A DNA stretch of 64,000 nt, from NCBI RefSeq assembly GCF_000620465.1, contig NZ_KK211140.1, forward strand, positions 248,001 to 312,000, read 5' to 3'. Shown piece after piece: positions 1 through 64,000 of this stretch (positions are counted from its first letter, which is position 1; every line of letters starts with the position of its first letter). The translations under genes were made by a program, and so were the position numbers. The notes below the pieces were generated by a model that made no database searches, was not told where the DNA came from, and worked only from the letters and a program-made list of their open reading frames with translations. Origin of the DNA: Ralstonia sp. UNC404CL21Col (GTDB lineage Bacteria; Pseudomonadota; Gammaproteobacteria; Burkholderiales; Burkholderiaceae).

Positions 1-410
1 AAATCGTGGCCGCCATCAAGGCGCGCTTCCCGGCGGTGCACGAGCCGAAGAAGCAGGACATCTGCTACGCGACGCAGAATCGCCAGGACGCTGTGAAGTT
101 CATGGCGCCGCAGGTGGAAGTGGTGATCGTTGTCGGCAGCCCGAACAGCTCGAACTCGAATCGCCTGCGTGAGCTGGCCGAAAAGCTGGGCGTGCCCGCC
201 TATATGGTGGATACGCCTGAACAGGTAAAGCCCGAGTGGGTGGCAGGCAAGCGCCGCGTGGGCCTGACCGCCGGTGCTTCGGCGCCTGAGGAGTTGGCGC
301 AATCGATCGTCGATCGGCTCAAGGCGCTGGGCGCGCGCACCGTGCGTCCGCTCGACGGGATCCAGGAAAACATGTCCTTCCCCCTTCCGAGGGGGCTTCA
401 AATGAATTGA
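1..410 (+). CDS. ispH: 4-hydroxy-3-methylbut-2-enyl diphosphate reductase, C-terminal part
   Basis: This is the last 135 or so residues of IspH (LytB), the [4Fe-4S] enzyme that finishes the MEP isoprenoid pathway by making IPP and DMAPP in the cytoplasm. The frame is open from base 3 and the start lies outside the window. Family marks seen are DICYATQNRQ, which carries a cluster-ligating cysteine, the substrate-binding SPNSSNSNRL stretch, and the usual ending IQENMSFPLP followed by a short tail. A strong terminator about 80 bases downstream suggests that its transcript ends here. The identity is secure; the N-terminal half cannot be judged. Confidence 0.95.
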   Translation, partial: IVAAIKARFPAVHEPKKQDICYATQNRQDAVKFMAPQVEVVIVVGSPNSSNSNRLRELAEKLGVPAYMVDTPEQVKPEWVAGKRRVGLTAGASAPEELAQSIVDRLKALGARTVRPLDGIQENMSFPLPRGLQMN

Positions 411-491
411 ATGCGTTTATGTAAATGCCCACTTAAAAGCGCACAAAAACTGTGCGCCCTAATGCGGTGCATAAATCGCTTTTGATGATTC

Positions 492-528
492 AACGGCCAC
501 TTCTTTCGGGAGTGGCCGTTTTGTTTTG
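492..528 (+). terminator. Rho-independent terminator of ispH
   Basis: Perfect 10-bp stem AACGGCCACT (492-501) with AGTGGCCGTT (511-520) around a 9-base loop, followed by TTGTTTTG. It lies 80 bases after the ispH stop codon. Confidence 0.85.
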
Positions 529-745
529 TGCATTGCAAAAACCCCTTCAACGCCCGCGAACCCTTGATTTACCGTGGAAATCGCCCGCCAAGCCGCCTGG
601 ATAGGGGGTTTCCCCTACTCTGGCACGGTTCTTGATATGCCTATGCGCCGTTCGCGAATGCCTGCGCGAAATGACGCCTGTTTGGGCATTGGGGAAAGCC
701 CGTAAAGCGGCGTAGTTACTGTAAAAATCGTTGTTGCGACGCGTA

Positions 746-773
746 TTGCATCCGCAATAAAAGGGGATACAAT
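746..773 (+). promoter_or_regulatory. Sigma-70-type promoter of livK
   Basis: TTGCAT (746-751) and TACAAT (768-773) are separated by 16 bases. The predicted start point is near 780, which is where the palindrome at 780-794 begins. This leaves a leader of about 85 bases before the livK ATG at 865. Confidence 0.55.
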
Positions 774-779
774 TCGCGC

Positions 780-794
780 GTTTCAAATTGAAAC
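780..794. promoter_or_regulatory. 15-bp palindrome at the predicted livK transcription start
   Basis: GTTTCAAATTGAAAC is a perfect palindrome around its central base. It starts 7 bases after the TACAAT -10 box, so a protein bound there would cover the start point, a classic repressor position. The regulator is unknown; Lrp-like or other amino-acid-responsive regulators are possible but nothing in the window identifies one. Confidence 0.5.
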
Positions 795-864
795 AATCGG
801 CGCGGGGGGAGCGGCCGGGAGGCAGGACGCTCTTCTTGCTCTTGCGAGATCTAGGAGATCACTC

Positions 865-2073
865 ATGCAAATTAAGTTTGCCAAAGTTCTGCCGCTTGCG
901 GCTGCCGTGGCACTCGTAGCAGCTTGCGGTAAGAACGAGGAAAAGCCCGCAGACCAAGCTGCTGCACCTGCAGCAACGTCGGCTCCGGCTGCTGCTGCCG
1001 GTGGCGGCGAGACCGTCATCAAGATCGGTCACGCGGCTCCGCTCACGGGCGGTATTGCTCACCTTGGCAAAGACAACGAAAACGGTGCACGCCTGGCCGT
1101 TGAAGAAGCCAACAAGGAAGGCCTGACCATCGACGGCAAGAAGATCAAGCTGGAACTGGTCGGTGAAGACGATGCAGGCGATCCGAAGACCGGCACCGCC
1201 GTGGCGCAGAAGCTGGTTGACGAGCACGTTGTTGCCGTCGTCGGCCACCTGAACTCGGGCGTTTCGATCCCGGCCTCGAAGATCTACAGCGATGCAGGCA
1301 TCGTGCAGATCTCGCCGTCGTCGACCAACCCCGACTACACGAAGCAAGGCTTCAAGACGACCTACCGCGTGGTTGCAACCGACGCGCAACAAGGTCCGGC
1401 ACTGGCGAACTACGCCGCCAAGACCCTGGGCGCCAAGACCGTGGCCATCGTCGACGATGCCACCGCCTACGGCAAGGGCCTGGCCGACGAGTTCGAGAAG
1501 ACCGCGAAGGCAGGTGGCGTGAATGTCGTGGCGCGTGAGGCAACCAACGACAAGGCGACCGACTTCAAGGCCATTCTGACCAAGATCAAGGGCAAGAAGC
1601 CGGACGTGATCATGTACGGCGGCATGGACGCCACCGGCGGTCCGTTCGCCAAGCAAGCCAAGGAACTGGGCATCACGGCCAAGATCGTTGGCGGCGACGG
1701 CGTGTGTACCGACAAGGTGGCCGAACTGGCTGGCGACGCGATCGACAACATCGTCTGCTCGGAAGCAGGCCTGGCGCTGTCGAAGATGGAGAAGGGCGCA
1801 GACTTCGAGAAGAAGTACCAAGCGCGCTTCAACACGCCGGTGCAGATCTACGCACCGTTCACGTATGACGCCGTCAACGTGATCATCGACGCGATGAAGC
1901 GTGCCAACTCGACCGACGCTGCCAAGATCCTGGCTGCCATGCCGGCAACCAACTACAACGGCGTGATCGGCAACATCGCGTTCGACGACAAGGGTGACCT
2001 GAAGCAAGGCTCCATCACCCTGTACAACTACAAGGACAAGAAGAAGAGCGTTCTTGACGTTGTGAAGATGTAA
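865..2073 (+). CDS. livK: Branched-chain amino acid ABC transporter substrate-binding lipoprotein
   Basis: This 402-residue protein is a LivK/LivJ-type periplasmic binding protein (Peripla_BP_6 family) that captures leucine, isoleucine or valine for LivHMGF. Instead of an ordinary signal peptide it has a lipobox, LVAAC, with the lipid-acceptor cysteine at residue 21, followed by an alanine/proline-rich linker to about residue 47. It is therefore probably a membrane-anchored lipoprotein. The mature fold starts at VIKIGHAAPLTGG, the usual family opening. The start has AGGAG eight bases upstream. It is separated from livH by a terminator, so it is probably expressed more strongly than the membrane genes. 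Substrate specificity within the family is inferred from the adjacent livHMGF. Confidence 0.93.
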   Translation: MQIKFAKVLPLAAAVALVAACGKNEEKPADQAAAPAATSAPAAAAGGGETVIKIGHAAPLTGGIAHLGKDNENGARLAVEEANKEGLTIDGKKIKLELVGEDDAGDPKTGTAVAQKLVDEHVVAVVGHLNSGVSIPASKIYSDAGIVQISPSSTNPDYTKQGFKTTYRVVATDAQQGPALANYAAKTLGAKTVAIVDDATAYGKGLADEFEKTAKAGGVNVVAREATNDKATDFKAILTKIKGKKPDVIMYGGMDATGGPFAKQAKELGITAKIVGGDGVCTDKVAELAGDAIDNIVCSEAGLALSKMEKGADFEKKYQARFNTPVQIYAPFTYDAVNVIIDAMKRANSTDAAKILAAMPATNYNGVIGNIAFDDKGDLKQGSITLYNYKDKKKSVLDVVKM

Positions 2074-2092
2074 TCGAAGGGCTACCGCCCTG

Positions 2093-2131
2093 AAAACGGC
2101 ACCGCGCCTACCCTAGCGGTGCCGTTTTTTA
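2093..2131 (+). terminator. Terminator between livK and livH
   Basis: Perfect 11-bp stem AACGGCACCGC (2095-2105) with GCGGTGCCGTT (2116-2126), then a run of Ts. Partial read-through here would give more binding protein than permease. The next 150 bases to the livH start hold no clear promoter that I can see. Confidence 0.85.
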
Positions 2132-2283
2132 TAGCCTCGCCAGTTACACAAGGCCCTCACCATGGGCGCGTTCGGCAGGCCGCTTACCAGCAACCTCACC
2201 TTACCCATCCGATTGATCGCATACCTTGCGGGCACGTCATCCCGTCGCCTACAACAAAGCAAGGCATAGCAGGAGCTGTTCTC

Positions 2284-3219
2284 ATGGATATCTTTATCCA
2301 GCAGATCGTGAACGGTCTGGTGCTCGGCAGCATTTACGCGCTGATCGCACTTGGCTACACCATGGTCTACGGTATTCTCGGCATCATCAACTTCGCCCAC
2401 GGCGATGTTCTGATGGTCGGTGCAATGTCTGCCCTGACCGCCATCAACTTCCTCCAGAAATATTTCCCCAATCTGCCTGACTGGCTCACGCTGGTGTTCG
2501 CATTGCTGTTTGCAATGCCGGTCTGCGCCATCGTTGCCTACACCATTGAACGTGTCGCTTACCGGCCGCTGCGCAATGCGCCGCGCCTGGCGCCGCTGAT
2601 CACCGCCATCGGCGTGTCGATCGTGCTGCAGACGCTGGCGATGATGATCTGGTCGCGCAACCCGCTGACCTTCCCGCAACTGCTGCCTTCGAACCCGATC
2701 GATATCGGCTCCACGGGCGCGACCATTACGGGCAAGGAAATCGTCATCATCGTGGTGTCGATCCTGGTCATGGTCGGGCTGATCCTGCTGGTCAACCGCA
2801 CCAAGCTCGGCCGTGCCATGCGCGCGACCGCCGAGAACCAGCGTGTGGCAGGCCTGATGGGCGTCAACCCGAACTTCGTGATCTCCGCCACCTTCATGAT
2901 CGGTGCTGCCATGGCAGCGGTTGCCGGCGTGATGATGGCAACCAACTACGGCAACGCCCACTTCTACATGGGCTTCATCCCCGGCCTGAAGGCGTTTACC
3001 GCCGCGGTGCTGGGCGGCATCGGCAACCTGGCTGGCGCCATGGTCGGCGGCATGCTGCTGGGCCTGATCGAAGCACTGGGTGCCGGTTATATCGGCGATC
3101 TGACTGGCGGTGTGTTCGGTTCGAACTACCAGGATGTGTTCGCATTCATCGTGCTGATTGGCGTGCTGCTGTTCCGCCCGTCCGGCATCATGGGTGAACG
3201 CGTTGCGGACCGCGCATAA
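2284..3219 (+). CDS. livH: Branched-chain amino acid ABC transporter permease LivH
   Basis: This 311-residue inner-membrane permease of the LivH family forms the translocation channel with LivM. The sequence is almost wholly hydrophobic, with the family opening MDIFIQQIVNGLVLGSIYAL and the conserved LGYTMVYGILGIINFAHGD region. An ATG further upstream at 2119 is in frame but lies inside the livK terminator. The ATG at 2284 has AGGAG eight bases before it and matches family N-termini, so I use it. The gene ends 13 bases before livM, in one operon with livM, livG and livF. Confidence 0.95.
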   Translation: MDIFIQQIVNGLVLGSIYALIALGYTMVYGILGIINFAHGDVLMVGAMSALTAINFLQKYFPNLPDWLTLVFALLFAMPVCAIVAYTIERVAYRPLRNAPRLAPLITAIGVSIVLQTLAMMIWSRNPLTFPQLLPSNPIDIGSTGATITGKEIVIIVVSILVMVGLILLVNRTKLGRAMRATAENQRVAGLMGVNPNFVISATFMIGAAMAAVAGVMMATNYGNAHFYMGFIPGLKAFTAAVLGGIGNLAGAMVGGMLLGLIEALGAGYIGDLTGGVFGSNYQDVFAFIVLIGVLLFRPSGIMGERVADRA

Positions 3220-3232
3220 GAAGGGGAGCGCC

Positions 3233-4360
3233 ATGACAGAAAATTTCAAAGCGCCGATGAAGACGCGCGCCGCGTTGTACGGCTTCCTGATCCTTGCGAT
3301 CTTCGCGCCGTTCATCGTGGGCGCCGCAGGTGGCAACTACTGGGTGCGCGTGCTGGACTTCGCACTGCTGTACATCATGCTGGCCCTGGGCCTGAACATC
3401 GTGGTGGGCTTTGCCGGCCTGCTCGACTTGGGCTACATCGCGTTCTACGCGGTCGGTGCCTACATGATGGCGTTGCTCGGTTCGCCGCACCTGACCAACC
3501 AGTTCGAGTGGATCCACAACCTGTTCCCCAATGGGCTGCACCTCATCGTCTGGTGGGTGATTCCGCTGGGTGCCGGGCTTGCGGCGCTGTTCGGCATTCT
3601 GCTGGGCACGCCGGTGCTGAAGCTGCGCGGTGACTACCTCGCCATCGTGACGCTGGGCTTTGGTGAAATCATCCGGATCTTCATGAACAATCTCGACCGC
3701 CCGGTGAACATCACCAACGGTCCGAAGGGCATCAACCTGATCGAGCCGGTCAAGATCTTCGGGTTCGACTTTTCGAAGCGCCACGATTTCTTCGGCATCC
3801 GCTTCGACTCGGTCTACATGTACTACTACCTGTTCGTGATCCTGGCCGCGATCATCATCATCGTGTGCCTGCGGTTGCAGAACTCGCGTATCGGTCGTGC
3901 ATGGGTGGCGCTGCGTGAAGATGAAATCGCCGCCAAGGCGATGGGCATCAACACGCGCAACATCAAGCTGCTGGCCTTTGCGATGGGTGCCTCGTTCGGT
4001 GGTGTGTCGGGTGCGATGTTCGCGTCGTTCCAGGGCTTCGTGTCGCCGGAATCGTTCGTGCTGTGGGAGTCGATCTACATCCTGGCGATCGTGGTGCTGG
4101 GCGGTATGGGCCATATCCCGGGCGTGATCCTGGGCGGCATTCTGCTGGTCGGTTTCCAGGAGTTGCTGCGTGCGCTGGCCGAGCCGGTGCAGAACAAGCT
4201 GTTCGGCCATGTGATCGTGGAAGCGGAAGTGCTTCGTCAGCTGCTGTTCGGCCTGGCGATGGTGGTGGTGATGCTGTATCGCCCTGCGGGCCTGTGGCCC
4301 TCGCCGCGCAAGGAAGACCGTCCGCAAAAGCAGCGGGCTGGTGGACTGTCCCGTATCTGA
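3233..4360 (+). CDS. livM: Branched-chain amino acid ABC transporter permease LivM
   Basis: This 375-residue LivM-family permease is the second membrane subunit of the LIV transporter. It has multiple membrane segments and the conserved LNIVVGFAGLLDLGYIAFYAVGAY-type region near residues 50-70. The cytoplasmic EAA-like loop that docks the ATPase lies around RIGRAWVALREDEIAAKAMG (about residues 218-237). Its ATG at 3233 is preceded by AAGGGGAG; in-frame codons upstream of that overlap livH and were not used. livG starts 13 bases after the stop codon. Confidence 0.95.
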   Translation: MTENFKAPMKTRAALYGFLILAIFAPFIVGAAGGNYWVRVLDFALLYIMLALGLNIVVGFAGLLDLGYIAFYAVGAYMMALLGSPHLTNQFEWIHNLFPNGLHLIVWWVIPLGAGLAALFGILLGTPVLKLRGDYLAIVTLGFGEIIRIFMNNLDRPVNITNGPKGINLIEPVKIFGFDFSKRHDFFGIRFDSVYMYYYLFVILAAIIIIVCLRLQNSRIGRAWVALREDEIAAKAMGINTRNIKLLAFAMGASFGGVSGAMFASFQGFVSPESFVLWESIYILAIVVLGGMGHIPGVILGGILLVGFQELLRALAEPVQNKLFGHVIVEAEVLRQLLFGLAMVVVMLYRPAGLWPSPRKEDRPQKQRAGGLSRI

Positions 4361-4373
4361 TGGAGGCACGCAC

Positions 4374-5150
4374 ATGAGCAACAACAACGTCCTCCTCTCT
4401 ATCCGAGGAGTCCAGAAGCGTTTCGGCGGCCTGCAAGCGCTGTCCGACGTGAGCCTGGAAATTCGCGAAGGCGAAATCTACGGTTTGATCGGCCCGAACG
4501 GCGCCGGCAAGACCACGTTCTTCAACGTCATCACGGGGTTGTACACGCCGGATGCCGGCGAATTCGTGCTCGGTGGCACGCCGTACCAGCCGACCGCCGT
4601 GCATGAAGTGGCCAAGGCTGGCATTGCGCGCACGTTCCAGAACATCCGCCTGTTTGGGGACATGACTGCGGCGGAAAACGTCATGGTCGGCCGCCACGTG
4701 CGCACCAAGGCCGGCCTGATCGGCGCGGTGTTCCGCACCAAGGCGGCACGCGAGGAAGAGCAGTCGATCGAAGACTGGGCGCACGACCTGCTGGATTACG
4801 TCGGCATCGGCAAGTACGCCAACTACACGGCGCGCAACCTGTCGTACGGTCACCAGCGTCGCCTGGAAATCGCCCGTGCCCTGGCCACGCAGCCCAAGCT
4901 GCTGGCCCTGGACGAGCCTGCCGCCGGCATGAACGCCACGGAAAAAGTGGAACTCCGCGGCCTGCTCGACAAGATCCGTTCCGACGGCAAGACCATCCTG
5001 CTGATCGAGCACGATGTGAAGCTGGTGATGGGCCTGTGCAACCGCCTGACCGTGCTGGACTACGGCAAGGTGATCGCACAAGGCCTGCCGCAGGAAGTGC
5101 AGAGCAACCCGGCCGTGATCGAGGCCTACCTCGGCGCGTCAGCGCACTGA
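4374..5150 (+). CDS. livG: Branched-chain amino acid ABC transporter ATP-binding protein LivG
   Basis: This 258-residue ABC ATPase powers the LIV transporter together with LivF. The Walker A motif GPNGAGKTT is at about residues 40-48, a LivG-type signature LSYGHQRRLEIARAL lies near 158-172 (YGHQ replaces the usual SGGQ, as is normal in this family), and Walker B is LLALDEPAAGMN. The ATG at 4374 follows TGGAGG. livF begins 16 bases after the stop. Confidence 0.95.
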   Translation: MSNNNVLLSIRGVQKRFGGLQALSDVSLEIREGEIYGLIGPNGAGKTTFFNVITGLYTPDAGEFVLGGTPYQPTAVHEVAKAGIARTFQNIRLFGDMTAAENVMVGRHVRTKAGLIGAVFRTKAAREEEQSIEDWAHDLLDYVGIGKYANYTARNLSYGHQRRLEIARALATQPKLLALDEPAAGMNATEKVELRGLLDKIRSDGKTILLIEHDVKLVMGLCNRLTVLDYGKVIAQGLPQEVQSNPAVIEAYLGASAH

Positions 5151-5166
5151 CGCAGAGGAACGGAAT

Positions 5167-5883
5167 ATGAAACCAGTAATGTTGAAGATCGACAGCCTGA
5201 AGGTCGCTTACGGCGGCATCCAGGCGGTCAAGGGCGTGGATCTGGAGATTCGCGAAGGTGAGCTGGTCACGCTGATCGGTGCCAACGGCGCCGGCAAGAC
5301 GACCACCATGAAGGCCATCACCGGCCTGCAGGGCTGGGCCGGCGGTGATGTGCAGTATCTGGGCAAGTCCATCAAGGGCGTGCCCAGCTACAACCTGCTC
5401 AAGCAGGGTCTGGCGATGGTGCCGGAAGGCCGCGGCGTGTTCGCGCGCATGACCATTACCGAGAACCTGCAGATGGGCGCCTTCACGCGCAACGACGAGG
5501 CCAACATCAAGGCCGACATCGACCGCATGTTCGGCATCTTCCCGCGCCTGAAGGAACGTGCAAACCAGTTGGCCGGCACGATGTCGGGCGGCGAGCAGCA
5601 GATGCTGGCCATGGCGCGTGCGCTGATGAGCCAACCGAAGCTGCTGCTGCTGGACGAGCCGTCGATGGGTCTCTCGCCGATCATGGTGGAGAAGATCTTC
5701 GAGGTCGTGCGCGACATCTCGGCGCAAGGCGTGACCGTGCTGCTCGTTGAGCAGAACGCGCGTCTGGCGTTGCAGGCTGCGCACCGCGGCTACGTGATGG
5801 ACTCCGGTCTCATCACCATGAGCGGCGATGCCAAGCAGATGCTCGACGACCCGAAGGTGCGTGCCGCCTACCTGGGCGAATAA
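5167..5883 (+). CDS. livF: Branched-chain amino acid ABC transporter ATP-binding protein LivF
   Basis: This 238-residue ABC ATPase is the second nucleotide-binding subunit of the LIV system. Walker A is GANGAGKTT at about residues 38-46, the signature is MSGGEQQMLAMARAL, and Walker B is LLLLDEPSMGLSP. It is the last gene of livHMGF and is followed within 25 bases by a strong terminator. Length and motifs are typical, with nothing missing. Confidence 0.95.
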   Translation: MKPVMLKIDSLKVAYGGIQAVKGVDLEIREGELVTLIGANGAGKTTTMKAITGLQGWAGGDVQYLGKSIKGVPSYNLLKQGLAMVPEGRGVFARMTITENLQMGAFTRNDEANIKADIDRMFGIFPRLKERANQLAGTMSGGEQQMLAMARALMSQPKLLLLDEPSMGLSPIMVEKIFEVVRDISAQGVTVLLVEQNARLALQAAHRGYVMDSGLITMSGDAKQMLDDPKVRAAYLGE

Positions 5884-5903
5884 GCACCCTCAAGCATCAT
5901 GAA

Positions 5904-5931
5904 GAAGCCCCGCAATTGCGGGGCTTTTTCT
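5904..5931 (+). terminator. Terminator after livF
   Basis: AGCCCCGC (5906-5913), loop AATT, GCGGGGCT (5918-5925), then TTTTTCTTT. The A-rich left flank means it may also work for the GNAT gene arriving on the other strand. Confidence 0.85.
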
Positions 5932-5949
5932 TTGCGTGTGCCCGACGTT

Positions 5950-6426
5950 TCAGGGCGACGTTGCTGTGTAGATGTTCGGCCGATGCAATTGCATGAAGCC
6001 AATGCCTTCGGGCACATCGGTGAAGCCGTGCTTGCGATAGAGCCAGTCGGCGCCCGTGGTGACCAGCACTGTACGGCGCAGCGTCTGCAGGTCAGGATGC
6101 TCACGCAGAAAATCCATCAGCGCGTGCGCGAGGCCTTTCCCACGCCACGCCGGCAGCACGAACACATCGCACAGATACGCAAACGTCGCGCGGTCGGTAA
6201 TGACCCGTGCAAAGCCTACGAGGTCGCCATGCGAGCCATCGTCGTTCCGACGATAGGCGGCGAAGCACAGCGAGTTCGCGACCGATCGGTCGAACACCTC
6301 TCGCGGCAGACCGCGGGCCCAATACGTTTCCTGCGAAAGGAAGTGGTAGATATGGTCCAGCGGGAGCCACGCGGAATCATCGGACAAAACGATCCCCGTG
6401 GCCGGAACTTCTCGCGTCACGGCCAT
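5950..6426 (-). CDS. GNAT family N-acetyltransferase
   Basis: A 158-residue single-domain GNAT acetyltransferase, expected to transfer acetyl from acetyl-CoA to a small amine or protein N-terminus in the cytoplasm. The acetyl-CoA-binding motif A is seen as VLPAWRGKGLAHALM (about residues 94-108), followed by the beta-5 region LVTTGADWLYRKHGF typical of the family. The substrate cannot be told. It lies 79 bases downstream of argD on the same strand and may be co-transcribed with it. Confidence 0.85.
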   Translation of the reverse strand: MAVTREVPATGIVLSDDSAWLPLDHIYHFLSQETYWARGLPREVFDRSVANSLCFAAYRRNDDGSHGDLVGFARVITDRATFAYLCDVFVLPAWRGKGLAHALMDFLREHPDLQTLRRTVLVTTGADWLYRKHGFTDVPEGIGFMQLHRPNIYTATSP

Positions 6427-6476
6427 GGCAAACCTCAGAGTGGGAACAGGGGTAAGGCGATGCAGGGCGACGCATT

Positions 6477-6504
6477 GCGCGCCGCCCCAAGTAATGCGGC
6501 GCGC
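6477..6504 (-). terminator. Stem-loop directly after argD
   Basis: Perfect 9-bp stem GCGCGCCGC (6477-6485) with GCGGCGCGC (6496-6504), starting two bases beyond the argD stop. There is no T tract on either side, so it may stabilise the argD mRNA end rather than terminate it. Confidence 0.45.
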
Positions 6505-6505
6505 C

Positions 6506-7693
6506 TTAGGCGTGCGCCTTCAGCAGCGTGCGCAGCATGCCGATCATCGTGTCGATTTCTTCAGTCGTCACGTTCAGCGCGGGCATGAAGCGCAGGATGT
6601 TCGGACGCGGGGCGTTCAGCAGCAGGCCCGTCGGGTTCATCTCGCGTGCCGCTTCAACCAGTTGACCGCCGATGTCCTTGCCGAGCAGCAGCGCGCGCAG
6701 CAGGCCGTTACCGCGCTCGCCGGCCAGGCCGAACTCTTCGCTCAGTTTGAGCAGTTGCGTGCGCAGATAGGCGCCGCGTTCTTCCACGCCAGCCAGAAAG
6801 CCTGGCGCCAGCAGTTGCTCGATCACCGAGCAGCCGACCGCCGTCATCAGCGGGTTGCCGTTGTAGGTGCCGCCCTGGTCGCCGGCTTCGAAGCTCGCCA
6901 CTTCATCGGTGCACAGCAAGGCCGACAGCGGCACGCCGCCGCCGATGCCCTTGCCCAGCGTCATGATGTCCGGCTCGATGTTCGAGAGCTGGTAGGCGAA
7001 GAGCGTGCCGCAGCGGCCGCAACCGGCCTGCACTTCGTCGACGATCAACAGGATCTTGTGCTTCTTGGTCAGCGCGCGCAGTTGCTGCATGAATTCCGGC
7101 GTGGCCGGCAGCACGCCGCCTTCGCCTTGCACCGGCTCAAGCATCACGCCGACCGTCTCGTCGGTGATGAGCGCTTCGACCGAGGCGATGTCGTTCAGGA
7201 TGGCCTTCGGGAAGCCCGGCACTTGCGGGGCGAAGATGGTGTCCCAGCCTGCCTTGCCGGATGCGCTCATGGTGGCGAGCGTGCGGCCGTGGAAGCTGTG
7301 GTCGAACGTGATGATCTGGAAGGCGCCGTTCTTATGCTTCTTGCCCCACTTGCGGGCGAGCTTGATGGCGCCTTCGTTGGCTTCGGCGCCGCTGTTGGCG
7401 AAGAACACCTTGTCGAAGCAGCTGTGCGCCGTCAAGAGGCCGGCCAGCTTGGCCATCGGCTCGTTGTAGAACGCCGGGCTCGGGTTGATCAGCTTCTTGG
7501 CCTGCGCGTTCAGCGCTTCGATCATGCCGTCGTTGGAGTGGCCGAGGCAGTTGACGGCCCAGCCTTGCACGAAGTCCAGGTATCGCTTGCCGTTGTGGTC
7601 CGTCAGCCACGAGCCCTTGCCTTCGGTGAAGACGATCTCGGGCCGGTTGGTGATGTACATCAGGGACTGGACGGGGTAGTCAGCAAACGCCAT
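6506..7693 (-). CDS. argD: Acetylornithine aminotransferase (class III PLP)
   Basis: This 395-residue class-III aminotransferase converts N-acetylglutamate semialdehyde to N-acetylornithine in arginine synthesis, and related enzymes also serve lysine synthesis. Visible marks are the glycine-rich PLP phosphate site [17 protein letters not shown] (about residues 98-114), the [14 protein letters not shown] aspartate region (about 216-229), and the Schiff-base lysine K248 in TLGKGIGGG. Length and motifs are normal. The leader upstream contains a promoter, a short ORF with four consecutive Arg codons and a terminator, described separately, which supports an arginine role over other class-III substrates. 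Confidence 0.9.
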
Positions 7694-7746
7694 GGCAAAG
7701 CTCCAGAAAAAGGCGGCAGGAAGATGAAAAACCGAAAAAACGCGCG

Positions 7747-7787
7747 TTGGAAAAAGACAAAGGCCACGGGGGGCGCCCCGTGGCCTT
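7747..7787 (-). terminator. Terminator in the argD leader
   Basis: Perfect 12-bp stem (7760-7771 with 7776-7787, AAGGCCACGGGG/CCCCGTGGCCTT) and a 4-base loop. Read on the minus strand it is followed by TTGTCTTTTTCC. It lies 67 bases before the argD start codon and about 180 bases after the flavoreductase stop. It could end the flavoreductase transcript, attenuate argD, or both. Confidence 0.8.
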
Positions 7788-7820
7788 GTGATCGTCGAAT
7801 CCTGTGAACCCGATATGCAA

Positions 7821-7892
7821 TCAGCAGACAGCCGCGTGGCTTCCCGGAGGGAGCAACGTACGGCGGCGTCGGAGGTGCAGGGCTTGGTTCAT
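7821..7892 (-). CDS. Putative arginine-rich leader peptide of argD
   Basis: A 23-codon [22 protein letters not shown] plus four more residues. Codons 8-11 are CGA CGC CGC CGT, four arginines in a row. Its ATG lies only 8 bases after a TATTCT -10 box, so it would be translated from a nearly leaderless mRNA. Bases 7842-7832 (AAGCCACGCGG), just past the Arg codons, nearly copy the left arm of the downstream terminator (AAGGCCACGGGG) and can pair with its right arm. That is the layout of a ribosome-mediated attenuator. There is no Shine-Dalgarno sequence, and arginine runs are not rare in GC-rich DNA, so this stays a hypothesis. Confidence 0.4.
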
Positions 7893-7900
7893 AAGGCGCA

Positions 7901-7929
7901 AGAATAAGACGGATGCCAAGTCAAGTCAA
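7901..7929 (-). promoter_or_regulatory. Promoter of the argD leader
   Basis: On the minus strand TTGACT (7929-7924) is followed after 17 bases by TATTCT (7906-7901), a good sigma-70 match. The predicted start is near 7894, two bases before the leader-peptide ATG. Confidence 0.6.
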
Positions 7930-7964
7930 AACGAAATTTTGGCCTTCTTTGGATTTGTGCAACG

Positions 7965-9014
7965 TCAGCCGGCCGGATGGAGATCGGCCTCCGAGGTGAA
8001 CGAATCGGCGAAGAATGCGTCCGGATGCATTCCGCACTGGGCAGCGAAGTCCGTGCGGGCCGAGTTGATCACCACCGGCGCGCCACAGGCGTAGACCTCG
8101 TGCCCCGACAGATCGGGGTAGTCGGCCATCACGGCCTGGTGAACGAAACCGGTGCGGCCCGTCCAGGCGTCTTCGGGCAGGGCGTTGGAGACGACCGGCA
8201 CGTACGTGAAGTTCGGCAGCGTGCGCGCCCATTCTTCGGCCTTGGCGTGCATGTACAGGTCTTGCGGGCGGCGGCCGCCCCAGTACAGCGTCATCGGGCG
8301 CGTGCTGCCGATGAACTGGGCATGCTCGATGATTGCCTTGATGGGCGCAAAGCCGGTGCCCGAGGCCAGCAGGATGATCGGCTTGTCGGATTCTTCACGC
8401 AGGAAGAAGCTGCCCAGCGGACCTTCGAAGCGCAGGATGTCGCGCTCCTTCATGGCCGGGGCGCCTTCCTTGGCGCCAAACACGTAGTCCGTAAACGCGC
8501 CGCCCGGCATGTGGCGGATGTGCAGCTCGATCGGGCCGTCGTCGTGGGGCGGATTGGCGATCGAGTAGCTGCGGCGCTTGCCGTCGCGCAGGAGAAATTC
8601 CACGTACTGCCCGGCCAGAAATTGCATACGCTCGGTGGCAGGCAGTTGCAGCTTGACGATGGTGACGTCCGGCGCGGCCTTCTCCAGCGACGCGACACGG
8701 CATGGGATCTTCTTGATGGGGACATCGCCGGCGCCGTGCACTTCGCGCACTTCGATGGTGACGTCCGTGGCAGGCGTGGCGCAGCAGAACAGCGCGCGGC
8801 CTTCGGTGGCCTCCTGGGCGGTCAGCGCGTTGGGCGAGTGGTTGCCCTGAACGATGGAGCCCTCGCGCACCTGGCCCTTGCACGAGCCGCATGCGCCGTT
8901 CTTGCAGCCGTACGGCAGGCCGATGCCCTGGCGCAGCGCTGCTGCAAGGATGGTCTCGCCGTCTTCGGCCTGGAACTGGCGGCCGCTGGGCAGCACGTTG
9001 ATCTGGTAAGCCAT
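7965..9014 (-). CDS. 2Fe-2S ferredoxin/FAD/NAD(P) oxidoreductase (CDP-6-deoxy-delta-3,4-glucoseen reductase-like)
   Basis: A 349-residue electron-transfer flavoprotein. An N-terminal plant-type ferredoxin domain carries Cys37, Cys42, Cys45 and Cys77 or Cys78. It is followed by an FAD-binding barrel with RRSYSIANPP and an NAD(P)-binding domain with LASGTGFAPIKAI. This order matches AscD/phenol-hydroxylase-reductase-like enzymes, and betaproteobacterial genomes commonly annotate it as CDP-6-deoxy-delta-3,4-glucoseen reductase. No dideoxysugar genes are nearby, so the real electron acceptor is unknown. It is read divergently from the SDR gene. Confidence 0.85.
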   Translation of the reverse strand: MAYQINVLPSGRQFQAEDGETILAAALRQGIGLPYGCKNGACGSCKGQVREGSIVQGNHSPNALTAQEATEGRALFCCATPATDVTIEVREVHGAGDVPIKKIPCRVASLEKAAPDVTIVKLQLPATERMQFLAGQYVEFLLRDGKRRSYSIANPPHDDGPIELHIRHMPGGAFTDYVFGAKEGAPAMKERDILRFEGPLGSFFLREESDKPIILLASGTGFAPIKAIIEHAQFIGSTRPMTLYWGGRRPQDLYMHAKAEEWARTLPNFTYVPVVSNALPEDAWTGRTGFVHQAVMADYPDLSGHEVYACGAPVVINSARTDFAAQCGMHPDAFFADSFTSEADLHPAG

Positions 9015-9066
9015 CTACAATCCGAATATGTTGAAAAGAGTGTCTGGTCGCCCTGATGGGCATGCA

Positions 9067-10095
9067 ATGGTGGTCAATCCGGCAGCACGTCCGATGGTGA
9101 ATCAGTCAGTCGCTCGGCCATCCAATCCTGCACCACGTCTGGGACGCCCGCGCGTGCTGATCGTCGGCTGCGGCGATGTCGGGCAGCGCTGCCTGACGTT
9201 GCTGCGCTCGCGTTTTCGCGTCTTTGCCGTCACCTCGCGCCTTGAAGGTCGCGCTTCGTTGCGCGAAGCGGGTGCCGTGCCGATTGTCGCCAACCTGGAC
9301 GATGCCGCGTCGCTGCAACGGCTGCGAGGGTTGAGCCCCCGCGTGCTGCATCTGGCACCGCCGCCCGCAGTTGGCAACGATGATCCGCGTACCGCCGCGC
9401 TGCTGCATACGCTGGCGCAACCGTCCCCGAATTCCACCGCCACAAAACGTCGCATTTTACCCGAGCGGGCGCACAAGTCTGGTGGCCTCACTGGCCGCTT
9501 GAAAACCCGCCTCCAAGCGCGTGCGTTTGTCTATGCCAGTACCAGCGGTGTCTACGGTGATGCGGGAGGCGCCTGGGTAGACGAAGCCCGGCCCGTGAAG
9601 CCCACCACGGCGCGTGCGCAGCGCCGGGTCGCCGCCGAGCGCCGCGTGCGCTGGTTCGGCGCGGGCGGCGGCTGGCGCACGTCGATCCTGCGCATTCCCG
9701 GCATTTATGCGGCGGATCGGCTGCCCGTTGCGCGGCTGCAGCGCGGTACGCCCGCCCTGCGCGCGGAGGATGACGTCTACACCAACCACATTCACGCCGA
9801 CGACCTCGCGCGCGCTGTCATTGCCGCGCTGTTCCGGGGCCGGCCGCAGCGCGTCGTGCATGCGAGCGACGCCTCGGAGCTGCGCATGGGCGATTACTTC
9901 GACGCCGTGGCCGACGCACGCGGGTTGCAGCGGCCGCCGCGCATTTCGCGCGCCGAAGCGGCTCAGCAGATCGAGCCGGCGCTGCTGTCGTTCATGAGCG
10001 AATCGCGCCGGCTGCGCAACACGCGGCTTGCGCGTGAACTGCGGGTGGCGCTGCGCTACCCGACGGTCGCGGATTTCCTGGGCAGCGAGGCCTGA
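9067..10095 (+). CDS. NAD(P)-binding SDR/epimerase family protein (YeeZ-like)
   Basis: This protein of about 342 residues has an N-terminal Rossmann motif, VLIVGCGDVGQRC, and the SDR triad region RAFVYASTSGVYGDAGG, so it is an extended SDR of the NAD-dependent epimerase/dehydratase group. The substrate is unknown. The start is uncertain: ATGs at 9028, 9067 and 9094 are in frame and none has a clear ribosome binding site. I reject 9028 because it would almost touch the divergent start at 9014. A basic segment around residues 110-145 separates the two halves and may be a loop insertion. The diguanylate cyclase gene starts two bases after its stop. Confidence 0.75.
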   Translation: MVVNPAARPMVNQSVARPSNPAPRLGRPRVLIVGCGDVGQRCLTLLRSRFRVFAVTSRLEGRASLREAGAVPIVANLDDAASLQRLRGLSPRVLHLAPPPAVGNDDPRTAALLHTLAQPSPNSTATKRRILPERAHKSGGLTGRLKTRLQARAFVYASTSGVYGDAGGAWVDEARPVKPTTARAQRRVAAERRVRWFGAGGGWRTSILRIPGIYAADRLPVARLQRGTPALRAEDDVYTNHIHADDLARAVIAALFRGRPQRVVHASDASELRMGDYFDAVADARGLQRPPRISRAEAAQQIEPALLSFMSESRRLRNTRLARELRVALRYPTVADFLGSEA

Positions 10096-10096
10096 C

Positions 10097-11761
10097 ATGA
10101 AGGTGCCGGCGCCCGCCCCAACGTCGTCGCATGGCGCCCGGCTGCGCATTGCGCGATGGGCGCTTTGGCTGTCTGCGGCGCTGGTGGGCGTGGGTGTCTC
10201 GTGGTTTGCCGCCTGCTTCGTGGCCGATTCGATGAGCGCGCGCGACGTGCAGCAGATGGTGGATGCGCGGCGCCAGTTGGGCGCCCAGGTGGCGGAGGGG
10301 ATGTCGAGCCAGATCACCGCCGACGTGGCCCTGCTGCGCGCGCTGCCGCAGACGCTCGCGCAGATCGACGCCATCCCGCGTGCGGTGCAGCGTGTCGACA
10401 CCCGGCGCTGGAACCTGATGGACCAGGGCTCGCGTGCGGAACAGGCGATGTCGCATCCCGAAGTGGTCGACATCGACGCATTCCTGAATGCCACCGCCGG
10501 CAATCTCGGGCTGGACTACGTGTGGGTCGTGAACCAGAACAATTACGTGGTGCTGGCCAACAATGCCGGTCGTGCCGATTCGTTCGTCGGCGTGCAGTCG
10601 AGCATGCAGCCGTATATGAAGGAGGCGATGCTGGGCGGCCTGGGCGAGCAGTTCACGGTGGGCCGGGTGACGGGCGTGCCGGGCCTGTTCTTCGCCGCGC
10701 CGGTGTATGACGCGGGTGGATACCTGATCGCGGTGATGGGCACCAAGGTGAGCCTCGCGCGGTTGCAGCACTGGGTATCGCATCCGACATCGCTGGTGAC
10801 TGATCCGAATGGGCTGATCATTCTGTCGACCGATGCGTCGCTGGTCGGCAAGATCCTGCCCGATGCGCGCCTGCAGCGCATGGGCGCCAGCGACCGGTAC
10901 AACGCCTACCAGCGCGTCGACTTCGAGCCGTGGCCCTATCAGCCGACCGCGAAGGCGCATCCCGACGTGCCGAGCTGGGTGCCGGCCGAGGTGCGCGATA
11001 CGTTGGCCTGGCGCGAGGGCAGTGCGATTCCATCGCTCACCGTGTCGCGCAATGCGAGCGCAGACCTCACCGTTGTCGTGGCCGAGCCGCTGCCGGCGTG
11101 GGGGCAGCAGATCGCCAACCATGCGCGCAATCGGATGATCGGGTTCGTGCTGTTCGTGAGCGTGCTGGCTACGTTCGTGCTCGTGGCGTGGTCGTTGGTG
11201 CGCGAGCGGCAGCACCACCGTGTGACGCGCCATCTGAACCAGCGGCTGCAGCGCACCAACAGCGCACTCGCCAATGAAGCGCATTTCGACCATCTGACAG
11301 GTGTTCTGACGCGCCGCCGCTTCCTGGCGCTGTTCGACACGGTGCTCGCGCGTGCCCACAATCGCGCCGAACCACTCGTGCTGGTGCTGGCCGATCTGGA
11401 TCACTTCAAGCGGATCAACGACACATGGGGCCACGCTGTGGGCGACATGGCGCTGCAGCGCTTTGCGTCGCTTGCCACGGGCGTGCTGCGCAGCAGTGAC
11501 CTGGTTGGGCGGTTGGGCGGCGAGGAATTCGCCATGGTGATGGGCCGCACCACGCTGGAAACCGCCACCGAGGTGGCCGAGCGCCTGCGCACCGCGGTGG
11601 CCGAGAGCGACGAAAGTTTTCCGACCGGGCTCTCGATGACGGTCAGCATGGGCATGACGGTCTGCCGGCCGGGCGATACCGCGTCGGAAATGCTCAAGCG
11701 CGCCGATCTGGCGCTGTATCGCGCCAAGGAAAGCGGGCGCAACCGGCACGTGGCCGGCTGA
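10097..11761 (+). CDS. Membrane-bound diguanylate cyclase with periplasmic sensor domain
   Basis: A 554-residue GGDEF protein that should make cyclic-di-GMP from two GTP. It has an N-terminal membrane segment (about residues 20-42), a periplasmic dCACHE-like sensor region (about 50-340), a second membrane segment around 350-370 and a C-terminal GGDEF domain. The active-site motif is GGEEF at residues 474-478, which is a catalytically competent variant. An RSSD motif five residues before it is the product-inhibition I-site. There is no EAL or HD-GYP domain. The signal sensed is unknown. The ATG at 10097 directly follows the SDR stop. Confidence 0.88.
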   Translation: MKVPAPAPTSSHGARLRIARWALWLSAALVGVGVSWFAACFVADSMSARDVQQMVDARRQLGAQVAEGMSSQITADVALLRALPQTLAQIDAIPRAVQRVDTRRWNLMDQGSRAEQAMSHPEVVDIDAFLNATAGNLGLDYVWVVNQNNYVVLANNAGRADSFVGVQSSMQPYMKEAMLGGLGEQFTVGRVTGVPGLFFAAPVYDAGGYLIAVMGTKVSLARLQHWVSHPTSLVTDPNGLIILSTDASLVGKILPDARLQRMGASDRYNAYQRVDFEPWPYQPTAKAHPDVPSWVPAEVRDTLAWREGSAIPSLTVSRNASADLTVVVAEPLPAWGQQIANHARNRMIGFVLFVSVLATFVLVAWSLVRERQHHRVTRHLNQRLQRTNSALANEAHFDHLTGVLTRRRFLALFDTVLARAHNRAEPLVLVLADLDHFKRINDTWGHAVGDMALQRFASLATGVLRSSDLVGRLGGEEFAMVMGRTTLETATEVAERLRTAVAESDESFPTGLSMTVSMGMTVCRPGDTASEMLKRADLALYRAKESGRNRHVAG

Positions 11762-11770
11762 GCGTTGGGA

Positions 11771-13588
11771 CTAGCGCGCCGCGCGGCCCGCGCGACGACG
11801 GCGAAGTTCAAGCTGCGTGCGTGCGCCCGACAGCGGCACACGGCGGAAGCGTTCACGGCGCTGTTCTTCATCGAAGAATGCCAGCGATGGTTTGACCAGA
11901 TCGCTGCGCGAGACAATGCCCACCAACGCGCGCGACTGCGAATCGGCCACCACCGGGAGCCGCTCCAGCCCATGCACCGCCAGCCGCGTGGCAACGATGC
12001 GGCAGGTCTCGCCCGGCAACGCCATCACGGGGGCGTTCGCGCCAAACAATTCGGCCACGGTGACGGCGCCGCGCTTCTGGGCCGCCAGCAGCGCATCGCG
12101 GTCGAGCATGCCGATCAGCCTGCCATTCGGACCGCCTTGCACCACGGGAAATGCACGGTGCGCCTGTCTGACGCCAAAGCGGTCGGCGAGTGTATCGGCC
12201 AGCGTGGCCTGTGCGTCGATGGTCTGCACGGAACGCGTCATCACCTCGTCCACGGCGTGGCGCTCGAGCGGATCGACAGCGTATTCGCGATAGATGTGGA
12301 AGCCGCGGCGCGCGATCTTCTCGGTCATGATCGAGCGTGGCATGGTCAGCACGACAAAACCGTAGGACACCGCGACCGCAAGCAAAATCGGCAGCAGCGC
12401 ATTGACATCGTGCGTGAGCCCAAAGGCGAAGACGATGGCCGTGAGCGGGGCGCCCAGCACACCGGCCAGCATGGCGGCCATGCAGACAAGCGGCCACAGG
12501 CCCGGATCACCGCCCGGCAGCACAGGCCCGACGAGCACACCAAGACCAGCGCCCATCATCAGCAGCGGAGCGAGCACACCGCCCGACGTGCCGGAGCCCA
12601 GCGCGATTACCCAGATGATGGCCTTGACCACCAGCAGCGCCAGCGCCACGCGGATGGCGAGATGGTTGTGCAGCAGGTCGCCGATGACGTCGTAGCCGAC
12701 GCCCAGGGCGCGCGGTTCGAAATAGCCGCCAATGCCCACCACCAGGCCGCCGATGGCCGGCCACCACATCCAGTGGATCGGCAGGCGGCCAAACAGGTCT
12801 TCGGTCTTGTACAGCGCCATCGACAGCGAGCGCGCCAGCGCGCCGCACAGCAACCCGGCGATCACGCACGAGCCCAGCGCAGGCAGCGTCGCGGGCGCGG
12901 TTTCCAGCGGGAAGAGGGGGCCGGGCTCCAGCACCAGCACACGGAGGAAGCCCGCCACCGCGCAGGCCACCGCCACGGGCAGCATGCTGCGCGGGCGCCA
13001 TTCGAACAGCAGCAGTTCCACCGCCAGCAGCAAGGCGGCGACGGGCGTGCCGAACACGGCCGTCATGCCAGCGGTGGCGCCGGCCACCAGCAGCGTCTTG
13101 CGCTCGGCGGCGGTCAGCTTGAAGAACTGCGCGAACAGCGAGCCGATCGCGCCGCCGGTCATGATGATCGGGCCTTCCGCGCCAAATGGCCCGCCGCTGC
13201 CGATCACGACGCCCGACGACAGCGGCTTGAGCACCGCCACCTTCGGCGACATCTTGCTCTTGCCGAACAGGATCGCTTCGATGGCCTCGGGAATGCCGTG
13301 CCCGCGGATCTTCTCCGAACCGAAGCGCGCCATCAGCCCGACGACGAGCCCGCCGATGAGCGGCACCGCAATCACCCAGGCGCCGAGCGTATTGGTGGCC
13401 GGCGATCGATCCGCCAGCGACAGCGTCTGGAAAAAGAACAGGTTGGTGAAGAAGCGGATCAGGTGGAGCAGCACCGTCGCCGCCAGCGTTGCAAACGCAG
13501 CGATGACGACAGCCAGCGCCGTGGTGCGGAACAGCGTGGTGTCCGTTGCAAAGTCGCGCCGATGCTGTGGGTGTTCAACGTTGTGCAT
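11771..13588 (-). CDS. ClC-family chloride channel/antiporter with two CBS domains
   Basis: A 605-residue ClC protein. About 430 membrane-embedded residues carry the anion-selectivity motifs GSGGPFGAEGP (130-140, with the gating glutamate at 138) and GSGTSGGVLAP further on. Two CBS domains follow at about 465-525 and 535-585 and probably bind adenine nucleotides for regulation. The frame continues upstream of 13588, but MHNVEHPQHRRDF fits the family start and avoids overlap with the MarR gene, which ends four bases before it on the same strand. Co-transcription with marR is likely. Channel versus H+/Cl- exchanger cannot be decided here. Confidence 0.88.
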   Translation of the reverse strand: MHNVEHPQHRRDFATDTTLFRTTALAVVIAAFATLAATVLLHLIRFFTNLFFFQTLSLADRSPATNTLGAWVIAVPLIGGLVVGLMARFGSEKIRGHGIPEAIEAILFGKSKMSPKVAVLKPLSSGVVIGSGGPFGAEGPIIMTGGAIGSLFAQFFKLTAAERKTLLVAGATAGMTAVFGTPVAALLLAVELLLFEWRPRSMLPVAVACAVAGFLRVLVLEPGPLFPLETAPATLPALGSCVIAGLLCGALARSLSMALYKTEDLFGRLPIHWMWWPAIGGLVVGIGGYFEPRALGVGYDVIGDLLHNHLAIRVALALLVVKAIIWVIALGSGTSGGVLAPLLMMGAGLGVLVGPVLPGGDPGLWPLVCMAAMLAGVLGAPLTAIVFAFGLTHDVNALLPILLAVAVSYGFVVLTMPRSIMTEKIARRGFHIYREYAVDPLERHAVDEVMTRSVQTIDAQATLADTLADRFGVRQAHRAFPVVQGGPNGRLIGMLDRDALLAAQKRGAVTVAELFGANAPVMALPGETCRIVATRLAVHGLERLPVVADSQSRALVGIVSRSDLVKPSLAFFDEEQRRERFRRVPLSGARTQLELRRRRAGRAAR

Positions 13589-13592
13589 GACG

Positions 13593-14030
13593 TTACTGCT
13601 CGGCCGTGGGTTCGGCAGGTTGATCGAGGTGCGGAAGCTTGAAGGCGCGGCTGAAGGCCGACAGCTCGCTCTGGTGCAGCTCGGCCAGCAGCGCAACGAG
13701 GTGATCGCCCTTTCTGGAAAGATGCACTTCCACCTGGCGCGCGTCGGTATCGCTCTGACGGCGCACGACCAGGCCGGCTTCTTCGCAACGCGTGACGAGC
13801 GCCGCCGTGCCGTGCGGCGCCGCCTGCAGGCGCTCGGCCAGTTCGCCAACGGTGGCCCATTCGCGCCCGGCATAGCCTTTCACGTGCAGCAGCAGTTGAT
13901 ACTGCAGCGGGGTGATGCCCTTGGCCTGGATCAGATCTTCGGACGCGCGCAGGAAGCGGCGCAGGTGGTAGCGGAAATTGGAGAGATTCTCGAAATCCTG
14001 CTTGGACAAAGGGCGTGCGGAAGTGGACAT
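13593..14030 (-). CDS. MarR family transcriptional regulator
   Basis: A 145-residue winged-helix MarR protein. The helix-turn-helix and wing regions are visible in EWATVGELAERLQAAPHGTAALVTRCEEAG and RRQSDTDARQVEVHLSRKG (about residues 55-105). I chose MSTSARPLSKQDF at 14030 because upstream in-frame codons run into a palindromic, AT-rich operator-like stretch. It heads the marR-ClC transcript and faces the luciferase-like oxidoreductase/MFS/AKR operon, so it probably represses itself and perhaps that operon. Confidence 0.85.
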   Translation of the reverse strand: MSTSARPLSKQDFENLSNFRYHLRRFLRASEDLIQAKGITPLQYQLLLHVKGYAGREWATVGELAERLQAAPHGTAALVTRCEEAGLVVRRQSDTDARQVEVHLSRKGDHLVALLAELHQSELSAFSRAFKLPHLDQPAEPTAEQ

Positions 14031-14055
14031 GGCGCAAATAATGGGTTTGCGGCCG

Positions 14056-14080
14056 AATATATCACTATGTGACATATATT
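14056..14080. promoter_or_regulatory. Imperfect palindrome, candidate MarR operator
   Basis: AT-rich arms AATATA and TATATT flank a TCAC-TAT-GTGA core, 26 bases upstream of the marR start codon. Size, symmetry and position are what is expected for autorepression by a MarR dimer. The core and outer arms are offset by two bases, so symmetry is imperfect. Confidence 0.5.
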
Positions 14081-14140
14081 GGAAAGCCGACGCGCGCGCT
14101 GTGCTGACACCCTGCAGTGCGCCCCAATCCACATGCATTG

Positions 14141-14155
14141 TTGATTGACAATCAA
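14141..14155. promoter_or_regulatory. Perfect 15-bp palindrome upstream of the LLM oxidoreductase
   Basis: TTGATTGACAATCAA is symmetric around its central base. It contains TTGACA (14145-14150), but no convincing -10 box lies 16-18 bases further on. It may be a second operator in the divergent region. Confidence 0.4.
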
Positions 14156-14273
14156 GACTGTTTCGTCGGCGGACGGGTTTTTCTGCAAAGGTGGAACCCG
14201 CACACTGCCATCCATGCTCATTACGCCGGTCGCAGGCGCTGTCTCTTCAGCGCCGTTTGAACCGGTCACAACC

Positions 14274-15218
14274 ATGTCCCCCGCACTCGACAAACTGACA
14301 CACGGCGGCTTCAGCATCGGCATCGAGTTGCCGCTCGACAACGATTGGTCCCCGGCCGGCGACGCGAAGCGCCTGCGTGACGGGCGCCGTCACGGTGTCC
14401 CTGATCTTGAACACCACGCGACGCTCGCCAAGCTCGCTGATTCGCTCGGTTTTCGTGCCCTGTGGGTGCGCGATGTGCCGGTCTACGACCCGGCGTTCGG
14501 CGATGCGGCGCAGGTGTTCGAAGTGTTCTCGTACCTCGGCTACCTGGCCGGCATCACGCGCAACATCCTGCTCGGCACGGCCGCCGTGGTGCTGCCGTTG
14601 CGCGAGCCGCTGCTGACGCTCAAGTCGGCCGCGACGATCCAGGAGTTGAGCGGCGGTCGTCTGCTGCTCGGCGTGGCCAGCGGTGATCGGCCTGTCGAAT
14701 ATCCGCTGTTCGGCCGCGACTTCGAGTCGCGCGGCGCCAACTTCCGCGACCAGATCGCGCTATTGCGTGATGGCGCGCGCGACAGGTTGCCCGCCGGCTT
14801 GGAAGTTCTTCCGGCCGTGCGCACGCCGGTTCCGCTGCTGGTGGCCGGCCTCGCGCAACAGACGCCGGCCTGGATCGGCGCGCACATGGACGGTTGCCTT
14901 GCCTATCCGGGCACACCGGCCGATCACGCGCAACGCGCCGCCGCATGGCGTGCCGTTGCCGGCGACAAGCCCTACGTGAGCTTCATCCACCTCGATCTGG
15001 CGGATGACCCGCACGAACCGCTGCAACGTCATCGCTTTGGCGCACGCGCCGGGCGCATTGCATTGTCCGAAGAATTGGCGGCGATGCGTGAGGCCGGTGT
15101 GCAGCATATCGGGCTGCATTTCCGCCGAAATCGTCGCCCGCTTGCTGAAACGTTTGCGGAAATCGCGGCAGAAGTCCTGCCCGCTTTCCATTCCTCTGCC
15201 TTGGAGTACACCGCATGA
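14274..15218 (+). CDS. LLM-class flavin-dependent oxidoreductase
   Basis: A bacterial-luciferase-like monooxygenase of about 314 residues that uses reduced flavin. The fold is recognised from GFSIGIELPLDNDW near the start, LGFRALWVRDVPVYDP, and ELSGGRLLLGVASGDRP. It most resembles the luciferase-type oxidoreductase subgroup without a known substrate. In-frame ATGs at 14145 and 14214 exist, but the domain begins about eight residues after the 14274 ATG; no start has a good ribosome binding site. Its stop overlaps the MFS start (ATGA), so the two are translationally coupled. Confidence 0.8.
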   Translation: MSPALDKLTHGGFSIGIELPLDNDWSPAGDAKRLRDGRRHGVPDLEHHATLAKLADSLGFRALWVRDVPVYDPAFGDAAQVFEVFSYLGYLAGITRNILLGTAAVVLPLREPLLTLKSAATIQELSGGRLLLGVASGDRPVEYPLFGRDFESRGANFRDQIALLRDGARDRLPAGLEVLPAVRTPVPLLVAGLAQQTPAWIGAHMDGCLAYPGTPADHAQRAAAWRAVAGDKPYVSFIHLDLADDPHEPLQRHRFGARAGRIALSEELAAMREAGVQHIGLHFRRNRRPLAETFAEIAAEVLPAFHSSALEYTA

Positions 15219-16417
15219 ATTCCATCCAAACTTCCACCGAGCGCGAACGCAGCAGCGCCACGCTGCCACTGCTCGCGCTTGCCGCCGGCGCCTTTGGCAT
15301 CGGCACGACCGAGTTCTCGCCGATGGGCCTGCTGCCCGTGATTGCCGACGGCGTGCATGTATCGATTCCGCAGGCCGGCATGCTGATCAGCGCATACGCC
15401 ATCGGCGTGATGGTCGGCGCGCCGATCATGACGCTGTTGCTCGCACGCTGGCCGCGCCGCAAGGCGCTGATCGCGCTGATGAGCATCTTCACCATCGGCA
15501 ATCTGCTCTCTGCTGTGGCGCCGGATTACACGACGCTGCTCCTCGCCCGGCTCGTCACCAGCCTCAACCACGGCGCATTCTTCGGGCTGGGTTCGGTGGT
15601 AGCCGCCAGCCTTGTGCCGCGGGAGAAGCAGGCCAGCGCCGTGGCAACGATGTTCATGGGCCTGACGATCGCCAACGTCGGGGGTGTGCCGGCCGCGACG
15701 TGGCTGGGCCAGATGATCGGCTGGCGCATGTCGTTTGCCGCCACGGCAAGCCTGGGCCTGATCGCCATCGCGGGCCTGTTCACCGCACTGCCGAAGGGCG
15801 ATGCCGGCAAGATGCCCAACCTGCGCGCCGAGCTGGCCGTGCTGACACGTCCCGTGGTGCTTGGCGCGCTTGCCACCACGGTGCTCGGTGCCGGCGCGAT
15901 GTTCACGCTTTACACGTACGTTGCCCCGACGCTCGCCCAGCTGACCGGTGCCTCGCCGGCGTTCGTGACGGCCATGCTGGTGCTGATCGGCATCGGCTTT
16001 TCGATTGGCAACATTGCCGGCGGCCGCTTGGCCGATCGCTCGCTCGACGGCAGCCTGATCGGTTTCCTCGTGCTGTTGATCGTGACGATGCTCGCGTTTC
16101 CCGTGTTGGCCAAAACGCACGTCGGTGCGGCCGCCGCGTTGCTGGTGTGGGGCATTGCCACGTTCGCGGTCGTGCCGCCGCTGCAGATGCGCGTGATGCG
16201 TGCCGCGGCTGAAGCGCCGGGCCTTGCATCGTCGGTCAATGTGGGTGCATTCAACCTCGGCAACGCGCTGGGCGCGGCAGCGGGCGGTGCGGCCATCTCC
16301 GCAGGCCTGGGCTATGCGGCGGTGCCGATTGTCGGCGCGGTGATCGCTGCGGCGGGCCTTGCGCTGGTGGGACTGCACGTCGTGCAGCGTCGGGCACGCC
16401 TCGCCATGAACCCCTGA
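15215..16417 (+). CDS. MFS transporter, DHA1/AraJ-like efflux permease
   Basis: A 400-residue, 12-segment major facilitator. The signature loop between segments 2 and 3 is seen as [12 protein letters not shown], and the opening [18 protein letters not shown] is characteristic of the AraJ/YdhP/sugar-efflux branch of DHA1 drug:H+ antiporters. It sits between two oxidoreductases in one operon, which suggests export of a small toxic or carbonyl compound handled by those enzymes; this is inference. Confidence 0.87.
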
Positions 16418-16440
16418 TTCGATTTTCCCTGGAGCACAAG

Positions 16441-17247
16441 ATGAACAAGATTCCCGCTTTCGGCCTCGGCACGTTCCGCCTGAAGGGCCAGGTTGTCATC
16501 GACTCGGTTCGCAATGGCCTGGAACTCGGCTACCGCGCAATCGACACCGCACAGATCTACGGCAACGAAGCCGACGTGGGCGAGGCGATTGCCGGCTCAG
16601 GTGTGCGCCGCGAAGACCTCTTCCTCACCACCAAGATCTGGGTCGACAACTACGCCAAGGACAAGCTGGCGCCGAGCCTCGAAGACAGCCTCGCCAAGCT
16701 GCGCACCGATTACGTCGACCTCACGCTGATCCACTGGCCTGCGCCCAACAACGGCGTGTCGCTCGAAGAATTCATGACTGCGCTGGCCGACGCCAAGGCC
16801 CGGGGTTTGACGCGCGAGATCGGCGTCTCGAACTTCAATATCGCGCTGACGCTACAGGCGATGGCGGTGGTCGGCAAAGACGCCATCGCGACGAACCAGA
16901 TCGAGCTGAGCCCGTATCTGCAGAACCGCAAGCTCGTCGAATTCCTGCAGCGCGAGGGCATTCATGTCACGTCGTACATGACGCTCGCCTACGGCAAGGT
17001 GCTGGGCGATCCGGTGATCGACGCGATTGCACAGCGGCACGAGGCGACGCCGGCGCAGGTCGTGCTGGCCTGGGCGATGCAGCTGGGCTATTCGGTGATC
17101 CCGTCGTCGACCAAGCGTGAAAATCTTGCGAGCAACCTGCGCGCAAAAACGCTGCAACTGACCGCCGACGACATGGCGCAGATCGCCGCGCTTGAGCGCA
17201 ACGGCCGCGAGGTTTCACCAGACGGGCTGGCGCCGCACTGGGATTGA
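16441..17247 (+). CDS. dkgB: Aldo/keto reductase, 2,5-diketo-D-gluconate reductase B-like
   Basis: A 268-residue NADPH-dependent aldo-keto reductase. The catalytic tetrad can be placed: Asp35 and Tyr40 ([11 protein letters not shown]), Lys65 (LTTKIW) and His98 (LIHWP). The phosphate-binding region near the end reads [15 protein letters not shown]. Length and sequence fit DkgB (YafB), which reduces methylglyoxal and 2,5-diketogluconate. It ends the operon with the LLM and MFS genes and is followed by a bidirectional terminator. Confidence 0.88.
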
Positions 17248-17270
17248 ACATAGCAGCACCGCCGCAATAG

Positions 17271-17299
17271 AAAAAGCCGCTCCGAAGAGCGGCTTTTTT
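17271..17299 (+). terminator. Bidirectional terminator between dkgB and ilvD
   Basis: AAAAAGCCGCTC (17271-17282), loop CGAA, GAGCGGCTTTTT (17287-17298). A and T tracts on both sides make it suitable for both converging genes. Confidence 0.9.
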
Positions 17300-17330
17300 C
17301 ACGTGGATCGAGCGCTTGGCCCGTGCTGCG

Positions 17331-19190
17331 TCAGTCGTCCAGTTGCGACAGGTCGCGCACTGCGCCCTTGTCCGCCGACATGACGAGCTTGGCGTACGCC
17401 TTGAGCGCGGCCGACACCTTGCGCGGACGCGGCTGCGCAGGCTTCCAGCCCTTGGCGTTCTGCTCTTCGCGGCGACGCGCGAGTTCTTCATCCGACACCA
17501 GCACGTTGATCGTGCGGTTGGGGATGTCGATGCGGATCTTGTCACCGTTGCGCACCAGGCCAATCGCGCCGCCTGCAGCCGCTTCCGGCGAGCAGTGACC
17601 GATCGACAGACCCGAGGTACCGCCCGAGAAGCGGCCGTCCGTCAGCAGCGCACAGGCTTTGCCCAGGCCCTTGGACTTGATGTAGCTCGTCGGGTACAGC
17701 ATTTCCTGCATGCCGGGGCCGCCCTTCGGGCCCTCGTAGCGCACGACCACCACGTCGCCGGCCTTGACCTTGTCGGCGAGGATGTTCTCGACCGCTTCGT
17801 CCTGCGATTCCGTCACATGCGCCGTGCCTTCGAACACGAGGATGCTCTCGTCCACGCCGGCGGTCTTCACCACGCAGCCGTCCAGCGCGATGTTGCCCCT
17901 CAGCACGGCCAGGCCGCCCTCCTTGGAGAACGCATGTTCGTGCGAGCGGATGCAGCCCTCGGCGCGGTCCAGGTCCAGGCTGGGCCAGCGCGTGTTCTGG
18001 CTGAACGCGACCTGCGTCGGGATACCGGCCGGGCCGGCACGGTAGAACGTCTGCACGGCTTCGTCCGACGTGCGGACGATGTCCCACTGGTCCAGCGCGT
18101 CCTTCAGCGTGGGCGCGTGCACGGTGGGTGCGTCGGTGTGCAGCTTGCCGGCGCGATCCAGCTCACCCAGGATGGCCATGATGCCGCCGGCGCGGTGCAC
18201 GTCTTCGATGTGGTACTTGTTCGTGTTCGGCGCAACCTTGCACAGCTGCGGCACGACGCGCGAAAGGCGGTCGATGTCGGCCATCGTGAAGTCGATCTCG
18301 GCTTCCTGCGCGATGGCCAGCAGGTGCAGGATCGTGTTGGTCGAGCCGCCCATCGCGATGTCCAGCGTCATGGCGTTCTCAAATGCCTTGAAGCCGACCG
18401 AGCGCGGCAGCACGCGCTCGTCGTCCTGCTCGTAGTACTGGCGGGCCAGTTCGACGATGCGGCGGCCGGCGCGCTTGAAGAGCTGTTCGCGGTCTGCGTG
18501 CGTGGCGACCACGGTGCCGTTGCCGGGCAGCGACAGGCCGAGTGCTTCGGTCAGGCAGTTCATCGAGTTGGCCGTGAACATGCCCGAGCACGAACCGCAG
18601 GTCGGGCAAGCCGAGCGTTCGACTTCGGCCACTTCCTCGTCGGAATACTTGCTGTCGGCCGCGATCACCATCGCGTCGATCAGGTCGAGCTTCTTGATCT
18701 CGATGGCCTTGGTGACGGGGTTGGCCAAGCGCGTCTTGCCTGCTTCCATCGGGCCGCCCGAGACGAAGATCACCGGAATGTTCAGGCGCATGGCGGCCAT
18801 TAGCATACCGGGGGTGATCTTGTCGCAGTTGGAGATGCAGACCATGGCATCGGCGCAGTGCGCGTTGACCATGTATTCGACCGAGTCGGCAATGATGTCG
18901 CGGCTGGGCAGCGAATACAGCATGCCGTCGTGGCCCATGGCGATGCCGTCATCCACGGCGATCGTGTTGAATTCCTTGGCAACACCGCCCGCGGCTTCGA
19001 TCTCACGCGCGACGAGCTGGCCCAGGTCTTTCAGGTGCACGTGGCCGGGAACGAACTGGGTGAACGAGTTGACCACCGCGATGATCGGCTTCTGGAAGTC
19101 TTCGTCTTTCATGCCGGTGGCGCGCCACAGCGAGCGTGCCCCCGCCATGTTGCGGCCGGCGGTGGAGGTTTTGGAACGGTATGCGGGCAT
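17331..19190 (-). CDS. ilvD: Dihydroxy-acid dehydratase, long [4Fe-4S] E. coli-type
   Basis: A 619-residue IlvD that converts dihydroxyisovalerate and dihydroxymethylvalerate to the 2-keto acids of valine, leucine and isoleucine synthesis. The cluster region [12 protein letters not shown] and the motif [18 protein letters not shown] match the long E. coli/Salmonella form. The start [18 protein letters not shown] at 19190 is the family N-terminus; codons further upstream in the open frame are not family-like. A second, shorter and different IlvD lies at 37579-39252, so the two may differ in cluster type, oxygen sensitivity or substrate. Confidence 0.95.
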
Positions 19191-19352
19191 TTTGGGTGCT
19201 GAAGAAAGTCGATGGTGGGGCGGGCCACGCGGATAAAGGCCCTCGCGCGCCCGTGCGATCAACCTCTTGAGCCGCGCCCGGGCGCAAAACCGCCATTATC
19301 CCACGCCGCGCTGGGCGTGTTGCCGGCTGTCATCGCGTTGCCGAACGCCCAA

Positions 19353-19387
19353 TGAAAAAGCCGCTTCTGCGTGAACAGAAGCGGCTT
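19353..19387 (-). terminator. Terminator of the tRNA-Leu gene
   Basis: Perfect 12-bp stem AAGCCGCTTCTG (19358-19369) with CAGAAGCGGCTT (19376-19387); on the minus strand it is followed by TTTCATT. It starts 7 bases after the encoded CCA. Confidence 0.85.
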
Positions 19388-19393
19388 GAATTC

Positions 19394-19478
19394 TGGTGCC
19401 CGAGGCCGGAATCGAACCGGCACGCCTTGCGGCGGGGGATTTTGAGTCCCCTGCGTCTACCAATTTCACCACTCGGGC
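19394..19478 (-). tRNA. tRNA-Leu, anticodon CAA
   Basis: An 85-base class-II tRNA on the minus strand. The acceptor stem GCCCGAG pairs with CTCGGGC, the D-loop reads GAAATTGGTAGACGC, and the anticodon loop CTCAAAA gives anticodon CAA, which reads UUG. A long variable arm (CGCCGCAAGGCGTG region) and the T-arm GGTTCGATTCC are present, and the 3' CCA is encoded. It stands alone with its own terminator. Confidence 0.95.
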
Positions 19479-19544
19479 AGGTGCTGATGAGCCGGCAATT
19501 ATGCCAGAAGTCCGGCCAGGCAAACAAGGCGAGCCGGAAGACGC

Positions 19545-20429
19545 TCAATCCGGCTGCTGGTTGTTCTGCTGCTCGAGCACACGCAGCAGCGACGCCGTGT
19601 CGTCATACCCCCAGCCGTTGGCGACCAGCGTATTGAGCTGCGAAGCCACCAGCTCCATCGCCGGCATCTGCAGGCCGAGTTCCTGGGCGATCTCGCGTAC
19701 GAGGCCGAAATCCTTGTCGTGCAGACGCGCTTCGATGCCGGCGGCAAAGTTGCGCTCGGCCATCTTGGGCCCCTCCAGGTCGAGCATGCGGCTGCCGGCA
19801 AAGCCCGGGCCGATGGCAGCCAGCACGCGCGACGGATCGGTACCTTGCGCGCGCGCAAACAGCATGGCTTCGGCAATGCCCTGGATGTTGATGACCTGCA
19901 CAATCTGGTTGCACGCCTTGGCGACTTGGCCGGCCCCGTGATCGCCGACGTGCGTGATCGTCGTGCCCAGCAGTTGGAGCAGCGGCCGCACGCGTTCCAG
20001 CACATCGGCCTTGCCGCCGACCATGATCGACAGCGTGGCCTTTTGCGCCCCGGCAGTGCCGCCTGAGACCGGCGCATCCAGGAACTCCAGGCCCGCCGCT
20101 TCCAAATCGGCCGCGATCCGGCGTGTGGCGACAGCGGAGATCGTGCTGTGATCGATGCACACCGCGCCACGCGGCGCGCCATGGATGACGCCGTCCGGCC
20201 CGAGCAGCACGCTTTCCACATCGGCCGTGGACGTGACGTTGGTGAAGATCATCTCCGCGTCGCGCGCCGCTTCGGCGGGCGTGTTGACGGGCTCGGCGCC
20301 GAGGGCGCGGGCGTTGTGGGCCGCTTCCGGACGGCGCACATAGGCGCGCACGGTGTGCCCGGCGGCAATCAGGTGCTGGACCATCGGCGTGCCCATGTTG
20401 CCGAGGCCAATGAAGGCAATGCGTGTCAT
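19545..20429 (-). CDS. NAD(P)-dependent beta-hydroxyacid dehydrogenase (3-hydroxyisobutyrate dehydrogenase family)
   Basis: A 294-residue beta-hydroxyacid dehydrogenase. It has the N-terminal GLGNMG nucleotide motif (8-13), the substrate-binding DAPVSGGTAGAQ segment (119-130) and the catalytic lysine K171 in GQVAKACNQ. Relatives act on tartronate semialdehyde, 3-hydroxyisobutyrate or related acids and the substrate cannot be fixed here. It begins 21 bases after the substrate-binding protein gene and appears to be the last gene of a cysB-SBP-dehydrogenase transcript. Confidence 0.85.
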   Translation of the reverse strand: MTRIAFIGLGNMGTPMVQHLIAAGHTVRAYVRRPEAAHNARALGAEPVNTPAEAARDAEMIFTNVTSTADVESVLLGPDGVIHGAPRGAVCIDHSTISAVATRRIAADLEAAGLEFLDAPVSGGTAGAQKATLSIMVGGKADVLERVRPLLQLLGTTITHVGDHGAGQVAKACNQIVQVINIQGIAEAMLFARAQGTDPSRVLAAIGPGFAGSRMLDLEGPKMAERNFAAGIEARLHDKDFGLVREIAQELGLQMPAMELVASQLNTLVANGWGYDDTASLLRVLEQQNNQQPD

Positions 20430-20450
20430 GGCGAATCTCTGCGTGGTGGA

Positions 20451-21620
20451 TTAGCGCGGGCCGGCGTATGCGAAACGGCCGTTCTTGATGATGCCCATCA
20501 CGCGCGAACGTTGGTCGAAGCCTTGGTGATCCTGGGCATTCAGGTTCAGCACGCCGTTGGGCACGGTCAGATCGCGCGTCGTTTCCAGCGCGTCGCGCAG
20601 GGCGGCGCGGAAGGCGGGGGTGCCGGGCGTGGCGCCGCTCTTGAGTGCCCGCGCCGTGGCGTTGTCGAGCAGCTGCCACGCGCCCCATGCATCGCCCGCG
20701 AATTGCGTGACGGTGTTGGCGCCGTACTTAGCTTCATAGCGATCGGCAAATTCCACGGCGACCTTGCGCACCGGGTGGCCGGCCGGCAACTCGCGCGCCA
20801 CGACCACGGGGCCGGTCGGGAAGAGCGTACCTTCCACATCCTTGCCGCCCACCTTCAGGAATTCGGTGCTGGCGATGCCGTGCGTCTGATAGATGCGGCC
20901 CTTGTAGCCGCGCTCCACCAGCGTGCGCTGGGGCAGGGCGGCGGGGGTGCCGGCCCCGGCAATCAGGATGGCGTCGGGCTTGGCCGCCATCAGTTTGAGA
21001 ATCTGCCCCGTCACGCTGGTATCGGTGCGCGCAAAGCGTTCGTTGGCCACAACGCGCAACTTGCGCACGTCGGCCAGCTTCGAGAATTCACGCCACCAGC
21101 TCTCGCCATACGCATCCGTAAAGCCGATGAAGCCGACGGTGTGCACGCCGTTGTCCGCCATGTGCTGGGTGACGAGCGTGGCCATCTGCGAATCGTTCTG
21201 CGGCATCTTGAAGGCCCAGCGGCGCTTGGCGTCCTGCGGTTCGACGATGGAGGCCGAGGCGGCGAGCGTAACCATCGGCGTTTGCCCTTCGGCCACGGCA
21301 TCGAGCGAGGCCAGTGCCGTCGGCACAATCGTCGGGCCAACGATGACATCGACCTTGTCTTCGGCGATCAGCTTGCGCACGTTGCGCACGGCCATCGACG
21401 GGTCGGAGGCGTCGTCGAGCACGATCACCTGCGCGCGCTGGCCGCCGATGGTGGCCGGCCACATCTGCACGGTGTTCTTGCTGGGAATGCCGATGGCCGC
21501 GGCGGGGCCGGTGGTGGACAGCACCACGCCCACGCGGATGTCGGCTTGGGCAGGCAGGGCAAGTGCAGCAGCGCTGGCAAAGAGGGCCATGCCGCACAGC
21601 AGGCGACGTCGGGTCGTCAT
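20451..21620 (-). CDS. ABC transporter substrate-binding protein, LivK-like, without adjacent permease
   Basis: A 389-residue periplasmic binding protein of the Peripla_BP_6 (branched-chain amino acid/amide) family. A signal peptide with a twin-arginine-like TRRRLLCGMALFASAAALALP stretch ends near QADIRVGVVLSTTGPAA. The start at 21620 follows GGAGA. No permease or ATPase gene is adjacent, so it must use transporter subunits encoded elsewhere, possibly LivHMGF. It lies 41 bases after cysB and 21 bases before the dehydrogenase gene on the same strand, which hints at a ligand linked to sulfur nutrition or to the dehydrogenase. Confidence 0.83.
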   Translation of the reverse strand: MTTRRRLLCGMALFASAAALALPAQADIRVGVVLSTTGPAAAIGIPSKNTVQMWPATIGGQRAQVIVLDDASDPSMAVRNVRKLIAEDKVDVIVGPTIVPTALASLDAVAEGQTPMVTLAASASIVEPQDAKRRWAFKMPQNDSQMATLVTQHMADNGVHTVGFIGFTDAYGESWWREFSKLADVRKLRVVANERFARTDTSVTGQILKLMAAKPDAILIAGAGTPAALPQRTLVERGYKGRIYQTHGIASTEFLKVGGKDVEGTLFPTGPVVVARELPAGHPVRKVAVEFADRYEAKYGANTVTQFAGDAWGAWQLLDNATARALKSGATPGTPAFRAALRDALETTRDLTVPNGVLNLNAQDHQGFDQRSRVMGIIKNGRFAYAGPR

Positions 21621-21661
21621 GGAATCTCCGGGAGGTTCGAGTGTTGCAGATTGCCGGCGGA

Positions 21662-22603
21662 TCAAAGCTCGTACGCTTCGTGATCGCCGGACATGAGTTG
21701 TTCGACCAGCTTGCGCGTGAGCGTCGGCGCAAACAGTTCGATGAAGGTGTAGACGAAGCCGCGCAGGTACGCCCCTTGTTTGACGCCCAGGTGCGTGACG
21801 TTGGTGCCGAACAGGTGTCCGGCCGGAATGGCGCGCAGGTTGCGGTCGCGCTCGGCATCGAACGCGACACCGGCCACGATGCCCACGCCCAGGCCCACTT
21901 CCACGTACGTCTTGATGACGTCGGCGTCGATGGCTTCGAGCACGATGTCGGGCTTGATCTGGCGCAGCTCGAACGCGTGGTCGATCTTGGGCCGGCCTGC
22001 AAAGTGGTGGTCGTACGTGATGATCGGGTAACCCTTCAGGTCGTCCAGCGTCAGGTGCTGGCGCGACAGAAGCGGGTGGTCAGGCGGCGTCACCACCACA
22101 TGCTGCCACTGGTAGCCCGGGATCGAGATCAGATCCTTCACGTGCGACATGCCTTCGGTGGCGATGGCGATGTCGGCCTGGTCGTGCAGCACCATCTCGG
22201 CGATCTGCGCGGGCGTGCCCTGCTGAATGGAAAGGCGGACCTTGGGATATTTGCGCGTGAATTCGGCGATGGCCTTGGGCAGCGCGTAGCGCGCCTGCGT
22301 GTGCGTGGTCGCGATGGTGAAGTTGCCCTGGTCCTGTGCGGCGTAGTCCTTGCCGACGCGCTTGAGGGTTTCGACTTCTTCGAGCACGCGCTCGACGGAG
22401 GCGAGGATGCGCCGTCCCGGCTCTGTGAGACCCCGGATGCGCTTGCCGTGCCGGGTGAAGATATCGACGCCCAGCTCCTCTTCCAGCTCGATGATGGCCT
22501 TAGAGACACCAGGTTGTGATGTATAGAGCGCTTTTGCGGCCTCTGTCAGGTTGAATTTCTGCCGCACGGCTTCGCGCACGAAGCGGAATTGGTGGAGGTT
22601 CAT
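21662..22603 (-). CDS. cysB: LysR-type regulator CysB
   Basis: A 313-residue LysR regulator of the CysB/Cbl branch, the activator of sulfate assimilation that responds to N-acetylserine. The opening MNLHQFRFVREAVRQKFNLT and the helix-turn-helix TEAAKALYTSQPGVSKAIIELEEELG are near-identical to known CysB proteins, and the effector domain contains TTHTQARYALP. The start at 22603 has GGTGGAGG just before it. It faces the cys operon, the expected target, across a 153-base intergenic region. Confidence 0.95.
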   Translation of the reverse strand: MNLHQFRFVREAVRQKFNLTEAAKALYTSQPGVSKAIIELEEELGVDIFTRHGKRIRGLTEPGRRILASVERVLEEVETLKRVGKDYAAQDQGNFTIATTHTQARYALPKAIAEFTRKYPKVRLSIQQGTPAQIAEMVLHDQADIAIATEGMSHVKDLISIPGYQWQHVVVTPPDHPLLSRQHLTLDDLKGYPIITYDHHFAGRPKIDHAFELRQIKPDIVLEAIDADVIKTYVEVGLGVGIVAGVAFDAERDRNLRAIPAGHLFGTNVTHLGVKQGAYLRGFVYTFIELFAPTLTRKLVEQLMSGDHEAYEL

Positions 22604-22668
22604 GGCTGCGCGGTCAATAAGAAGAACGGGTGCGAACTGAACGCTACTTATAACCGACGCCATATAAA

Positions 22669-22690
22669 CAAACAATTTTTTATTGGTTTG
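22669..22690. promoter_or_regulatory. AT-rich inverted repeat between cysB and the cys operon, candidate CysB site
   Basis: CAAACAA (22669-22675) and TTGGTTTG (22683-22690) form a near-perfect inverted repeat around a T-rich centre, in the most AT-rich stretch between the divergent genes. It ends on the -35 box of the candidate cys promoter, the usual position of an activating LysR site. Confidence 0.4.
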
Positions 22691-22715
22691 GGATATGAGG
22701 CCAGTTCATTACGAT
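22688..22715 (+). promoter_or_regulatory. Candidate promoter of the TSUP-cys operon
   Basis: TTGGGA (22688-22693), 16-base spacer, TACGAT (22710-22715). The boxes are weak, as is common for activator-dependent promoters. The start point would be near 22722, 35 bases before the TSUP ATG. Confidence 0.4.
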
Positions 22716-22756
22716 GCTCGAACTTCGTGATAACACGCCCTCACTGTCCCTGCGCC

Positions 22757-23530
22757 ATGACGCTTGCCTATACGATTTCCGGTCTGCTGGTTGGCCTTCT
22801 GGTCGGCCTGACGGGCGTTGGCGGCGGCTCGCTGATGACTCCGCTGCTGACGCTAATGTTCGGCTTTTCGCCGGCGACCGCCGTGGGCACGGACCTGGCA
22901 TTCGCCTCGCTGACCAAGGGCGTCGGCACGATCGCGCACCGCAGCCACGGCCATATCCGCTGGGACATCGTCAAGCGCCTCTGCCTGGGCAGCCTGCCCG
23001 CGGCGCTGGTGACGGTGATCGTGCTGAAGAGCGCCGGCAATCTCGATGCTGAATGGATGCACGTGATTCGCCTGACGATCGGCGTGTCGGTCATCCTGAC
23101 GGTAATTTCGCTGCTGTTCCGCCAGCGCGTGCTGGGCTGGCTGGCCCGCAATCCGCGCTATCGCCTGCAGGGCACCACGCTCGCCGTGGCGACGATTCTC
23201 GTTGGCGCGGTGCTGGGCGTGCTGGTGACGGTGTCGTCCATCGGTGCCGGTGCGGTGGGCGCGACGCTCATCCTGATCCTGTATCCCGAGTTGAAGAGCG
23301 CCGAAGTGGCCGGCACCGACATCGCCTATGCCGTGCCGCTGACGGCCGTGGCGGGCCTGGGTCACATGTACCTGGGCACCATCGACTGGAACCTCCTGGT
23401 GTCGCTGCTGGTCGGCTCCATCCCGGGTATCTGGCTGGGCGCGCGCCTGTCCAAGAATCTGCCGGAACGTCTGGTGCGCGGCGCGCTTGCCGCCACGCTG
23501 ACGATCACGGCCATCAAGCTGGTGTCGTGA
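22757..23530 (+). CDS. TSUP (TauE/SafE) family membrane permease
   Basis: A 257-residue TSUP transporter with about eight membrane segments. The two family repeats are visible as GLLVGLLVGLTGVGGGSLMTP near the start and LVTVSSIGAGAVGATLILI around residue 160. TSUP proteins move sulfite, sulfate, thiosulfate or organosulfonates. As first gene of the cys operon under CysB it is probably a sulfur-anion transporter, but direction and substrate are inferred. Its TGA stop shares a base with the ATG of a cysteine-rich leader ORF. Confidence 0.85.
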   Translation: MTLAYTISGLLVGLLVGLTGVGGGSLMTPLLTLMFGFSPATAVGTDLAFASLTKGVGTIAHRSHGHIRWDIVKRLCLGSLPAALVTVIVLKSAGNLDAEWMHVIRLTIGVSVILTVISLLFRQRVLGWLARNPRYRLQGTTLAVATILVGAVLGVLVTVSSIGAGAVGATLILILYPELKSAEVAGTDIAYAVPLTAVAGLGHMYLGTIDWNLLVSLLVGSIPGIWLGARLSKNLPERLVRGALAATLTITAIKLVS

Positions 23531-23577
23531 TGCGTGAATTCATGCCGGCGCCGCTTGATTGCCGCTGTTGTCGCTGA
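23530..23577 (+). CDS. Putative cysteine-rich leader peptide upstream of cysI
   Basis: A 15-codon ORF encoding MREFMPAPLDCRCCR. Its ATG overlaps the TSUP stop codon (TGATG), so ribosomes can re-initiate on it. Codons 11, 13 and 14 are cysteine (TGC, TGT, TGT) and lie within the left arm of a strong hairpin at 23563-23590. The ORF ends 78 bases before cysI. Short ORFs with clustered cysteine codons ahead of sulfur genes act as cysteine-responsive attenuators in mycobacteria; the same logic here is inference. The hairpin has no T tract, so control would be translational or through Rho. Confidence 0.5.
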   Translation: MREFMPAPLDCRCCR

Positions 23578-23590
23578 GACGACAGCAGCG
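23563..23590 (+). promoter_or_regulatory. Hairpin overlapping the cysteine codons of the leader ORF
   Basis: CGCTGTTGTCG (23563-23573) pairs with CGACAGCAGCG (23580-23590) over 11 bp, one of them G-U, around a CTGAGA loop. The left arm includes the cysteine codons and the loop covers the ORF stop codon, so a stalled or terminating ribosome would change its folding. No T tract follows. Confidence 0.55.
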
Positions 23591-23655
23591 CCATAACGAA
23601 ACGCATTCCCCCAATTGAATCGCATGCCGGCCCAGCCGGATTGGACTGAACAGTC

Positions 23656-25317
23656 ATGTACCAATACGACGCTTACGATCACCGCCTCGTCGCCGACCGC
23701 GTTGCGCAGTTCCGCGACCAGGTGCGCCGCCGTATCTCGGGCGAACTGACCGAAGAAGAGTTCCTGCCGCTGCGCCTCCAGAACGGCCTGTACTACCAGC
23801 GCCACGCCTATATGCTGCGCGTGGCGATTCCGTACGGCCATCTGCGCGCCAACCAGATGCGCATGCTCAGCCATATCGCGGCGGAGCACGACCGCGGCTA
23901 CGGCCACTTCAGCACGCGCCAGAACATCCAGTACAACTGGATCGAACTGGAGCAGGTGCCGGACATCCTGGCCAAGCTGGCCTCGGTCGAAATGCACGCC
24001 ATCCAGACTTCGGGCAACTGCATCCGCAACATCACGACCGACCAGTTTGCCGGCGTGGCACCGGACGAGGTGATCGACGCGCGCCCGCTGGCGGAAATCC
24101 TGCGCCAATGGTCGACGTTCATCCCCGAGTTCGCCTTCCTGCCGCGCAAGTTCAAGATTGCGGTGTCGGCCTCGCGCCAAGACCGCGCCGTGACGCAACT
24201 GCACGACATCGGCGTCTACGCCTATGAGAAAGACGGCCAGACGCTGCTGCGCATCCTGGCCGGTGGCGGCATGGGCCGTACCCCGATCCTGGGCGCGATC
24301 ATCAAGGAAGACCTGCCGTGGCAGCACATGCTGTCGTACATCGAAGCTGCCGTGCGCGTGTACAACCGCTACGGCCGTCGCGACAACAAGTACAAGGCGC
24401 GCATCAAGATTCTCGTGAAGGCCATCGGCGCTGAGGAGTTTGCGCGCCAGGTGGAAGAAGAGTGGCAGCACATCAAGGACGGCCCCTCGACCATCACGCA
24501 GGCCGAATTCGACCGCGTGGCGCAGTTCTTCGCGCCGCCCGCGTATGAAAAGCTGGCCGACACCGATGCCGGCTATGAAAAGGCGCTGCTGGAGAACAAG
24601 GCGTTCGCACGCTGGGTCAGCCGCAACGTGCATCCGCACCGCGTGCCGGGCTACGCCGCGGTCACGCTGTCGCTCAAGCCGGGTGCGGCGCTGCCCCCGG
24701 GCGATGCCACGGCCGAGCAGATGGCGCTGGTGGCGGATTGGTCGGAGCGCTTCGGCTTTGGCGAGGTGCGTGTCGCGCACGAGCAGAACCTGATCCTGCC
24801 GGACGTGAAGAAGCACGACCTGCTGGAGCTGTGGCAGCTGGCCAAGGAGCACGGCATGGCCACCGCCAACATCGGCCTGCTGACCGACATCATTGCGTGC
24901 CCGGGCGGCGATTTCTGCTCGCTGGCCAACGCCAAGTCGATCCCCATCGCGCAGGCAATCCAGGCGCGTTTCGACGATCTCGATTACGTGCACGACCTGG
25001 GCGAGCTGTCGCTCAACATCTCGGGTTGCATCAACTCGTGCGGTCACCACCACGTTGGCAACATCGGCATCCTGGGTGTCGATAAGCACGACGAAGAGTG
25101 GTACCAGGTGTCGCTGGGCGGCGCGCAGGGCAACGATTCGGCGATCGGCAAAATCATCGGGCCGTCGTTCAAGGCCGAAGAAATGCCCGACGTGATCGAG
25201 CGCATCATCGACACCTTTGTTGCCAACCGCACAGAAGACGAGCTGTTCATCGACACCTATCACCGCATCGGCATGACCCCGTTCAAGGAACGCGTCTACG
25301 CCCGTGCAGAAGCCTGA
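23656..25317 (+). CDS. cysI: Nitrite/sulfite reductase hemoprotein (assimilatory sulfite reductase)
   Basis: A 553-residue siroheme-[4Fe-4S] protein that reduces sulfite to sulfide with six electrons. The ferredoxin-like half-domains are present, including GYGHFSTRQNIQYNWIELEQ. The cluster cysteines are C415 and C421 (ACPGGDFC) and C458 and C462 (SGCINSCG). No cysJ flavoprotein gene is next to it, so the electron donor differs from the enterobacterial CysJI complex. The start codon has no good Shine-Dalgarno sequence; a GACTG-AA-CAGTC palindrome abuts the ATG. Its place between a cysteine-codon leader and cysH supports sulfite rather than nitrite as substrate. Confidence 0.92.
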   Translation: MYQYDAYDHRLVADRVAQFRDQVRRRISGELTEEEFLPLRLQNGLYYQRHAYMLRVAIPYGHLRANQMRMLSHIAAEHDRGYGHFSTRQNIQYNWIELEQVPDILAKLASVEMHAIQTSGNCIRNITTDQFAGVAPDEVIDARPLAEILRQWSTFIPEFAFLPRKFKIAVSASRQDRAVTQLHDIGVYAYEKDGQTLLRILAGGGMGRTPILGAIIKEDLPWQHMLSYIEAAVRVYNRYGRRDNKYKARIKILVKAIGAEEFARQVEEEWQHIKDGPSTITQAEFDRVAQFFAPPAYEKLADTDAGYEKALLENKAFARWVSRNVHPHRVPGYAAVTLSLKPGAALPPGDATAEQMALVADWSERFGFGEVRVAHEQNLILPDVKKHDLLELWQLAKEHGMATANIGLLTDIIACPGGDFCSLANAKSIPIAQAIQARFDDLDYVHDLGELSLNISGCINSCGHHHVGNIGILGVDKHDEEWYQVSLGGAQGNDSAIGKIIGPSFKAEEMPDVIERIIDTFVANRTEDELFIDTYHRIGMTPFKERVYARAEA

Positions 25318-25334
25318 ATGCGAGGGAAACGAAC

Positions 25335-25880
25335 ATGAGCAAGATCATCAAGCTGCAAAACGGTGCCCCGCAAATCGTGGCTGACGAATGGACCGTGCTG
25401 CGCGCGCCGGAAGGCGGCGAACTGACGCAAGCCGATGTGGATGCTGCCGCGCACGCCATCGTGCCGCTGGCCTATTGGCAAGCCCACCGCGACGCACTGC
25501 TCGGCCGCGCGCGCGCCGGCACGCTGGCCGTCTGGTTAGCTCCGGACGACGAGCCGTTCGCCCTGGAAGCCGATCTGCCGAACCTGTCGCTCGTGGCGGT
25601 GGATTTTCCGGTCTTCCGCGATGGCCGAGGCTACAGCACCGCGTTCCTGCTGCGTCAGCGCCTGGGTTTCACGCGTGAACTGCGCGCCATTGGCGACGTG
25701 CTGCGCGACCAGCTCGACTTCATGCGCCGTTGCGGTTTCGACGCCTACGCCGTGCGCGCAGACAAGAACATCGACGATGCACTGAATGGCTTCGGCGAGA
25801 TCAGCGTGCGCTACCAAGGCGCCGTCGACGAGCCGCGTCCGTTGTTCCGTCGCGAGCGTGCCGTTCAGGAGGCCGCGTGA
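25335..25880 (+). CDS. DUF934 family protein of the cys operon
   Basis: A 181-residue protein of the DUF934 family, whose gene often lies between cysI and cysH in proteobacteria. It is hydrophilic with no signal peptide or membrane segment. The conserved centre is around FPVFRDGRGYSTAFLLRQRL (about residues 94-113). It contains one cysteine (MRRCGFDAY), so it cannot hold an iron-sulfur cluster alone. The function is unknown; an accessory or electron-delivery role for CysI is a guess from context. Its stop overlaps the cysH GTG start by four bases. Confidence 0.87.
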   Translation: MSKIIKLQNGAPQIVADEWTVLRAPEGGELTQADVDAAAHAIVPLAYWQAHRDALLGRARAGTLAVWLAPDDEPFALEADLPNLSLVAVDFPVFRDGRGYSTAFLLRQRLGFTRELRAIGDVLRDQLDFMRRCGFDAYAVRADKNIDDALNGFGEISVRYQGAVDEPRPLFRRERAVQEAA

Positions 25881-26704
25881 GCGACGTGCAAGACGTGAGC
25901 GTGTCCGAAGTGCCGGTGTCCGCAATCGGTCGCCCGGTGCTCTGGACGCGTCCGGCCTACACCGGCACGGCTGAAGCCCTGGCCGCGAAGGAAGCCGCGC
26001 TGTTCGAACGCCTGGCTGAGATTGCCGCCAAGCACGGCGTGGCGAAGTTCGCCACCAGCCTCGCTGCCGAAGACATGGTCGTGACCGATGCGATCCTGCG
26101 CAGCCCCGAGGCCGTGCGCGCGCACCTGCCGATCTTCACGTTGCAGACGGGCCGCCTGCACGCCGAAACGCTGGAGATGCTCGATCGCGTCCGGGCGCAT
26201 TACGGTTATGCCATCGAGCAGTACGCGCCGGACGCTCGCGCGGTGGAAGCCTACGTGCGCGACCACGGCCTCAACGCTTTTTACGACAGCATCGAGCTGC
26301 GCAAGGCCTGCTGCAACATCCGCAAGGTGGTGCCGCTGAACCGCGCGCTCAAAGACGCCGACGCGTGGCTTACGGGCCAGCGCCGCGAACAGGCCGTCAC
26401 GCGTGCCGATCTGCCGTTTGCCGAAGATGACGAGGCCCGCGGCATCGCCAAGTACAACCCGCTGTTCGACTGGTCCGAGGCCGAAGTCTGGGCGTACCTC
26501 GAGCAGCACAACGTGCCCACCAACGCGTTGCACGACAAGGGGTATCCCAGCATCGGCTGCGAGCCTTGCACGCGCGCGGTGCGTGCTGGCGAGGATGTGC
26601 GCGCCGGCCGCTGGTGGTGGGAATCGCGCGACAGCAAGGAATGCGGTCTGCATGCGGCAAATGCGGTGACAAGTTCGGCGACGCACCCGTCGCAACAGAA
26701 TTGA
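25877..26704 (+). CDS. cysH: Adenylylsulfate (APS) reductase, thioredoxin-dependent, [4Fe-4S] type
   Basis: A 275-residue CysH-family reductase that turns activated sulfate into sulfite. Two cysteine pairs that ligate a [4Fe-4S] cluster are present, C145-C146 (KACCNIRK) and C228/C231 (GCEPCTR), plus the catalytic C256 in KECGLH. The cluster pairs mark it as an APS reductase rather than a PAPS reductase, which agrees with the absence of cysC here. The GTG start at 25877 is chosen because GTGA overlaps the DUF934 stop. cysD begins 20 bases downstream. Confidence 0.93.
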   Translation: MSDVQDVSVSEVPVSAIGRPVLWTRPAYTGTAEALAAKEAALFERLAEIAAKHGVAKFATSLAAEDMVVTDAILRSPEAVRAHLPIFTLQTGRLHAETLEMLDRVRAHYGYAIEQYAPDARAVEAYVRDHGLNAFYDSIELRKACCNIRKVVPLNRALKDADAWLTGQRREQAVTRADLPFAEDDEARGIAKYNPLFDWSEAEVWAYLEQHNVPTNALHDKGYPSIGCEPCTRAVRAGEDVRAGRWWWESRDSKECGLHAANAVTSSATHPSQQN

Positions 26705-26724
26705 GCGAAAGCGAAGGAAGAATC

Positions 26725-27675
26725 ATGGGAGTGATGAGCGAGATCCCCGGCACGGCCCTGACGCCGGTGCAGAACGAACACCTCGACTGGCTGGAAGCCG
26801 AGTCGATCTACATCATTCGTGAAGTGGTGGCCGAGTGCCGCAATCCGGCGCTGCTGTTTTCCGGCGGCAAGGATTCGATCGTCATGCTGCATCTGGCGCT
26901 CAAGGCCTTCCGTCTGGGTGACCGCAAGATCGAACTGCCATTCCCGCTGGTGCACATCGATACGGGGCACAACTACCCGGAAGTGATCCAGTTTCGGGAC
27001 CAGCGCGTTGCCGAACTCGGCGCGCGCCTGGTGGTCGGCCACGTGGAAGATTCCATCAAGCGCGGCACCGTGCGCCTGCGCAAGGAAACCGATTCGCGCA
27101 ACGCCGCACAGGCCGTCACACTGCTGGAAACGATCGAAGCGAACGGTTTCGATGCCCTGATGGGCGGCGCCCGTCGCGATGAAGAGAAGGCCCGTGCGAA
27201 GGAACGCATCTTCTCGTTCCGCGACGAATTCGGCCAGTGGGATCCGAAGGCGCAGCGCCCGGAACTCTGGAGCCTGTACAACGCCCGCATGGCGCAGGGC
27301 GAGCAGATGCGCGTGTTCCCGATCTCCAACTGGACGGAACTCGACGTGTGGCAGTACATCGCCCGCGAGAACCTGGACCTGCCGCCGATCTACTACGCGC
27401 ATCAGCGTGAAGTCGTGCGCAAGAACGGCCTGCTGGTGCCGGTTACGCCGATCACGCCCAAGGCCGATGGCGACGTGAGCGAAGTCCTGTCGGTGCGCTT
27501 CCGCACCGTGGGCGACATCAGCTGCACGTGCCCCGTGGCGAGCACGGCCGCCACGCCGGCCGAGATCATCGCCGAGACAGCCGTGACCGAAATCACCGAA
27601 CGCGGCGCCACGCGCATGGACGACCAGACGAGCGAAGCCTCGATGGAGAAGCGCAAGAAGGAAGGGTATTTCTGA
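26725..27675 (+). CDS. cysD: Sulfate adenylyltransferase subunit 2
   Basis: A 316-residue PP-loop enzyme that forms APS from ATP and sulfate with its GTPase partner CysN. The pyrophosphate-binding loop is FSGGKDS (45-51), and the conserved RRDEEKARAKERIFSFRD segment and C-terminal KKEGYF are present. The ATG at 26725 has GAAGGAAG five bases upstream and fits better than the ATG nine bases further on. cysN starts after two bases. Confidence 0.95.
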   Translation: MGVMSEIPGTALTPVQNEHLDWLEAESIYIIREVVAECRNPALLFSGGKDSIVMLHLALKAFRLGDRKIELPFPLVHIDTGHNYPEVIQFRDQRVAELGARLVVGHVEDSIKRGTVRLRKETDSRNAAQAVTLLETIEANGFDALMGGARRDEEKARAKERIFSFRDEFGQWDPKAQRPELWSLYNARMAQGEQMRVFPISNWTELDVWQYIARENLDLPPIYYAHQREVVRKNGLLVPVTPITPKADGDVSEVLSVRFRTVGDISCTCPVASTAATPAEIIAETAVTEITERGATRMDDQTSEASMEKRKKEGYF

Positions 27676-27677
27676 TC

Positions 27678-28985
27678 ATGACAAATCAAGCATCGCACCA
27701 AGGCCTGCTGCGCTTCATCACCGCCGGTTCCGTCGACGACGGCAAGAGCACGCTGATCGGTCGCCTGCTGTACGACAGCAAGGCCGTGCTGACTGACCAG
27801 CTGCAAGCGCTGGCCAACGCCAAGAACAAGCGTACCGCCGGCGAGCAGATCGATTTCTCGCTGCTGACCGACGGCCTGGAAGCCGAGCGTGAGCAGGGCA
27901 TCACGATCGACGTGGCGTACCGCTATTTCTCGACCGCGCGCCGCAAGTTCATCATTGCCGACACGCCGGGCCACGAGCAGTACACGCGCAACATGGTGAC
28001 GGGCGCCTCGACCGCGCATGCCGCCATCATTCTGATTGACGCGACGCGCGTGACGACCGTCGACGGCAAGACTGAGCTGCTGGCGCAGACCAAGCGCCAT
28101 TCGGCCATCGTGAAGCTGCTGGAACTGCAGCACGTGATCGTGGCCATCAACAAGATGGACCTGGTCGACTACAGCGAAGCGCGCTTCAACGAAATCCGCA
28201 CCGCCTACGACGCACTGGCCACGCAACTCGGCCTGCACGACGTGCGCTATGTGCCGGTGTCGGCGCTGCGCGGCGACAACATCGTGCATGCCTCCGAAGC
28301 TATGCCTTGGTATCAGGGCGAGCCGCTGCTTGCGTTGCTCGAAGACCTGAAGGTGGAAGAGACCGCGCCGGTGGGCGACGATGCGCTGCGCTTCCCGGTG
28401 CAGTTGGTGGCACGCCAGGATGGCTCGCAAGCCGATGATTTCCGCGGCTACATGGGCCGTGTGGAAGCCGGCACCGTACGCGTTGGCCAGGCCGTGCGCG
28501 TGCTGCCTGCCAACCGCGAAACCACCGTGGCCGAAGTGCTGACGCCCAATGGCTCAGCTGATGCGGCCGGCCCGGGCGAGACCATCACCGTGCGTCTGGC
28601 CGACGATGTGGACATTTCGCGCGGCGACACCATCGTCGCGGCTCCGACCACTGCCGCCAACGCCGCCAAGAAGCTGCACGCCGACCTGTGCTGGTTCGAC
28701 GAACACGAGCTGAACCCGGCGCGCAAATACGTGCTCAAGCACACCACGGCCACCGTATTCGCACGCGTGTCGGATGTGGAACGCGTGCTCGACGTGCATA
28801 CGCTGTCGCACGAAACCGGCCGCAAGCAGATCGCGCTCAACGATATCGGCACGGTCAATATCAGCCTGCAGAAGCCGATCGTGTGCGATGTGTATGGCGA
28901 TAACCCGGCCACCGGCGCGTTTATCCTGGTGGACGAAGCCACGCACCATACGGTGGCGGCTGGCATGATCCGTGCGTTTTCCTAA
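27678..28985 (+). CDS. cysN: Sulfate adenylyltransferase subunit 1 (GTPase)
   Basis: A 435-residue EF-Tu-like GTPase that drives APS formation by CysD. G1 is GSVDDGKST (17-25), the switch region is RYFSTARRKFIIADTPGHEQY and G4 is NKMD. It ends after the beta-barrel domains, with no fused CysC APS-kinase domain, consistent with an APS-reductase route. The start lies two bases after the cysD stop. Confidence 0.95.
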   Translation: MTNQASHQGLLRFITAGSVDDGKSTLIGRLLYDSKAVLTDQLQALANAKNKRTAGEQIDFSLLTDGLEAEREQGITIDVAYRYFSTARRKFIIADTPGHEQYTRNMVTGASTAHAAIILIDATRVTTVDGKTELLAQTKRHSAIVKLLELQHVIVAINKMDLVDYSEARFNEIRTAYDALATQLGLHDVRYVPVSALRGDNIVHASEAMPWYQGEPLLALLEDLKVEETAPVGDDALRFPVQLVARQDGSQADDFRGYMGRVEAGTVRVGQAVRVLPANRETTVAEVLTPNGSADAAGPGETITVRLADDVDISRGDTIVAAPTTAANAAKKLHADLCWFDEHELNPARKYVLKHTTATVFARVSDVERVLDVHTLSHETGRKQIALNDIGTVNISLQKPIVCDVYGDNPATGAFILVDEATHHTVAAGMIRAFS

Positions 28986-29041
28986 TGTAAAAGGGGCGCA
29001 GTAACTTGCGCTCCGCCAGGAAAAGGCAAAGGAAGCTGCAA

Positions 29042-29848
29042 ATGGAAGCGAAGACCCACAAGACACTCGGCCACGTGAGCCTGATTGGTGCGGGCCCTGG
29101 CGCTGCGGACCTCATCACGGTGCGCGGCGCACGGTTGTTGGGCGAAGCCGAGGTCGTGCTGCACGACGCCCTCGTCTCGCCAGAGGTCTTCCAGTACTGC
29201 CCGCAGGCCGTGCTCATTCCGGTGGGCAAGCGATGTGGCAAGCGTTCGACGGCGCAGCGCTTCATCAACCGGCAGCTCGTCGATCTGGCCACGAAGTACC
29301 AACGCGTGGTGCGCCTCAAGGGCGGGGATCCGATGCTGTTCGGCCGCGCCGATGAAGAACTGCAGGCGCTGGAGCAAGCCGGCATCGACTACGAAATCGT
29401 TCCGGGCATCACGGCCGCGCTGGCAGCCGCATCGGCCATTCGTCAGCCGTTGACCAAGCGCGGCGTCGCTCGCAGCGTCGCGTTTGTTACGCAAGCCAAG
29501 GCAACCGATCCGGACACGCCGCAACCCGAAGGCGTCGTGCCCGGCCCCGTCGCGCAGGCCGATTCGCTCGTCTACTACATGGGCCGTGATCAGGCTGCCT
29601 CCATCGCAGCCGACCTGATCGCCCGTGGCCGCGTACCGTCGACACCCGCCTGGGTGGTCGAGGCTGCGACCACGCCGGAGCAGCGCTCGGCGTGCTTCAC
29701 GCTGCAGCAGATGGCCGATGGCGCTGCTGCGCAGTGGATCAACCCCGAGCATCCGAGCCTGCTGATGATCGGCGACGCCTTTGCCGTGCGTGCCTCGGCA
29801 GCGGCGCCGGAAATTCTCGCGGGCGAGCCGCATATCCTGGCTGCGTGA
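29042..29848 (+). CDS. cobA: Uroporphyrinogen-III C-methyltransferase (SUMT)
   Basis: A 268-residue SAM-dependent methyltransferase that makes precorrin-2, the branch point to siroheme and cobalamin. Family marks are LIGAGPGAADLITVRGARLL near the start, VVLHDALVSPEVF and VRLKGGDPMLFGRADEE. It has only the methyltransferase domain, without the dehydrogenase/chelatase half of E. coli CysG. As last gene of the cys operon it would supply siroheme for CysI; the small CbiX chelatase at 32345-32716 could add the iron. The start at 29042 follows AAAGGAAG. Confidence 0.9.
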   Translation: MEAKTHKTLGHVSLIGAGPGAADLITVRGARLLGEAEVVLHDALVSPEVFQYCPQAVLIPVGKRCGKRSTAQRFINRQLVDLATKYQRVVRLKGGDPMLFGRADEELQALEQAGIDYEIVPGITAALAAASAIRQPLTKRGVARSVAFVTQAKATDPDTPQPEGVVPGPVAQADSLVYYMGRDQAASIAADLIARGRVPSTPAWVVEAATTPEQRSACFTLQQMADGAAAQWINPEHPSLLMIGDAFAVRASAAAPEILAGEPHILAA

Positions 29849-29863
29849 GGCCTTCAGCCGGCC

Positions 29864-30880
29864 TCAGAACGTCAGCGCAATCTTCCCAAACACCTTCCCG
29901 GCCTGCAGTGCCCCGAACGCTTCGGGCGCGTCCTGCCAAGGCAGCACCTGATCGACGATCGGGTGCAGGCCGTGCAATGCCAGCGCGCGGTTCATCGCTT
30001 CAAATGACGCGCGTGGCCCAACCGAGGCCGGCCGGATTACCGCCTTGCGCGCAAAGATCTCCAGCGGCGTGACGCCGCCCTCGCGCCCGGCGAGGTAACC
30101 GACGAGGTGAATCTGTCCCCCCATCCGCAACGCCTTCAGCGAGCGCTGCAGCGTGCCGCCGCCGCCCACTTCGATGACGTGATCGACGCCCCGGCCTTCC
30201 GTGCGTGCCAAGACGGCTTCATGCCAATCCGGCGTCGATCGATAGTTGATCGTGTCCGACTCGGGAACGCCCAGGGCCCGGACGCGCTCCAGCTTGGCGT
30301 CGCTGCTGGATAGCACGATGGGCCGCGCGCCGGCCATCCGCGCAAATTGCACGGCGAACATCGACACGCCGCCCGTGCCCTGCACAAGGACGGTCTCGCC
30401 GGGTTGCAGGTTGCCTGCTTCGATCAGGCAATGCCAGGCGGTGACCCCCGCGCAGGGCAGTGTGGCCGCCTCTGCGTCGCTCAGGTGCGCAGGGACGATC
30501 ACCGCGCCACCGGCGTCCAGCCGCATGGTGTCGGCCAGCCAGCCGTCGATGGGGCCGCCGAGCATGCGGCGCGTGTCGGCGTTGCGGAAGTCGCCGGCAT
30601 CCCAACGTTGCCAGAACGTGCCGGCCACGCGGTCCCCGGGGCGCACGCGCGTGACGCGTTCGCCCACCGCCACGACCTCGCCAACCCCGTCCGAGAGCGG
30701 AATCAGCGGCAACGGAAAGCGCGTGAAAAAGGTGCCGCAGACGATTTCGAGATCGCGGTAGTTGAGCGATGCGGCGCGCGTCCGAACGATGACCTCGTCG
30801 GGCGCGGGCGTCGGGTCATCCCGTTCGATGGGGCGCAGGGCATCGATGCCGTAACCGTCGGTCAGAGCCAGGGCTTTCAT
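29864..30880 (-). CDS. Zinc-type alcohol dehydrogenase-like/quinone oxidoreductase (MDR family)
   Basis: A 338-residue medium-chain dehydrogenase/reductase. The GroES-like half contains RAASLNYRDLEIVCGTF and DGVGEVVAVGERV, and the nucleotide-binding half has VLVQGTGGVSMFAVQFA. Family zinc-ligand cysteines are not obvious, as in the NADPH:quinone-reductase branch. The substrate is unknown. The start MKALALTDGYG at 30880 follows AGAGGAA on the minus strand. A LysR gene is read divergently and may control it. Confidence 0.85.
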   Translation of the reverse strand: MKALALTDGYGIDALRPIERDDPTPAPDEVIVRTRAASLNYRDLEIVCGTFFTRFPLPLIPLSDGVGEVVAVGERVTRVRPGDRVAGTFWQRWDAGDFRNADTRRMLGGPIDGWLADTMRLDAGGAVIVPAHLSDAEAATLPCAGVTAWHCLIEAGNLQPGETVLVQGTGGVSMFAVQFARMAGARPIVLSSSDAKLERVRALGVPESDTINYRSTPDWHEAVLARTEGRGVDHVIEVGGGGTLQRSLKALRMGGQIHLVGYLAGREGGVTPLEIFARKAVIRPASVGPRASFEAMNRALALHGLHPIVDQVLPWQDAPEAFGALQAGKVFGKIALTF

Positions 30881-30959
30881 GGGTTCCTCTTCGCTGAAGT
30901 TTTGGTGGCCGCGCACGAGGCGCGTCTGGCACGACTGTGGCGCATGTCATAAGATGAAT

Positions 30960-30973
30960 CCAATTCAATTTGG
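30960..30973. promoter_or_regulatory. Palindrome-like site between the dehydrogenase and LysR genes
   Basis: CCAATTCAATTTGG has matching CCAA/TTGG ends and lies in the short AT-rich gap of a divergent LysR/dehydrogenase pair, where an autoregulatory LysR site is expected. The inner bases are only partly symmetric. Confidence 0.3.
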
Positions 30974-31005
30974 TCAGAAAAAACATAACGAAGAGGAATG
31001 TCGAC

Positions 31006-31902
31006 ATGCTCGAGGAAATGCGTACCTTTGTGCTGTTGGCGCAGACGGGCTCGATCGCTCGCGTAGCGGAGCGCCTGCCGCTCACGCAGCCGGCCGTCAC
31101 CAAGCAGATTCAGCGGCTTGAACGCGCGCTGGATACCGTGCTCTTCGACCGTCGCGTCAAGCCATTCCGCCTGACAGCCGAGGGCGAGGCGGTGCTTGCC
31201 CGGTGCCGCACCATCGTCGGCGAATTCGAAGCGTTGCGCGGGAGCGTGCGGTCTTCGGGCGAACCGGAAGGCGTGCTGCGTGTGGGCGTCAGCCACGCCG
31301 TGGGCGACGCGCGATTCGCGCGTGTACTGTCCGGCCTGCGGGAGCGCTATCCGGCGGTGTCGTTTTGTTTGAGCTGCGAGTGGGGCGGCGTCCTGCGTGA
31401 GCGTCTTCAGCGCGCCGAGCTGGATGCAGCGCTGTGGCTGGCGCCCTCAGGTGTTACCGGCCATCGATCGGACGGCGGTATCCGCGTGATCGGCACGGAG
31501 CCGGTCAGTCTCATTGCCGCGCCCTCGCGCAAGCTGCCGGCCGCCGTGTCGATGGCGCATGTCCGGGACGAAGCCTGGGTGCTGAATCCGGCCGGGTGCG
31601 AGATGCGCGCCTGGTTGCTCGGGCGCTACGAGGCTGATCGGCTGACACCAAACGTGGCTGCAGAGGTGCAATCGGTGCCGTTGCAGCATGCGTTGGTGGC
31701 GGAGGGTTTCGGGCTCGGCTTCGCGCCGTTGCGACTCATCGGCGCCCAGCTTGCCGAGGGCGCGCTCTCGGCGCACAAGCTGGCAGCGGCGCCCGCACTC
31801 TGGGATGTGTGCGTGCAACGGGGGCCGTCGCTCGGCCGGCTGGGGCGGGTCGTGGATGCGCTCGAAACGGCGCTGTCCACTGAAGCCGCGGTGGTGCGTT
31901 AA
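31006..31902 (+). CDS. LysR family transcriptional regulator
   Basis: A 298-residue LysR regulator. The N-terminal helix-turn-helix region is MLEEMRTFVLLAQTGSIARV and LTQPAVTKQIQRLERAL, and a periplasmic-binding-like effector domain follows. The start at 31006 has AAGAGGA seven bases before it; an in-frame ATG at 30970 lies within the likely promoter. It is divergent from the MDR dehydrogenase and 29 bases before the CHMI isomerase gene. The effector is unknown. Confidence 0.88.
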   Translation: MLEEMRTFVLLAQTGSIARVAERLPLTQPAVTKQIQRLERALDTVLFDRRVKPFRLTAEGEAVLARCRTIVGEFEALRGSVRSSGEPEGVLRVGVSHAVGDARFARVLSGLRERYPAVSFCLSCEWGGVLRERLQRAELDAALWLAPSGVTGHRSDGGIRVIGTEPVSLIAAPSRKLPAAVSMAHVRDEAWVLNPAGCEMRAWLLGRYEADRLTPNVAAEVQSVPLQHALVAEGFGLGFAPLRLIGAQLAEGALSAHKLAAAPALWDVCVQRGPSLGRLGRVVDALETALSTEAAVVR

Positions 31903-31931
31903 TCACCTAACGTTCTTTTCAGGCGCCTGCG

Positions 31932-32348
31932 ATGCCGCACGTCATCATTGAATACACCGCGAATGTCGAACCCGATGCGCGCATCCCCGAGCTGATGCGC
32001 ACGCTCAACGATGTGCTGATCGGCCACGCCGATGTATTTCCCACCGCGGGCATCCGCACGCGCGCGCTGCGCCTGGACCAGTACCGCATGGCCGACGGCG
32101 GTGCGGACGACGCCTTCATCCACGTGACGTTCAGGATCAAGGCTGGCCGGCCCAAAAACGTGACGGGGCCGATCTGTGCGGCTATGTTCGCCGCCATGCG
32201 CGCGCATCTGGCCGACGTGTTTGCGCGCCGTTATCTCGGGCTGACACTGGAGCTGGTGGAGTTCGACCCGCACGGCTTTCACGTCGAGAACAACGTGCAT
32301 GCGCGCTTTGCGCGCGTAGCCCAATCGCAGCAGGACGGTCTGGCTTAG
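31932..32348 (+). CDS. 5-carboxymethyl-2-hydroxymuconate delta-isomerase family protein
   Basis: A 138-residue tautomerase-superfamily protein of the CHMI/HpaF group. Pro2 becomes the catalytic N-terminal proline after methionine removal (MPHVIIEYTANVE), and the C-terminal HGFHVENNVHARF region is typical. CHMI acts in homoprotocatechuate degradation, but no other genes of that pathway are nearby, so the physiological role is open. It follows the LysR gene and converges on cbiX, with which it overlaps by four bases at the 3' ends. Confidence 0.82.
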   Translation: MPHVIIEYTANVEPDARIPELMRTLNDVLIGHADVFPTAGIRTRALRLDQYRMADGGADDAFIHVTFRIKAGRPKNVTGPICAAMFAAMRAHLADVFARRYLGLTLELVEFDPHGFHVENNVHARFARVAQSQQDGLA

Positions 32349-32716
32349 CCGAGTTGGCGGACGCAGTAACCGGCGATGGCGTCGAGCACGGCGTCGTCTT
32401 CGCCAACGGCGTCGACGCAACGGATGGAAAGCGTGGGGTGAGCCTGCGCGCATTGCGCGATCAGCGCAGGCAGATCGCGCCGCAAGTGGCCGCCCTGGCC
32501 GAAGAACACCGGCACGATGGTGATGCTCCGCGTGCCCTTTGCGGCCAGGTCTTCGATAGTGCCCGGCAGATCGGGCGCCATCAGTTCGAGAAAGGCGAGG
32601 CGTGTGTCGACGTTAGGCTGCTGCGTTGCCAAACGCTCGCGCAGGCGGTCGAACGGTTCACGCCAGCGGGCATCGCGCGCGCCGTGCGCAAACAGAACAA
32701 GCGCGCGGGCCGCCAT
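32345..32716 (-). CDS. cbiX: Sirohydrochlorin chelatase, short CbiX type
   Basis: A 123-residue small CbiX-like chelatase that inserts cobalt or iron into sirohydrochlorin as a homodimer. The metal/substrate histidine is in VLFAHGARDARW near residue 10, and VPVFFGQGGHLRRDLP (about residues 72-87) is the second conserved region. It could complete siroheme for CysI or start cobalamin synthesis. Its ATG overlaps the lptG stop (TGATG), so it is translationally coupled to an LPS-export gene, an unexpected partner. Confidence 0.87.
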   Translation of the reverse strand: MAARALVLFAHGARDARWREPFDRLRERLATQQPNVDTRLAFLELMAPDLPGTIEDLAAKGTRSITIVPVFFGQGGHLRRDLPALIAQCAQAHPTLSIRCVDAVGEDDAVLDAIAGYCVRQLG

Positions 32717-33912
32717 CAGTGGCGCTCCACCCAGCGCAGGCTGACCAGCGCCAGTGCCAGATACAGCGCGCCCGGCACGATGGCCGTGAAGATGGCCGGC
32801 CAGGTGTTCAGCAGGCCGACGTGCGAGAACAGATTGTTGACGAGCTGGAACGACAGCCCCAGCATGATGCCGCCGAACACCTTCAGGCCGACCGCCCCCG
32901 CACGTGCATGCAGATACGCAAAGGGCAGGGCCAGCGCCATCATCACCAGCACGGTGAACGGATAGACCACCTTCTTCCACAGCGCGATCTCGTAGCGCTG
33001 CGTGTCCTGCTTGTTGTCGCGCAGGTGGCGGATGTACTGGAAGAGGTCCAGCGTGGCCATGCGGTCGGGTGTGACCATCAGCACCGACAGGATCTGCGGC
33101 GTCAGCTCGGAGCGCATCTCCTGGTGCGGCAGCTTGGTTTGCTCGCCGCGGAAGTCGGGCGCCAACGCATCGGGTGCGCCCGGCACGGCCTGCACGGTGT
33201 CTTGCGGGGCGACTGTGCCGGGCTTGCGCGGGAATTCAATGAAGCGCGTCTCCGTCACGTCGTTCAGTTGCCAGTTCTGGTGGCCCTGGTAGCGCGCCTG
33301 CTCTGCCACGCGGATCGAACTCAGGCGGTAGTCCGAATCGAATTCATAGATGCGCAGGCCCTTGATGGACTGGTCCGGCTGCAGTGCGCCCACGTTGACG
33401 AAGCGGGTCACTTCGCCGCCCGTGCCGTCGGGCTTGGCGGGGCCACGATCCTTCACCCACACGCCTGAACGGAAGCCGGCCGACACCGTCGCGCCCAGCG
33501 CTTCCAGTCGCACCTTCTGTGCGTACTCTTCTGCTTTCGGCCCGATGAATTCACCAAAGATGTACGTCACGAGAGCCAGCGGCAGCGCAATCTTGAACAG
33601 CGACAGCAGCGCCCGCCGCGTATCCAGCCCCGCCACGCGGAAGATCGTGAACTCCGACTGGCTTGCCATCTGCGAAAACACATAGATGGCGCTGATGAGC
33701 GCCGCCACCGGAATCACCTCATACACCCGCGTCGGCGCCTGCAGCATCACGTGGAAAAACGCGACCAGCGTGGTGTAGCGTCCGACCACCGAGCCCAGCT
33801 CGCCCAGCATGTCGAAGAAGATGAACAGCGCCAGCACCGCAAACAGGATGAAGACGAACACGCCGTAGATCTGGCGCGCGAAGTACTTCTCGTAGACGGG
33901 CATCTTCATCAT
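32716..33912 (-). CDS. lptG: LPS export ABC transporter permease LptG
   Basis: A 398-residue permease that, with LptF and LptB, extracts LPS from the inner membrane for LptC and LptA. It has three N-terminal and three C-terminal membrane segments around a periplasmic beta-jellyroll domain. The opening KYFARQIYGVFVFILFAVLA and the SQSEFTIFRVAGLD segment are typical of the LptF/LptG family. The ATG at 33912 overlaps the lptF stop by four bases (ATGA). Confidence 0.93.
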   Translation of the reverse strand: MMKMPVYEKYFARQIYGVFVFILFAVLALFIFFDMLGELGSVVGRYTTLVAFFHVMLQAPTRVYEVIPVAALISAIYVFSQMASQSEFTIFRVAGLDTRRALLSLFKIALPLALVTYIFGEFIGPKAEEYAQKVRLEALGATVSAGFRSGVWVKDRGPAKPDGTGGEVTRFVNVGALQPDQSIKGLRIYEFDSDYRLSSIRVAEQARYQGHQNWQLNDVTETRFIEFPRKPGTVAPQDTVQAVPGAPDALAPDFRGEQTKLPHQEMRSELTPQILSVLMVTPDRMATLDLFQYIRHLRDNKQDTQRYEIALWKKVVYPFTVLVMMALALPFAYLHARAGAVGLKVFGGIMLGLSFQLVNNLFSHVGLLNTWPAIFTAIVPGALYLALALVSLRWVERH

Positions 33913-35027
33913 GCACCCGCCTTCTTGGGCGCAAAGCCGAGCACGGCGGAAATCCCCTTCAGGCCGGCCGCACTGTAATGCCGGAAGCGGAACAGCAGCA
34001 CCGCGCAGATGAAGGCGACGAGGTGGATCGGCCACCAGGCCATGAACACGTTCATCTTGCCCTGCGAAACCCACGCCTGCGACAGGTTCAGCAGGTTCGA
34101 ATACGTCAGGTAGATCAGCACCGCGAAGATCATCGGTGTGTAGCGGCCCAGACGCGGGTTGACGTAGGCCAGCGGAATGGCGATCAGCACGAAGTTCAGC
34201 GCCAGCAGCGGCAGGCCGATCCGCCAGACCAGTTCGCCGAGGTTCTCGGGCGTCGGATTGGCGAGCAGGTCCTTGGTGGAGCGGCTCTTGGTCGGCAGGT
34301 TGGCGTCGGCCTGGGGTGGCTTGTTGGCGACCTTCACGCCGTATTTGTCGAATTCGACGATGCGGTAGTCGAGCTTGCCGGGCGTGCCTTCATAGCGGCG
34401 GCCCTTGTCGAGCACGACAAAGCGGTCGCCGTTGGGCATGGTCTTGAATTCACCGGTCTTGGCCATCGCCACGCCGATCTTGTCCTGCTCGGCATTGGCG
34501 ACGAACAGGTTGCGGGCGTGCTTCATGCCGTTATCGACGCCCTCGATGAAGAGCACGTAGTTACCGTGCGCGGGCTCGATGAAGCGGCCGGCGGAGATCA
34601 TCGACAGCACGTCGCGCTGCTCGAAGCGGTCGCGGAACAGCGCGCTCTGCTGGTTGGCCCACGGCCAGCCGAACAGCGCCAGCAGCGCCACCAGCACGAT
34701 GAACGGCAGCGAGAAGCGCAGCACGGGGCGGATGAAATCCGTCAGGCTGATGCCCGAGGTGAACCACACCACCATCTCGGAATCCTTGTACCAGCGCGTC
34801 AGCACCAGCAACACCGAGATGAAGAGCGTGGCGCACAGCAGAATCGCCAGGTAGCCCAGCGTTGCCAGGCCGATAAGGAGCAGGACGTCGTTCGGATTCG
34901 CCTCGCCGTTGGCGGCCATGCCGAGGATGCGGATCACCAGGGTGGTCAGCATGAACGTCAGCAGCACGAGAAAGACGGCGCCGGCGGTGAAGGACAGCTC
35001 GCGTCGCAGGGCTTGTTCGAAAATCAT
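33909..35027 (-). CDS. lptF: LPS export ABC transporter permease LptF
   Basis: A 372-residue partner permease of LptG with the same six-segment plus periplasmic-domain plan. The opening MIFEQALRRELSFTAGAVFL and the KDSEMVVWFTSGISLTDFI region identify it. The open frame continues far upstream through the antisense of pepA, but MIFEQALRREL at 35027 is the conserved start. It is divergent from pepA, as in many proteobacteria. Confidence 0.93.
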   Translation of the reverse strand: MIFEQALRRELSFTAGAVFLVLLTFMLTTLVIRILGMAANGEANPNDVLLLIGLATLGYLAILLCATLFISVLLVLTRWYKDSEMVVWFTSGISLTDFIRPVLRFSLPFIVLVALLALFGWPWANQQSALFRDRFEQRDVLSMISAGRFIEPAHGNYVLFIEGVDNGMKHARNLFVANAEQDKIGVAMAKTGEFKTMPNGDRFVVLDKGRRYEGTPGKLDYRIVEFDKYGVKVANKPPQADANLPTKSRSTKDLLANPTPENLGELVWRIGLPLLALNFVLIAIPLAYVNPRLGRYTPMIFAVLIYLTYSNLLNLSQAWVSQGKMNVFMAWWPIHLVAFICAVLLFRFRHYSAAGLKGISAVLGFAPKKAGA

Positions 35028-35141
35028 GCGGATGCGGGATGGGAGGGCGAGGTCGTGACCAGTGTGCGTTCCACCGGAGCCCCTGCGCAAAATCGCGGAT
35101 AATATGGGCTTTCGTTGACTCGCCTCATAGAGAGAAGCGCG

Positions 35142-36650
35142 ATGGAATTTAGCACAAAAGCCCTGGACTGGGCCAAAGCCGGCGCGTTGGCCGCCAAGAG
35201 CGATTGCCTCGTGATCGGTCTGTTCGAGTCGCAGACCCTGGCCGGCGCCGCAAAGGCACTGGACGTGGCCACCAAGGGCTTGGTTGCCCGCCTCGTCAAG
35301 TTGGGCGATTTTGAAGGCAAGCGCGGCACGTCGCTGCTGCTGCACGAAGTGGCCGGCGTGGGCGCCGCCCGCGTGCTGCTGGTCGGTCTGGGCAAGGAAG
35401 CCGACTTCACCGACCGCGCCTACGCCGAAGCCGTGCGCACCGCACTGCGCGCGCTGGCCAGCACCAAGGCCGCCAGCGTGACGTGGACGCTCACCGAGCA
35501 CACCGCGCGCGACAAGGACACCGCCTGGGCCGTGCTGACCGCCGTCACGCTCATCCGCGAAGCCAGCTACCGCTTCATCGAGCGCCACCCGGAACTCAAG
35601 AGCAAGCGGGACAAGAGCAGCACCGGTCTGCGCAAGCTCGTGCTGTCGGTGCCGGCCGCCGACGCCAAAGCAGCCAGCGTGGCCGCCACGCGCGGTACCG
35701 CCATCGCCAACGGCATGGACCTCACACGTGACCTGGGCAACCTGCCGTCCAACATCTGCACGCCGACCTACCTGGCCAACACCGCACGCCAGATCGCCAA
35801 GGATTTCAAGCTGAAGGTCGAAGTGCTCGGCCGCAAGCAGATCGAAGCCCTGAAGATGGGCGCCTTCCTGGCCGTGACCAAGGGCAGCGAAGAGCCGCCG
35901 CAGTTCATCGTGCTGCGCTATGAAGGCGGTCCCGCCAAGCAGGCTCCGGTGGTGCTGGTCGGCAAGGGCATCACGTTTGATACGGGCGGCATCTCGCTCA
36001 AGCCGGGTGAGGGCATGGACGAGATGAAGTACGACATGTGCGGCGCTGCCTCCGTGCTGGGCACGCTGCGCGCTGTGGCAGAGATGGGCCTCAAGCAGAA
36101 CGTCATCGCCGTGGTGCCGACCTGCGAGAACATGCCCAGCGGCATCGCCACCAAACCGGGCGACGTGGTGACGAGCATGTCGGGCCAGACCATCGAGATC
36201 CTGAACACTGACGCCGAAGGCCGTCTGATCCTGTGTGATGCGCTCACCTACGTGGAGCGCTTCAAGCCGGCCGTGGTGATCGACGTTGCAACGCTCACGG
36301 GCGCCTGCATCATCGCGCTGGGCCACATCAACACCGGCATGTACGCCCGCAGCGATGCGCTGGCCGATGCCCTGGTGGCGGCGGGCAAGCAGTCGCTCGA
36401 CACCGCGTGGCGCATGCCGCTGGACGAGGAATACCAGGAACAGCTCAAGTCCAATTTTGCCGACATGGGCAATATCGGCGGCCGCCCGGCCGGCAGCGTG
36501 ACGGCCGCCTGCTTCCTGGCGCGCTTTACCGAAAAGTACGACTGGGCCCACCTCGACATCGCCGGCACGGCGTGGAAGAGCGGCGCAGCCAAGGGCGCCA
36601 CGGGCCGCCCGGTGCCGCTGCTGACGCGCTTCCTGATGGACCGCGGTTGA
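35142..36650 (+). CDS. pepA: Leucyl aminopeptidase (cytosol aminopeptidase)
   Basis: A 502-residue M17 aminopeptidase that removes N-terminal residues using two metal ions; in E. coli PepA also binds DNA at arginine-regulated carAB and at Xer sites. The family signature NTDAEGRL is at about residues 355-362, with further metal ligands in [16 protein letters not shown]. The start at 35142 follows AGAGAGAAG; the ATG at 35115 has no such site. holC begins 22 bases after the stop. Confidence 0.95.
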
Positions 36651-36672
36651 CGAGCCGGAGGCACTGCACTGT

Positions 36673-37101
36673 ATGACCCGCGTCGATTTCCACAGCAATG
36701 TGCCCGGCAAGCTGGCGTACGCGTGCCGGCTCGTGCGCAAGGCCTACGGCGCGGGCCAGAAGGTGATTGTGGTCGGAGATCACGCTGCGCTGGAGGCGTT
36801 CGACACGCAGCTGTGGACATTCAGCCAGCTCGATTTCCTGCCGCACTGCGGCCTGCGGCATCCGCTCGCCGCGCAGACACCCATCCTGCTGGCCGATGCA
36901 ACCGAGCCGCTGGACGACGCGCCGCATCACGACATCCTGGTCAACCTGTCGCCTGAGCCGCCTGCGCTGTTCGCGCGCTTCAGCCGGTTGATCGAAATCG
37001 TGGGCGATGACGATGCCGATCGCGCCGCTGCGCGCGATCGCTTCCGTTTCTACCGCGATCGCGGTTATCCGATCCAACACCACGACGTGGGGCGCGCATG
37101 A
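36673..37101 (+). CDS. holC: DNA polymerase III subunit chi
   Basis: A 142-residue HolC, the clamp-loader-associated subunit that binds SSB and psi. It starts with TRVDFHSNVPGKLAYACRLVRKAY and ends with RFRFYRDRGYPIQHHDVGR, both typical. The pepA-holC order is common in proteobacteria. The next gene overlaps it by four bases (ATGA). Confidence 0.92.
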   Translation: MTRVDFHSNVPGKLAYACRLVRKAYGAGQKVIVVGDHAALEAFDTQLWTFSQLDFLPHCGLRHPLAAQTPILLADATEPLDDAPHHDILVNLSPEPPALFARFSRLIEIVGDDDADRAAARDRFRFYRDRGYPIQHHDVGRA

Positions 37102-37523
37102 CCGACGGACGCTATCCCGGGTCCCAGGCGGACAACAACATCCCGGTTCTGACGGAGATCGTCGAACTGGTGGACGCTGCACCCGCTGTAGCGCCCGCCG
37201 CACCGCCGCGCACGCCTGCTGAAGCCTCCAACGCAGACATCCCGCCCGCCCTGCGCGAGCAAGGCCTTGCCCCCACGTCGGCCATGCCGCCCGCAGGCAC
37301 CGACGCCGCCCGCGTGATGGGCGACGTGATGTGGCGTTTCCAATCCGAATGGCCTGCGTTGATCGAAGCGCAATGCCGCGCCGCCATGGAATCGCGCCTC
37401 TCCTTGCTGAGTGAACAGCTCGCAGCGGAATTGACGCGCACGCTGGAGGCCCGCCTCATGGATTGGCTGGGCGCCGCGCTGGACGATGCGCTCGCCGCGC
37501 AGCAGAAGCCGCCGCAGCGCTGA
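37098..37523 (+). CDS. HolC-linked hypothetical protein (DUF2486-like)
   Basis: A 141-residue protein coupled to holC by an ATGA overlap. It opens with a conserved-looking NNIPVLTEIVELVD patch (13-26), continues with a proline/alanine-rich, probably disordered stretch (about 27-70), and ends in a helical, charged region (about 72-140). I associate the IPVLTEIV patch with the Burkholderiales DUF2486 family from memory, so treat that name as tentative. No enzyme motif, signal peptide or membrane segment is seen. A role near the replisome is suggested only by position. Confidence 0.72.
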   Translation: MTDGRYPGSQADNNIPVLTEIVELVDAAPAVAPAAPPRTPAEASNADIPPALREQGLAPTSAMPPAGTDAARVMGDVMWRFQSEWPALIEAQCRAAMESRLSLLSEQLAAELTRTLEARLMDWLGAALDDALAAQQKPPQR

Positions 37524-37535
37524 TCGCGCAAAGAA

Positions 37536-37560
37536 AAACCCGCCGTCTGGCGGGTTTTTT
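37536..37560 (+). terminator. Bidirectional terminator between the holC operon and the second ilvD
   Basis: AAAACCCGCC (37536-37545), loop GTCT, GGCGGGTTTT (37550-37559) with A and T tracts on both sides. Confidence 0.88.
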
Positions 37561-37578
37561 GTGGGTGTCGCCAACAAC

Positions 37579-39252
37579 TCAGTCCGTTACCGCACCCTTG
37601 CTGGCCGTTGCTGCCAGTTTTGCAAACTTCGCCAGCACACCACGCGTATAGCGCGGCGCCGGCTGCTTCCACGCGGCACGGCGGCGGGCAAGCTCGTCGT
37701 CGGGCACATTCAACTGAAGCAGTCGCTGGTGCGCGTCGATGGTGATCGAATCGCCTTCGTGCACGAGGCCGATCGTGCCGCCCACATACGCTTCAGGCGC
37801 GACGTGGCCGACCACCATGCCCCACGTACCGCCCGAGAAACGTCCGTCGGTGATAAAGCCGACCGACTCGCCCAGGCCCTTGCCGATGATGGCTGACGTC
37901 GGGGCCAGCATCTCCGGCATGCCCGGACCGCCCTTCGGCCCCAGATAGCGCAGTACGAGGATGTCACCGGCCTTGATCTGGTCGCCCAGGATTGCGCTCA
38001 TCGCGCTTTGCTCGTCGTCGAACACGCGCGCCGGGCCGGTGATGACCGGGTTCTTCAGGCCGGTGATCTTTGCTACGGCGCCTTCCTCGGCAAGATTGCC
38101 TTTCAGGATGGCGAGGTGACCTTCCTTGTAGAGCGCCTTGTCGATGGGCAGGATCACGTTCTGATCGGCGCGCGGCTGGTCGGGCACATTGGCGAGTTCT
38201 TCCGCCAGCGTCTTGCCCGTGATGGTGATGCAATCCCCATGCAGCAGGCCGGCGTTGAGCAGCAGCTTCATCACCTGCGGGATGCCGCCGGCCTCGTGCA
38301 GGTCGGTGGCCACATACTGGCCCGACGGCTTGAGGTTGCAGATGACGGGCACGCGCTGGCGGACCCGCTCGAAGTCATCGATGGTCCATTCCACTTCCGC
38401 CGCGTGAGCAATGGCCAGGTAATGCAGCACGGCGTTGGTCGAGCCGCCGGTCGCCATGATGACGGCCACGGCGTTTTCGATGGATTTGCGCGTGATGATG
38501 TCGCGCGGCTTCAGGTCGCGGCGCACGGCTTCGACGAGCACGCGGGCGGATTCGGCGGCGCTGTCGACCTTCTCCTGATCGGGATTGGCCATCGTCGATG
38601 AATACAGCAACGACATGCCCAGCGCTTCAAACGACGAACTCATCGTGTTGGCCGTGTACATGCCGCCGCACGAACCGCTCGACGGGCAGGCGTTTTTCTC
38701 GATGCCCTCGAAGTCCTCCTCGCTCATGCGACCGGCGGTGAATTCGCCCACGGCCTCGAACGACGAGACGATGGTCAGGTCCTTGCCCTTCCAGTGCCCC
38801 GGCTTGATGGTCCCGCCGTACACGTAGATGCCCGGAACATTCGTGCGCGCCAGGGCGATCATGCCGCCGGGCATGTTCTTGTCGCAGCCGCCGATGACGA
38901 TGACGCCATCCATCCATTGGCCGTTGACGCAGGTCTCGATGCAGTCGGCAATCACTTCGCGCGAGATCAGCGAGAACTTCATGCCCTCCGTGCCCATCGA
39001 CATGCCGTCGGAAATGGTGGGCGTGCCGAAAATCTGCGGATTCGCGCGGGCGTCCTTCACGGCAGCCACCGCGGCATCGGCCAGTTTCTGCAGGCCGGAG
39101 TTGCACGGCGTGATGGTCGAATGGCCGTTGGCCACGCCGATCATCGGATTGTTGAAGTCGTCTTTCGTGTAGCCCAGCGCGTAGTACATCGAGCGGTTGG
39201 GCGAGCGCGCCACGCCCTGTGTGATGTGCTGGGAACGCTTGTTGTCTGGCAT
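37579..39252 (-). CDS. ilvD: Dihydroxy-acid dehydratase, second and shorter type
   Basis: A 557-residue IlvD/Edd-family dehydratase. Its cluster region is [14 protein letters not shown] and the second motif is [16 protein letters not shown], where serine replaces the CPTCGSC cysteine of the long form. This pattern fits the dehydratase group found in actinobacteria, cyanobacteria and plants, often with an oxygen-tolerant [2Fe-2S] cluster. It may be a backup branched-chain synthesis enzyme or act on other dihydroxy or sugar acids. A LysR gene is divergent from it, with two spaced repeats in the gap, so it may be inducible. Confidence 0.9.
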
Positions 39253-39336
39253 GGGGGTCTCCGTGGGATCGGCACTATCGTTGTAGTCAACTGGCTGGCG
39301 CCCAGCATGCGCTTGGAGAAATGGCGCGTCAAATAT

Positions 39337-39356
39337 ATTATTGAGCGATTATTGAG
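39337..39356. promoter_or_regulatory. Direct repeat ATTATTGAG x2, one helical turn apart
   Basis: ATTATTGAG occurs at 39337-39345 and again at 39348-39356, 11 bases apart, in the AT-rich gap between the second ilvD and a divergent LysR gene. It is probably a regulator-binding region for that LysR protein. Confidence 0.4.
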
Positions 39357-39380
39357 TCGTAAAAAGTATCAATTGCCGAT

Positions 39381-40325
39381 ATGGATCTGCGCCAGCTTCG
39401 CTACTTCGTGACCGTTGCCGAAGAACTGCATTTCGGGCGCGCCGCCGAGCGGCTTTCGATGACGCAGCCGCCGCTGTCGCAGCAGATTCGCGCATTGGAA
39501 GACGAACTGGGCGTCACGCTGTTCCACCGCACGCAGCGATCCGTGGCGCTGACGGCCGTCGGCGCGCGCTGGCTGGGCGAGGTGCGGCGCGTGCTGGCAG
39601 AGGCGAACGCGCTGCCGGGGCTCGCACAGCGGCTGGCGCGCGGGGAGGTGGGCACGCTGTCGCTGTCCTTCGTCAGCACCGCCGATTACGGCATCCTGCC
39701 GGCCTTGCTGCGGCATTTTCGCGATGCACGCCCCGATGTGCAGCTTCTGCTGCGCGAGGCCACGAGCGAAGTGCAAATCGAAGCGCTCCTGGCGGGCGAT
39801 GTGGATGCCGGCGTCGTGATTGCACATCACGCCGGCTCCGTGCCGGGCGAGCTGGAATACCGCCCGCTGGTGCGCGAGCGCCTCGTGCTGGCGGTACCCG
39901 CGTCGCGCGCGGCGCAATGGGGCGCGGCGCCCGGCGAGCCGATTGCCCTGGCGGACGCCGCGGCCGAACCGCTGATCATCTTCCCGCGGCGGTCCGCGCC
40001 TGCGCTGTATGACATCATTACCGGCTATCATGCCGCGCACGGCGGACGGCCCGAAGACCCCGGGGCCGCTACGCGCATCGGCCAGGAAGCCATTCAGATG
40101 CAGACCATCGTCAGCCTGGTTTCCGCCGAGATGGGCGTTGCGCTGGTGCCGGCATCGCTATGCAACCTCCAGCGGACCGGCGTGGTCTATCTCGAACTCG
40201 CCGCGCCAAGCCCGATCATCGAGACCGGCCTGGTGTGGCGGCGCGATGCGGCTTCGCCGGTGCTGCCGTGGTTCGTGGCCAGTGCCGAAGCCGTCGCCAG
40301 GCTGCAAGAAGACAACCAAACCTGA
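39381..40325 (+). CDS. LysR family transcriptional regulator
   Basis: A 314-residue LysR regulator with the winged helix [20 protein letters not shown] and [18 protein letters not shown] and a normal effector domain. This opening is typical of the BenM/CatR-like branch. It is divergent from the second ilvD, which is its likely target. No Shine-Dalgarno sequence is visible before its ATG. lgt follows 14 bases after its stop. Confidence 0.88.
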
Positions 40326-40339
40326 CACCCACAGGATTC

Positions 40340-41242
40340 ATGCTCATCCATCCGCAATTCGATCCCGTCGCCCTGCATCTGGGGCCGCTCGCCATCCGCT
40401 GGTACGGCCTGATGTATCTGGCGGCGTTCATCATGTTCCTGTGGTTCGGCCGCCTGCGCACGCGCCAGCCGCACATCGCCGCCGAAGGCTGGACCGGGCG
40501 CGACCTCGACGACATGCTCTTCTATGGCGTGCTCGGCGTGATTCTCGGCGGTCGCCTCGGCTACGTGCTGTTCTACAAGGCCGATTGGTATTTCGCCCAC
40601 CCGCTCGACATCTTCAAGGTCTGGGAAGGCGGCATGGCCTTCCACGGTGGCTTTCTCGGCGTGGTCGTGGCGATGATGCTGTATGCGCGCATGCGCGGCC
40701 GCTCGTGGATGCAGGTGACCGATTTCATCGCGCCGATGGTGCCGTGCGGCCTCGCGGCGGGACGCCTTGGCAACTTCATCAACGGCGAGCTGTGGGGCCG
40801 CGTGTCGTCGCCCAACCTGCCGTGGGCGATGATGTTCCCGCAGGCGCAGGGCGAAGACCGCGAGTGGTTGCTTTCGCATGCGCAGGAGGCCGTCACCAGC
40901 GGCCTGCAGGCCATTTTCGACCAGTACCACATGCTGCCGCGCCACCCCTCGCAGATCTACCAGTTCCTCGGCGAGGGCGTGCTGTTCTTCATCCTATTGT
41001 GGCTGTATGCGCGCAAGCCCCGGCCGATGGGTGCGGTGTCGGGCGCATTCCTGCTCGGCTACGGCGTGTTCCGCTTCGCTGCGGAATTTGCGCGTGAGCC
41101 GGACAACTTCCTCGGCCTGCTCGCGGCGAACCTGTCGATGGGGCAGTGGCTGTCGTTGCCGATGATCCTGATCGGCATCGCCATGCTGGTCTGGTCCTAT
41201 CGTCGTGCAGGCAACGGTGCAAAAAGCCAGGCACACGCCTGA
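40340..41242 (+). CDS. lgt: Prolipoprotein diacylglyceryl transferase
   Basis: A 300-residue inner-membrane enzyme that attaches diacylglycerol to lipobox cysteines, the first step of lipoprotein maturation, so it would act on LivK. The family signature [14 protein letters not shown] is seen near residues 146-159, preceded by the conserved [12 protein letters not shown]. The start at 40340 gives the usual [11 protein letters not shown] opening. It ends at a strong terminator. Confidence 0.95.
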
Positions 41243-41260
41243 CGTCGCCGCCGCGCAAAG

Positions 41261-41290
41261 AAAAAGCCACCGGACTTCGGTGGCTTTTTT
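41261..41290 (+). terminator. Bidirectional terminator between lgt and the SIMPL gene
   Basis: AAAAAGCCACCG (41261-41272), loop GACTT, CGGTGGCTTTTT (41278-41289), with A/T tracts on both sides. Confidence 0.9.
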
Positions 41291-41308
41291 CATGGAGCGG
41301 CTCGCGGC

Positions 41309-42010
41309 TTACTTCAGCATCTGCACGGCGCCGGAAACCGTCACCGTCACCTGCGCCTTGCCGCCCTCGATGGGCACCGGCGCCGAATCGAACGATGCCG
41401 GAGCGGCTGCCATGCGCATCATCGGACGCGGGCCCGGATTGTTGCTGCCCTCGCTCACGTGCACGTCGCGGATCGTGTAGCTCGAGTAGCCAAACAGCTT
41501 GGTGGTCGCCAGAGCCTTGTCGCGGAACGAACTCACAGCCTGATCGATCAGCTTGGCTTCCGCCGCCGTGCGCGCTTCGCGCGAGAGCGTGAAGTTCACG
41601 TTCTGCACCTGCATCTGGTTAGCCAGCTGGCCGGCCAGCTTGGACGCCGCCGCAAAGTCCTTCGACGTGATGCGCACTTCGGCCCGGCCGCGCCAGACGC
41701 TGATCTTGCCGTTGCGATCGGTGTTCGGATAGATATTGAAGCCGCCCGTTTCGGCCTGCACGCCGGTCGTGCGCTTCGCCTGGTTGATCACCTCATCGGC
41801 CTTGCGCGACAGCGTTGTGGAGATGGCGCCCGGGTCCGCTCCTTCCTGCTCGGCGCTTAGCGTGAGCGTGACGGTGTCGGTCGGCACTTCGGCCACGGCC
41901 TGGGCATCCAGCGAAAGCACGCCCGAATGGTTCGTCTCAGGAGCGGCCTGTGCGAAAGCAGTCGTCATCATTGCAGTCCCCAAAATGGTTGCGGCCAGGA
42001 CAGATTTCAT
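41309..42010 (-). CDS. Periplasmic SIMPL-domain protein (DUF541)
   Basis: A 233-residue secreted protein with a signal peptide, MKSVLAATILGTAMMTTAFAQA, and a SIMPL/DUF541 domain. The domain is seen from GVLSLDAQAVAEVPTDTVTL through SYTIRDVHVSEG to the VTVTVSGAVQM ending. Relatives are outer-membrane or periplasmic proteins linked to oxidative or envelope stress, with no known enzyme activity. The start at 42010 places the signal peptide directly at the N-terminus. Confidence 0.85.
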   Translation of the reverse strand: MKSVLAATILGTAMMTTAFAQAAPETNHSGVLSLDAQAVAEVPTDTVTLTLSAEQEGADPGAISTTLSRKADEVINQAKRTTGVQAETGGFNIYPNTDRNGKISVWRGRAEVRITSKDFAAASKLAGQLANQMQVQNVNFTLSREARTAAEAKLIDQAVSSFRDKALATTKLFGYSSYTIRDVHVSEGSNNPGPRPMMRMAAAPASFDSAPVPIEGGKAQVTVTVSGAVQMLK

Positions 42011-42104
42011 TGTGTTCTCCCAAAAAAGCAATGTGATGCGTCTGACTGGCTCCTACGCGCATCGTTCATCACGTTTGTAACAATTTCCCGCCGCGCACCG
42101 TCAT

Positions 42105-42575
42105 TTACTCAGGATCGCGCATCAATTTCGTGGTGATGTAACGCCACTGCGCCGGTGTGACGGGTGTGATCGAAAGGCGGTTACCGCGTTGCAGCACCGT
42201 CATGTCGGCCAATGGTTCGTGCGCACGCAGCGTCGGCAGATCGATCAGTGCGCACTTGCGTACGAACTTCACGTCGACGAGCATCCAGCGGGGCGCTTCC
42301 GGCTTCGACGCGGGATCGTGATAGTGGCTTTTGGCGTCGAACTGTGTGGGATCCGGATAGCTGGTCGAGCAGACTTCCGCCAGCCCCGCGATGCCGGGCT
42401 GCGGACAGGACGAGTGGTAGAACAGCACGCCGTCGCCGATGCGCATGCGGTCACGCATGAAGTTGCGCGCCTGATAATTGCGCACGCCGGTCCAGGGCAG
42501 GGTGCCTTCGGCGTGCAGCGTGTCGATGCTGGCCTCGTCGGGCTCGGACTTCATCAACCAGTATTGGGTGGCCAT
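42105..42575 (-). CDS. EVE domain-containing protein
   Basis: A 156-residue single EVE domain. It opens with MATQYWLMKSEPDEASID and contains GVRNYQARNFMRDRMRIGDGVLFYHSSC, both characteristic. EVE domains belong to the PUA/YTH-like fold and bind modified bases in DNA or RNA. The gene is widespread in proteobacteria and its target is not known. It lies downstream of the 6S RNA gene. Confidence 0.9.
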   Translation of the reverse strand: MATQYWLMKSEPDEASIDTLHAEGTLPWTGVRNYQARNFMRDRMRIGDGVLFYHSSCPQPGIAGLAEVCSTSYPDPTQFDAKSHYHDPASKPEAPRWMLVDVKFVRKCALIDLPTLRAHEPLADMTVLQRGNRLSITPVTPAQWRYITTKLMRDPE

Positions 42576-42690
42576 CGTGTGAGACGCGCGGGCGACGTGC
42601 GGAAGTGGCGGTGTGCGCAGCATAGCAACACGGCCGCCGCCTCGCCATTGGCCGCGCACCAACGGCGAGCGCATTCACGATAGGCAAAGA

Positions 42691-42726
42691 AAAAGGCGGT
42701 AGCGCACATGTGCACTACCGCCTTTT
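42691..42726 (-). terminator. Terminator of the 6S RNA transcript
   Basis: AAAAGGCGGTAG (42691-42702) pairs with CTACCGCCTTTT (42715-42726). Read on the minus strand the stem is followed by CTTTTTCTTT. It lies just after the 6S RNA 3' end. Confidence 0.8.
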
Positions 42727-42730
42727 GTTG

Positions 42731-42950
42731 GGTCCCCACCTTGGCCGCTAGACCCGCATCCTGAACCCAAGTGAGGTTCAGAGTGGCAGCGGAAGCCGCA
42801 TTTCGGGTACATCACCGGCGCAGGGAGCCCACGACTTGCGTCGCACGCTATGCACTGGAAGACGCGCTCGCCCACACGGCATATCCCGCACCAAGCAATG
42901 CTTATCGGTTCAAGGAATTAATGGCCATGGCGAACCAGGCAGGGAAACTG
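42731..42950 (-). ncRNA. ssrS: 6S RNA
   Basis: A long imperfect hairpin RNA downstream of zapA, the conserved location of ssrS. On the minus strand the 3' part holds CTGAACCTCACTTGGGTTCAG, equal in position to the TTGAACCAAGGGTTCAAG hairpin of E. coli 6S RNA, then GATGCGGGTCTAGCGGC. The 5' strand TTCCCTGCCTGGTTCGCC can pair with GGCCAAGGTGGGGA at the 3' end to close the stem, and GAACCGATAAG fits the entry to the central bubble. 6S RNA sequesters sigma-70 RNA polymerase in stationary phase. The ends are estimated; 220 bases is somewhat longer than E. coli. Confidence 0.75.
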
Positions 42951-42998
42951 TCAGACGCATCATCACGCTGTGTTTCGAGCGCATGGCGATGCGTCTGA
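42951..42998. repeat. 11-bp inverted repeat next to the 6S RNA 5' end
   Basis: TCAGACGCATC (42951-42961) and GATGCGTCTGA (42988-42998) are perfect inverse copies 26 bases apart. The same 11-mer occurs a third time at 42035-42045, upstream of the SIMPL gene. It lies where the 6S RNA promoter should be. Confidence 0.6.
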
Positions 42999-43107
42999 GA
43001 GATTCATCGCAGGCAACCGTTTTTCTCGACTCTGTAGCCGCTAAAGCCTTATGGTGTAAGGGTTTGCGGGAGATGCCGGAAGCCATTGGGTGACACTATA
43101 CACCCGT

Positions 43108-43135
43108 TCGCATCCGAACCCAAGCCCGGATGCGA
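43108..43135 (-). terminator. Stem-loop after zapA
   Basis: TCGCATCCG (43108-43116) pairs with CGGATGCGA (43127-43135) around a 10-base loop, 29 bases past the zapA stop. No T tract follows on the minus strand, so termination is uncertain; it may be an mRNA end stabiliser. Confidence 0.45.
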
Positions 43136-43163
43136 TCCGGTTACAAACACGTTTTGTACTGAA

Positions 43164-43481
43164 TCAAATGACTTCGCCGTACTGGCGCAGGGCCTCGTCC
43201 GTGCGGGCGTTCAGGTCGGCCAGCTTGGCGCGAATCGTGTCGATCGGCAGGGCGGAATCGGATGCCGCCTGGCGTTGCATCGACAGCAAATCCGATGCGA
43301 TGCTGATGGCGGCCATCACGGCGACGCGCTCGATGCCCTTGGTGTTCGAGCCGTTCTTGATGCGCGTCATCTGGTTGTCGACCATGGCTGCGGCTTCACG
43401 CAGCGCGGCCTCGTTATCGGCGGAGACAGCGAACTTGTAGGGCTGCCCGGCGATGTTCACTTCAATTTGCTTGCTGCTCAT
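43164..43481 (-). CDS. zapA: Cell division protein ZapA
   Basis: A 105-residue ZapA that bundles FtsZ filaments at midcell. The globular part is KQIEVNIAGQPYKFAVSADNEAALREAAAMVD and the C-terminal half is a coiled coil, DTIRAKLADLNARTDEALRQ. It is two bases downstream of the coiled-coil gene and upstream of 6S RNA, the order seen in many proteobacteria. Confidence 0.93.
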   Translation of the reverse strand: MSSKQIEVNIAGQPYKFAVSADNEAALREAAAMVDNQMTRIKNGSNTKGIERVAVMAAISIASDLLSMQRQAASDSALPIDTIRAKLADLNARTDEALRQYGEVI

Positions 43482-43483
43482 GC

Positions 43484-43804
43484 TTAGGTCTCCGAGTGCG
43501 GGGCGGGGGCGGCCGCTGTATCGTCGGCGCCTGCGGCCTGGCCGAGGAGGTCAAGCTGGCGGGCGTCGGTGGCCGTGGGCAGCTTGTCGAGAATCGATTG
43601 GATGCGCAGTTGCGCTTCTTCGATCTTGGCATTGAGCACGCTGCGATCGGCGACCATCGCGTCGCGCTCGGTCTTGAACGCCTCGGCTTCCGCCTGAAGC
43701 CGCTCGACTTCGGCGCGCAGGCGCTGGTTCTCGGCGGCGAGCGCATCGGCGTGACGCAGCACGCGCGCGATCTTGCCGGCAAGTTGTTCGAGTTCGTTCA
43801 GCAT
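43484..43804 (-). CDS. Small coiled-coil protein upstream of zapA (ZapB/TIGR02449-like)
   Basis: A 106-residue protein, almost all coiled coil from residue 1 to about 70, with heptad leucines in LNELEQLAGKIARVL and ENQRLRAEVERLQAEAE, then an alanine/proline-rich tail. It sits where betaproteobacteria and pseudomonads carry a ZapB-like or TIGR02449-type gene before zapA, so a division role is probable. Sequence alone does not prove that it is ZapB. Confidence 0.8.
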   Translation of the reverse strand: MLNELEQLAGKIARVLRHADALAAENQRLRAEVERLQAEAEAFKTERDAMVADRSVLNAKIEEAQLRIQSILDKLPTATDARQLDLLGQAAGADDTAAAPAPHSET

Positions 43805-44316
43805 TGTTTGTCAATCAGAATCGAGTGGGGGGATTTTAGCCGATCATGCGCGTCGCGCCTGTCCTCCATACGGATGCGCGATAGGCGGCGGCATGAGGCG
43901 ACGCACTGGGCACAACGTGCGGAGGTGTGTTTTTACCGCGACTGCGACGGGTTTGGGGTGCCTTTTCCGTTAAACTTCGGCGCGTCCTGGTGCCCGCAGC
44001 ACCATCTGCAGTTAAACGGGAAGCAGGGAGCGCGCGCCCCAAGCGATGCGCCAACCTGCGCTGCCCCCGCAACGGTAAGCGAACGCCGCGTGTACCCGCC
44101 ATCTCGCCAACAAGAAGATGGGTGCCGCGCGGTCTGTCCATACGCCACTGTTCCTTCGGGAATGGGAAGGCGGACAGGCCGCTTCGCCAGCCCGGATACC
44201 GGCCAGGACGGTGGATCTCAGAGCCGATGTGCAACCCTGGAGGGAACCGCATCGAGATCCTGCTGCCAGCGACCCGCGGGGGAACGGGTCCGGCTGACGC
44301 TTCTTGTCTTTTCAAC
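43805..44316. other. Divergent leader region before btuB
   Basis: This gene-free 512-base gap holds the cobalamin riboswitch (about 43983-44206) and the promoters of the two divergent transcripts. A TAAAAT element near 43838 on the minus strand is a possible -10 box for the coiled-coil gene. I found no convincing promoter pair for btuB. Confidence 0.6.
43983..44206 (+). promoter_or_regulatory. Cobalamin (AdoCbl) riboswitch
   Basis: The class hallmarks are all present in order: GGTGCCCGCAGCACC (P1/P2 entry), TTAAACGGGAAGCAGG, the B12 box region CTGCCCCCGCAACGGTAAGCG, CGCCACTG followed by GGGAAGGCGG, and the closing AGCCCGGATACCGGCC. It ends about 110 bases before the btuB start. Binding of adenosylcobalamin should shut down btuB and the coupled uptake and synthesis genes. 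Confidence 0.95.
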
Positions 44317-46236
44317 ATGAGCTTGACTACAAAGCGGCCACTCCGGATGCCCCGGACGGCCATGCGCGCGCTTGCCGGCGCACTCACGGGGGTCATGGCA
44401 GGTGCAGTTGCGCCGGCCTGGGCACAAAGCACTACACAGGTTGCCAGCACGCCCGTCGGCGAGCTGAATCCGACAGTGGTGACGGCCTCGCGCAGCGAGC
44501 AGCCCCTGTCGGACGCGCTGCCCCACACGACGGTCATCAGCCGCGCCGATATCGAGCGCTCGCAGGCGCCGGACGCGGTAACGCTGCTGCGCCGCGAGGC
44601 CGGTATCGAAATCGCGCAAAACGGGGGCCCCGGCACCAACGCCAGCCTGTTCATGCGCGGTGCCAGTTCCAATCAGACGCTGGTTCTGATTGACGGTGTG
44701 CGCGTGGCGTCCGGCACTTCGGGCGGCGCTCAGATCGGGCAATTGATGGCCGATCAGATCGATCACATCGAGGTGGTGCGCGGCAACGTGTCTGCGCTGT
44801 ACGGCTCCGATGCGATCGGCGGCGTGGTGCAGATCTTCACGCGCAACGGTCGCGGCCACGGCCCGCTCGCCAATGCCGAGATCGAATACGGCGCCCGCAA
44901 TACCAAGCGCGCGCAGGCCGGCATCAGCGGCTCGCTGGGCGAGAACGGCGATACGTCGTTTGCGGTGTCGGTGTCGGAATTCAAGACCAACGGCTTCTCG
45001 ACGATGAACCCGTTGCAGGCGCCGAAAGCGAATCCGAACGACAATCCGTACACGAACAAGAGCGTGTCGGCGCAGTTGTCGCATCGTTTCTCCGCAGATT
45101 GGCAAGCGGGCCTGACGTACTTCCAGACCTGGGGCGATGTCAGCTACGACAACGCCTTCGGCAAGCGGACGGACAACAACGTTGCCCACAACGTGGTGCG
45201 TTCGATGTCGGCTTACGTGGACGGCAAGGTGACGCAGGACTGGAAGACGCGCGTGACGCTGTCGCAGGGTGACGACCGCAGCCTGAACTTCACGAACGGT
45301 GTTCTGCAGGTGCCGTCGCGTTTCAACACGCGCAATCAGACGGCGAGCTGGCAGAACGACTGGGCTTTCATGCCCAACCAGTTGCTGAAGGTTGGCCTGG
45401 AGCACCTGCAGACCAGCGTCGACAGCGATGCGTACAACGTGCCTACGCGCAACGTCGATTCCGCCTACATCGGCTACGAAGGCAAGTTCGGCCCGCATCA
45501 GCTGCAGTTGAACCTGCGCCGCGACCGCTACTCGGACTTCGGGGGCGCCAACAGCTATTACGCCGGCTACGGCTTCGCGTTCAACCCGCAATGGAAGGCG
45601 GTGGCGAGCGTGAGCAATGCCTTCCGCGCGCCGAGCTTCAACGAGCTTTACTACCCGTTCTTTGGCAGCCCGAACCTGCAGCCCGAGAAGGCGCGCTCGG
45701 TGGAAGCCGGCGTGGAGTACAGCAGCGCGATGGGCCTGGTGCGCGTGACGGCGTTCGAGACCGACTACAGCAACCTGATCACGAGCGCGTTCGATCCGGT
45801 GTCGGGCAACTACCTCGCCGCCAACGTGAACCGCGCACGTGTGAACGGCGTGGAAACCTCGTATCGGGGTTCGATCTATGGCGTGGACCTGCGGGCCAGC
45901 TTTACCATGCAGAACCCGCAGGACTTGTCGGCGAACCAGTTGCTGTCGCGCCGGGCACGGCACTTCGGCAGCGTCTCGGCGTACAAGACGTTCGGGCCGT
46001 TCTCGGCGGGCGTGGAGTGGAATGCAGCGGGTGACCGCCAGGATTCGACCAAGACGCTCGGCGGCTACGGCTTGCTGAACCTCGTCGGCCGCTACCAGAT
46101 CACGCCTGACTGGGCAGTGTCGGCACGTGTTGAAAACGTGACGAACAAGAACTACCAGTTGATCTATCCGTACAACACGGCATCGCGTGGGGTGTTCTTC
46201 ACGCTGTCGTGGCAACAGCACGAACCGAAGCGATGA
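44317..46236 (+). CDS. btuB: TonB-dependent vitamin B12 receptor
   Basis: A 639-residue outer-membrane receptor for corrinoids. A signal peptide (MRALAGALTGVMAGAVAPAWAQ, residues 16-37) precedes a TonB box, LNPTVVTASR. The plug domain has TLVLIDGVRV and NVSALYGSDAIGGVVQIFT, and a beta-barrel ends in the aromatic FFTLSWQQHEPKR. It is directly downstream of the B12 riboswitch, which fixes the substrate class. The start is uncertain because no ribosome binding site is seen at 44317, 44347 or 44362; the frame is open further upstream through the riboswitch but that is not coding. Confidence 0.92.
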   Translation: MSLTTKRPLRMPRTAMRALAGALTGVMAGAVAPAWAQSTTQVASTPVGELNPTVVTASRSEQPLSDALPHTTVISRADIERSQAPDAVTLLRREAGIEIAQNGGPGTNASLFMRGASSNQTLVLIDGVRVASGTSGGAQIGQLMADQIDHIEVVRGNVSALYGSDAIGGVVQIFTRNGRGHGPLANAEIEYGARNTKRAQAGISGSLGENGDTSFAVSVSEFKTNGFSTMNPLQAPKANPNDNPYTNKSVSAQLSHRFSADWQAGLTYFQTWGDVSYDNAFGKRTDNNVAHNVVRSMSAYVDGKVTQDWKTRVTLSQGDDRSLNFTNGVLQVPSRFNTRNQTASWQNDWAFMPNQLLKVGLEHLQTSVDSDAYNVPTRNVDSAYIGYEGKFGPHQLQLNLRRDRYSDFGGANSYYAGYGFAFNPQWKAVASVSNAFRAPSFNELYYPFFGSPNLQPEKARSVEAGVEYSSAMGLVRVTAFETDYSNLITSAFDPVSGNYLAANVNRARVNGVETSYRGSIYGVDLRASFTMQNPQDLSANQLLSRRARHFGSVSAYKTFGPFSAGVEWNAAGDRQDSTKTLGGYGLLNLVGRYQITPDWAVSARVENVTNKNYQLIYPYNTASRGVFFTLSWQQHEPKR

Positions 46237-47252
46237 CAACTCCTGCACTGCCCGCACGTGGTTTTGCCTGGCGACTGTGGTCGCTGCTGGCACTCGCGTG
46301 CGTGGTGGTGCTGGTGGCGTCGTTGATGCTCGGCAGTGTGAGGTTGTCGCCCGCCGAGGTCTGGCGGGCCCTCTTTTTTGGCAATAGCGGTGGCGATAGC
46401 CTGGCTGCGGGCATCGTCACCGAATTGCGCCTGCCGCGTGCGGGCGCTGCGTTTGCTGCCGGCGGGCTGCTGGCCTTTGCCGGGGCGCTCATGCAGATGC
46501 TGCTGCGCAATCCGCTGGCCGATCCGTATGTGCTGGGCGTGTCCGGTGGCGGGGCAGTGGCGGCGCTCACGGCGATGTTGTTTTCGCTGCCGTGGTGGGC
46601 GGTGCAGACGAGCGCCGGCGCGGGCGCACTGCTGTCGATGGCGCTGGTGGCCGCGTTGGCGCGCCAGCACCTGTGGCGCGGCGAGCCCGGCGAGGCCAAC
46701 GCGCGCCTGTTGCTCGGCGGCGTGGTGATGGCCTCCGGCTGGGTCGGCCTGATCACGCTCATCTTGACGGTCGCACCCGAGAACAAGCTGCGCGGCATGA
46801 TTTTCTGGATGGTCGGCGACCTGGGTGGCGCCGATCGTTATGCGGGCGCGTTGCTGGCGCTCGTGGCCGCGGTGGCCGTCGTGTTGCCGCACGCGCGTGA
46901 CCTGAACGTGCTGCTGACCGGTGAAACCCGCGCCCGCGCGCTGGGTGTGCCGGTGGCGCGTGTGCGCGCGTTGATCTACGTGGTGGCGTCGCTGTGTACG
47001 GCAGTGGCGGTCACGATTGCAGGCTCGGTCGCGTTTGTTGGCCTGCTGGTGCCGCACATGGTGCGCCTGGCATGGACGCGCGACGTGCGCATCCATTTGC
47101 CTGCTACGGCGATGGCCGGTGGTGGGCTGCTGATGCTGGCCGACCTGATCGCCCGTACGCTGATGGCCCCAACGCAACTGCCCGTGGGTGTGATTACCAC
47201 CATGCTGGGCGTGCCCACCTTTCTGTACTTGCTGATGCGGAGCGCACGATGA
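46233..47252 (+). CDS. btuC: Cobalamin ABC transporter permease
   Basis: A 339-residue FecCD/BtuC-family permease with about ten membrane segments. Typical segments are RLPRAGAAFAAGGLLAFAGALMQ, NPLADPYVLGVSGGGAV, and GSVAFVGLLVPHMVRL near the end. Its ATG overlaps the btuB stop (ATGA) and its own stop overlaps btuD, giving tight coupling. It moves B12 across the inner membrane with BtuD and the BtuF encoded at 51114-52070. Confidence 0.93.
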   Translation: MTTPALPARGFAWRLWSLLALACVVVLVASLMLGSVRLSPAEVWRALFFGNSGGDSLAAGIVTELRLPRAGAAFAAGGLLAFAGALMQMLLRNPLADPYVLGVSGGGAVAALTAMLFSLPWWAVQTSAGAGALLSMALVAALARQHLWRGEPGEANARLLLGGVVMASGWVGLITLILTVAPENKLRGMIFWMVGDLGGADRYAGALLALVAAVAVVLPHARDLNVLLTGETRARALGVPVARVRALIYVVASLCTAVAVTIAGSVAFVGLLVPHMVRLAWTRDVRIHLPATAMAGGGLLMLADLIARTLMAPTQLPVGVITTMLGVPTFLYLLMRSAR

Positions 47253-48088
47253 GCTGGTGGCGCCGTCCAAGTCCCGCTCCGGATGCATTCGCGCAATTGG
47301 ACGCAGCGCCCGAACTGGCGCTGCGCGATCTGCGAGTGGCGATCGATGGGCGTGTGCTGGTCGAGCGGTTGTCGATGACGGCCACCGCCGGGCAGCTCTG
47401 GTGCGTGATCGGCCCGAACGGCGCGGGCAAGTCGACATGGCTTTCGGTGCTGGCGGGCTTGCGTTTGCCGGACGGCGGCAGCGTCGCGCTCGACGGTGTG
47501 CCGCTTGCCCATTGGCCGGCACTGGCGATGGCCCGCCGTCGCGCGTTTCTGCCGCAGACCTTGCATGACACGTTCCCGATCACTGTGTACGACGCTGTGA
47601 TGACCGGCCGCCACCCACACCTGGCGCGCTGGGAGTGGGAGGGCGACGCCGATGCCCGCGCCGTCGATGCGGCGGTGTCTGCGCTGCAGTTGCAGCCTCT
47701 GGCACAACGCGATGTGCGCACGCTTTCTGGTGGTGAACGTCAGCGCGTGGCGATGGCTGCCGTGGTGGCGCAGGAGGCGCGCGTGCTGCTGCTCGATGAA
47801 CCTGTCGCCCACCTCGATTTGCATCAGCAGATCGCCGTGCTGCACCTGCTGCGCGAGGGCTGCCGCAAGCACGGCTGGCTGGTCGTGCTGACGGTGCATG
47901 ACTTGAACCTTGCGCGCCGCTTCGCCACGCACGTCCTGTTGATGGACGGCGCGGGACACACCCACGCCGGCATCGCGGCCGATGTGCTCACTCCCGAGCA
48001 CTGCGCGCGCGTGCTGCGCACCCCCATTGCCGAGGTGGCCGACGGCCGCCACACGGCCCTGATTGCTGATACCCCCGATGACGACTGA
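47249..48088 (+). CDS. btuD: Cobalamin ABC transporter ATP-binding protein
   Basis: A 279-residue ABC ATPase. Walker A is GPNGAGKST at residues 55-63, the signature is LSGGERQRVAMAAV and Walker B is VLLLDEPVAHLD. It belongs to the FepC/BtuD group. The N-terminal 25 residues are an extra, proline-rich leader. It overlaps btuC by four bases and cobO by 11. Confidence 0.92.
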   Translation: MSWWRRPSPAPDAFAQLDAAPELALRDLRVAIDGRVLVERLSMTATAGQLWCVIGPNGAGKSTWLSVLAGLRLPDGGSVALDGVPLAHWPALAMARRRAFLPQTLHDTFPITVYDAVMTGRHPHLARWEWEGDADARAVDAAVSALQLQPLAQRDVRTLSGGERQRVAMAAVVAQEARVLLLDEPVAHLDLHQQIAVLHLLREGCRKHGWLVVLTVHDLNLARRFATHVLLMDGAGHTHAGIAADVLTPEHCARVLRTPIAEVADGRHTALIADTPDDD

Positions 48089-48698
48089 AGACAACAATGA
48101 TGGCCTGAACGAGCGCCACCGCTCCCGCATGCAACGCAAGAAGGCGGTGGTGGATGCGAAGATCGCCGCCGCGACCGACGTGCGCGGTCTGCTGCTCGTC
48201 AACACCGGCAACGGCAAAGGCAAATCCAGCTCCGGCTTCGGCATGGTGATCCGCGCCATGGGCCACGACATGCAGGTCGGCGTGGTGCAATTCATCAAGG
48301 GCGCGATCCCGACGGGCGAAGAACGCTTCCTGCGCCGTTTTCCCGAACAATGCCGCTTTCACGTGATGGGCGAAGGCTACACATGGGAGACGCAGGACCG
48401 CACGCGCGACATTGAAAAAGCCCAGGCCGCATGGGCCTGCGCTCGTGAACTTCTGAGCGATCCGACCATCGGCCTGGTGCTGCTGGATGAACTGAACATC
48501 GCTCTGAAGTATCACTACCTTGACGTGCAGACGGTGCTGGCCGACTTGCGCGCGCGGCCGTCGGCGCAGCATGTGGTGATTACCGGCCGCGGCGCGCCGC
48601 CGGAGCTGATCGACGCTGCCGACACCGTGACCGACATGACGCTTGTCAAGCACGCGTTTTCCCAAGGCATCCAGGCGCAGCCGGGAGTCGAACTGTAA
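48078..48698 (+). CDS. cobO: Cob(I)yrinic acid a,c-diamide adenosyltransferase
   Basis: A 206-residue CobA/CobO/BtuR-type ATP:corrinoid adenosyltransferase. The P-loop is NTGNGKGKSSS (about 42-52), and LVLLDELNIALKYHYLD and VITGRGAPPELIDAAD are diagnostic. It adds the upper 5'-deoxyadenosyl ligand and serves both synthesis and salvage. It overlaps btuD by 11 bases and shares the TAATG junction with cobT. Confidence 0.94.
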   Translation: MTTEDNNDGLNERHRSRMQRKKAVVDAKIAAATDVRGLLLVNTGNGKGKSSSGFGMVIRAMGHDMQVGVVQFIKGAIPTGEERFLRRFPEQCRFHVMGEGYTWETQDRTRDIEKAQAAWACARELLSDPTIGLVLLDELNIALKYHYLDVQTVLADLRARPSAQHVVITGRGAPPELIDAADTVTDMTLVKHAFSQGIQAQPGVEL

Positions 48699-49762
48699 TG
48701 AAACAAGCGATGCACATTCCGCCATTTGACGATGCGCTGCGCGCGCGCCTGCAGGCCGCCGTGGATAGCAAGACCAAGCCGCTCGGCGCGCTCGGCCGGC
48801 TTGAATCGCTCGCCGTGCAGATCGGCCTGATCCAAAACACCGACACACCGCAGCTGACGCGCCCCGCAATGGTCGTGTTTGCCGCGGACCACGGCATCGC
48901 CCACGCTGGCGTGAGCGCGTATCCGCAAGCGGTGACGGCCCAGATGGTGCTCAACTTCATCGCGGGCGGAGCGGCCGTCAACGTGTTCTGCCGCCAGCAC
49001 GGGTTTGCGCTGGAAGTGGTGAACGCAGGCGTCGCCGCGCCGCTGTGGACGGCCGATACGCCGGGCCTGATCGATGCGCCTGTTGGCCCCGGTACGTGCA
49101 ACTTTGCCACCGAGGGTGTTCAGCAAGCTGCCATGACCGCCGACGAGCGCGATCGCGCCATGGCACTCGGCGCGCAGCGCGTGGCACACCACGCGGCGCT
49201 CGGCACCAACGTGATCGCGCTGGGCGAAATGGGCATCGCCAACACGGCGTCTGCCGCCTGCCTGATGGCGCGCTTGTGCGATCTTCCGGTCGCGCAATGT
49301 GTTGGCCGCGGCACCGGGCTCGACGACGACGGCCTCGCCCACAAGCGCGCCGTGCTGGAAGCCGCGATGGCAAAGCACGTTGACGTCCGCGAGCCGCTGG
49401 ACGTGCTTGCCTGCTTCGGCGGCTTCGAGGTCGCGGCGATGGTGGGGGCGATGCTGGAAGCGGCGCAGCGGCGCCTGGTCATCCTCGTCGACGGGTTTAT
49501 TGCGACGGCCGCGGTGCTGGTGGCGGCCCGTGTGGCGCCCGACGTGCTGCGCTATTGCGTGTTCGGTCATGTATCGGACGAACGCGGGCATCGCGCGTTG
49601 CTGGAGGTGCTCGATGCGCGGCCATTGCTGTCGCTGTCGTTGCGGTTGGGCGAGGGCAGCGGTGCGGTGCTGGCGTATCCCCTGGTCGTGTCGGCGGTGG
49701 CGTTCCTGCGCGAGATGGCGACCTTCGCCAGCGCAGGCGTGAGCGAGCGCGCATCGCCATGA
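48698..49762 (+). CDS. cobT: Nicotinate-nucleotide--dimethylbenzimidazole phosphoribosyltransferase
   Basis: A 354-residue CobT that activates dimethylbenzimidazole to alpha-ribazole phosphate for the lower loop of B12. Family marks are KTKPLGALGRLESLAVQIG, VFAADHGIAHAGVSAYP, and GEMGIANTASAACLMARL with QCVGRGTGLDD. The start shares a base with the cobO stop and its stop overlaps cobS by four bases. Confidence 0.95.
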   Translation: MKQAMHIPPFDDALRARLQAAVDSKTKPLGALGRLESLAVQIGLIQNTDTPQLTRPAMVVFAADHGIAHAGVSAYPQAVTAQMVLNFIAGGAAVNVFCRQHGFALEVVNAGVAAPLWTADTPGLIDAPVGPGTCNFATEGVQQAAMTADERDRAMALGAQRVAHHAALGTNVIALGEMGIANTASAACLMARLCDLPVAQCVGRGTGLDDDGLAHKRAVLEAAMAKHVDVREPLDVLACFGGFEVAAMVGAMLEAAQRRLVILVDGFIATAAVLVAARVAPDVLRYCVFGHVSDERGHRALLEVLDARPLLSLSLRLGEGSGAVLAYPLVVSAVAFLREMATFASAGVSERASP

Positions 49763-50529
49763 ATGCCTGGCGCGAACATTGGCAGGCGCTGTGGACGGCG
49801 GTCGGGTATTTCACCCGCATCCCCGTGCCGGCGTCGGTCGGGTTCTCGCAAGCGGGGTTGAATCGCGCGGCGCGCTACTTTCCGTTGATCGGGTGGCTGG
49901 TGGGCGCCGTGGCAGCCGCGGTGTACTGGCTCGTGTCGCACACGGTGCCCGCGCCAGGTGTGGCGGTGGCCGTGTCGATGGTGGCGACGCTGTTGCTGAC
50001 CGGCGCGTTTCACGAAGACGGTCTGGCCGATTGCGCCGACGGCTTTGGCGGCGGCTACACCCCTGAAGACCGGTTGCGCATCATGCACGACTCGCGCATC
50101 GGCGCGTTCGGGGCGATTGCCGTGTGCATGGCGCTGCTGCTGAAGTGGCAATTGCTGAGCGCGATGGCGCCGCATGGCATTGGCATCCTCGCGGCAATGG
50201 TGGCGGCGCACGCTGCCAGCCGCGCCGCAGCCGTCAGCTACCTGCTCACGCATGACTACGTGCGGGCGGAAGGCAAGGCCAAGCCGGTCGCGCAACGCAT
50301 GCGATGGAGCGACGCACTGTGGGCCGGCGCGTTCGGTGTCGCGCCTCTGCTGTGGTTCGGGCCGATGTGCGCGGCGTTCATCGTCGTCGGCTTGATCGTT
50401 GCGCGCTGGCTGCTGGGCCGCTACTTCGTGCGCCGCATCGGTGGCATCACGGGCGATTGCCTGGGCATGGCGCAGCAGATTTTCGAGCTGCTGATTCTGT
50501 GGGGGGTGCTGGCATGGATGTCATCCTGA
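49759..50529 (+). CDS. cobS: Adenosylcobinamide-GDP ribazoletransferase (cobalamin synthase)
   Basis: A 256-residue membrane protein that joins alpha-ribazole to adenosylcobinamide-GDP, the assembly step of B12. The conserved acidic metal site is GAFHEDGLADCADGFGGG (about residues 78-95), followed by RIMHDSRIGAFG. It overlaps cobT by four bases and the phosphatase gene by 16. Confidence 0.94.
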   Translation: MNAWREHWQALWTAVGYFTRIPVPASVGFSQAGLNRAARYFPLIGWLVGAVAAAVYWLVSHTVPAPGVAVAVSMVATLLLTGAFHEDGLADCADGFGGGYTPEDRLRIMHDSRIGAFGAIAVCMALLLKWQLLSAMAPHGIGILAAMVAAHAASRAAAVSYLLTHDYVRAEGKAKPVAQRMRWSDALWAGAFGVAPLLWFGPMCAAFIVVGLIVARWLLGRYFVRRIGGITGDCLGMAQQIFELLILWGVLAWMSS

Positions 50530-51101
50530 TTCGCCACGCGCGGCCCGCCATGACGGCAGGTCTCTGCTATGGCCGCACCGATCTGGAGCTGGCCTCGCCG
50601 ATGGACCCGGAGCCGTCGGCCATCGTCGAGAAACTCGCCGCGCACACTCCGCATCGTCTGCTGGCCAGCCCGTTGCAACGCAGCCGCCTGACGGCCGAAG
50701 CGATGGTGCAAGCGGCTCAACTCCCTGCGATCGAACTCGATGCGCAATTGATGGAACTCGATTTTGGTGCCTGGGAAGGCTGCCAATGGGATGACATCCC
50801 GCGCGCCGAAATCGACCGCTGGGCCCGCGATCTCTTGCACGGCAATCCGCATGGCGGAGAATCGGCGGCGGATCTGCTGGCCCGCGTGACGACGTGGGCG
50901 ACGGCAATGACCGCAGCGATCGCGACGCCGGGCGCGTGCCTGTGGGCCGTCACGCATGCCGGCTGCATGCGTGCGCTGGCGGCGCATTGGTTGCAACGGC
51001 CGCTGGCCGAGACGCTGCAATGGCCGTTGCAATGGGGGGCAGCCTGCGGCTTTCGCGTGCTGCCCGACACGTTGCCGGTGCTGCTGTTCTGGAACCGCTG
51101 A
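50514..51101 (+). CDS. cobC: Alpha-ribazole phosphatase, histidine phosphatase family
   Basis: A 195-residue phosphoglycerate-mutase-like phosphatase. The phosphohistidine motif is LIRHARP at residues 5-11 (RHA instead of the usual RHG), and the second histidine is in AVTHAGCMRAL. Position inside the cob operon after cobS indicates dephosphorylation of alpha-ribazole or cobalamin 5'-phosphate. It converges on btuF with only 12 bases between the stop codons and no visible terminator. Confidence 0.9.
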   Translation: MDVILIRHARPAMTAGLCYGRTDLELASPMDPEPSAIVEKLAAHTPHRLLASPLQRSRLTAEAMVQAAQLPAIELDAQLMELDFGAWEGCQWDDIPRAEIDRWARDLLHGNPHGGESAADLLARVTTWATAMTAAIATPGACLWAVTHAGCMRALAAHWLQRPLAETLQWPLQWGAACGFRVLPDTLPVLLFWNR

Positions 51102-51113
51102 GCGGCGCGAGGT

Positions 51114-52070
51114 TTAACGACCCGGCCCGCTGACGGCTTGTGAACCGAGGCGCCGCGTGCGGGCTTGCTCCAGGTCTTCGCACAACACGGTCGCGGCTTC
51201 CACAAGGCGCGGACCAAAGCGGTTGATCAGGTCACCGTTGATGCTGAAGAGGTTGCCGCGCTGCACGGCAAGCAATTGCGGCCAGCGCTTCCACACGTCG
51301 AGCGTATCGATCGGACGGCTGCCTTGCGTGGCGCCCATGCTGGCGGTCAGCAGCACTTCCGGGTTGGCCGCGATCACGGCCTCGGGCGAGACGGTCGGCA
51401 CCAGCAAAGGCTCTCCCGCAAACACATTGCGGCCGCCGCACAGCGCCAGCATGTCAGAGAAGATGTGCTGGCCGTTGAGCGTCATGAGCGGTTGTTCCCA
51501 GACCTGATAGAACACCGAAACCGGCGGCCGGCTCGCGTAGCGCTGGCGCAGCGCATCGGCGCGTTGGCGAAATTGCTGCGCGGCGTCGTGCGCGCTCGCG
51601 CGGGTGTCGAGCAGCGTGCCGAGCGCTTCGATCGAGCGCGGAATATCGCTCATGCGATGCGGCTCGGAGAAGAACAGCGGAATGCCGAGCGCGCGCAGGC
51701 GGTCGATCTGTTTCTGCGCGTTGCCGTGGCGCCAGACCACCACCAGATCAGGCTTGAGCGCGGCGATGCGTTCCAGATCGAGCGAGCGGTTATCGCCCAC
51801 GTGGGGAATGTCCCGCGCGGGCGGCGGGTAATCGCTGTAAGCCACGGTGCCGACGATGCGTGCGCCGCCGCCTGCCGCGAACAGCAACTCGGTCGCATGC
51901 GGCGCAAGGCTGACGATGCGTTGCGCAGGGCGCTGCAGCGTCACGGCAGCGCCGGTATCGTCCGTGACGGAAATGGCCGCACATGCCGGTGCGGAAGCGA
52001 TCGTGAGCGCAATGGCGGACAGACCGCACACATACAGGCGACGGGCGAGGCGAGAGAGACGAGCGGGCAT
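51114..52070 (-). CDS. btuF: Cobalamin ABC transporter substrate-binding protein
   Basis: A 318-residue periplasmic binding protein of the BtuF/FhuD class. A signal peptide (about residues 1-31) precedes RIVSLAPHATELLFAAGGGARIVGT and the ALKPDLVVVWRHGN segment, both typical of BtuF. It would deliver B12 to BtuCD, whose genes lie 3 kb away on the opposite strand. It is the last gene of the cobU-cbiB-cobD-btuF transcript, 10 bases after cobD. Confidence 0.9.
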   Translation of the reverse strand: MPARLSRLARRLYVCGLSAIALTIASAPACAAISVTDDTGAAVTLQRPAQRIVSLAPHATELLFAAGGGARIVGTVAYSDYPPPARDIPHVGDNRSLDLERIAALKPDLVVVWRHGNAQKQIDRLRALGIPLFFSEPHRMSDIPRSIEALGTLLDTRASAHDAAQQFRQRADALRQRYASRPPVSVFYQVWEQPLMTLNGQHIFSDMLALCGGRNVFAGEPLLVPTVSPEAVIAANPEVLLTASMGATQGSRPIDTLDVWKRWPQLLAVQRGNLFSINGDLINRFGPRLVEAATVLCEDLEQARTRRLGSQAVSGPGR

Positions 52071-52080
52071 CGGGGGGAGG

Positions 52081-53088
52081 TCAAGCGGAGTGCGACAGCG
52101 ATGCTAGCGCATCGGCAAGGCGTTGCCATCCGGTCTCGTCCGGGGGCAGGCCGAAGCGCAAGCCGCTGACGTGCGCATCGAACAGGCGCGTCCAGATGCC
52201 GAGGCGCGCCAGGCCTACGTGCAGCGCCTGGGCGTGCGCACCGGGTGCCCAGGCAAACAGCGGCGTTGCGACATTCGGCAGCCCGTGGCGATCAAGCAAC
52301 GCCGAGAGCCGCGCGCCTGCCCCCTGCAGTTGCGCGCGTGTGGCAGCTTGCCAGGCGGTATCGGCCAGCGCCGACCGCACGACGGCACGCGCGGGACCGT
52401 TGACGGTCCAGTGTCCCAACGCCTCGCGCAGCGCGGTCAACAGCTCCGGTGCCGCCAGCGTGAAGCCGATGCGGGCCCCCGCGAGCCCGTAGAACTTGCC
52501 GATCGACCGCAGCACGACGAGCCCCGGCGTTCCTGCCAAAGGGGCCAACGTGGGGCCATTGTCGAACGCTTCGATAAACGCCTCGTCGACGATCAACGTC
52601 CCGCCGCGCGCATGCAGACGCATGTGCCAATCGCGCAGCGTTTCCGCGGGCAGCAGGCGTGCCGTGGGGTTGTTCGGATTGACGACCACCAGATGCCGCA
52701 CATCCTTCGGCAGGTCGCCGAGGAAAGCGGATTCGGGCAGCGGCACGACGTCGTGGCCGGCGCGCGCAAAGGCGGGCGCGTATTCGCTGTAGCCGATCTG
52801 CGCGATGCCGGCTCGCCCTTGCGGCAGCAGGGTCGGAAGGGTGCGGATCGCCGCCTGCGAACCTGCAACCGCCAGCACGGCGCGCGGGTCGATCACGCCG
52901 TAGTGCGCGGCGGCCAGCGCTTCGAGGCCGTCGTCTTCGGGCAAGCGCAACCAGGCGTCGGGCGGGATCGGCGGAATGGGATAGCCGTGCGGATTGATGC
53001 CTGTGGACAAGTCCAGCCAGCCGCCCGCTGGCTCGCCGTGCCGCGCGCGTGCCGCAGCGAGATTGCCGCCATGCATGATGCCGCTCAC
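52081..53088 (-). CDS. cobD: L-threonine-O-3-phosphate decarboxylase
   Basis: A 335-residue PLP enzyme of the histidinol-phosphate aminotransferase fold that makes aminopropanol phosphate for the B12 side chain. Seen are LDLSTGINPHGYPIP, VVNPNNPTARLL, the aspartate in TLIVDEAFIEAF and the Schiff-base lysine in LRSIGKFYGLAGARIGF. The GTG at 53088 overlaps the cbiB stop (GTGA) and is preferred; an ATG four codons later (53076) is also possible. Naming follows the Salmonella usage (the Pseudomonas name is CobC). Confidence 0.9.
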   Translation of the reverse strand: MSGIMHGGNLAAARARHGEPAGGWLDLSTGINPHGYPIPPIPPDAWLRLPEDDGLEALAAAHYGVIDPRAVLAVAGSQAAIRTLPTLLPQGRAGIAQIGYSEYAPAFARAGHDVVPLPESAFLGDLPKDVRHLVVVNPNNPTARLLPAETLRDWHMRLHARGGTLIVDEAFIEAFDNGPTLAPLAGTPGLVVLRSIGKFYGLAGARIGFTLAAPELLTALREALGHWTVNGPARAVVRSALADTAWQAATRAQLQGAGARLSALLDRHGLPNVATPLFAWAPGAHAQALHVGLARLGIWTRLFDAHVSGLRFGLPPDETGWQRLADALASLSHSA

Positions 53089-54065
53089 GACAGACCCCAC
53101 GCCAACGCTGCGATCAGGCCGAGCGCGCCGAGCCACAGCCACAACGTGTTCGACACGAGCGTCAATGCACGGGTGATATCGGCGGCTGTTGCCGGCTTGC
53201 CCGCGCCAAGCGACGGACGTGCTTCCTCCACGCCTCCGTAGCATGCGGCTCCGCCAAGCTGAACGCGCAGGCTGCCTGCGCCGGCCGCCATCACCGGGCC
53301 GGCGTTGGGGCTCGACCATTGGGGTGCCTGCGTGTGCCAGCAGCGCAGCGCATCAGTGGTGCTGCCAAGCAGCGCGTAGCTGACGGCCGTGAGTCGCGCG
53401 GGAATCCAGTTGAGCACGTCGTCGATGCGTGCGGCTGCCCACCCAAAGCCGGTAAAGCGCGCATTGCGGTAGCCCCACATTGCATCGAGCGTGTTGGCCA
53501 GCCGGTACAGCATCACGCCGGGCGCGCCGGCCACAACCAGCCAGAACAGCGGCGCGAAGACGGCATCGCTACCGTTCTCCAACGCCGATTCCACTGCGGC
53601 GCGCGCAATGGGCTCGTCGGCCGCTTGCGTGAGGTCACGCGAGACGATGCGCGAGGCGAGGGCGCGTGCGCGGGGCAGATCCGCATCGCGCAACGCAAGC
53701 GCGATCGGCGCGATGTGTTCATGCAGGCTGCGCGCGCCAATGGCGAAATAGAGGGCGATCGCATCAAGCGCGACCACCAGCCACGGCGACGCATTGCGCG
53801 CGATGACGACGAGCCATCCTGCCAGCAGCACGAAGGGCAACACGGTCGCCGCCCATGCAAGAAGGCCGATGATGCGCGACCAGCCGAGCGCAGCCGGCCT
53901 GCGGTTCATGCGACGCTCCATCGCAGTCGCGATGCGTCCGAAGCCGACCAGCGGATGCCAGCGCGGCACCTCACCGAACAGCCGATCGAGGAATACGCCT
54001 GCCAGCGCGGCCAGCGTCACGAGCGTCCACCCGAGATCGAACACGCCCCCCGACGATAAGCTCAC
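53085..54065 (-). CDS. cbiB: Adenosylcobinamide-phosphate synthase
   Basis: A 326-residue membrane enzyme that couples aminopropanol phosphate to cobyric acid (CbiB, called CobD in Pseudomonas). Conserved segments are FLDRLFGEVPRWHPLVGFGR near the start and RDLTQAADEPIARAAVESALENGSD-like sequence around residue 150. The GTG start at 54065 overlaps the cobU stop by four bases (GTGA). The open frame continues upstream antisense to nothing recognisable, so the overlap start is used. Confidence 0.92.
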   Translation of the reverse strand: MSLSSGGVFDLGWTLVTLAALAGVFLDRLFGEVPRWHPLVGFGRIATAMERRMNRRPAALGWSRIIGLLAWAATVLPFVLLAGWLVVIARNASPWLVVALDAIALYFAIGARSLHEHIAPIALALRDADLPRARALASRIVSRDLTQAADEPIARAAVESALENGSDAVFAPLFWLVVAGAPGVMLYRLANTLDAMWGYRNARFTGFGWAAARIDDVLNWIPARLTAVSYALLGSTTDALRCWHTQAPQWSSPNAGPVMAAGAGSLRVQLGGAACYGGVEEARPSLGAGKPATAADITRALTLVSNTLWLWLGALGLIAALAWGLS

Positions 54066-54637
54066 GGTGCCGCGCCGAGTGCCGGCCCTTTCACCACCAT
54101 CGGAATGCCGGCCACCAGCAGATGCACGTTGTCGGCCAGTGCGGCGAGGCGTTGGTTCAGCCGGCCCAGTTCGTCCACGTAGAACCGCGTGACGGCGCCC
54201 ATCGGCACCACGCCCAGGCCGATTTCGTTGCTGACGAGGATGACCTCGCCGGGCAGCAGCGGCAGAGCGGTGAGCAGTGCGTCGATTTCGGTCGTCCAGG
54301 CTTCGGGCGGCGTGACGAGGCCTGTCTCGGGGTATTCGTGGTGCTCGGAGAAGAGCAGGTTGTTGAGCCACAGCGTCATGCAATCGACGAGCACGCAGCC
54401 ACCGTGCTGCGCGTGCGTGTAGAGCGCTTCGGCCAGGTGCACGGGCTCTTCGACCAGCCCCCAGTTGGCGGGACGGCGCGCACGGTGCAGGGCCACGCGC
54501 AGTTGCATTTCCTCATCGCCCTCGCCGGCGGTGGCGACGTACGTGACGGGCCCCGCGCATTGCAGCGCGAGCTGTTCGGCGTGGTGGCTCTTGCCTGAGC
54601 GGGCACCCCCGAGAACGAGTGTGAGGCGGCGTGACAT
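54062..54637 (-). CDS. cobU: Adenosylcobinamide kinase/GTP guanylyltransferase
   Basis: A 191-residue bifunctional CobU/CobP. The P-loop GGARSGKSHHAEQLA (9-23) includes the histidine that carries GMP, and the second region is VDCMTLWLNNLL and LVSNEIGLGVVPM. It makes adenosylcobinamide-GDP, the substrate of CobS. It heads the minus-strand cob transcript, divergent from cobQ over 61 bases. Confidence 0.94.
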   Translation of the reverse strand: MSRRLTLVLGGARSGKSHHAEQLALQCAGPVTYVATAGEGDEEMQLRVALHRARRPANWGLVEEPVHLAEALYTHAQHGGCVLVDCMTLWLNNLLFSEHHEYPETGLVTPPEAWTTEIDALLTALPLLPGEVILVSNEIGLGVVPMGAVTRFYVDELGRLNQRLAALADNVHLLVAGIPMVVKGPALGAAP

Positions 54638-54698
54638 TCCCGCATTCTAGCGAGGGCGGAGCAGCTAGGCACGACAACGCCGATGCGATAATCCGCGC

Positions 54699-56195
54699 AT
54701 GTCGAAAGCTCCATTTCCTGTGCCGCCGGACTCGCTTCGGGGCACGCTGATGATCCAGGGCACCACGTCCGACGCCGGCAAGAGCACGCTGGTCGCCGGC
54801 CTGTGCCGCGTCGCGCATCGTGCGGGTGTGCGCGTGGCGCCGTTCAAGCCGCAGAACATGGCGCTCAACAGCGCCGTCACCGCAGATGGCGGAGAGATCG
54901 GCCGCGCGCAGGCGTTGCAGGCGCAGGCGGCGGGGGTCGCCCCCACGGTCGACATGAACCCCGTCCTGCTCAAGCCCAACAGCGACACCGGCGCGCAGAT
55001 CATCATCCACGGTCAGCCGCGCTGCGACCTCGACGCCCGTGCGTACCACGACTACAAACCCACCGCCATGGCCGCCGTGCTCGAATCGCACACGCGGCTG
55101 CGCGCGCGTTACGACCTCGTGCTGGTCGAGGGCGCGGGCAGCCCGGCGGAGATCAACCTGCGCGACCGGGACATCGCCAACATGGGCTTTGCCGAAGCCG
55201 TCGATTGCCCCGTCGTGCTTGTCGCCGACATCGACCGCGGAGGCGTGTTCGCGCACCTTGTCGGCACGCTCGCCTGCTTGTCGGACAGCGAACGCGCGCG
55301 CGTGACGGGCTTCATCATCAACCGGTTTCGCGGCGATATTTCATTGCTGACGCCGGGGCTCGACTGGTTGACCGCGCAGACGGGCAAGCCGGTGTTTGGC
55401 GTGCTGCCGTATCTGCATGGCCTGCACCTCGACGCAGAAGACGCGGTGCAGACGGCGCAGCGCGCAGCCTCGGCCGATGCGCTGCGCGTCGTCATTCCGG
55501 TGTTGCCGCGCGTGTCCAACCATACCGATTTCGATGCGCTGCGCGCGCATCCGCAGGTGGACGTTCAACTGGTCGGCCCTGGCCAGCCGATTCCGCCCGC
55601 CGACCTCATCATCCTGCCCGGCAGCAAGAGCGTGCAGGCCGATCTGGCCTGGCTGCGCAGCAACGGTTGGGAAGCGGCCATCGCGCGGCATCTGCGCTAC
55701 GGCGGCAAGTTGATCGGTATCTGCGGCGGCATGCAGATGCTGGGGCGGCGCTTGCATGATCCGCAGGGGCTGGAAGGTGCGGCAGGCAGTGTCGATGGCC
55801 TCGGTTATCTCGATTTCGAGACCACGCTGGAGGCCGCCAAGCAGTTGCGCCAGGTGCGCGGCACGCTGGCGGAAAGCGGTGCGGCCATCGCCGGCTACGA
55901 AATCCACATGGGTGTGACCGATGGCCCTGCGCTGACATGCCCCGCCGTGCTGCTCGATGATGACCGGGCAGATGGCGCGATTTCCGCCGACGGGCAAATC
56001 TTCGCGACGTATCTGCACGGCTTGTTCGACACGCACGAGGCCTGCCGCGCGTTGCTTGCCTGGGCCGGCGTGCGTGACGCGCAGGCGCAGGACTACGCCG
56101 CGTTGCGTGAGGCATCGCTCGAACGTCTGGCCGACACGTGCGAGACGCATCTGGATCTCGCCGCGCTCTTCCGAACGCTGCCACGTGCAGGCTGA
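54699..56195 (+). CDS. cobQ: Cobyric acid synthase
   Basis: A 498-residue glutamine- and ATP-dependent amidase that adds four amides to adenosylcobyrinate diamide. The N-terminal P-loop is [13 protein letters not shown] (about residues 14-26) and the class-I glutamine amidotransferase nucleophile is in [15 protein letters not shown]. No Shine-Dalgarno sequence precedes the ATG. A GATAAT element ends only six bases upstream, so the mRNA may be leaderless. Confidence 0.94.
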
Positions 56196-56270
56196 GCCAT
56201 AATTGCCGGATGGGCAGATTCGCCGGGTGATCGACTCGGCACATGATTCAACGAGCGCAAGGAGGCAGGC

Positions 56271-56936
56271 ATGCCGGTGGCCGTTGTAGCGAATCCGAAG
56301 GGCGGGGTGGGCAAAAGCACGCTGGCCACCAATCTGGCCGGCTACTTTGCCGCGCAGAATCACGCCGTGATGCTGGGCGACACCGACCGCCAGCAGTCCT
56401 CACGCGAGTGGCTGGCCCTGCGTCCGGAAACCGCCAAGCCCATCCGCACCTGGGAAATCAACGCCGACCACATCGCCAAGCCGCCCAAGGGGACGACGCA
56501 CGTGGTGCTCGACACGCCGGCGGGCCTTCATGGCTGGCGGCTGGGGGATCTCGTCAAGATGTCCGGCTACGTGATCGTGCCGCTGCAGCCTTCCATGTTC
56601 GACATCCTCGCCACGCAGGCCTTCCTGCGCAAACTGGCCGATGAAAAACCCGTGCGTCATGGCGAGGTCAAGCTGGGCGTGGTCGGCATGCGCGTGGATA
56701 TGCGTACGCGCGCGGCCGAACAGCTTCAACGTTTCGTGCAGGGACTGGACGTGCCCATCCTCGGTTATCTGCGCGATACCCAGAACTACGTGCAACTCGT
56801 CGCGCATGGCCTGACGCTGTGGGACGTGGCACCGTCGCGCGTGGCGAAGGATGTGGAGCAGTGGAGCGGCATTCTCGAGTGGCTGGGAGAATCGCCCCCG
56901 CAGACCAGCGTTGCCGATACGTCGGCGGCGGCATGA
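56271..56936 (+). CDS. Orphan ParA/MinD-family ATPase
   Basis: A 221-residue deviant-Walker ATPase with NPKGGVGKSTLATNLAGYFA (8-27) and a second lysine in the same loop, as in ParA. The LDTPAGLHGW and VPLQPSMFDILAT segments fit the family. There is no parB, parS-like repeat or mrp partner nearby, so it is not a chromosome-partition pair; positioning of another cargo is possible. It follows cobQ by 75 bases and ends inside its own terminator. Confidence 0.85.
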   Translation: MPVAVVANPKGGVGKSTLATNLAGYFAAQNHAVMLGDTDRQQSSREWLALRPETAKPIRTWEINADHIAKPPKGTTHVVLDTPAGLHGWRLGDLVKMSGYVIVPLQPSMFDILATQAFLRKLADEKPVRHGEVKLGVVGMRVDMRTRAAEQLQRFVQGLDVPILGYLRDTQNYVQLVAHGLTLWDVAPSRVAKDVEQWSGILEWLGESPPQTSVADTSAAA

Positions 56937-56963
56937 AAAAAGCCCGGCACTGCCGGGCTTTTT
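56936..56963 (+). terminator. Bidirectional terminator between parA-like gene and panC
   Basis: AAAAAGCCCGGC (56937-56948), loop ACT, GCCGGGCTTTTT (56952-56963). It begins on the last base of the ParA-like stop codon. Confidence 0.9.
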
Positions 56964-56984
56964 CGTGGACCAAGGCGCCGTCGC

Positions 56985-57875
<891 letters not shown>

Positions 57876-58757
57876 TTACGTCGGTGAATAGGCGAGACGC
57901 ACGTAAATGGGCGCGTACGGTTCGGCCTGCGTGATTTCGAGCAGGGATTCGCGCGAAAGCTCGAGCATGGCGACAAAGTTGACGACCACGATGGGCGCAC
58001 CCTTGCCGGACTGGATCGCTTCTTCGAACAGCTCGGTGAACTCCATGAACCGCGCGTGCTGCAGCCGGCGCAGGATCTGGCTCATGTGCTCGCGCACGGA
58101 CAGCTCTTCGCGCGAGATCTTGTGGTGCTGTGTGAGCTTGGCCCGGCGCAGCACGTCGGCCCAGGCGGCACGCAGGTCGTCGGAATTGACGTCGGGGTAG
58201 CGCGGCGCGAGGCTTTGCTCGATGTAGACCTGCGCACGCAGGAAGTCGCGGCCCAGTTGCGGAACGGTGTCGAGCTTCTGCGCGGCAAGCTTCATCTGCT
58301 CGTATTCGAGCAGGCGGCGGACCAGTTCGGCGCGCGGGTCTTCGGGCTCGACGCCTTCGTCGGTCTTCTTGACCGGCAGCAGCATGCGCGACTTGATCTC
58401 GATGAGCATGGCTGCCATGAGCAGGTATTCGGCGGCCAGCTCAAGGTTGGTCGCGCGAATCTGCTCGATATACGCCAGGTACTGCCGCGTGACCTGCGCC
58501 AGCGGAATGTCCAGCACGTTGAAGTTCTGGCGCCGGATCAGGTACAGCAGCAAGTCCAGCGGCCCTTCAAACGCTTCAAGGAAGACCTCAAGCGCATCGG
58601 GCGGGATGTAGAGATCCTGTGGGAGCTTGAACAGCGGCTCCCCGTAGAGCCGTGCAAAGGCGAGGCCGTCGACCTGCGCGGGCGTGGAGTCCTGATCGGG
58701 CGCCACGCTGGGCAGCTCGACGGGCAGTGGCAGCTTGTCCTGCGCGGAAGTGGTCAT
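57876..58757 (-). CDS. scpA: Segregation and condensation protein A
   Basis: A 293-residue kleisin of the bacterial condensin, bridging SMC heads with ScpB. The conserved N-terminal part is FEGPLDLLLYLIRRQNFNVLDIPLAQVTRQYL (about 63-94) followed by LLMAAMLIEIKSRMLLP, and the C-terminal winged helix is near residues 220-290. An N-terminal extension of about 40 residues precedes the kleisin core. scpB and smc are not in the window. Confidence 0.93.
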   Translation of the reverse strand: MTTSAQDKLPLPVELPSVAPDQDSTPAQVDGLAFARLYGEPLFKLPQDLYIPPDALEVFLEAFEGPLDLLLYLIRRQNFNVLDIPLAQVTRQYLAYIEQIRATNLELAAEYLLMAAMLIEIKSRMLLPVKKTDEGVEPEDPRAELVRRLLEYEQMKLAAQKLDTVPQLGRDFLRAQVYIEQSLAPRYPDVNSDDLRAAWADVLRRAKLTQHHKISREELSVREHMSQILRRLQHARFMEFTELFEEAIQSGKGAPIVVVNFVAMLELSRESLLEITQAEPYAPIYVRLAYSPT

Positions 58758-58796
58758 GCGGCGGCGCGCCTGGCGGGCTGAAGGCCGGTCGGCCGA

Positions 58797-58985
58797 TCAG
58801 TCCAGCGAATAGACGTACGGCTTTTGCGCCACGCGCGCGGCCTTGGCGCGTGCCCGCTCTTCCAGGTCGATCGGGTCCTTGTCCCACAGCAGGGAGCGAC
58901 CTTGGCGCTGTTGGGCTTCCAGGTCGGGCTTCTGGGTCTTGAGTTCTTCCAGGAACTGGGTGATCTCGGACTTGTACAGGGCCAT
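58797..58985 (-). CDS. DUF3460 family small protein
   Basis: A 62-residue acidic/basic protein, MALYKSEITQFLEELKTQKP at the start and KAARVAQKPYVYSLD at the end, matching the DUF3460 family of betaproteobacteria. The frame is open upstream, but MALYKSEI at 58985 is the family start. It lies 39 bases before scpA and is divergent from tamA. Function is unknown. Confidence 0.85.
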   Translation of the reverse strand: MALYKSEITQFLEELKTQKPDLEAQQRQGRSLLWDKDPIDLEERARAKAARVAQKPYVYSLD

Positions 58986-59222
58986 GGCGGTATGTGATGT
59001 TGGATGAACTTGCCCGCACGGAAGGCACCCCGGCGGAAAACCGGCGCATTTTACCGTATTGGCCGTCGCTCCGGCCCTTGGCACGGCGCGTGCGGAACGC
59101 CTCCGGCCGATCCGGAAGGCAGTATTCGTTGCATTTGCCCGGGCACCCGTGCGGGTCGGTATGGTCAAATACGCCTTTCCTTCGACTCAGCCGGCCCGTG
59201 GGGCGGCGCCACGCTTGCCACG

Positions 59223-61010
59223 ATGACCGGCTCCAATCGACCATCGCGACCGTCACGACCACCACGCTTTCGCCTTTATGGTTTGCCCGCCCTGATGCTG
59301 GCGGCCGGCTGTGCCGTGTCCTTGGCCTGCGCGCCGGCGCACGCGGAATACGACGTCAAGATCGACGCGCCGAAGTCCATCCGCGACTTGCTGGAGCGCC
59401 ACCTGGATCTGTCGCGCTACAAAGACCGCAAGGACATTACCGACGACCAACTGCAGTACATGGTCGAGACCATTGGCGACCAGGTCACCAAGCTGACGGC
59501 CACGGAAGGCTATTTCGTACCGAAGGCGACCGCGAAGCTGGACGGCCCGCCGGACCACCGCGTGGTCAACGTGAAGGTCGAGCCGGGGCCGCGTACCACC
59601 ATCGACAATGTGGCGCTCGACTTTACCGGCGCCATCACGCAAGACGCCAAGCGCATCGACGAGTTGAAAAAATCGTGGAGCCTGCAGCACGGCATGGCGT
59701 TCCGCCAAGCGGGCTGGGACAAGGCCAAGGACGACAGTCTGGCCGCCCTGCAGAGCAAACGTTATTACGCGGCCAAGCAGACGTCGTCGCAGGCGCGTGT
59801 CGATCCGGACGAAAGCAAGGCGGACCTGTCGGTGGGCTATGACAGCGGTCCGGCCTACACGCTGGGGCCGCTGGATGTGCAGGGCTTGTCGCGCTACCCG
59901 ATCAGCATCATCAATCACGTGAACCCGCTGCGCGTGGGCGAGGACTACTCCGCTGATCGCCTGCAAGCGCTGCAAGCTGCTATCCAGGGACAGCCGTATT
60001 TTTCCAATGCGATCGTCGACCTGGGTGACGACCCGAAGAACCCGGTCAACGCGCCGGTGCGGGTGCGTGTGCGGGAGTACCCGCCCAACCGCATCACCAG
60101 CGGTGTGGGTTACGGCACGGACACGGGCGCCTCGCTGGAAGGGCGCTATCAATATCTGAACCTGTTCAGCAAGGCGTGGGTGCTCGACACGCAGGCCCGC
60201 ATCGAACAGCGCCGCCAGTACCTGTTTGCCGGCGTGACGGTGCCGCCTGACGACAAGCAATACGTCAATAGCCTCTACACGAGCATGGACCGCACCGACA
60301 CGTCGGGCACCGAGACGCGCAGCTATCGTTCGGGCTTCAAGCAGACGCGTGTGCGCGGCATCTATGAAACCTCGTTCACCGTTGATTTCTACTACGACGA
60401 CCTGCGGCCCGACGGCGCCGAGCGCCAGTTGAGCAAGGCGCTCGTCCCCGGTTTCGCCTGGACGCGCCGCGATGTGGACGACCCGCTGTTCCCGCGCCGC
60501 GGCAACATCATCACCACGCAGATTGGCGCGGCAGTGAAGGGCGTGCTGACGGACCAATCGTTCGTTCGGTCGTATAGCCGCATCCGCCAGTTCGTGCCGG
60601 TGGGGCAGCGCGACATTTTCGTAGCCCGCGGCGAGCTGGGCGCGGTCATCACCTCCGGTTCCGGCGATGGCGTGCCCGCCACGCTGCGCTTTCGCACGGG
60701 CGGTACGCAGTCGGTGCGCGGCTACGATTTCCAGAGCATCGGTAACGACGTCAACGGCAGCACACTGCCGACCAAGTTCCTTGTCACTGGCGGGCTGGAG
60801 TATCAACGCTGGTTCCTGCCGCAATGGGGCGCCGCCGTGTTCTGGGATACCGGCACGGCCACCGACAACTGGTCGGAGCGCCGCTGGTTCAACGGTGTGG
60901 GTGTCGGTGTGCGCTGGAAAAGCCCGGTCGGGCCGATCCAGCTCGACATGGCCTATGGCATCCAGCAGAAGCAGTTCCGGCCGAGCGTGTCGCTGGGCAT
61001 CGCGTTCTGA
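59223..61010 (+). CDS. tamA: Translocation and assembly module outer-membrane protein TamA
   Basis: A 595-residue Omp85-family protein. A signal peptide (LPALMLAAGCAVSLACAPAHA, about residues 21-41) is followed by POTRA domains and a 16-strand barrel whose lid motif is seen in RFRTGGTQSVRGYDFQSIG. It ends with the usual aromatic residue in SLGIAF. The start at 59223 puts the signal peptide near the N-terminus; the open frame upstream is not family-like. With TamB it helps insert outer-membrane proteins and move lipids. tamB starts two bases after the stop. Confidence 0.9.
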   Translation: MTGSNRPSRPSRPPRFRLYGLPALMLAAGCAVSLACAPAHAEYDVKIDAPKSIRDLLERHLDLSRYKDRKDITDDQLQYMVETIGDQVTKLTATEGYFVPKATAKLDGPPDHRVVNVKVEPGPRTTIDNVALDFTGAITQDAKRIDELKKSWSLQHGMAFRQAGWDKAKDDSLAALQSKRYYAAKQTSSQARVDPDESKADLSVGYDSGPAYTLGPLDVQGLSRYPISIINHVNPLRVGEDYSADRLQALQAAIQGQPYFSNAIVDLGDDPKNPVNAPVRVRVREYPPNRITSGVGYGTDTGASLEGRYQYLNLFSKAWVLDTQARIEQRRQYLFAGVTVPPDDKQYVNSLYTSMDRTDTSGTETRSYRSGFKQTRVRGIYETSFTVDFYYDDLRPDGAERQLSKALVPGFAWTRRDVDDPLFPRRGNIITTQIGAAVKGVLTDQSFVRSYSRIRQFVPVGQRDIFVARGELGAVITSGSGDGVPATLRFRTGGTQSVRGYDFQSIGNDVNGSTLPTKFLVTGGLEYQRWFLPQWGAAVFWDTGTATDNWSERRWFNGVGVGVRWKSPVGPIQLDMAYGIQQKQFRPSVSLGIAF

Positions 61011-61012
61011 AC

Positions 61013-64000
61013 ATGACGATGACCGATCCGCAAACACCTGAACCGAAGCAACCCGAAGCCCCTCGCTCTGCGCGTACCAAGCGTGGCTGGGGCCACCGCA
61101 CCCTGCGCTGGCTCGGCGGTTTGATCGCACTCGTCCTGGTAATCGTGCTGGCGCTGGCCGGCTGGCTGCTTTGGGCCATCCATTCGCAATCGGGCACGGC
61201 GCAGTTGTGGTCGCTCGCCACGCGCTTCGGCAACGCCTATGTGTCGGGCAAGCTGGAGGGCGGCACCGTGAGCGAGGGCCTCTCCCTGCGAGATCTGCAC
61301 GTCCGCGCTGGCAGCACCGAAGTGCGCATCGACCATGTGGAAGGCCGCTGGGCTCTCACGCGCGGTCCGTGGCATGCGCACTTCGCGTATCTGCGGGCCG
61401 GCAATGTCGACGTGATCCTGCATCCGACGCCGCCGACACCGCCGAGTGGTCCGCCCAATTCGCTGGTGCTGCCGCTGGCCCTGGATGTGGACCGCCTTGC
61501 CGTCGATCGCCTCGCCATCCGGCAAGGCACGTCGACCACCGAACTGAAGTCGATTGCCGGCAGCCTGCACACCGACGGCACGCATCACAACGTGCTGCTC
61601 GACGGCATGGAGACGCCCGCCGGCAAGCTGGCCGCCACGCTGCGCATGACCGGCACTCGGCCGTATCCGCTCACCGGCGCGGCAACACTCGCGACGCAGT
61701 TCGAGGTGAACGGGCAGAAGCAGGATGCGGCGGTGTCGGCGCAGCTGTCAGGCTCGCTGGAGGCGCTGCATATCGACGCGACCGGCACCGGCGCCAAGCT
61801 GACCGCGCAGGCGCTGATCGACGCCACGCCGTTTGGCGCGTTGCCCTTGTCGCGCGCTGTGGTGTCGGCGGAACACGTGAATCCGCGGGCGTTTGCGCCG
61901 GGCGCGCCGGAAGCATCGCTGTCGATCCACGCAGATCTGCGCCCCGACGAGCAGGCCAAGACGCTGACGGTGGCCGGCCCTATTCAGATCGACAACGCGC
62001 AGCCCGGCACGCTGGACAAGCAGAAGCTGCCGCTGCAATCGCTGCGCGCACAGGTGCGGCTGAACGAAAACGATCAGCAACTCACCGGTCTCGATGTGCG
62101 GCTGCTGGGCGGCGCGGTGCTCACGGGCGGCGCCGATGTGCAGAAGGGGCATGGCGCACTGCGCGTGGATGTGCGCCAGCTTGATCTGCAGGCGCTTCAT
62201 GCGTCGTTGGAGAAAACGAAACTCGCTGGCCCCATTACCGTCGATTTTGCGGGCGGCACGCAGCATGTGGCGCTCGACCTGGCGGGCGGCGACATGCGTG
62301 CGCAAGCGAAAGCCGTGCTCGATGCCGCGCAGGTCGCGGTGGAAAGCGCCCAGGTGTCGCTGGGGCGCTCGCGGTTGACGCTGGCGGGCACGCTCAAGCA
62401 CGACGACGCGCAGTCGTTTGCCTTCAAGGGCAATCTGGCGGAGTTCGATCCGTCGCGGCTGGCCAAGGTGGCCAAGGGCCGCATCAACGCCGAGTTCGAT
62501 GCGCGCGGCACGCTGGGTGAGCCGATCGACGCCGCCGTCAAATTTGCCGTGCGCGATAGCGATTACGCCGGCTTGCCGATGACCGGCGACGGCAATGTCC
62601 ACCTGCGCGGTGAACGCCTGCTGCCCAGCGACGCCAGGCTCGACGTGGCCGGCAACAAGGCCAGTCTGCGGGGCAGCTTTGGCGCGGCGGGCGACCGCAT
62701 GCATGTTGAAATCGATGCGCCGCAGCTCGCACGCTTTCAGCTTGGCGTGAGCGGGGCGGTCACCTTGTCCGGCGATGTCTCCGGCACGATCAAGCGCCCG
62801 CAGGTGGATGCCACATTCCGGGCGAGCCAGCTCGCCTATGAGGGAAACAAGATCGATACCGCCAACGGCCGTGCGCAGATCCGCGACGGCATCGACGGGC
62901 CATTGCTGTTCGAACTGACCGCGCAACGCGTGACGGGCCCGAGCCTGTCGTTGCGAGAAGTGCATGCCACGCTGGACGGCACGCGACGTGCCCACCGCTT
63001 CCGCGCCGATGCCGACGGCAACGTCCGCAACCAGCCGTTCAAGTTTGCGCTGGCTGGCGACGGTGCGCTGACGCCGGGCAAGGATGGCGACGGGTGGGAC
63101 GGCACGATTTCCACGCTCTCGGCGCAGGGCGCGCCCAACCTGCAACTCACGGCGCCAGTGAAGCTCTCGGTGGCGCCCGGTCGCCTGATGATGGGCCGTG
63201 CAGACCTGACGCTGGATCAGACGCCCATCCATATCGAGCGAGTCGAATCCGCCCAAGGCCACGTGCGCAGCGCCGGCCGCGTCGACGGCTTGCAGATCGC
63301 GCGGGTGCTGGAGCTGGTGCGCACCTGGACGGGCCAGGCTCCGCCGGTGCGCACGGATCTCGTCGTCGACGGCCAATGGGATCTGGACCTCGGCAGCGCG
63401 GCCACCGGCACGGCGCGCGTCACCCGGCGCAGCGGCGATCTATCAATCAACGCGGGCCGGGGCTTCACGCCGCTGGGCCTGACCGAAGCGACCGTGGAGG
63501 CGCGCGGCGAGGGCATGCGCCTCGGGCTGCGCGGCACCGTGCAGTCGACGCGCGTGGGTAACCTTTACCTCGATGCGGGTGTCGGGCTCGTGCGTGACCC
63601 AGGCCCGGGCACCTTGGCGCTCATGGCGCCCACGTCGCCGCTCTCAGGCGGCTTGACGATCAACCTGCCGCATCTCAAGAGCATCGGTGATCTGCTCGGG
63701 CCGGACGTCGCGACGGACGGGCAGCTTGCGGCCAGCCTGACATTTGCGGGCACGGTGGGGGCGCCCAAGGTGAGCGGCTTCCTGACCGGCCAGGACGTCG
63801 AGGTGGCGCTGTACGACCAGGGCATCCGCCTGACCAAGGGCGTCGTGCGTGTGGCGCTCGATCAGAACGTGGTTGACCTGCAAGAGGTGGTGTTCCACGG
63901 CGGCGACGGCACCGTGCGCGCGCAGGGCCGCGTGCAGCTCGGCGAGGCCAATCCGAACCTCGCGGGCTCCATCGTTGCCGACAAGCTGCAGCTCTTTGCC
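61013..64000 (+). CDS. tamB: Translocation and assembly module protein TamB, 5' part
   Basis: The first 996 codons of a TamB/YtfN-like AsmA-superfamily protein; the frame stays open to the last base, so the C-terminal DUF490 domain is outside. A basic N-terminus (about residues 1-30) precedes one membrane anchor, LIALVLVIVLALAGWLLWAI, and then long periplasmic beta-helical repeats rich in the LxxLxVxxG pattern that form the lipid-conducting groove. A second ATG two codons later is an equal start candidate. It is two bases from tamA, in the standard tamAB order. Confidence 0.92.
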   Translation, partial: MTMTDPQTPEPKQPEAPRSARTKRGWGHRTLRWLGGLIALVLVIVLALAGWLLWAIHSQSGTAQLWSLATRFGNAYVSGKLEGGTVSEGLSLRDLHVRAGSTEVRIDHVEGRWALTRGPWHAHFAYLRAGNVDVILHPTPPTPPSGPPNSLVLPLALDVDRLAVDRLAIRQGTSTTELKSIAGSLHTDGTHHNVLLDGMETPAGKLAATLRMTGTRPYPLTGAATLATQFEVNGQKQDAAVSAQLSGSLEALHIDATGTGAKLTAQALIDATPFGALPLSRAVVSAEHVNPRAFAPGAPEASLSIHADLRPDEQAKTLTVAGPIQIDNAQPGTLDKQKLPLQSLRAQVRLNENDQQLTGLDVRLLGGAVLTGGADVQKGHGALRVDVRQLDLQALHASLEKTKLAGPITVDFAGGTQHVALDLAGGDMRAQAKAVLDAAQVAVESAQVSLGRSRLTLAGTLKHDDAQSFAFKGNLAEFDPSRLAKVAKGRINAEFDARGTLGEPIDAAVKFAVRDSDYAGLPMTGDGNVHLRGERLLPSDARLDVAGNKASLRGSFGAAGDRMHVEIDAPQLARFQLGVSGAVTLSGDVSGTIKRPQVDATFRASQLAYEGNKIDTANGRAQIRDGIDGPLLFELTAQRVTGPSLSLREVHATLDGTRRAHRFRADADGNVRNQPFKFALAGDGALTPGKDGDGWDGTISTLSAQGAPNLQLTAPVKLSVAPGRLMMGRADLTLDQTPIHIERVESAQGHVRSAGRVDGLQIARVLELVRTWTGQAPPVRTDLVVDGQWDLDLGSAATGTARVTRRSGDLSINAGRGFTPLGLTEATVEARGEGMRLGLRGTVQSTRVGNLYLDAGVGLVRDPGPGTLALMAPTSPLSGGLTINLPHLKSIGDLLGPDVATDGQLAASLTFAGTVGAPKVSGFLTGQDVEVALYDQGIRLTKGVVRVALDQNVVDLQEVVFHGGDGTVRAQGRVQLGEANPNLAGSIVADKLQLFA

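What the first reader, a model, noticed from the sequence alone, without database searches (positions are those of the whole stretch)
23530..23590. Cysteine-codon leader ORF with hairpin between TSUP and cysI
A 15-codon ORF (MREFMPAPLDCRCCR) begins on the TSUP stop codon and ends 78 bases before cysI. Three of its last five residues are cysteine, a rare amino acid, and these codons form the left arm of an 11-bp hairpin. Placed inside the sulfur assimilation operon, it fits a sensor that stalls when charged tRNA-Cys is scarce and thereby changes cysI expression. Polycysteine short ORFs with this function are known in mycobacteria. Here the hairpin has no T tract and cysI has a poor ribosome binding site, which points to translational or Rho control.
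Basis: partly seen in the sequence, partly recalled or inferred. Interest (0 to 1): 0.75.

Follow-up and report, generated by a model that had tools for sequence, protein, structure and literature searches.

The report
Cysteine-codon leader ORF before cysI
A tiny gene rich in cysteine codons, found between a transporter gene and a sulfite reductase gene in the Ralstonia genomes we could read, looks like a built-in sensor that adjusts sulfur assimilation when cysteine runs short, although how the signal is passed on is still open.

Summary
A 15-codon ORF (23530-23577, MREFMPAPLDCRCCR) starts in the TSUP stop codon, its last codons form the left arm of an 11-bp hairpin with the stop codon in the loop, and cysI starts 78 bases on. 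In the own genus (Ralstonia, by shared contig lengths), 15 of 16 genomes gave the locus; in all 15 the ORF is open from the same ATG, its insertions are multiples of three, and it ends Cys-rich plus Arg. With one rule, 13 of these 15 and 0 of 133 pre-cysI regions outside the genus score. Codons 2-10 drift (1.70 changes per site); the Cys/Arg tail (0.93) and spacer (0.44) less so. A cysteine-tRNA-sensing intercistronic attenuator is the best reading (0.65). The output is unresolved: no T tract, no conserved antiterminator, and modelled cysI start accessibility does not respond to ribosome position. A conserved C-rich, G-poor spacer fits Rho, weakly. The hairpin shows no covariation, so Cys codons and stem are not fully separated. 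The known relatives I found are actinobacterial; eight paper searches listed none in Proteobacteria.

The parts
22661..22699 (+). AT-rich stretch that resembles the stretch directly before cysI in genomes such as L050; probable promoter region of the TSUP-cysI operon
   Evidence: by eye; no sigma-70 consensus hit; inference
22757..23530 (+). TSUP / TauE family membrane protein
   Evidence: PF01925 154.4 bits
23530..23577 (+). Leader ORF MREFMPAPLDCRCCR, overlapping the TSUP stop by one base
   Evidence: open in 15 of 15 readable genus genomes
23542..23577 (+). Alternative shorter start (second ATG), start-like in 15 of 15 (14 ATG, 1 GTG)
   Evidence: kept in 0.8 to 2.5% of neutral simulations over 14 genomes
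23560..23574 (+). Cys/Arg tail codons TGC CGC TGT TGT CGC, the proposed sensor
23563..23590 (+). Hairpin 1: arms 23563-23573 and 23580-23590, stop codon in the loop
23606..23631 (+). Conserved C-rich, G-poor spacer block, candidate Rho loading region
   Evidence: 0.44 changes per site in alignment columns 82-113; its 15-nt core is in 14 of 15 genus genomes and 5 of 399 genomes of the order including the own, control 2
23627..23639 (+). Hairpin 2 CCGGC-CCA-GCCGG, no T tract after it
   Evidence: a stem of 4 to 6 pairs is predicted in all 15; stability not beyond shuffles (z 0.8 to -1.7)
23640..23665 (+). Local hairpin over the cysI start codon
   Evidence: predicted in 12 of 15 (one shortened) with a ribosome at the leader stop
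23656..25317 (+). cysI-like sulfite/nitrite reductase, first gene of cysI-DUF934-cysH-cysD-cysN-cobA

Best explanation
An intercistronic, ribosome-mediated attenuator that senses charged tRNA-Cys. Ribosomes that finish TSUP restart at the overlapping ATG (or at the second ATG) and translate the short ORF. With enough cysteine they pass the Cys codons and leave, and hairpin 1 forms. When charged tRNA-Cys is scarce they stall on the Cys codons, which are the left arm of hairpin 1, so the hairpin stays open and cysI and the genes behind it are expressed more. Shown here: the ORF and its conservation in the genus, the Cys tail, a hairpin with the stop codon at its loop, the conserved spacer, the place in the operon. 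Inferred: translation, stalling, the direction of the effect. Guess for the output: hairpin 1 acts as a pause or barrier that lets Rho act on the C-rich spacer before cysI; given the sensor I put that step at about 0.4.
For: 15 of 15 readable genomes keep the ORF from the same start; insertions in the ORF are 3, 3, 12 and 21 nt, while the spacer has one-base indels. 2 to 4 of the last five residues are Cys in 14 of 15, at shifting positions. In 14 genomes codons 2-10 change 13, 17 and 18 times at positions 1, 2, 3 (no peptide constraint), codons 11-15 change 5, 0 and 9 times. Neutral simulation at the cysI four-fold rate: all 14 ORFs intact with at least 2 Cys in 0 of 2000 runs in each of three settings. 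Keeping the start is rare in neutral runs: TG of the first start 1.4 to 4.2%, the second start 0.8 to 2.5%. The stop codon lies in the hairpin loop in 10 of 15 folds and overlaps it in the other 5; hairpin z at or below -2.4 in 13 of 15. The operon makes sulfide for cysteine. In the own genome 12 testable upstream regions of PALP, sulfate-binding and cysS-type hits lack such an ORF, so it is not a general feature.
Against: The tail also forms the hairpin arm, and stem changes show no covariation (118 of 120 cells paired, permuted mean 117.4, 1988 of 5000 reach it), so stem constraint could keep TGC/TGT triplets; the 5/0/9 pattern is also what wobble tolerance would give. At lower local rates retention is not unusual: joint about 1% at half and 10 to 14% at a quarter of the four-fold rate; the Cys criterion alone is met in 2 to 3%, 27 to 30% and 69 to 73% at full, half and quarter rate. 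Codons 2-10 staying free of stops is expected in 69 to 80% of neutral runs, so openness there says little. G001 has lost a Cys codon to Arg and the stem pair with it; G004 has 1 Cys in the last five. Hairpin not stable beyond shuffles in G004 (z -1.0) and G005 (z -1.3). No T tract, no conserved 2:3 pairing (z 0.6 to -1.9), cysI start accessibility unaffected by ribosome position. Seen in one genus only. No translation data.
Confidence: 0.65

Rival explanations
1. A structural intercistronic hairpin (mRNA 3' end protection, processing or pausing between TSUP and cysI) is the conserved object; the Cys-rich ORF is a by-product of a GCTGCTGTCG stem lying in one of three frames.
For: Stem stable beyond shuffles in 13 of 15; no covariation that separates the two.
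Against: Start codons, frame and stop are kept in 15 of 15 and indels before the stem are multiples of three; G004 has a different stem and still carries Cys codons; G012 has four Cys codons with the weakest stem; opposite the first base of codon 14 the right arm reads A in 8 and G in 4 of 12 genomes while the left base is T in 11 of 12.
Confidence: 0.22
2. The same sensor with a translational output of the mycobacterial type: a stalled ribosome frees the cysI start from an inhibitory structure. (A variant of the best explanation, so its odds overlap with it.)
For: Weak cysI ribosome binding site; local hairpin over the start; pairing of the Asp-Cys codons with ACAGTC before the cysI ATG in the free folds of G007 and G014.
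Against: Modelled start accessibility changes by at most about 0.14, in both directions, in the 15 genomes.
Confidence: 0.25
3. The conserved spacer is a protein binding site or an internal cysI promoter and the ORF plays little part.
For: Spacer is the least changed non-coding part of the gap (0.44 changes per site).
Against: No sigma-70 consensus (other promoter types not covered); ORF conservation unexplained.
Confidence: 0.08
4. A Cys-rich functional micropeptide (metal or redox binding).
For: Clustered Cys and Arg.
Against: Cys positions are not fixed and codons 2-10 drift.
Confidence: 0.04

Closest known systems
Polycysteine leaderless short ORFs of mycobacteria (Canestrari et al. 2020, PMC8764745; not held; seen only through passages in PMC9031893, PMC9094748 and PMC13236596; its mechanism is otherwise recalled)
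   Same: Short ORF with clustered Cys codons before sulfur genes
   Different: Here inside an operon, with its start in a transporter stop codon; Cys codons lie in a hairpin arm with the stop at the loop; no modelled release of the downstream start
Cys leader peptides before cys/cbs operons of Actinobacteria (Seliverstov et al. 2005, PMC1262725; passages)
   Same: Runs of Cys codons near the stop, no terminator; Rho proposed, with the authors calling that prediction rather weak
   Different: Different phylum and operon; in Mycobacterium no conserved terminator-like hairpin, while a non-terminator hairpin is present here
trp-type transcription attenuator (recalled)
   Same: Regulatory codons in the first arm and stop codon between the arms of the first hairpin
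   Different: No T tract, no conserved antiterminator, intercistronic place
tnaC-type Rho-controlled leader (recalled)
   Same: Short ORF followed by an untranslated C-rich stretch
   Different: Signal would be uncharged tRNA-Cys, not a ligand-induced arrest

Membership tests
Ribosome-mediated amino-acid attenuator (general) | Short ORF with clustered codons of the amino acid made by the operon | tested here: met
Ribosome-mediated amino-acid attenuator (general) | Regulatory codons overlap an RNA structure | tested here: met
   stop codon inside the loop in 10 and overlapping it in 5 of 15 folds; stability beyond shuffles in 13 of 15; no covariation
Ribosome-mediated amino-acid attenuator (general) | Expression responds to starvation through the codons | not testable with these tools
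   needs reporters or profiling
trp-type transcription attenuator | Intrinsic terminator with T tract before the structural gene | tested here: not met
   0 found in 22400-23800 of the window; the other genomes were not scanned
trp-type transcription attenuator | Conserved alternative 2:3 pairing | tested here: not met
   z between 0.6 and -1.9 in 15 genomes; such a pairing appears in the stall model of some genomes only
Mycobacterial polycysteine leaderless short ORF | Contiguous Cys codons near the stop | tested here: met
   CCCC in 4 of 15 (G009, G003, G011, G012), mixed with Arg or Gly in the others
Mycobacterial polycysteine leaderless short ORF | Leaderless, at the mRNA 5' end | tested here: inconclusive
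   start lies in the TSUP stop codon in 15 of 15, which speaks against; no start-site data
Mycobacterial polycysteine leaderless short ORF | Stalled ribosome frees the downstream ribosome binding site (feature recalled) | tested here: inconclusive
   folding model shows no shift; a model only
Rho-dependent leader | Conserved C-rich, G-poor unstructured RNA after the ORF | tested here: inconclusive
   top 1.5 to 2.5% of 30-40-nt windows, top 2.6 to 4.0% at 60 nt, top 11 to 16% at 78 nt
Rfam families | Match to a curated model | tested here: not met
   6 hits at E 1.3 to 9.7, all far below gathering scores

The most novel reading that the evidence does not exclude
A cysteine-tRNA-sensing attenuator that arose inside an operon on the Ralstonia branch, between a TSUP transporter and cysI, using stop-codon-coupled reinitiation and a Rho or pause output: a first cysteine attenuator in Proteobacteria, and one that splits regulation of a transporter from that of the reductase in the same mRNA.
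Probability: 0.4. Interest if true: 0.7.

Novelty: new variant of a known kind. Interest (0 to 1): 0.55.

Why it matters
Cysteine biosynthesis in Proteobacteria is usually explained by CysB and acetylserine (general knowledge, recalled). A tRNA-Cys sensor placed inside the operon would add a second, end-product layer that acts on the reductase but not on the transporter, and would suggest that Cys-codon attenuators arose independently of those in Actinobacteria. It gives a small, genus-wide set of natural variants for testing how leader codons and hairpins evolve together.

Tried and rejected
Search for the same ORF elsewhere in the own genome: 77 sites with the CCR-stop pattern (reversed-pattern control 35); 30 of the 77 were read. 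Of these 30, 6 lie in an ORF of at most 40 codons (L174, L175, L178, L181, L183, L197); all 6 fall inside longer open frames and none looked like a leader. The other 47 sites were not looked at. Regions before 13 hits for PALP, sulfate-binding and cysS families: a first script picked the wrong frame for several loci; redone on the hit's own frame, 12 of 13 could be tested (L220 runs off) and none has an ORF with at least 3 Cys in its last five. Repeat element: the 126-nt region occurs once in full; best partial hit E 0.0035 over 30 bases, not followed. Rfam: nothing. Spacer motif in the order: 5 of 399 genomes, one of them the own, control 2 of 399; the four others were taken as chance and their surroundings not looked at. 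Alternative pairing of the right arm and release of the cysI start were modelled and not supported.

A looser Cys rule within 500 nt gave 8 hits in 117 regions outside the genus (L082, L086, L103, L114, L117, L140, L142, L150), at scattered places and without a common sequence; none was followed, and none passes the stricter rule within 300 nt.

Papers: searches listed no cysteine leader peptide in Proteobacteria; several listings were capped (20 of 51, 20 of 111, 10 of 27, 15 of 53, 12 of 66), and the library holds open-licence papers only.

Rows dropped: G013 (88% complete) gave no match. G004 was left out of the alignment, change counts and simulations, and G004, G011, G012 out of the pair permutation, where their stems pair less well in that register (6, 8 and 8 of 10).

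Full report
What is there. The ORF, hairpin and distances are as reported. The ORF starts in the stop codon of a TSUP/TauE-family gene (PF01925) and precedes a sulfite/nitrite reductase gene followed by DUF934, cysH, cysD, cysN and cobA. A CysB-family regulator lies upstream on the other strand (NF009327, 559.1 bits against a cut-off of 402). The reductase is below the cut-offs of the CysI and NirA models, so the name cysI rests on operon context and Pfam domains.

Whose it is. The species was not determined.

Conservation. A search of 16 genus genomes gave the locus in 15 (the miss is an 88% complete genome). All 15 have the ORF open from the ATG in the TSUP stop, ending in Arg and a stop (14 TGA, 1 TAA), with tails CRCCR (2 genomes), CGCCR (5), CCCCR (4), CGCRR (1), CCRCR (1), RCCCR (1) and MCCRRRRCLR (1). 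ORF insertions are 3, 3, 12 and 21 nt. By parsimony on the cysI tree, 14 genomes, codons 2-10 changed 46 times over 27 sites (48 in the codon alignment), the tail 14 over 15, the stop and right arm 26 over 18, the following spacer 14 over 32, the stretch up to the cysI start 18 over 30, and the first 27 nt of cysI 3 over 27. Several forks of that tree are weakly supported. So codons 2-10 drift in sequence while frame and starts stay, and the tail and spacer are held more tightly. This is the usual look of a leader peptide.

How strong. Under neutral change at the four-fold rate of cysI (2.34 changes per site over the tree) none of 2000 runs in each of three settings kept all ORFs intact with at least two Cys; at half that rate about 1%, at a quarter 10 to 14%. 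For the Cys criterion alone the figures are 2 to 3%, 27 to 30% and 69 to 73%. The four-fold rate comes from strongly biased codons, so it is a rough yardstick. Openness of codons 2-10 is itself expected in 69 to 80% of neutral runs; the kept starts are not. The Cys tail and the stem share bases, and the stem shows nearly only wobble-type changes and no covariation. The case for Cys as such rests on frame, starts and stop, on G004 and G012 where stem and Cys part company to some degree, and on the right arm varying more than the left opposite the first base of codon 14. G001, with a Cys lost to Arg and a broken stem pair, speaks neither way.

Spread. With one rule (at least 3 Cys in the last five residues of an ORF of 8-40 codons within 300 nt of cysI) 0 of 133 regions outside the genus score: 16 and 40 from the family, and 77 named ones, mostly other Burkholderiales, Pseudomonas, Nitrosomonas and sphingomonads. 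These are regions, not 133 different genomes: three genomes gave two regions each and L096 has the same match position as L039. I chose the 40 from the places, spread over genera; two of them (L090, L091) start inside a longer reading frame. In 14 of the 16 loci L036-L051 TSUP ends 16 to 115 bases before cysI, without the ORF; in L046 and L050 no TSUP end was found there. In some genomes of the family an AT-rich stretch that looks like window 22661-22699 stands directly before cysI (by eye). The simplest reading is that the element arose on the Ralstonia branch, inside the operon.

Mechanism. Hairpin 1 has the stop codon inside its loop in 10 of 15 folds and overlapping the loop in the other 5 (G009, G014, G015, G006, G012), the geometry of the first hairpin of trp-type attenuators (recalled). 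A ribosome held at the first Cys codon covers the left arm and frees the right arm in the model (0.34 to 0.59 unpaired in the own sequence; one genome, G010, does not follow). I then looked for what the freed arm does. There is no T tract and no terminator in the window, the best right-arm pairing downstream is not better than shuffles, and the cysI start region stays about equally paired in every state. What is left is the conserved spacer, with a C over G excess found in 1.5 to 2.5% of 30- to 40-nt windows, weaker at 78 nt. I therefore favour a Rho or pause output without strong evidence.

Elsewhere in the genome. 12 testable upstream regions of PALP, sulfate-binding and cysS-type hits in the own genome have no such ORF. 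Not every sulfur gene was looked at.

Codon note. TGT makes up 24 of the 45 tail Cys codons in 14 genomes (counted by hand) but 4 of 40 Cys codons in 11 genes of the window. Stem pairing may explain it.

Literature. Seliverstov et al. 2005 (PMC1262725, passages) report Cys leader peptides without terminators in Actinobacteria and suggest Rho, calling that prediction rather weak. PMC9031893 and PMC9094748 (passages) describe the mycobacterial polycysteine ORFs of Canestrari et al. 2020, which I could not open. PMC13236596 (passages) refers to the same work. The passages found in PMC2965389 hold no cysteine-leader or Ralstonia case. No search listing (several of them capped) showed a cysteine leader peptide in Proteobacteria.

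Verdict. Real, in all readable genomes of the genus, most likely a cysteine-sensing leader; sensor 0.65, output open. New variant of a known kind.

Noticed in passing
window 23606-23631: The spacer between the leader ORF and cysI is the least changed non-coding stretch of the gap; its 15-nt core is in 14 of 15 genus genomes and nearly absent elsewhere in the order sample.
   Followed up: partly
window 23542-23544: A second in-frame ATG is start-like in all 15 genomes (one GTG), so the real leader may be 11 codons long.
   Followed up: partly
window 23560-23574 and relatives: TGT, a rare Cys codon in the window's genes, makes up about half of the Cys codons in the leader tails.
   Followed up: partly
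L036 (before cysI): The TSUP-cysI gap of this Cupriavidus-like genome holds a GC-rich palindrome that encloses TGCTGCTG, without a start codon in the Cys frame by eye; possible precursor or chance.
   Followed up: no
window 23656-25317: The cysI product is far below the NCBIfam cut-offs for CysI and NirA although it has both sulfite/nitrite reductase Pfam domains.
   Followed up: no
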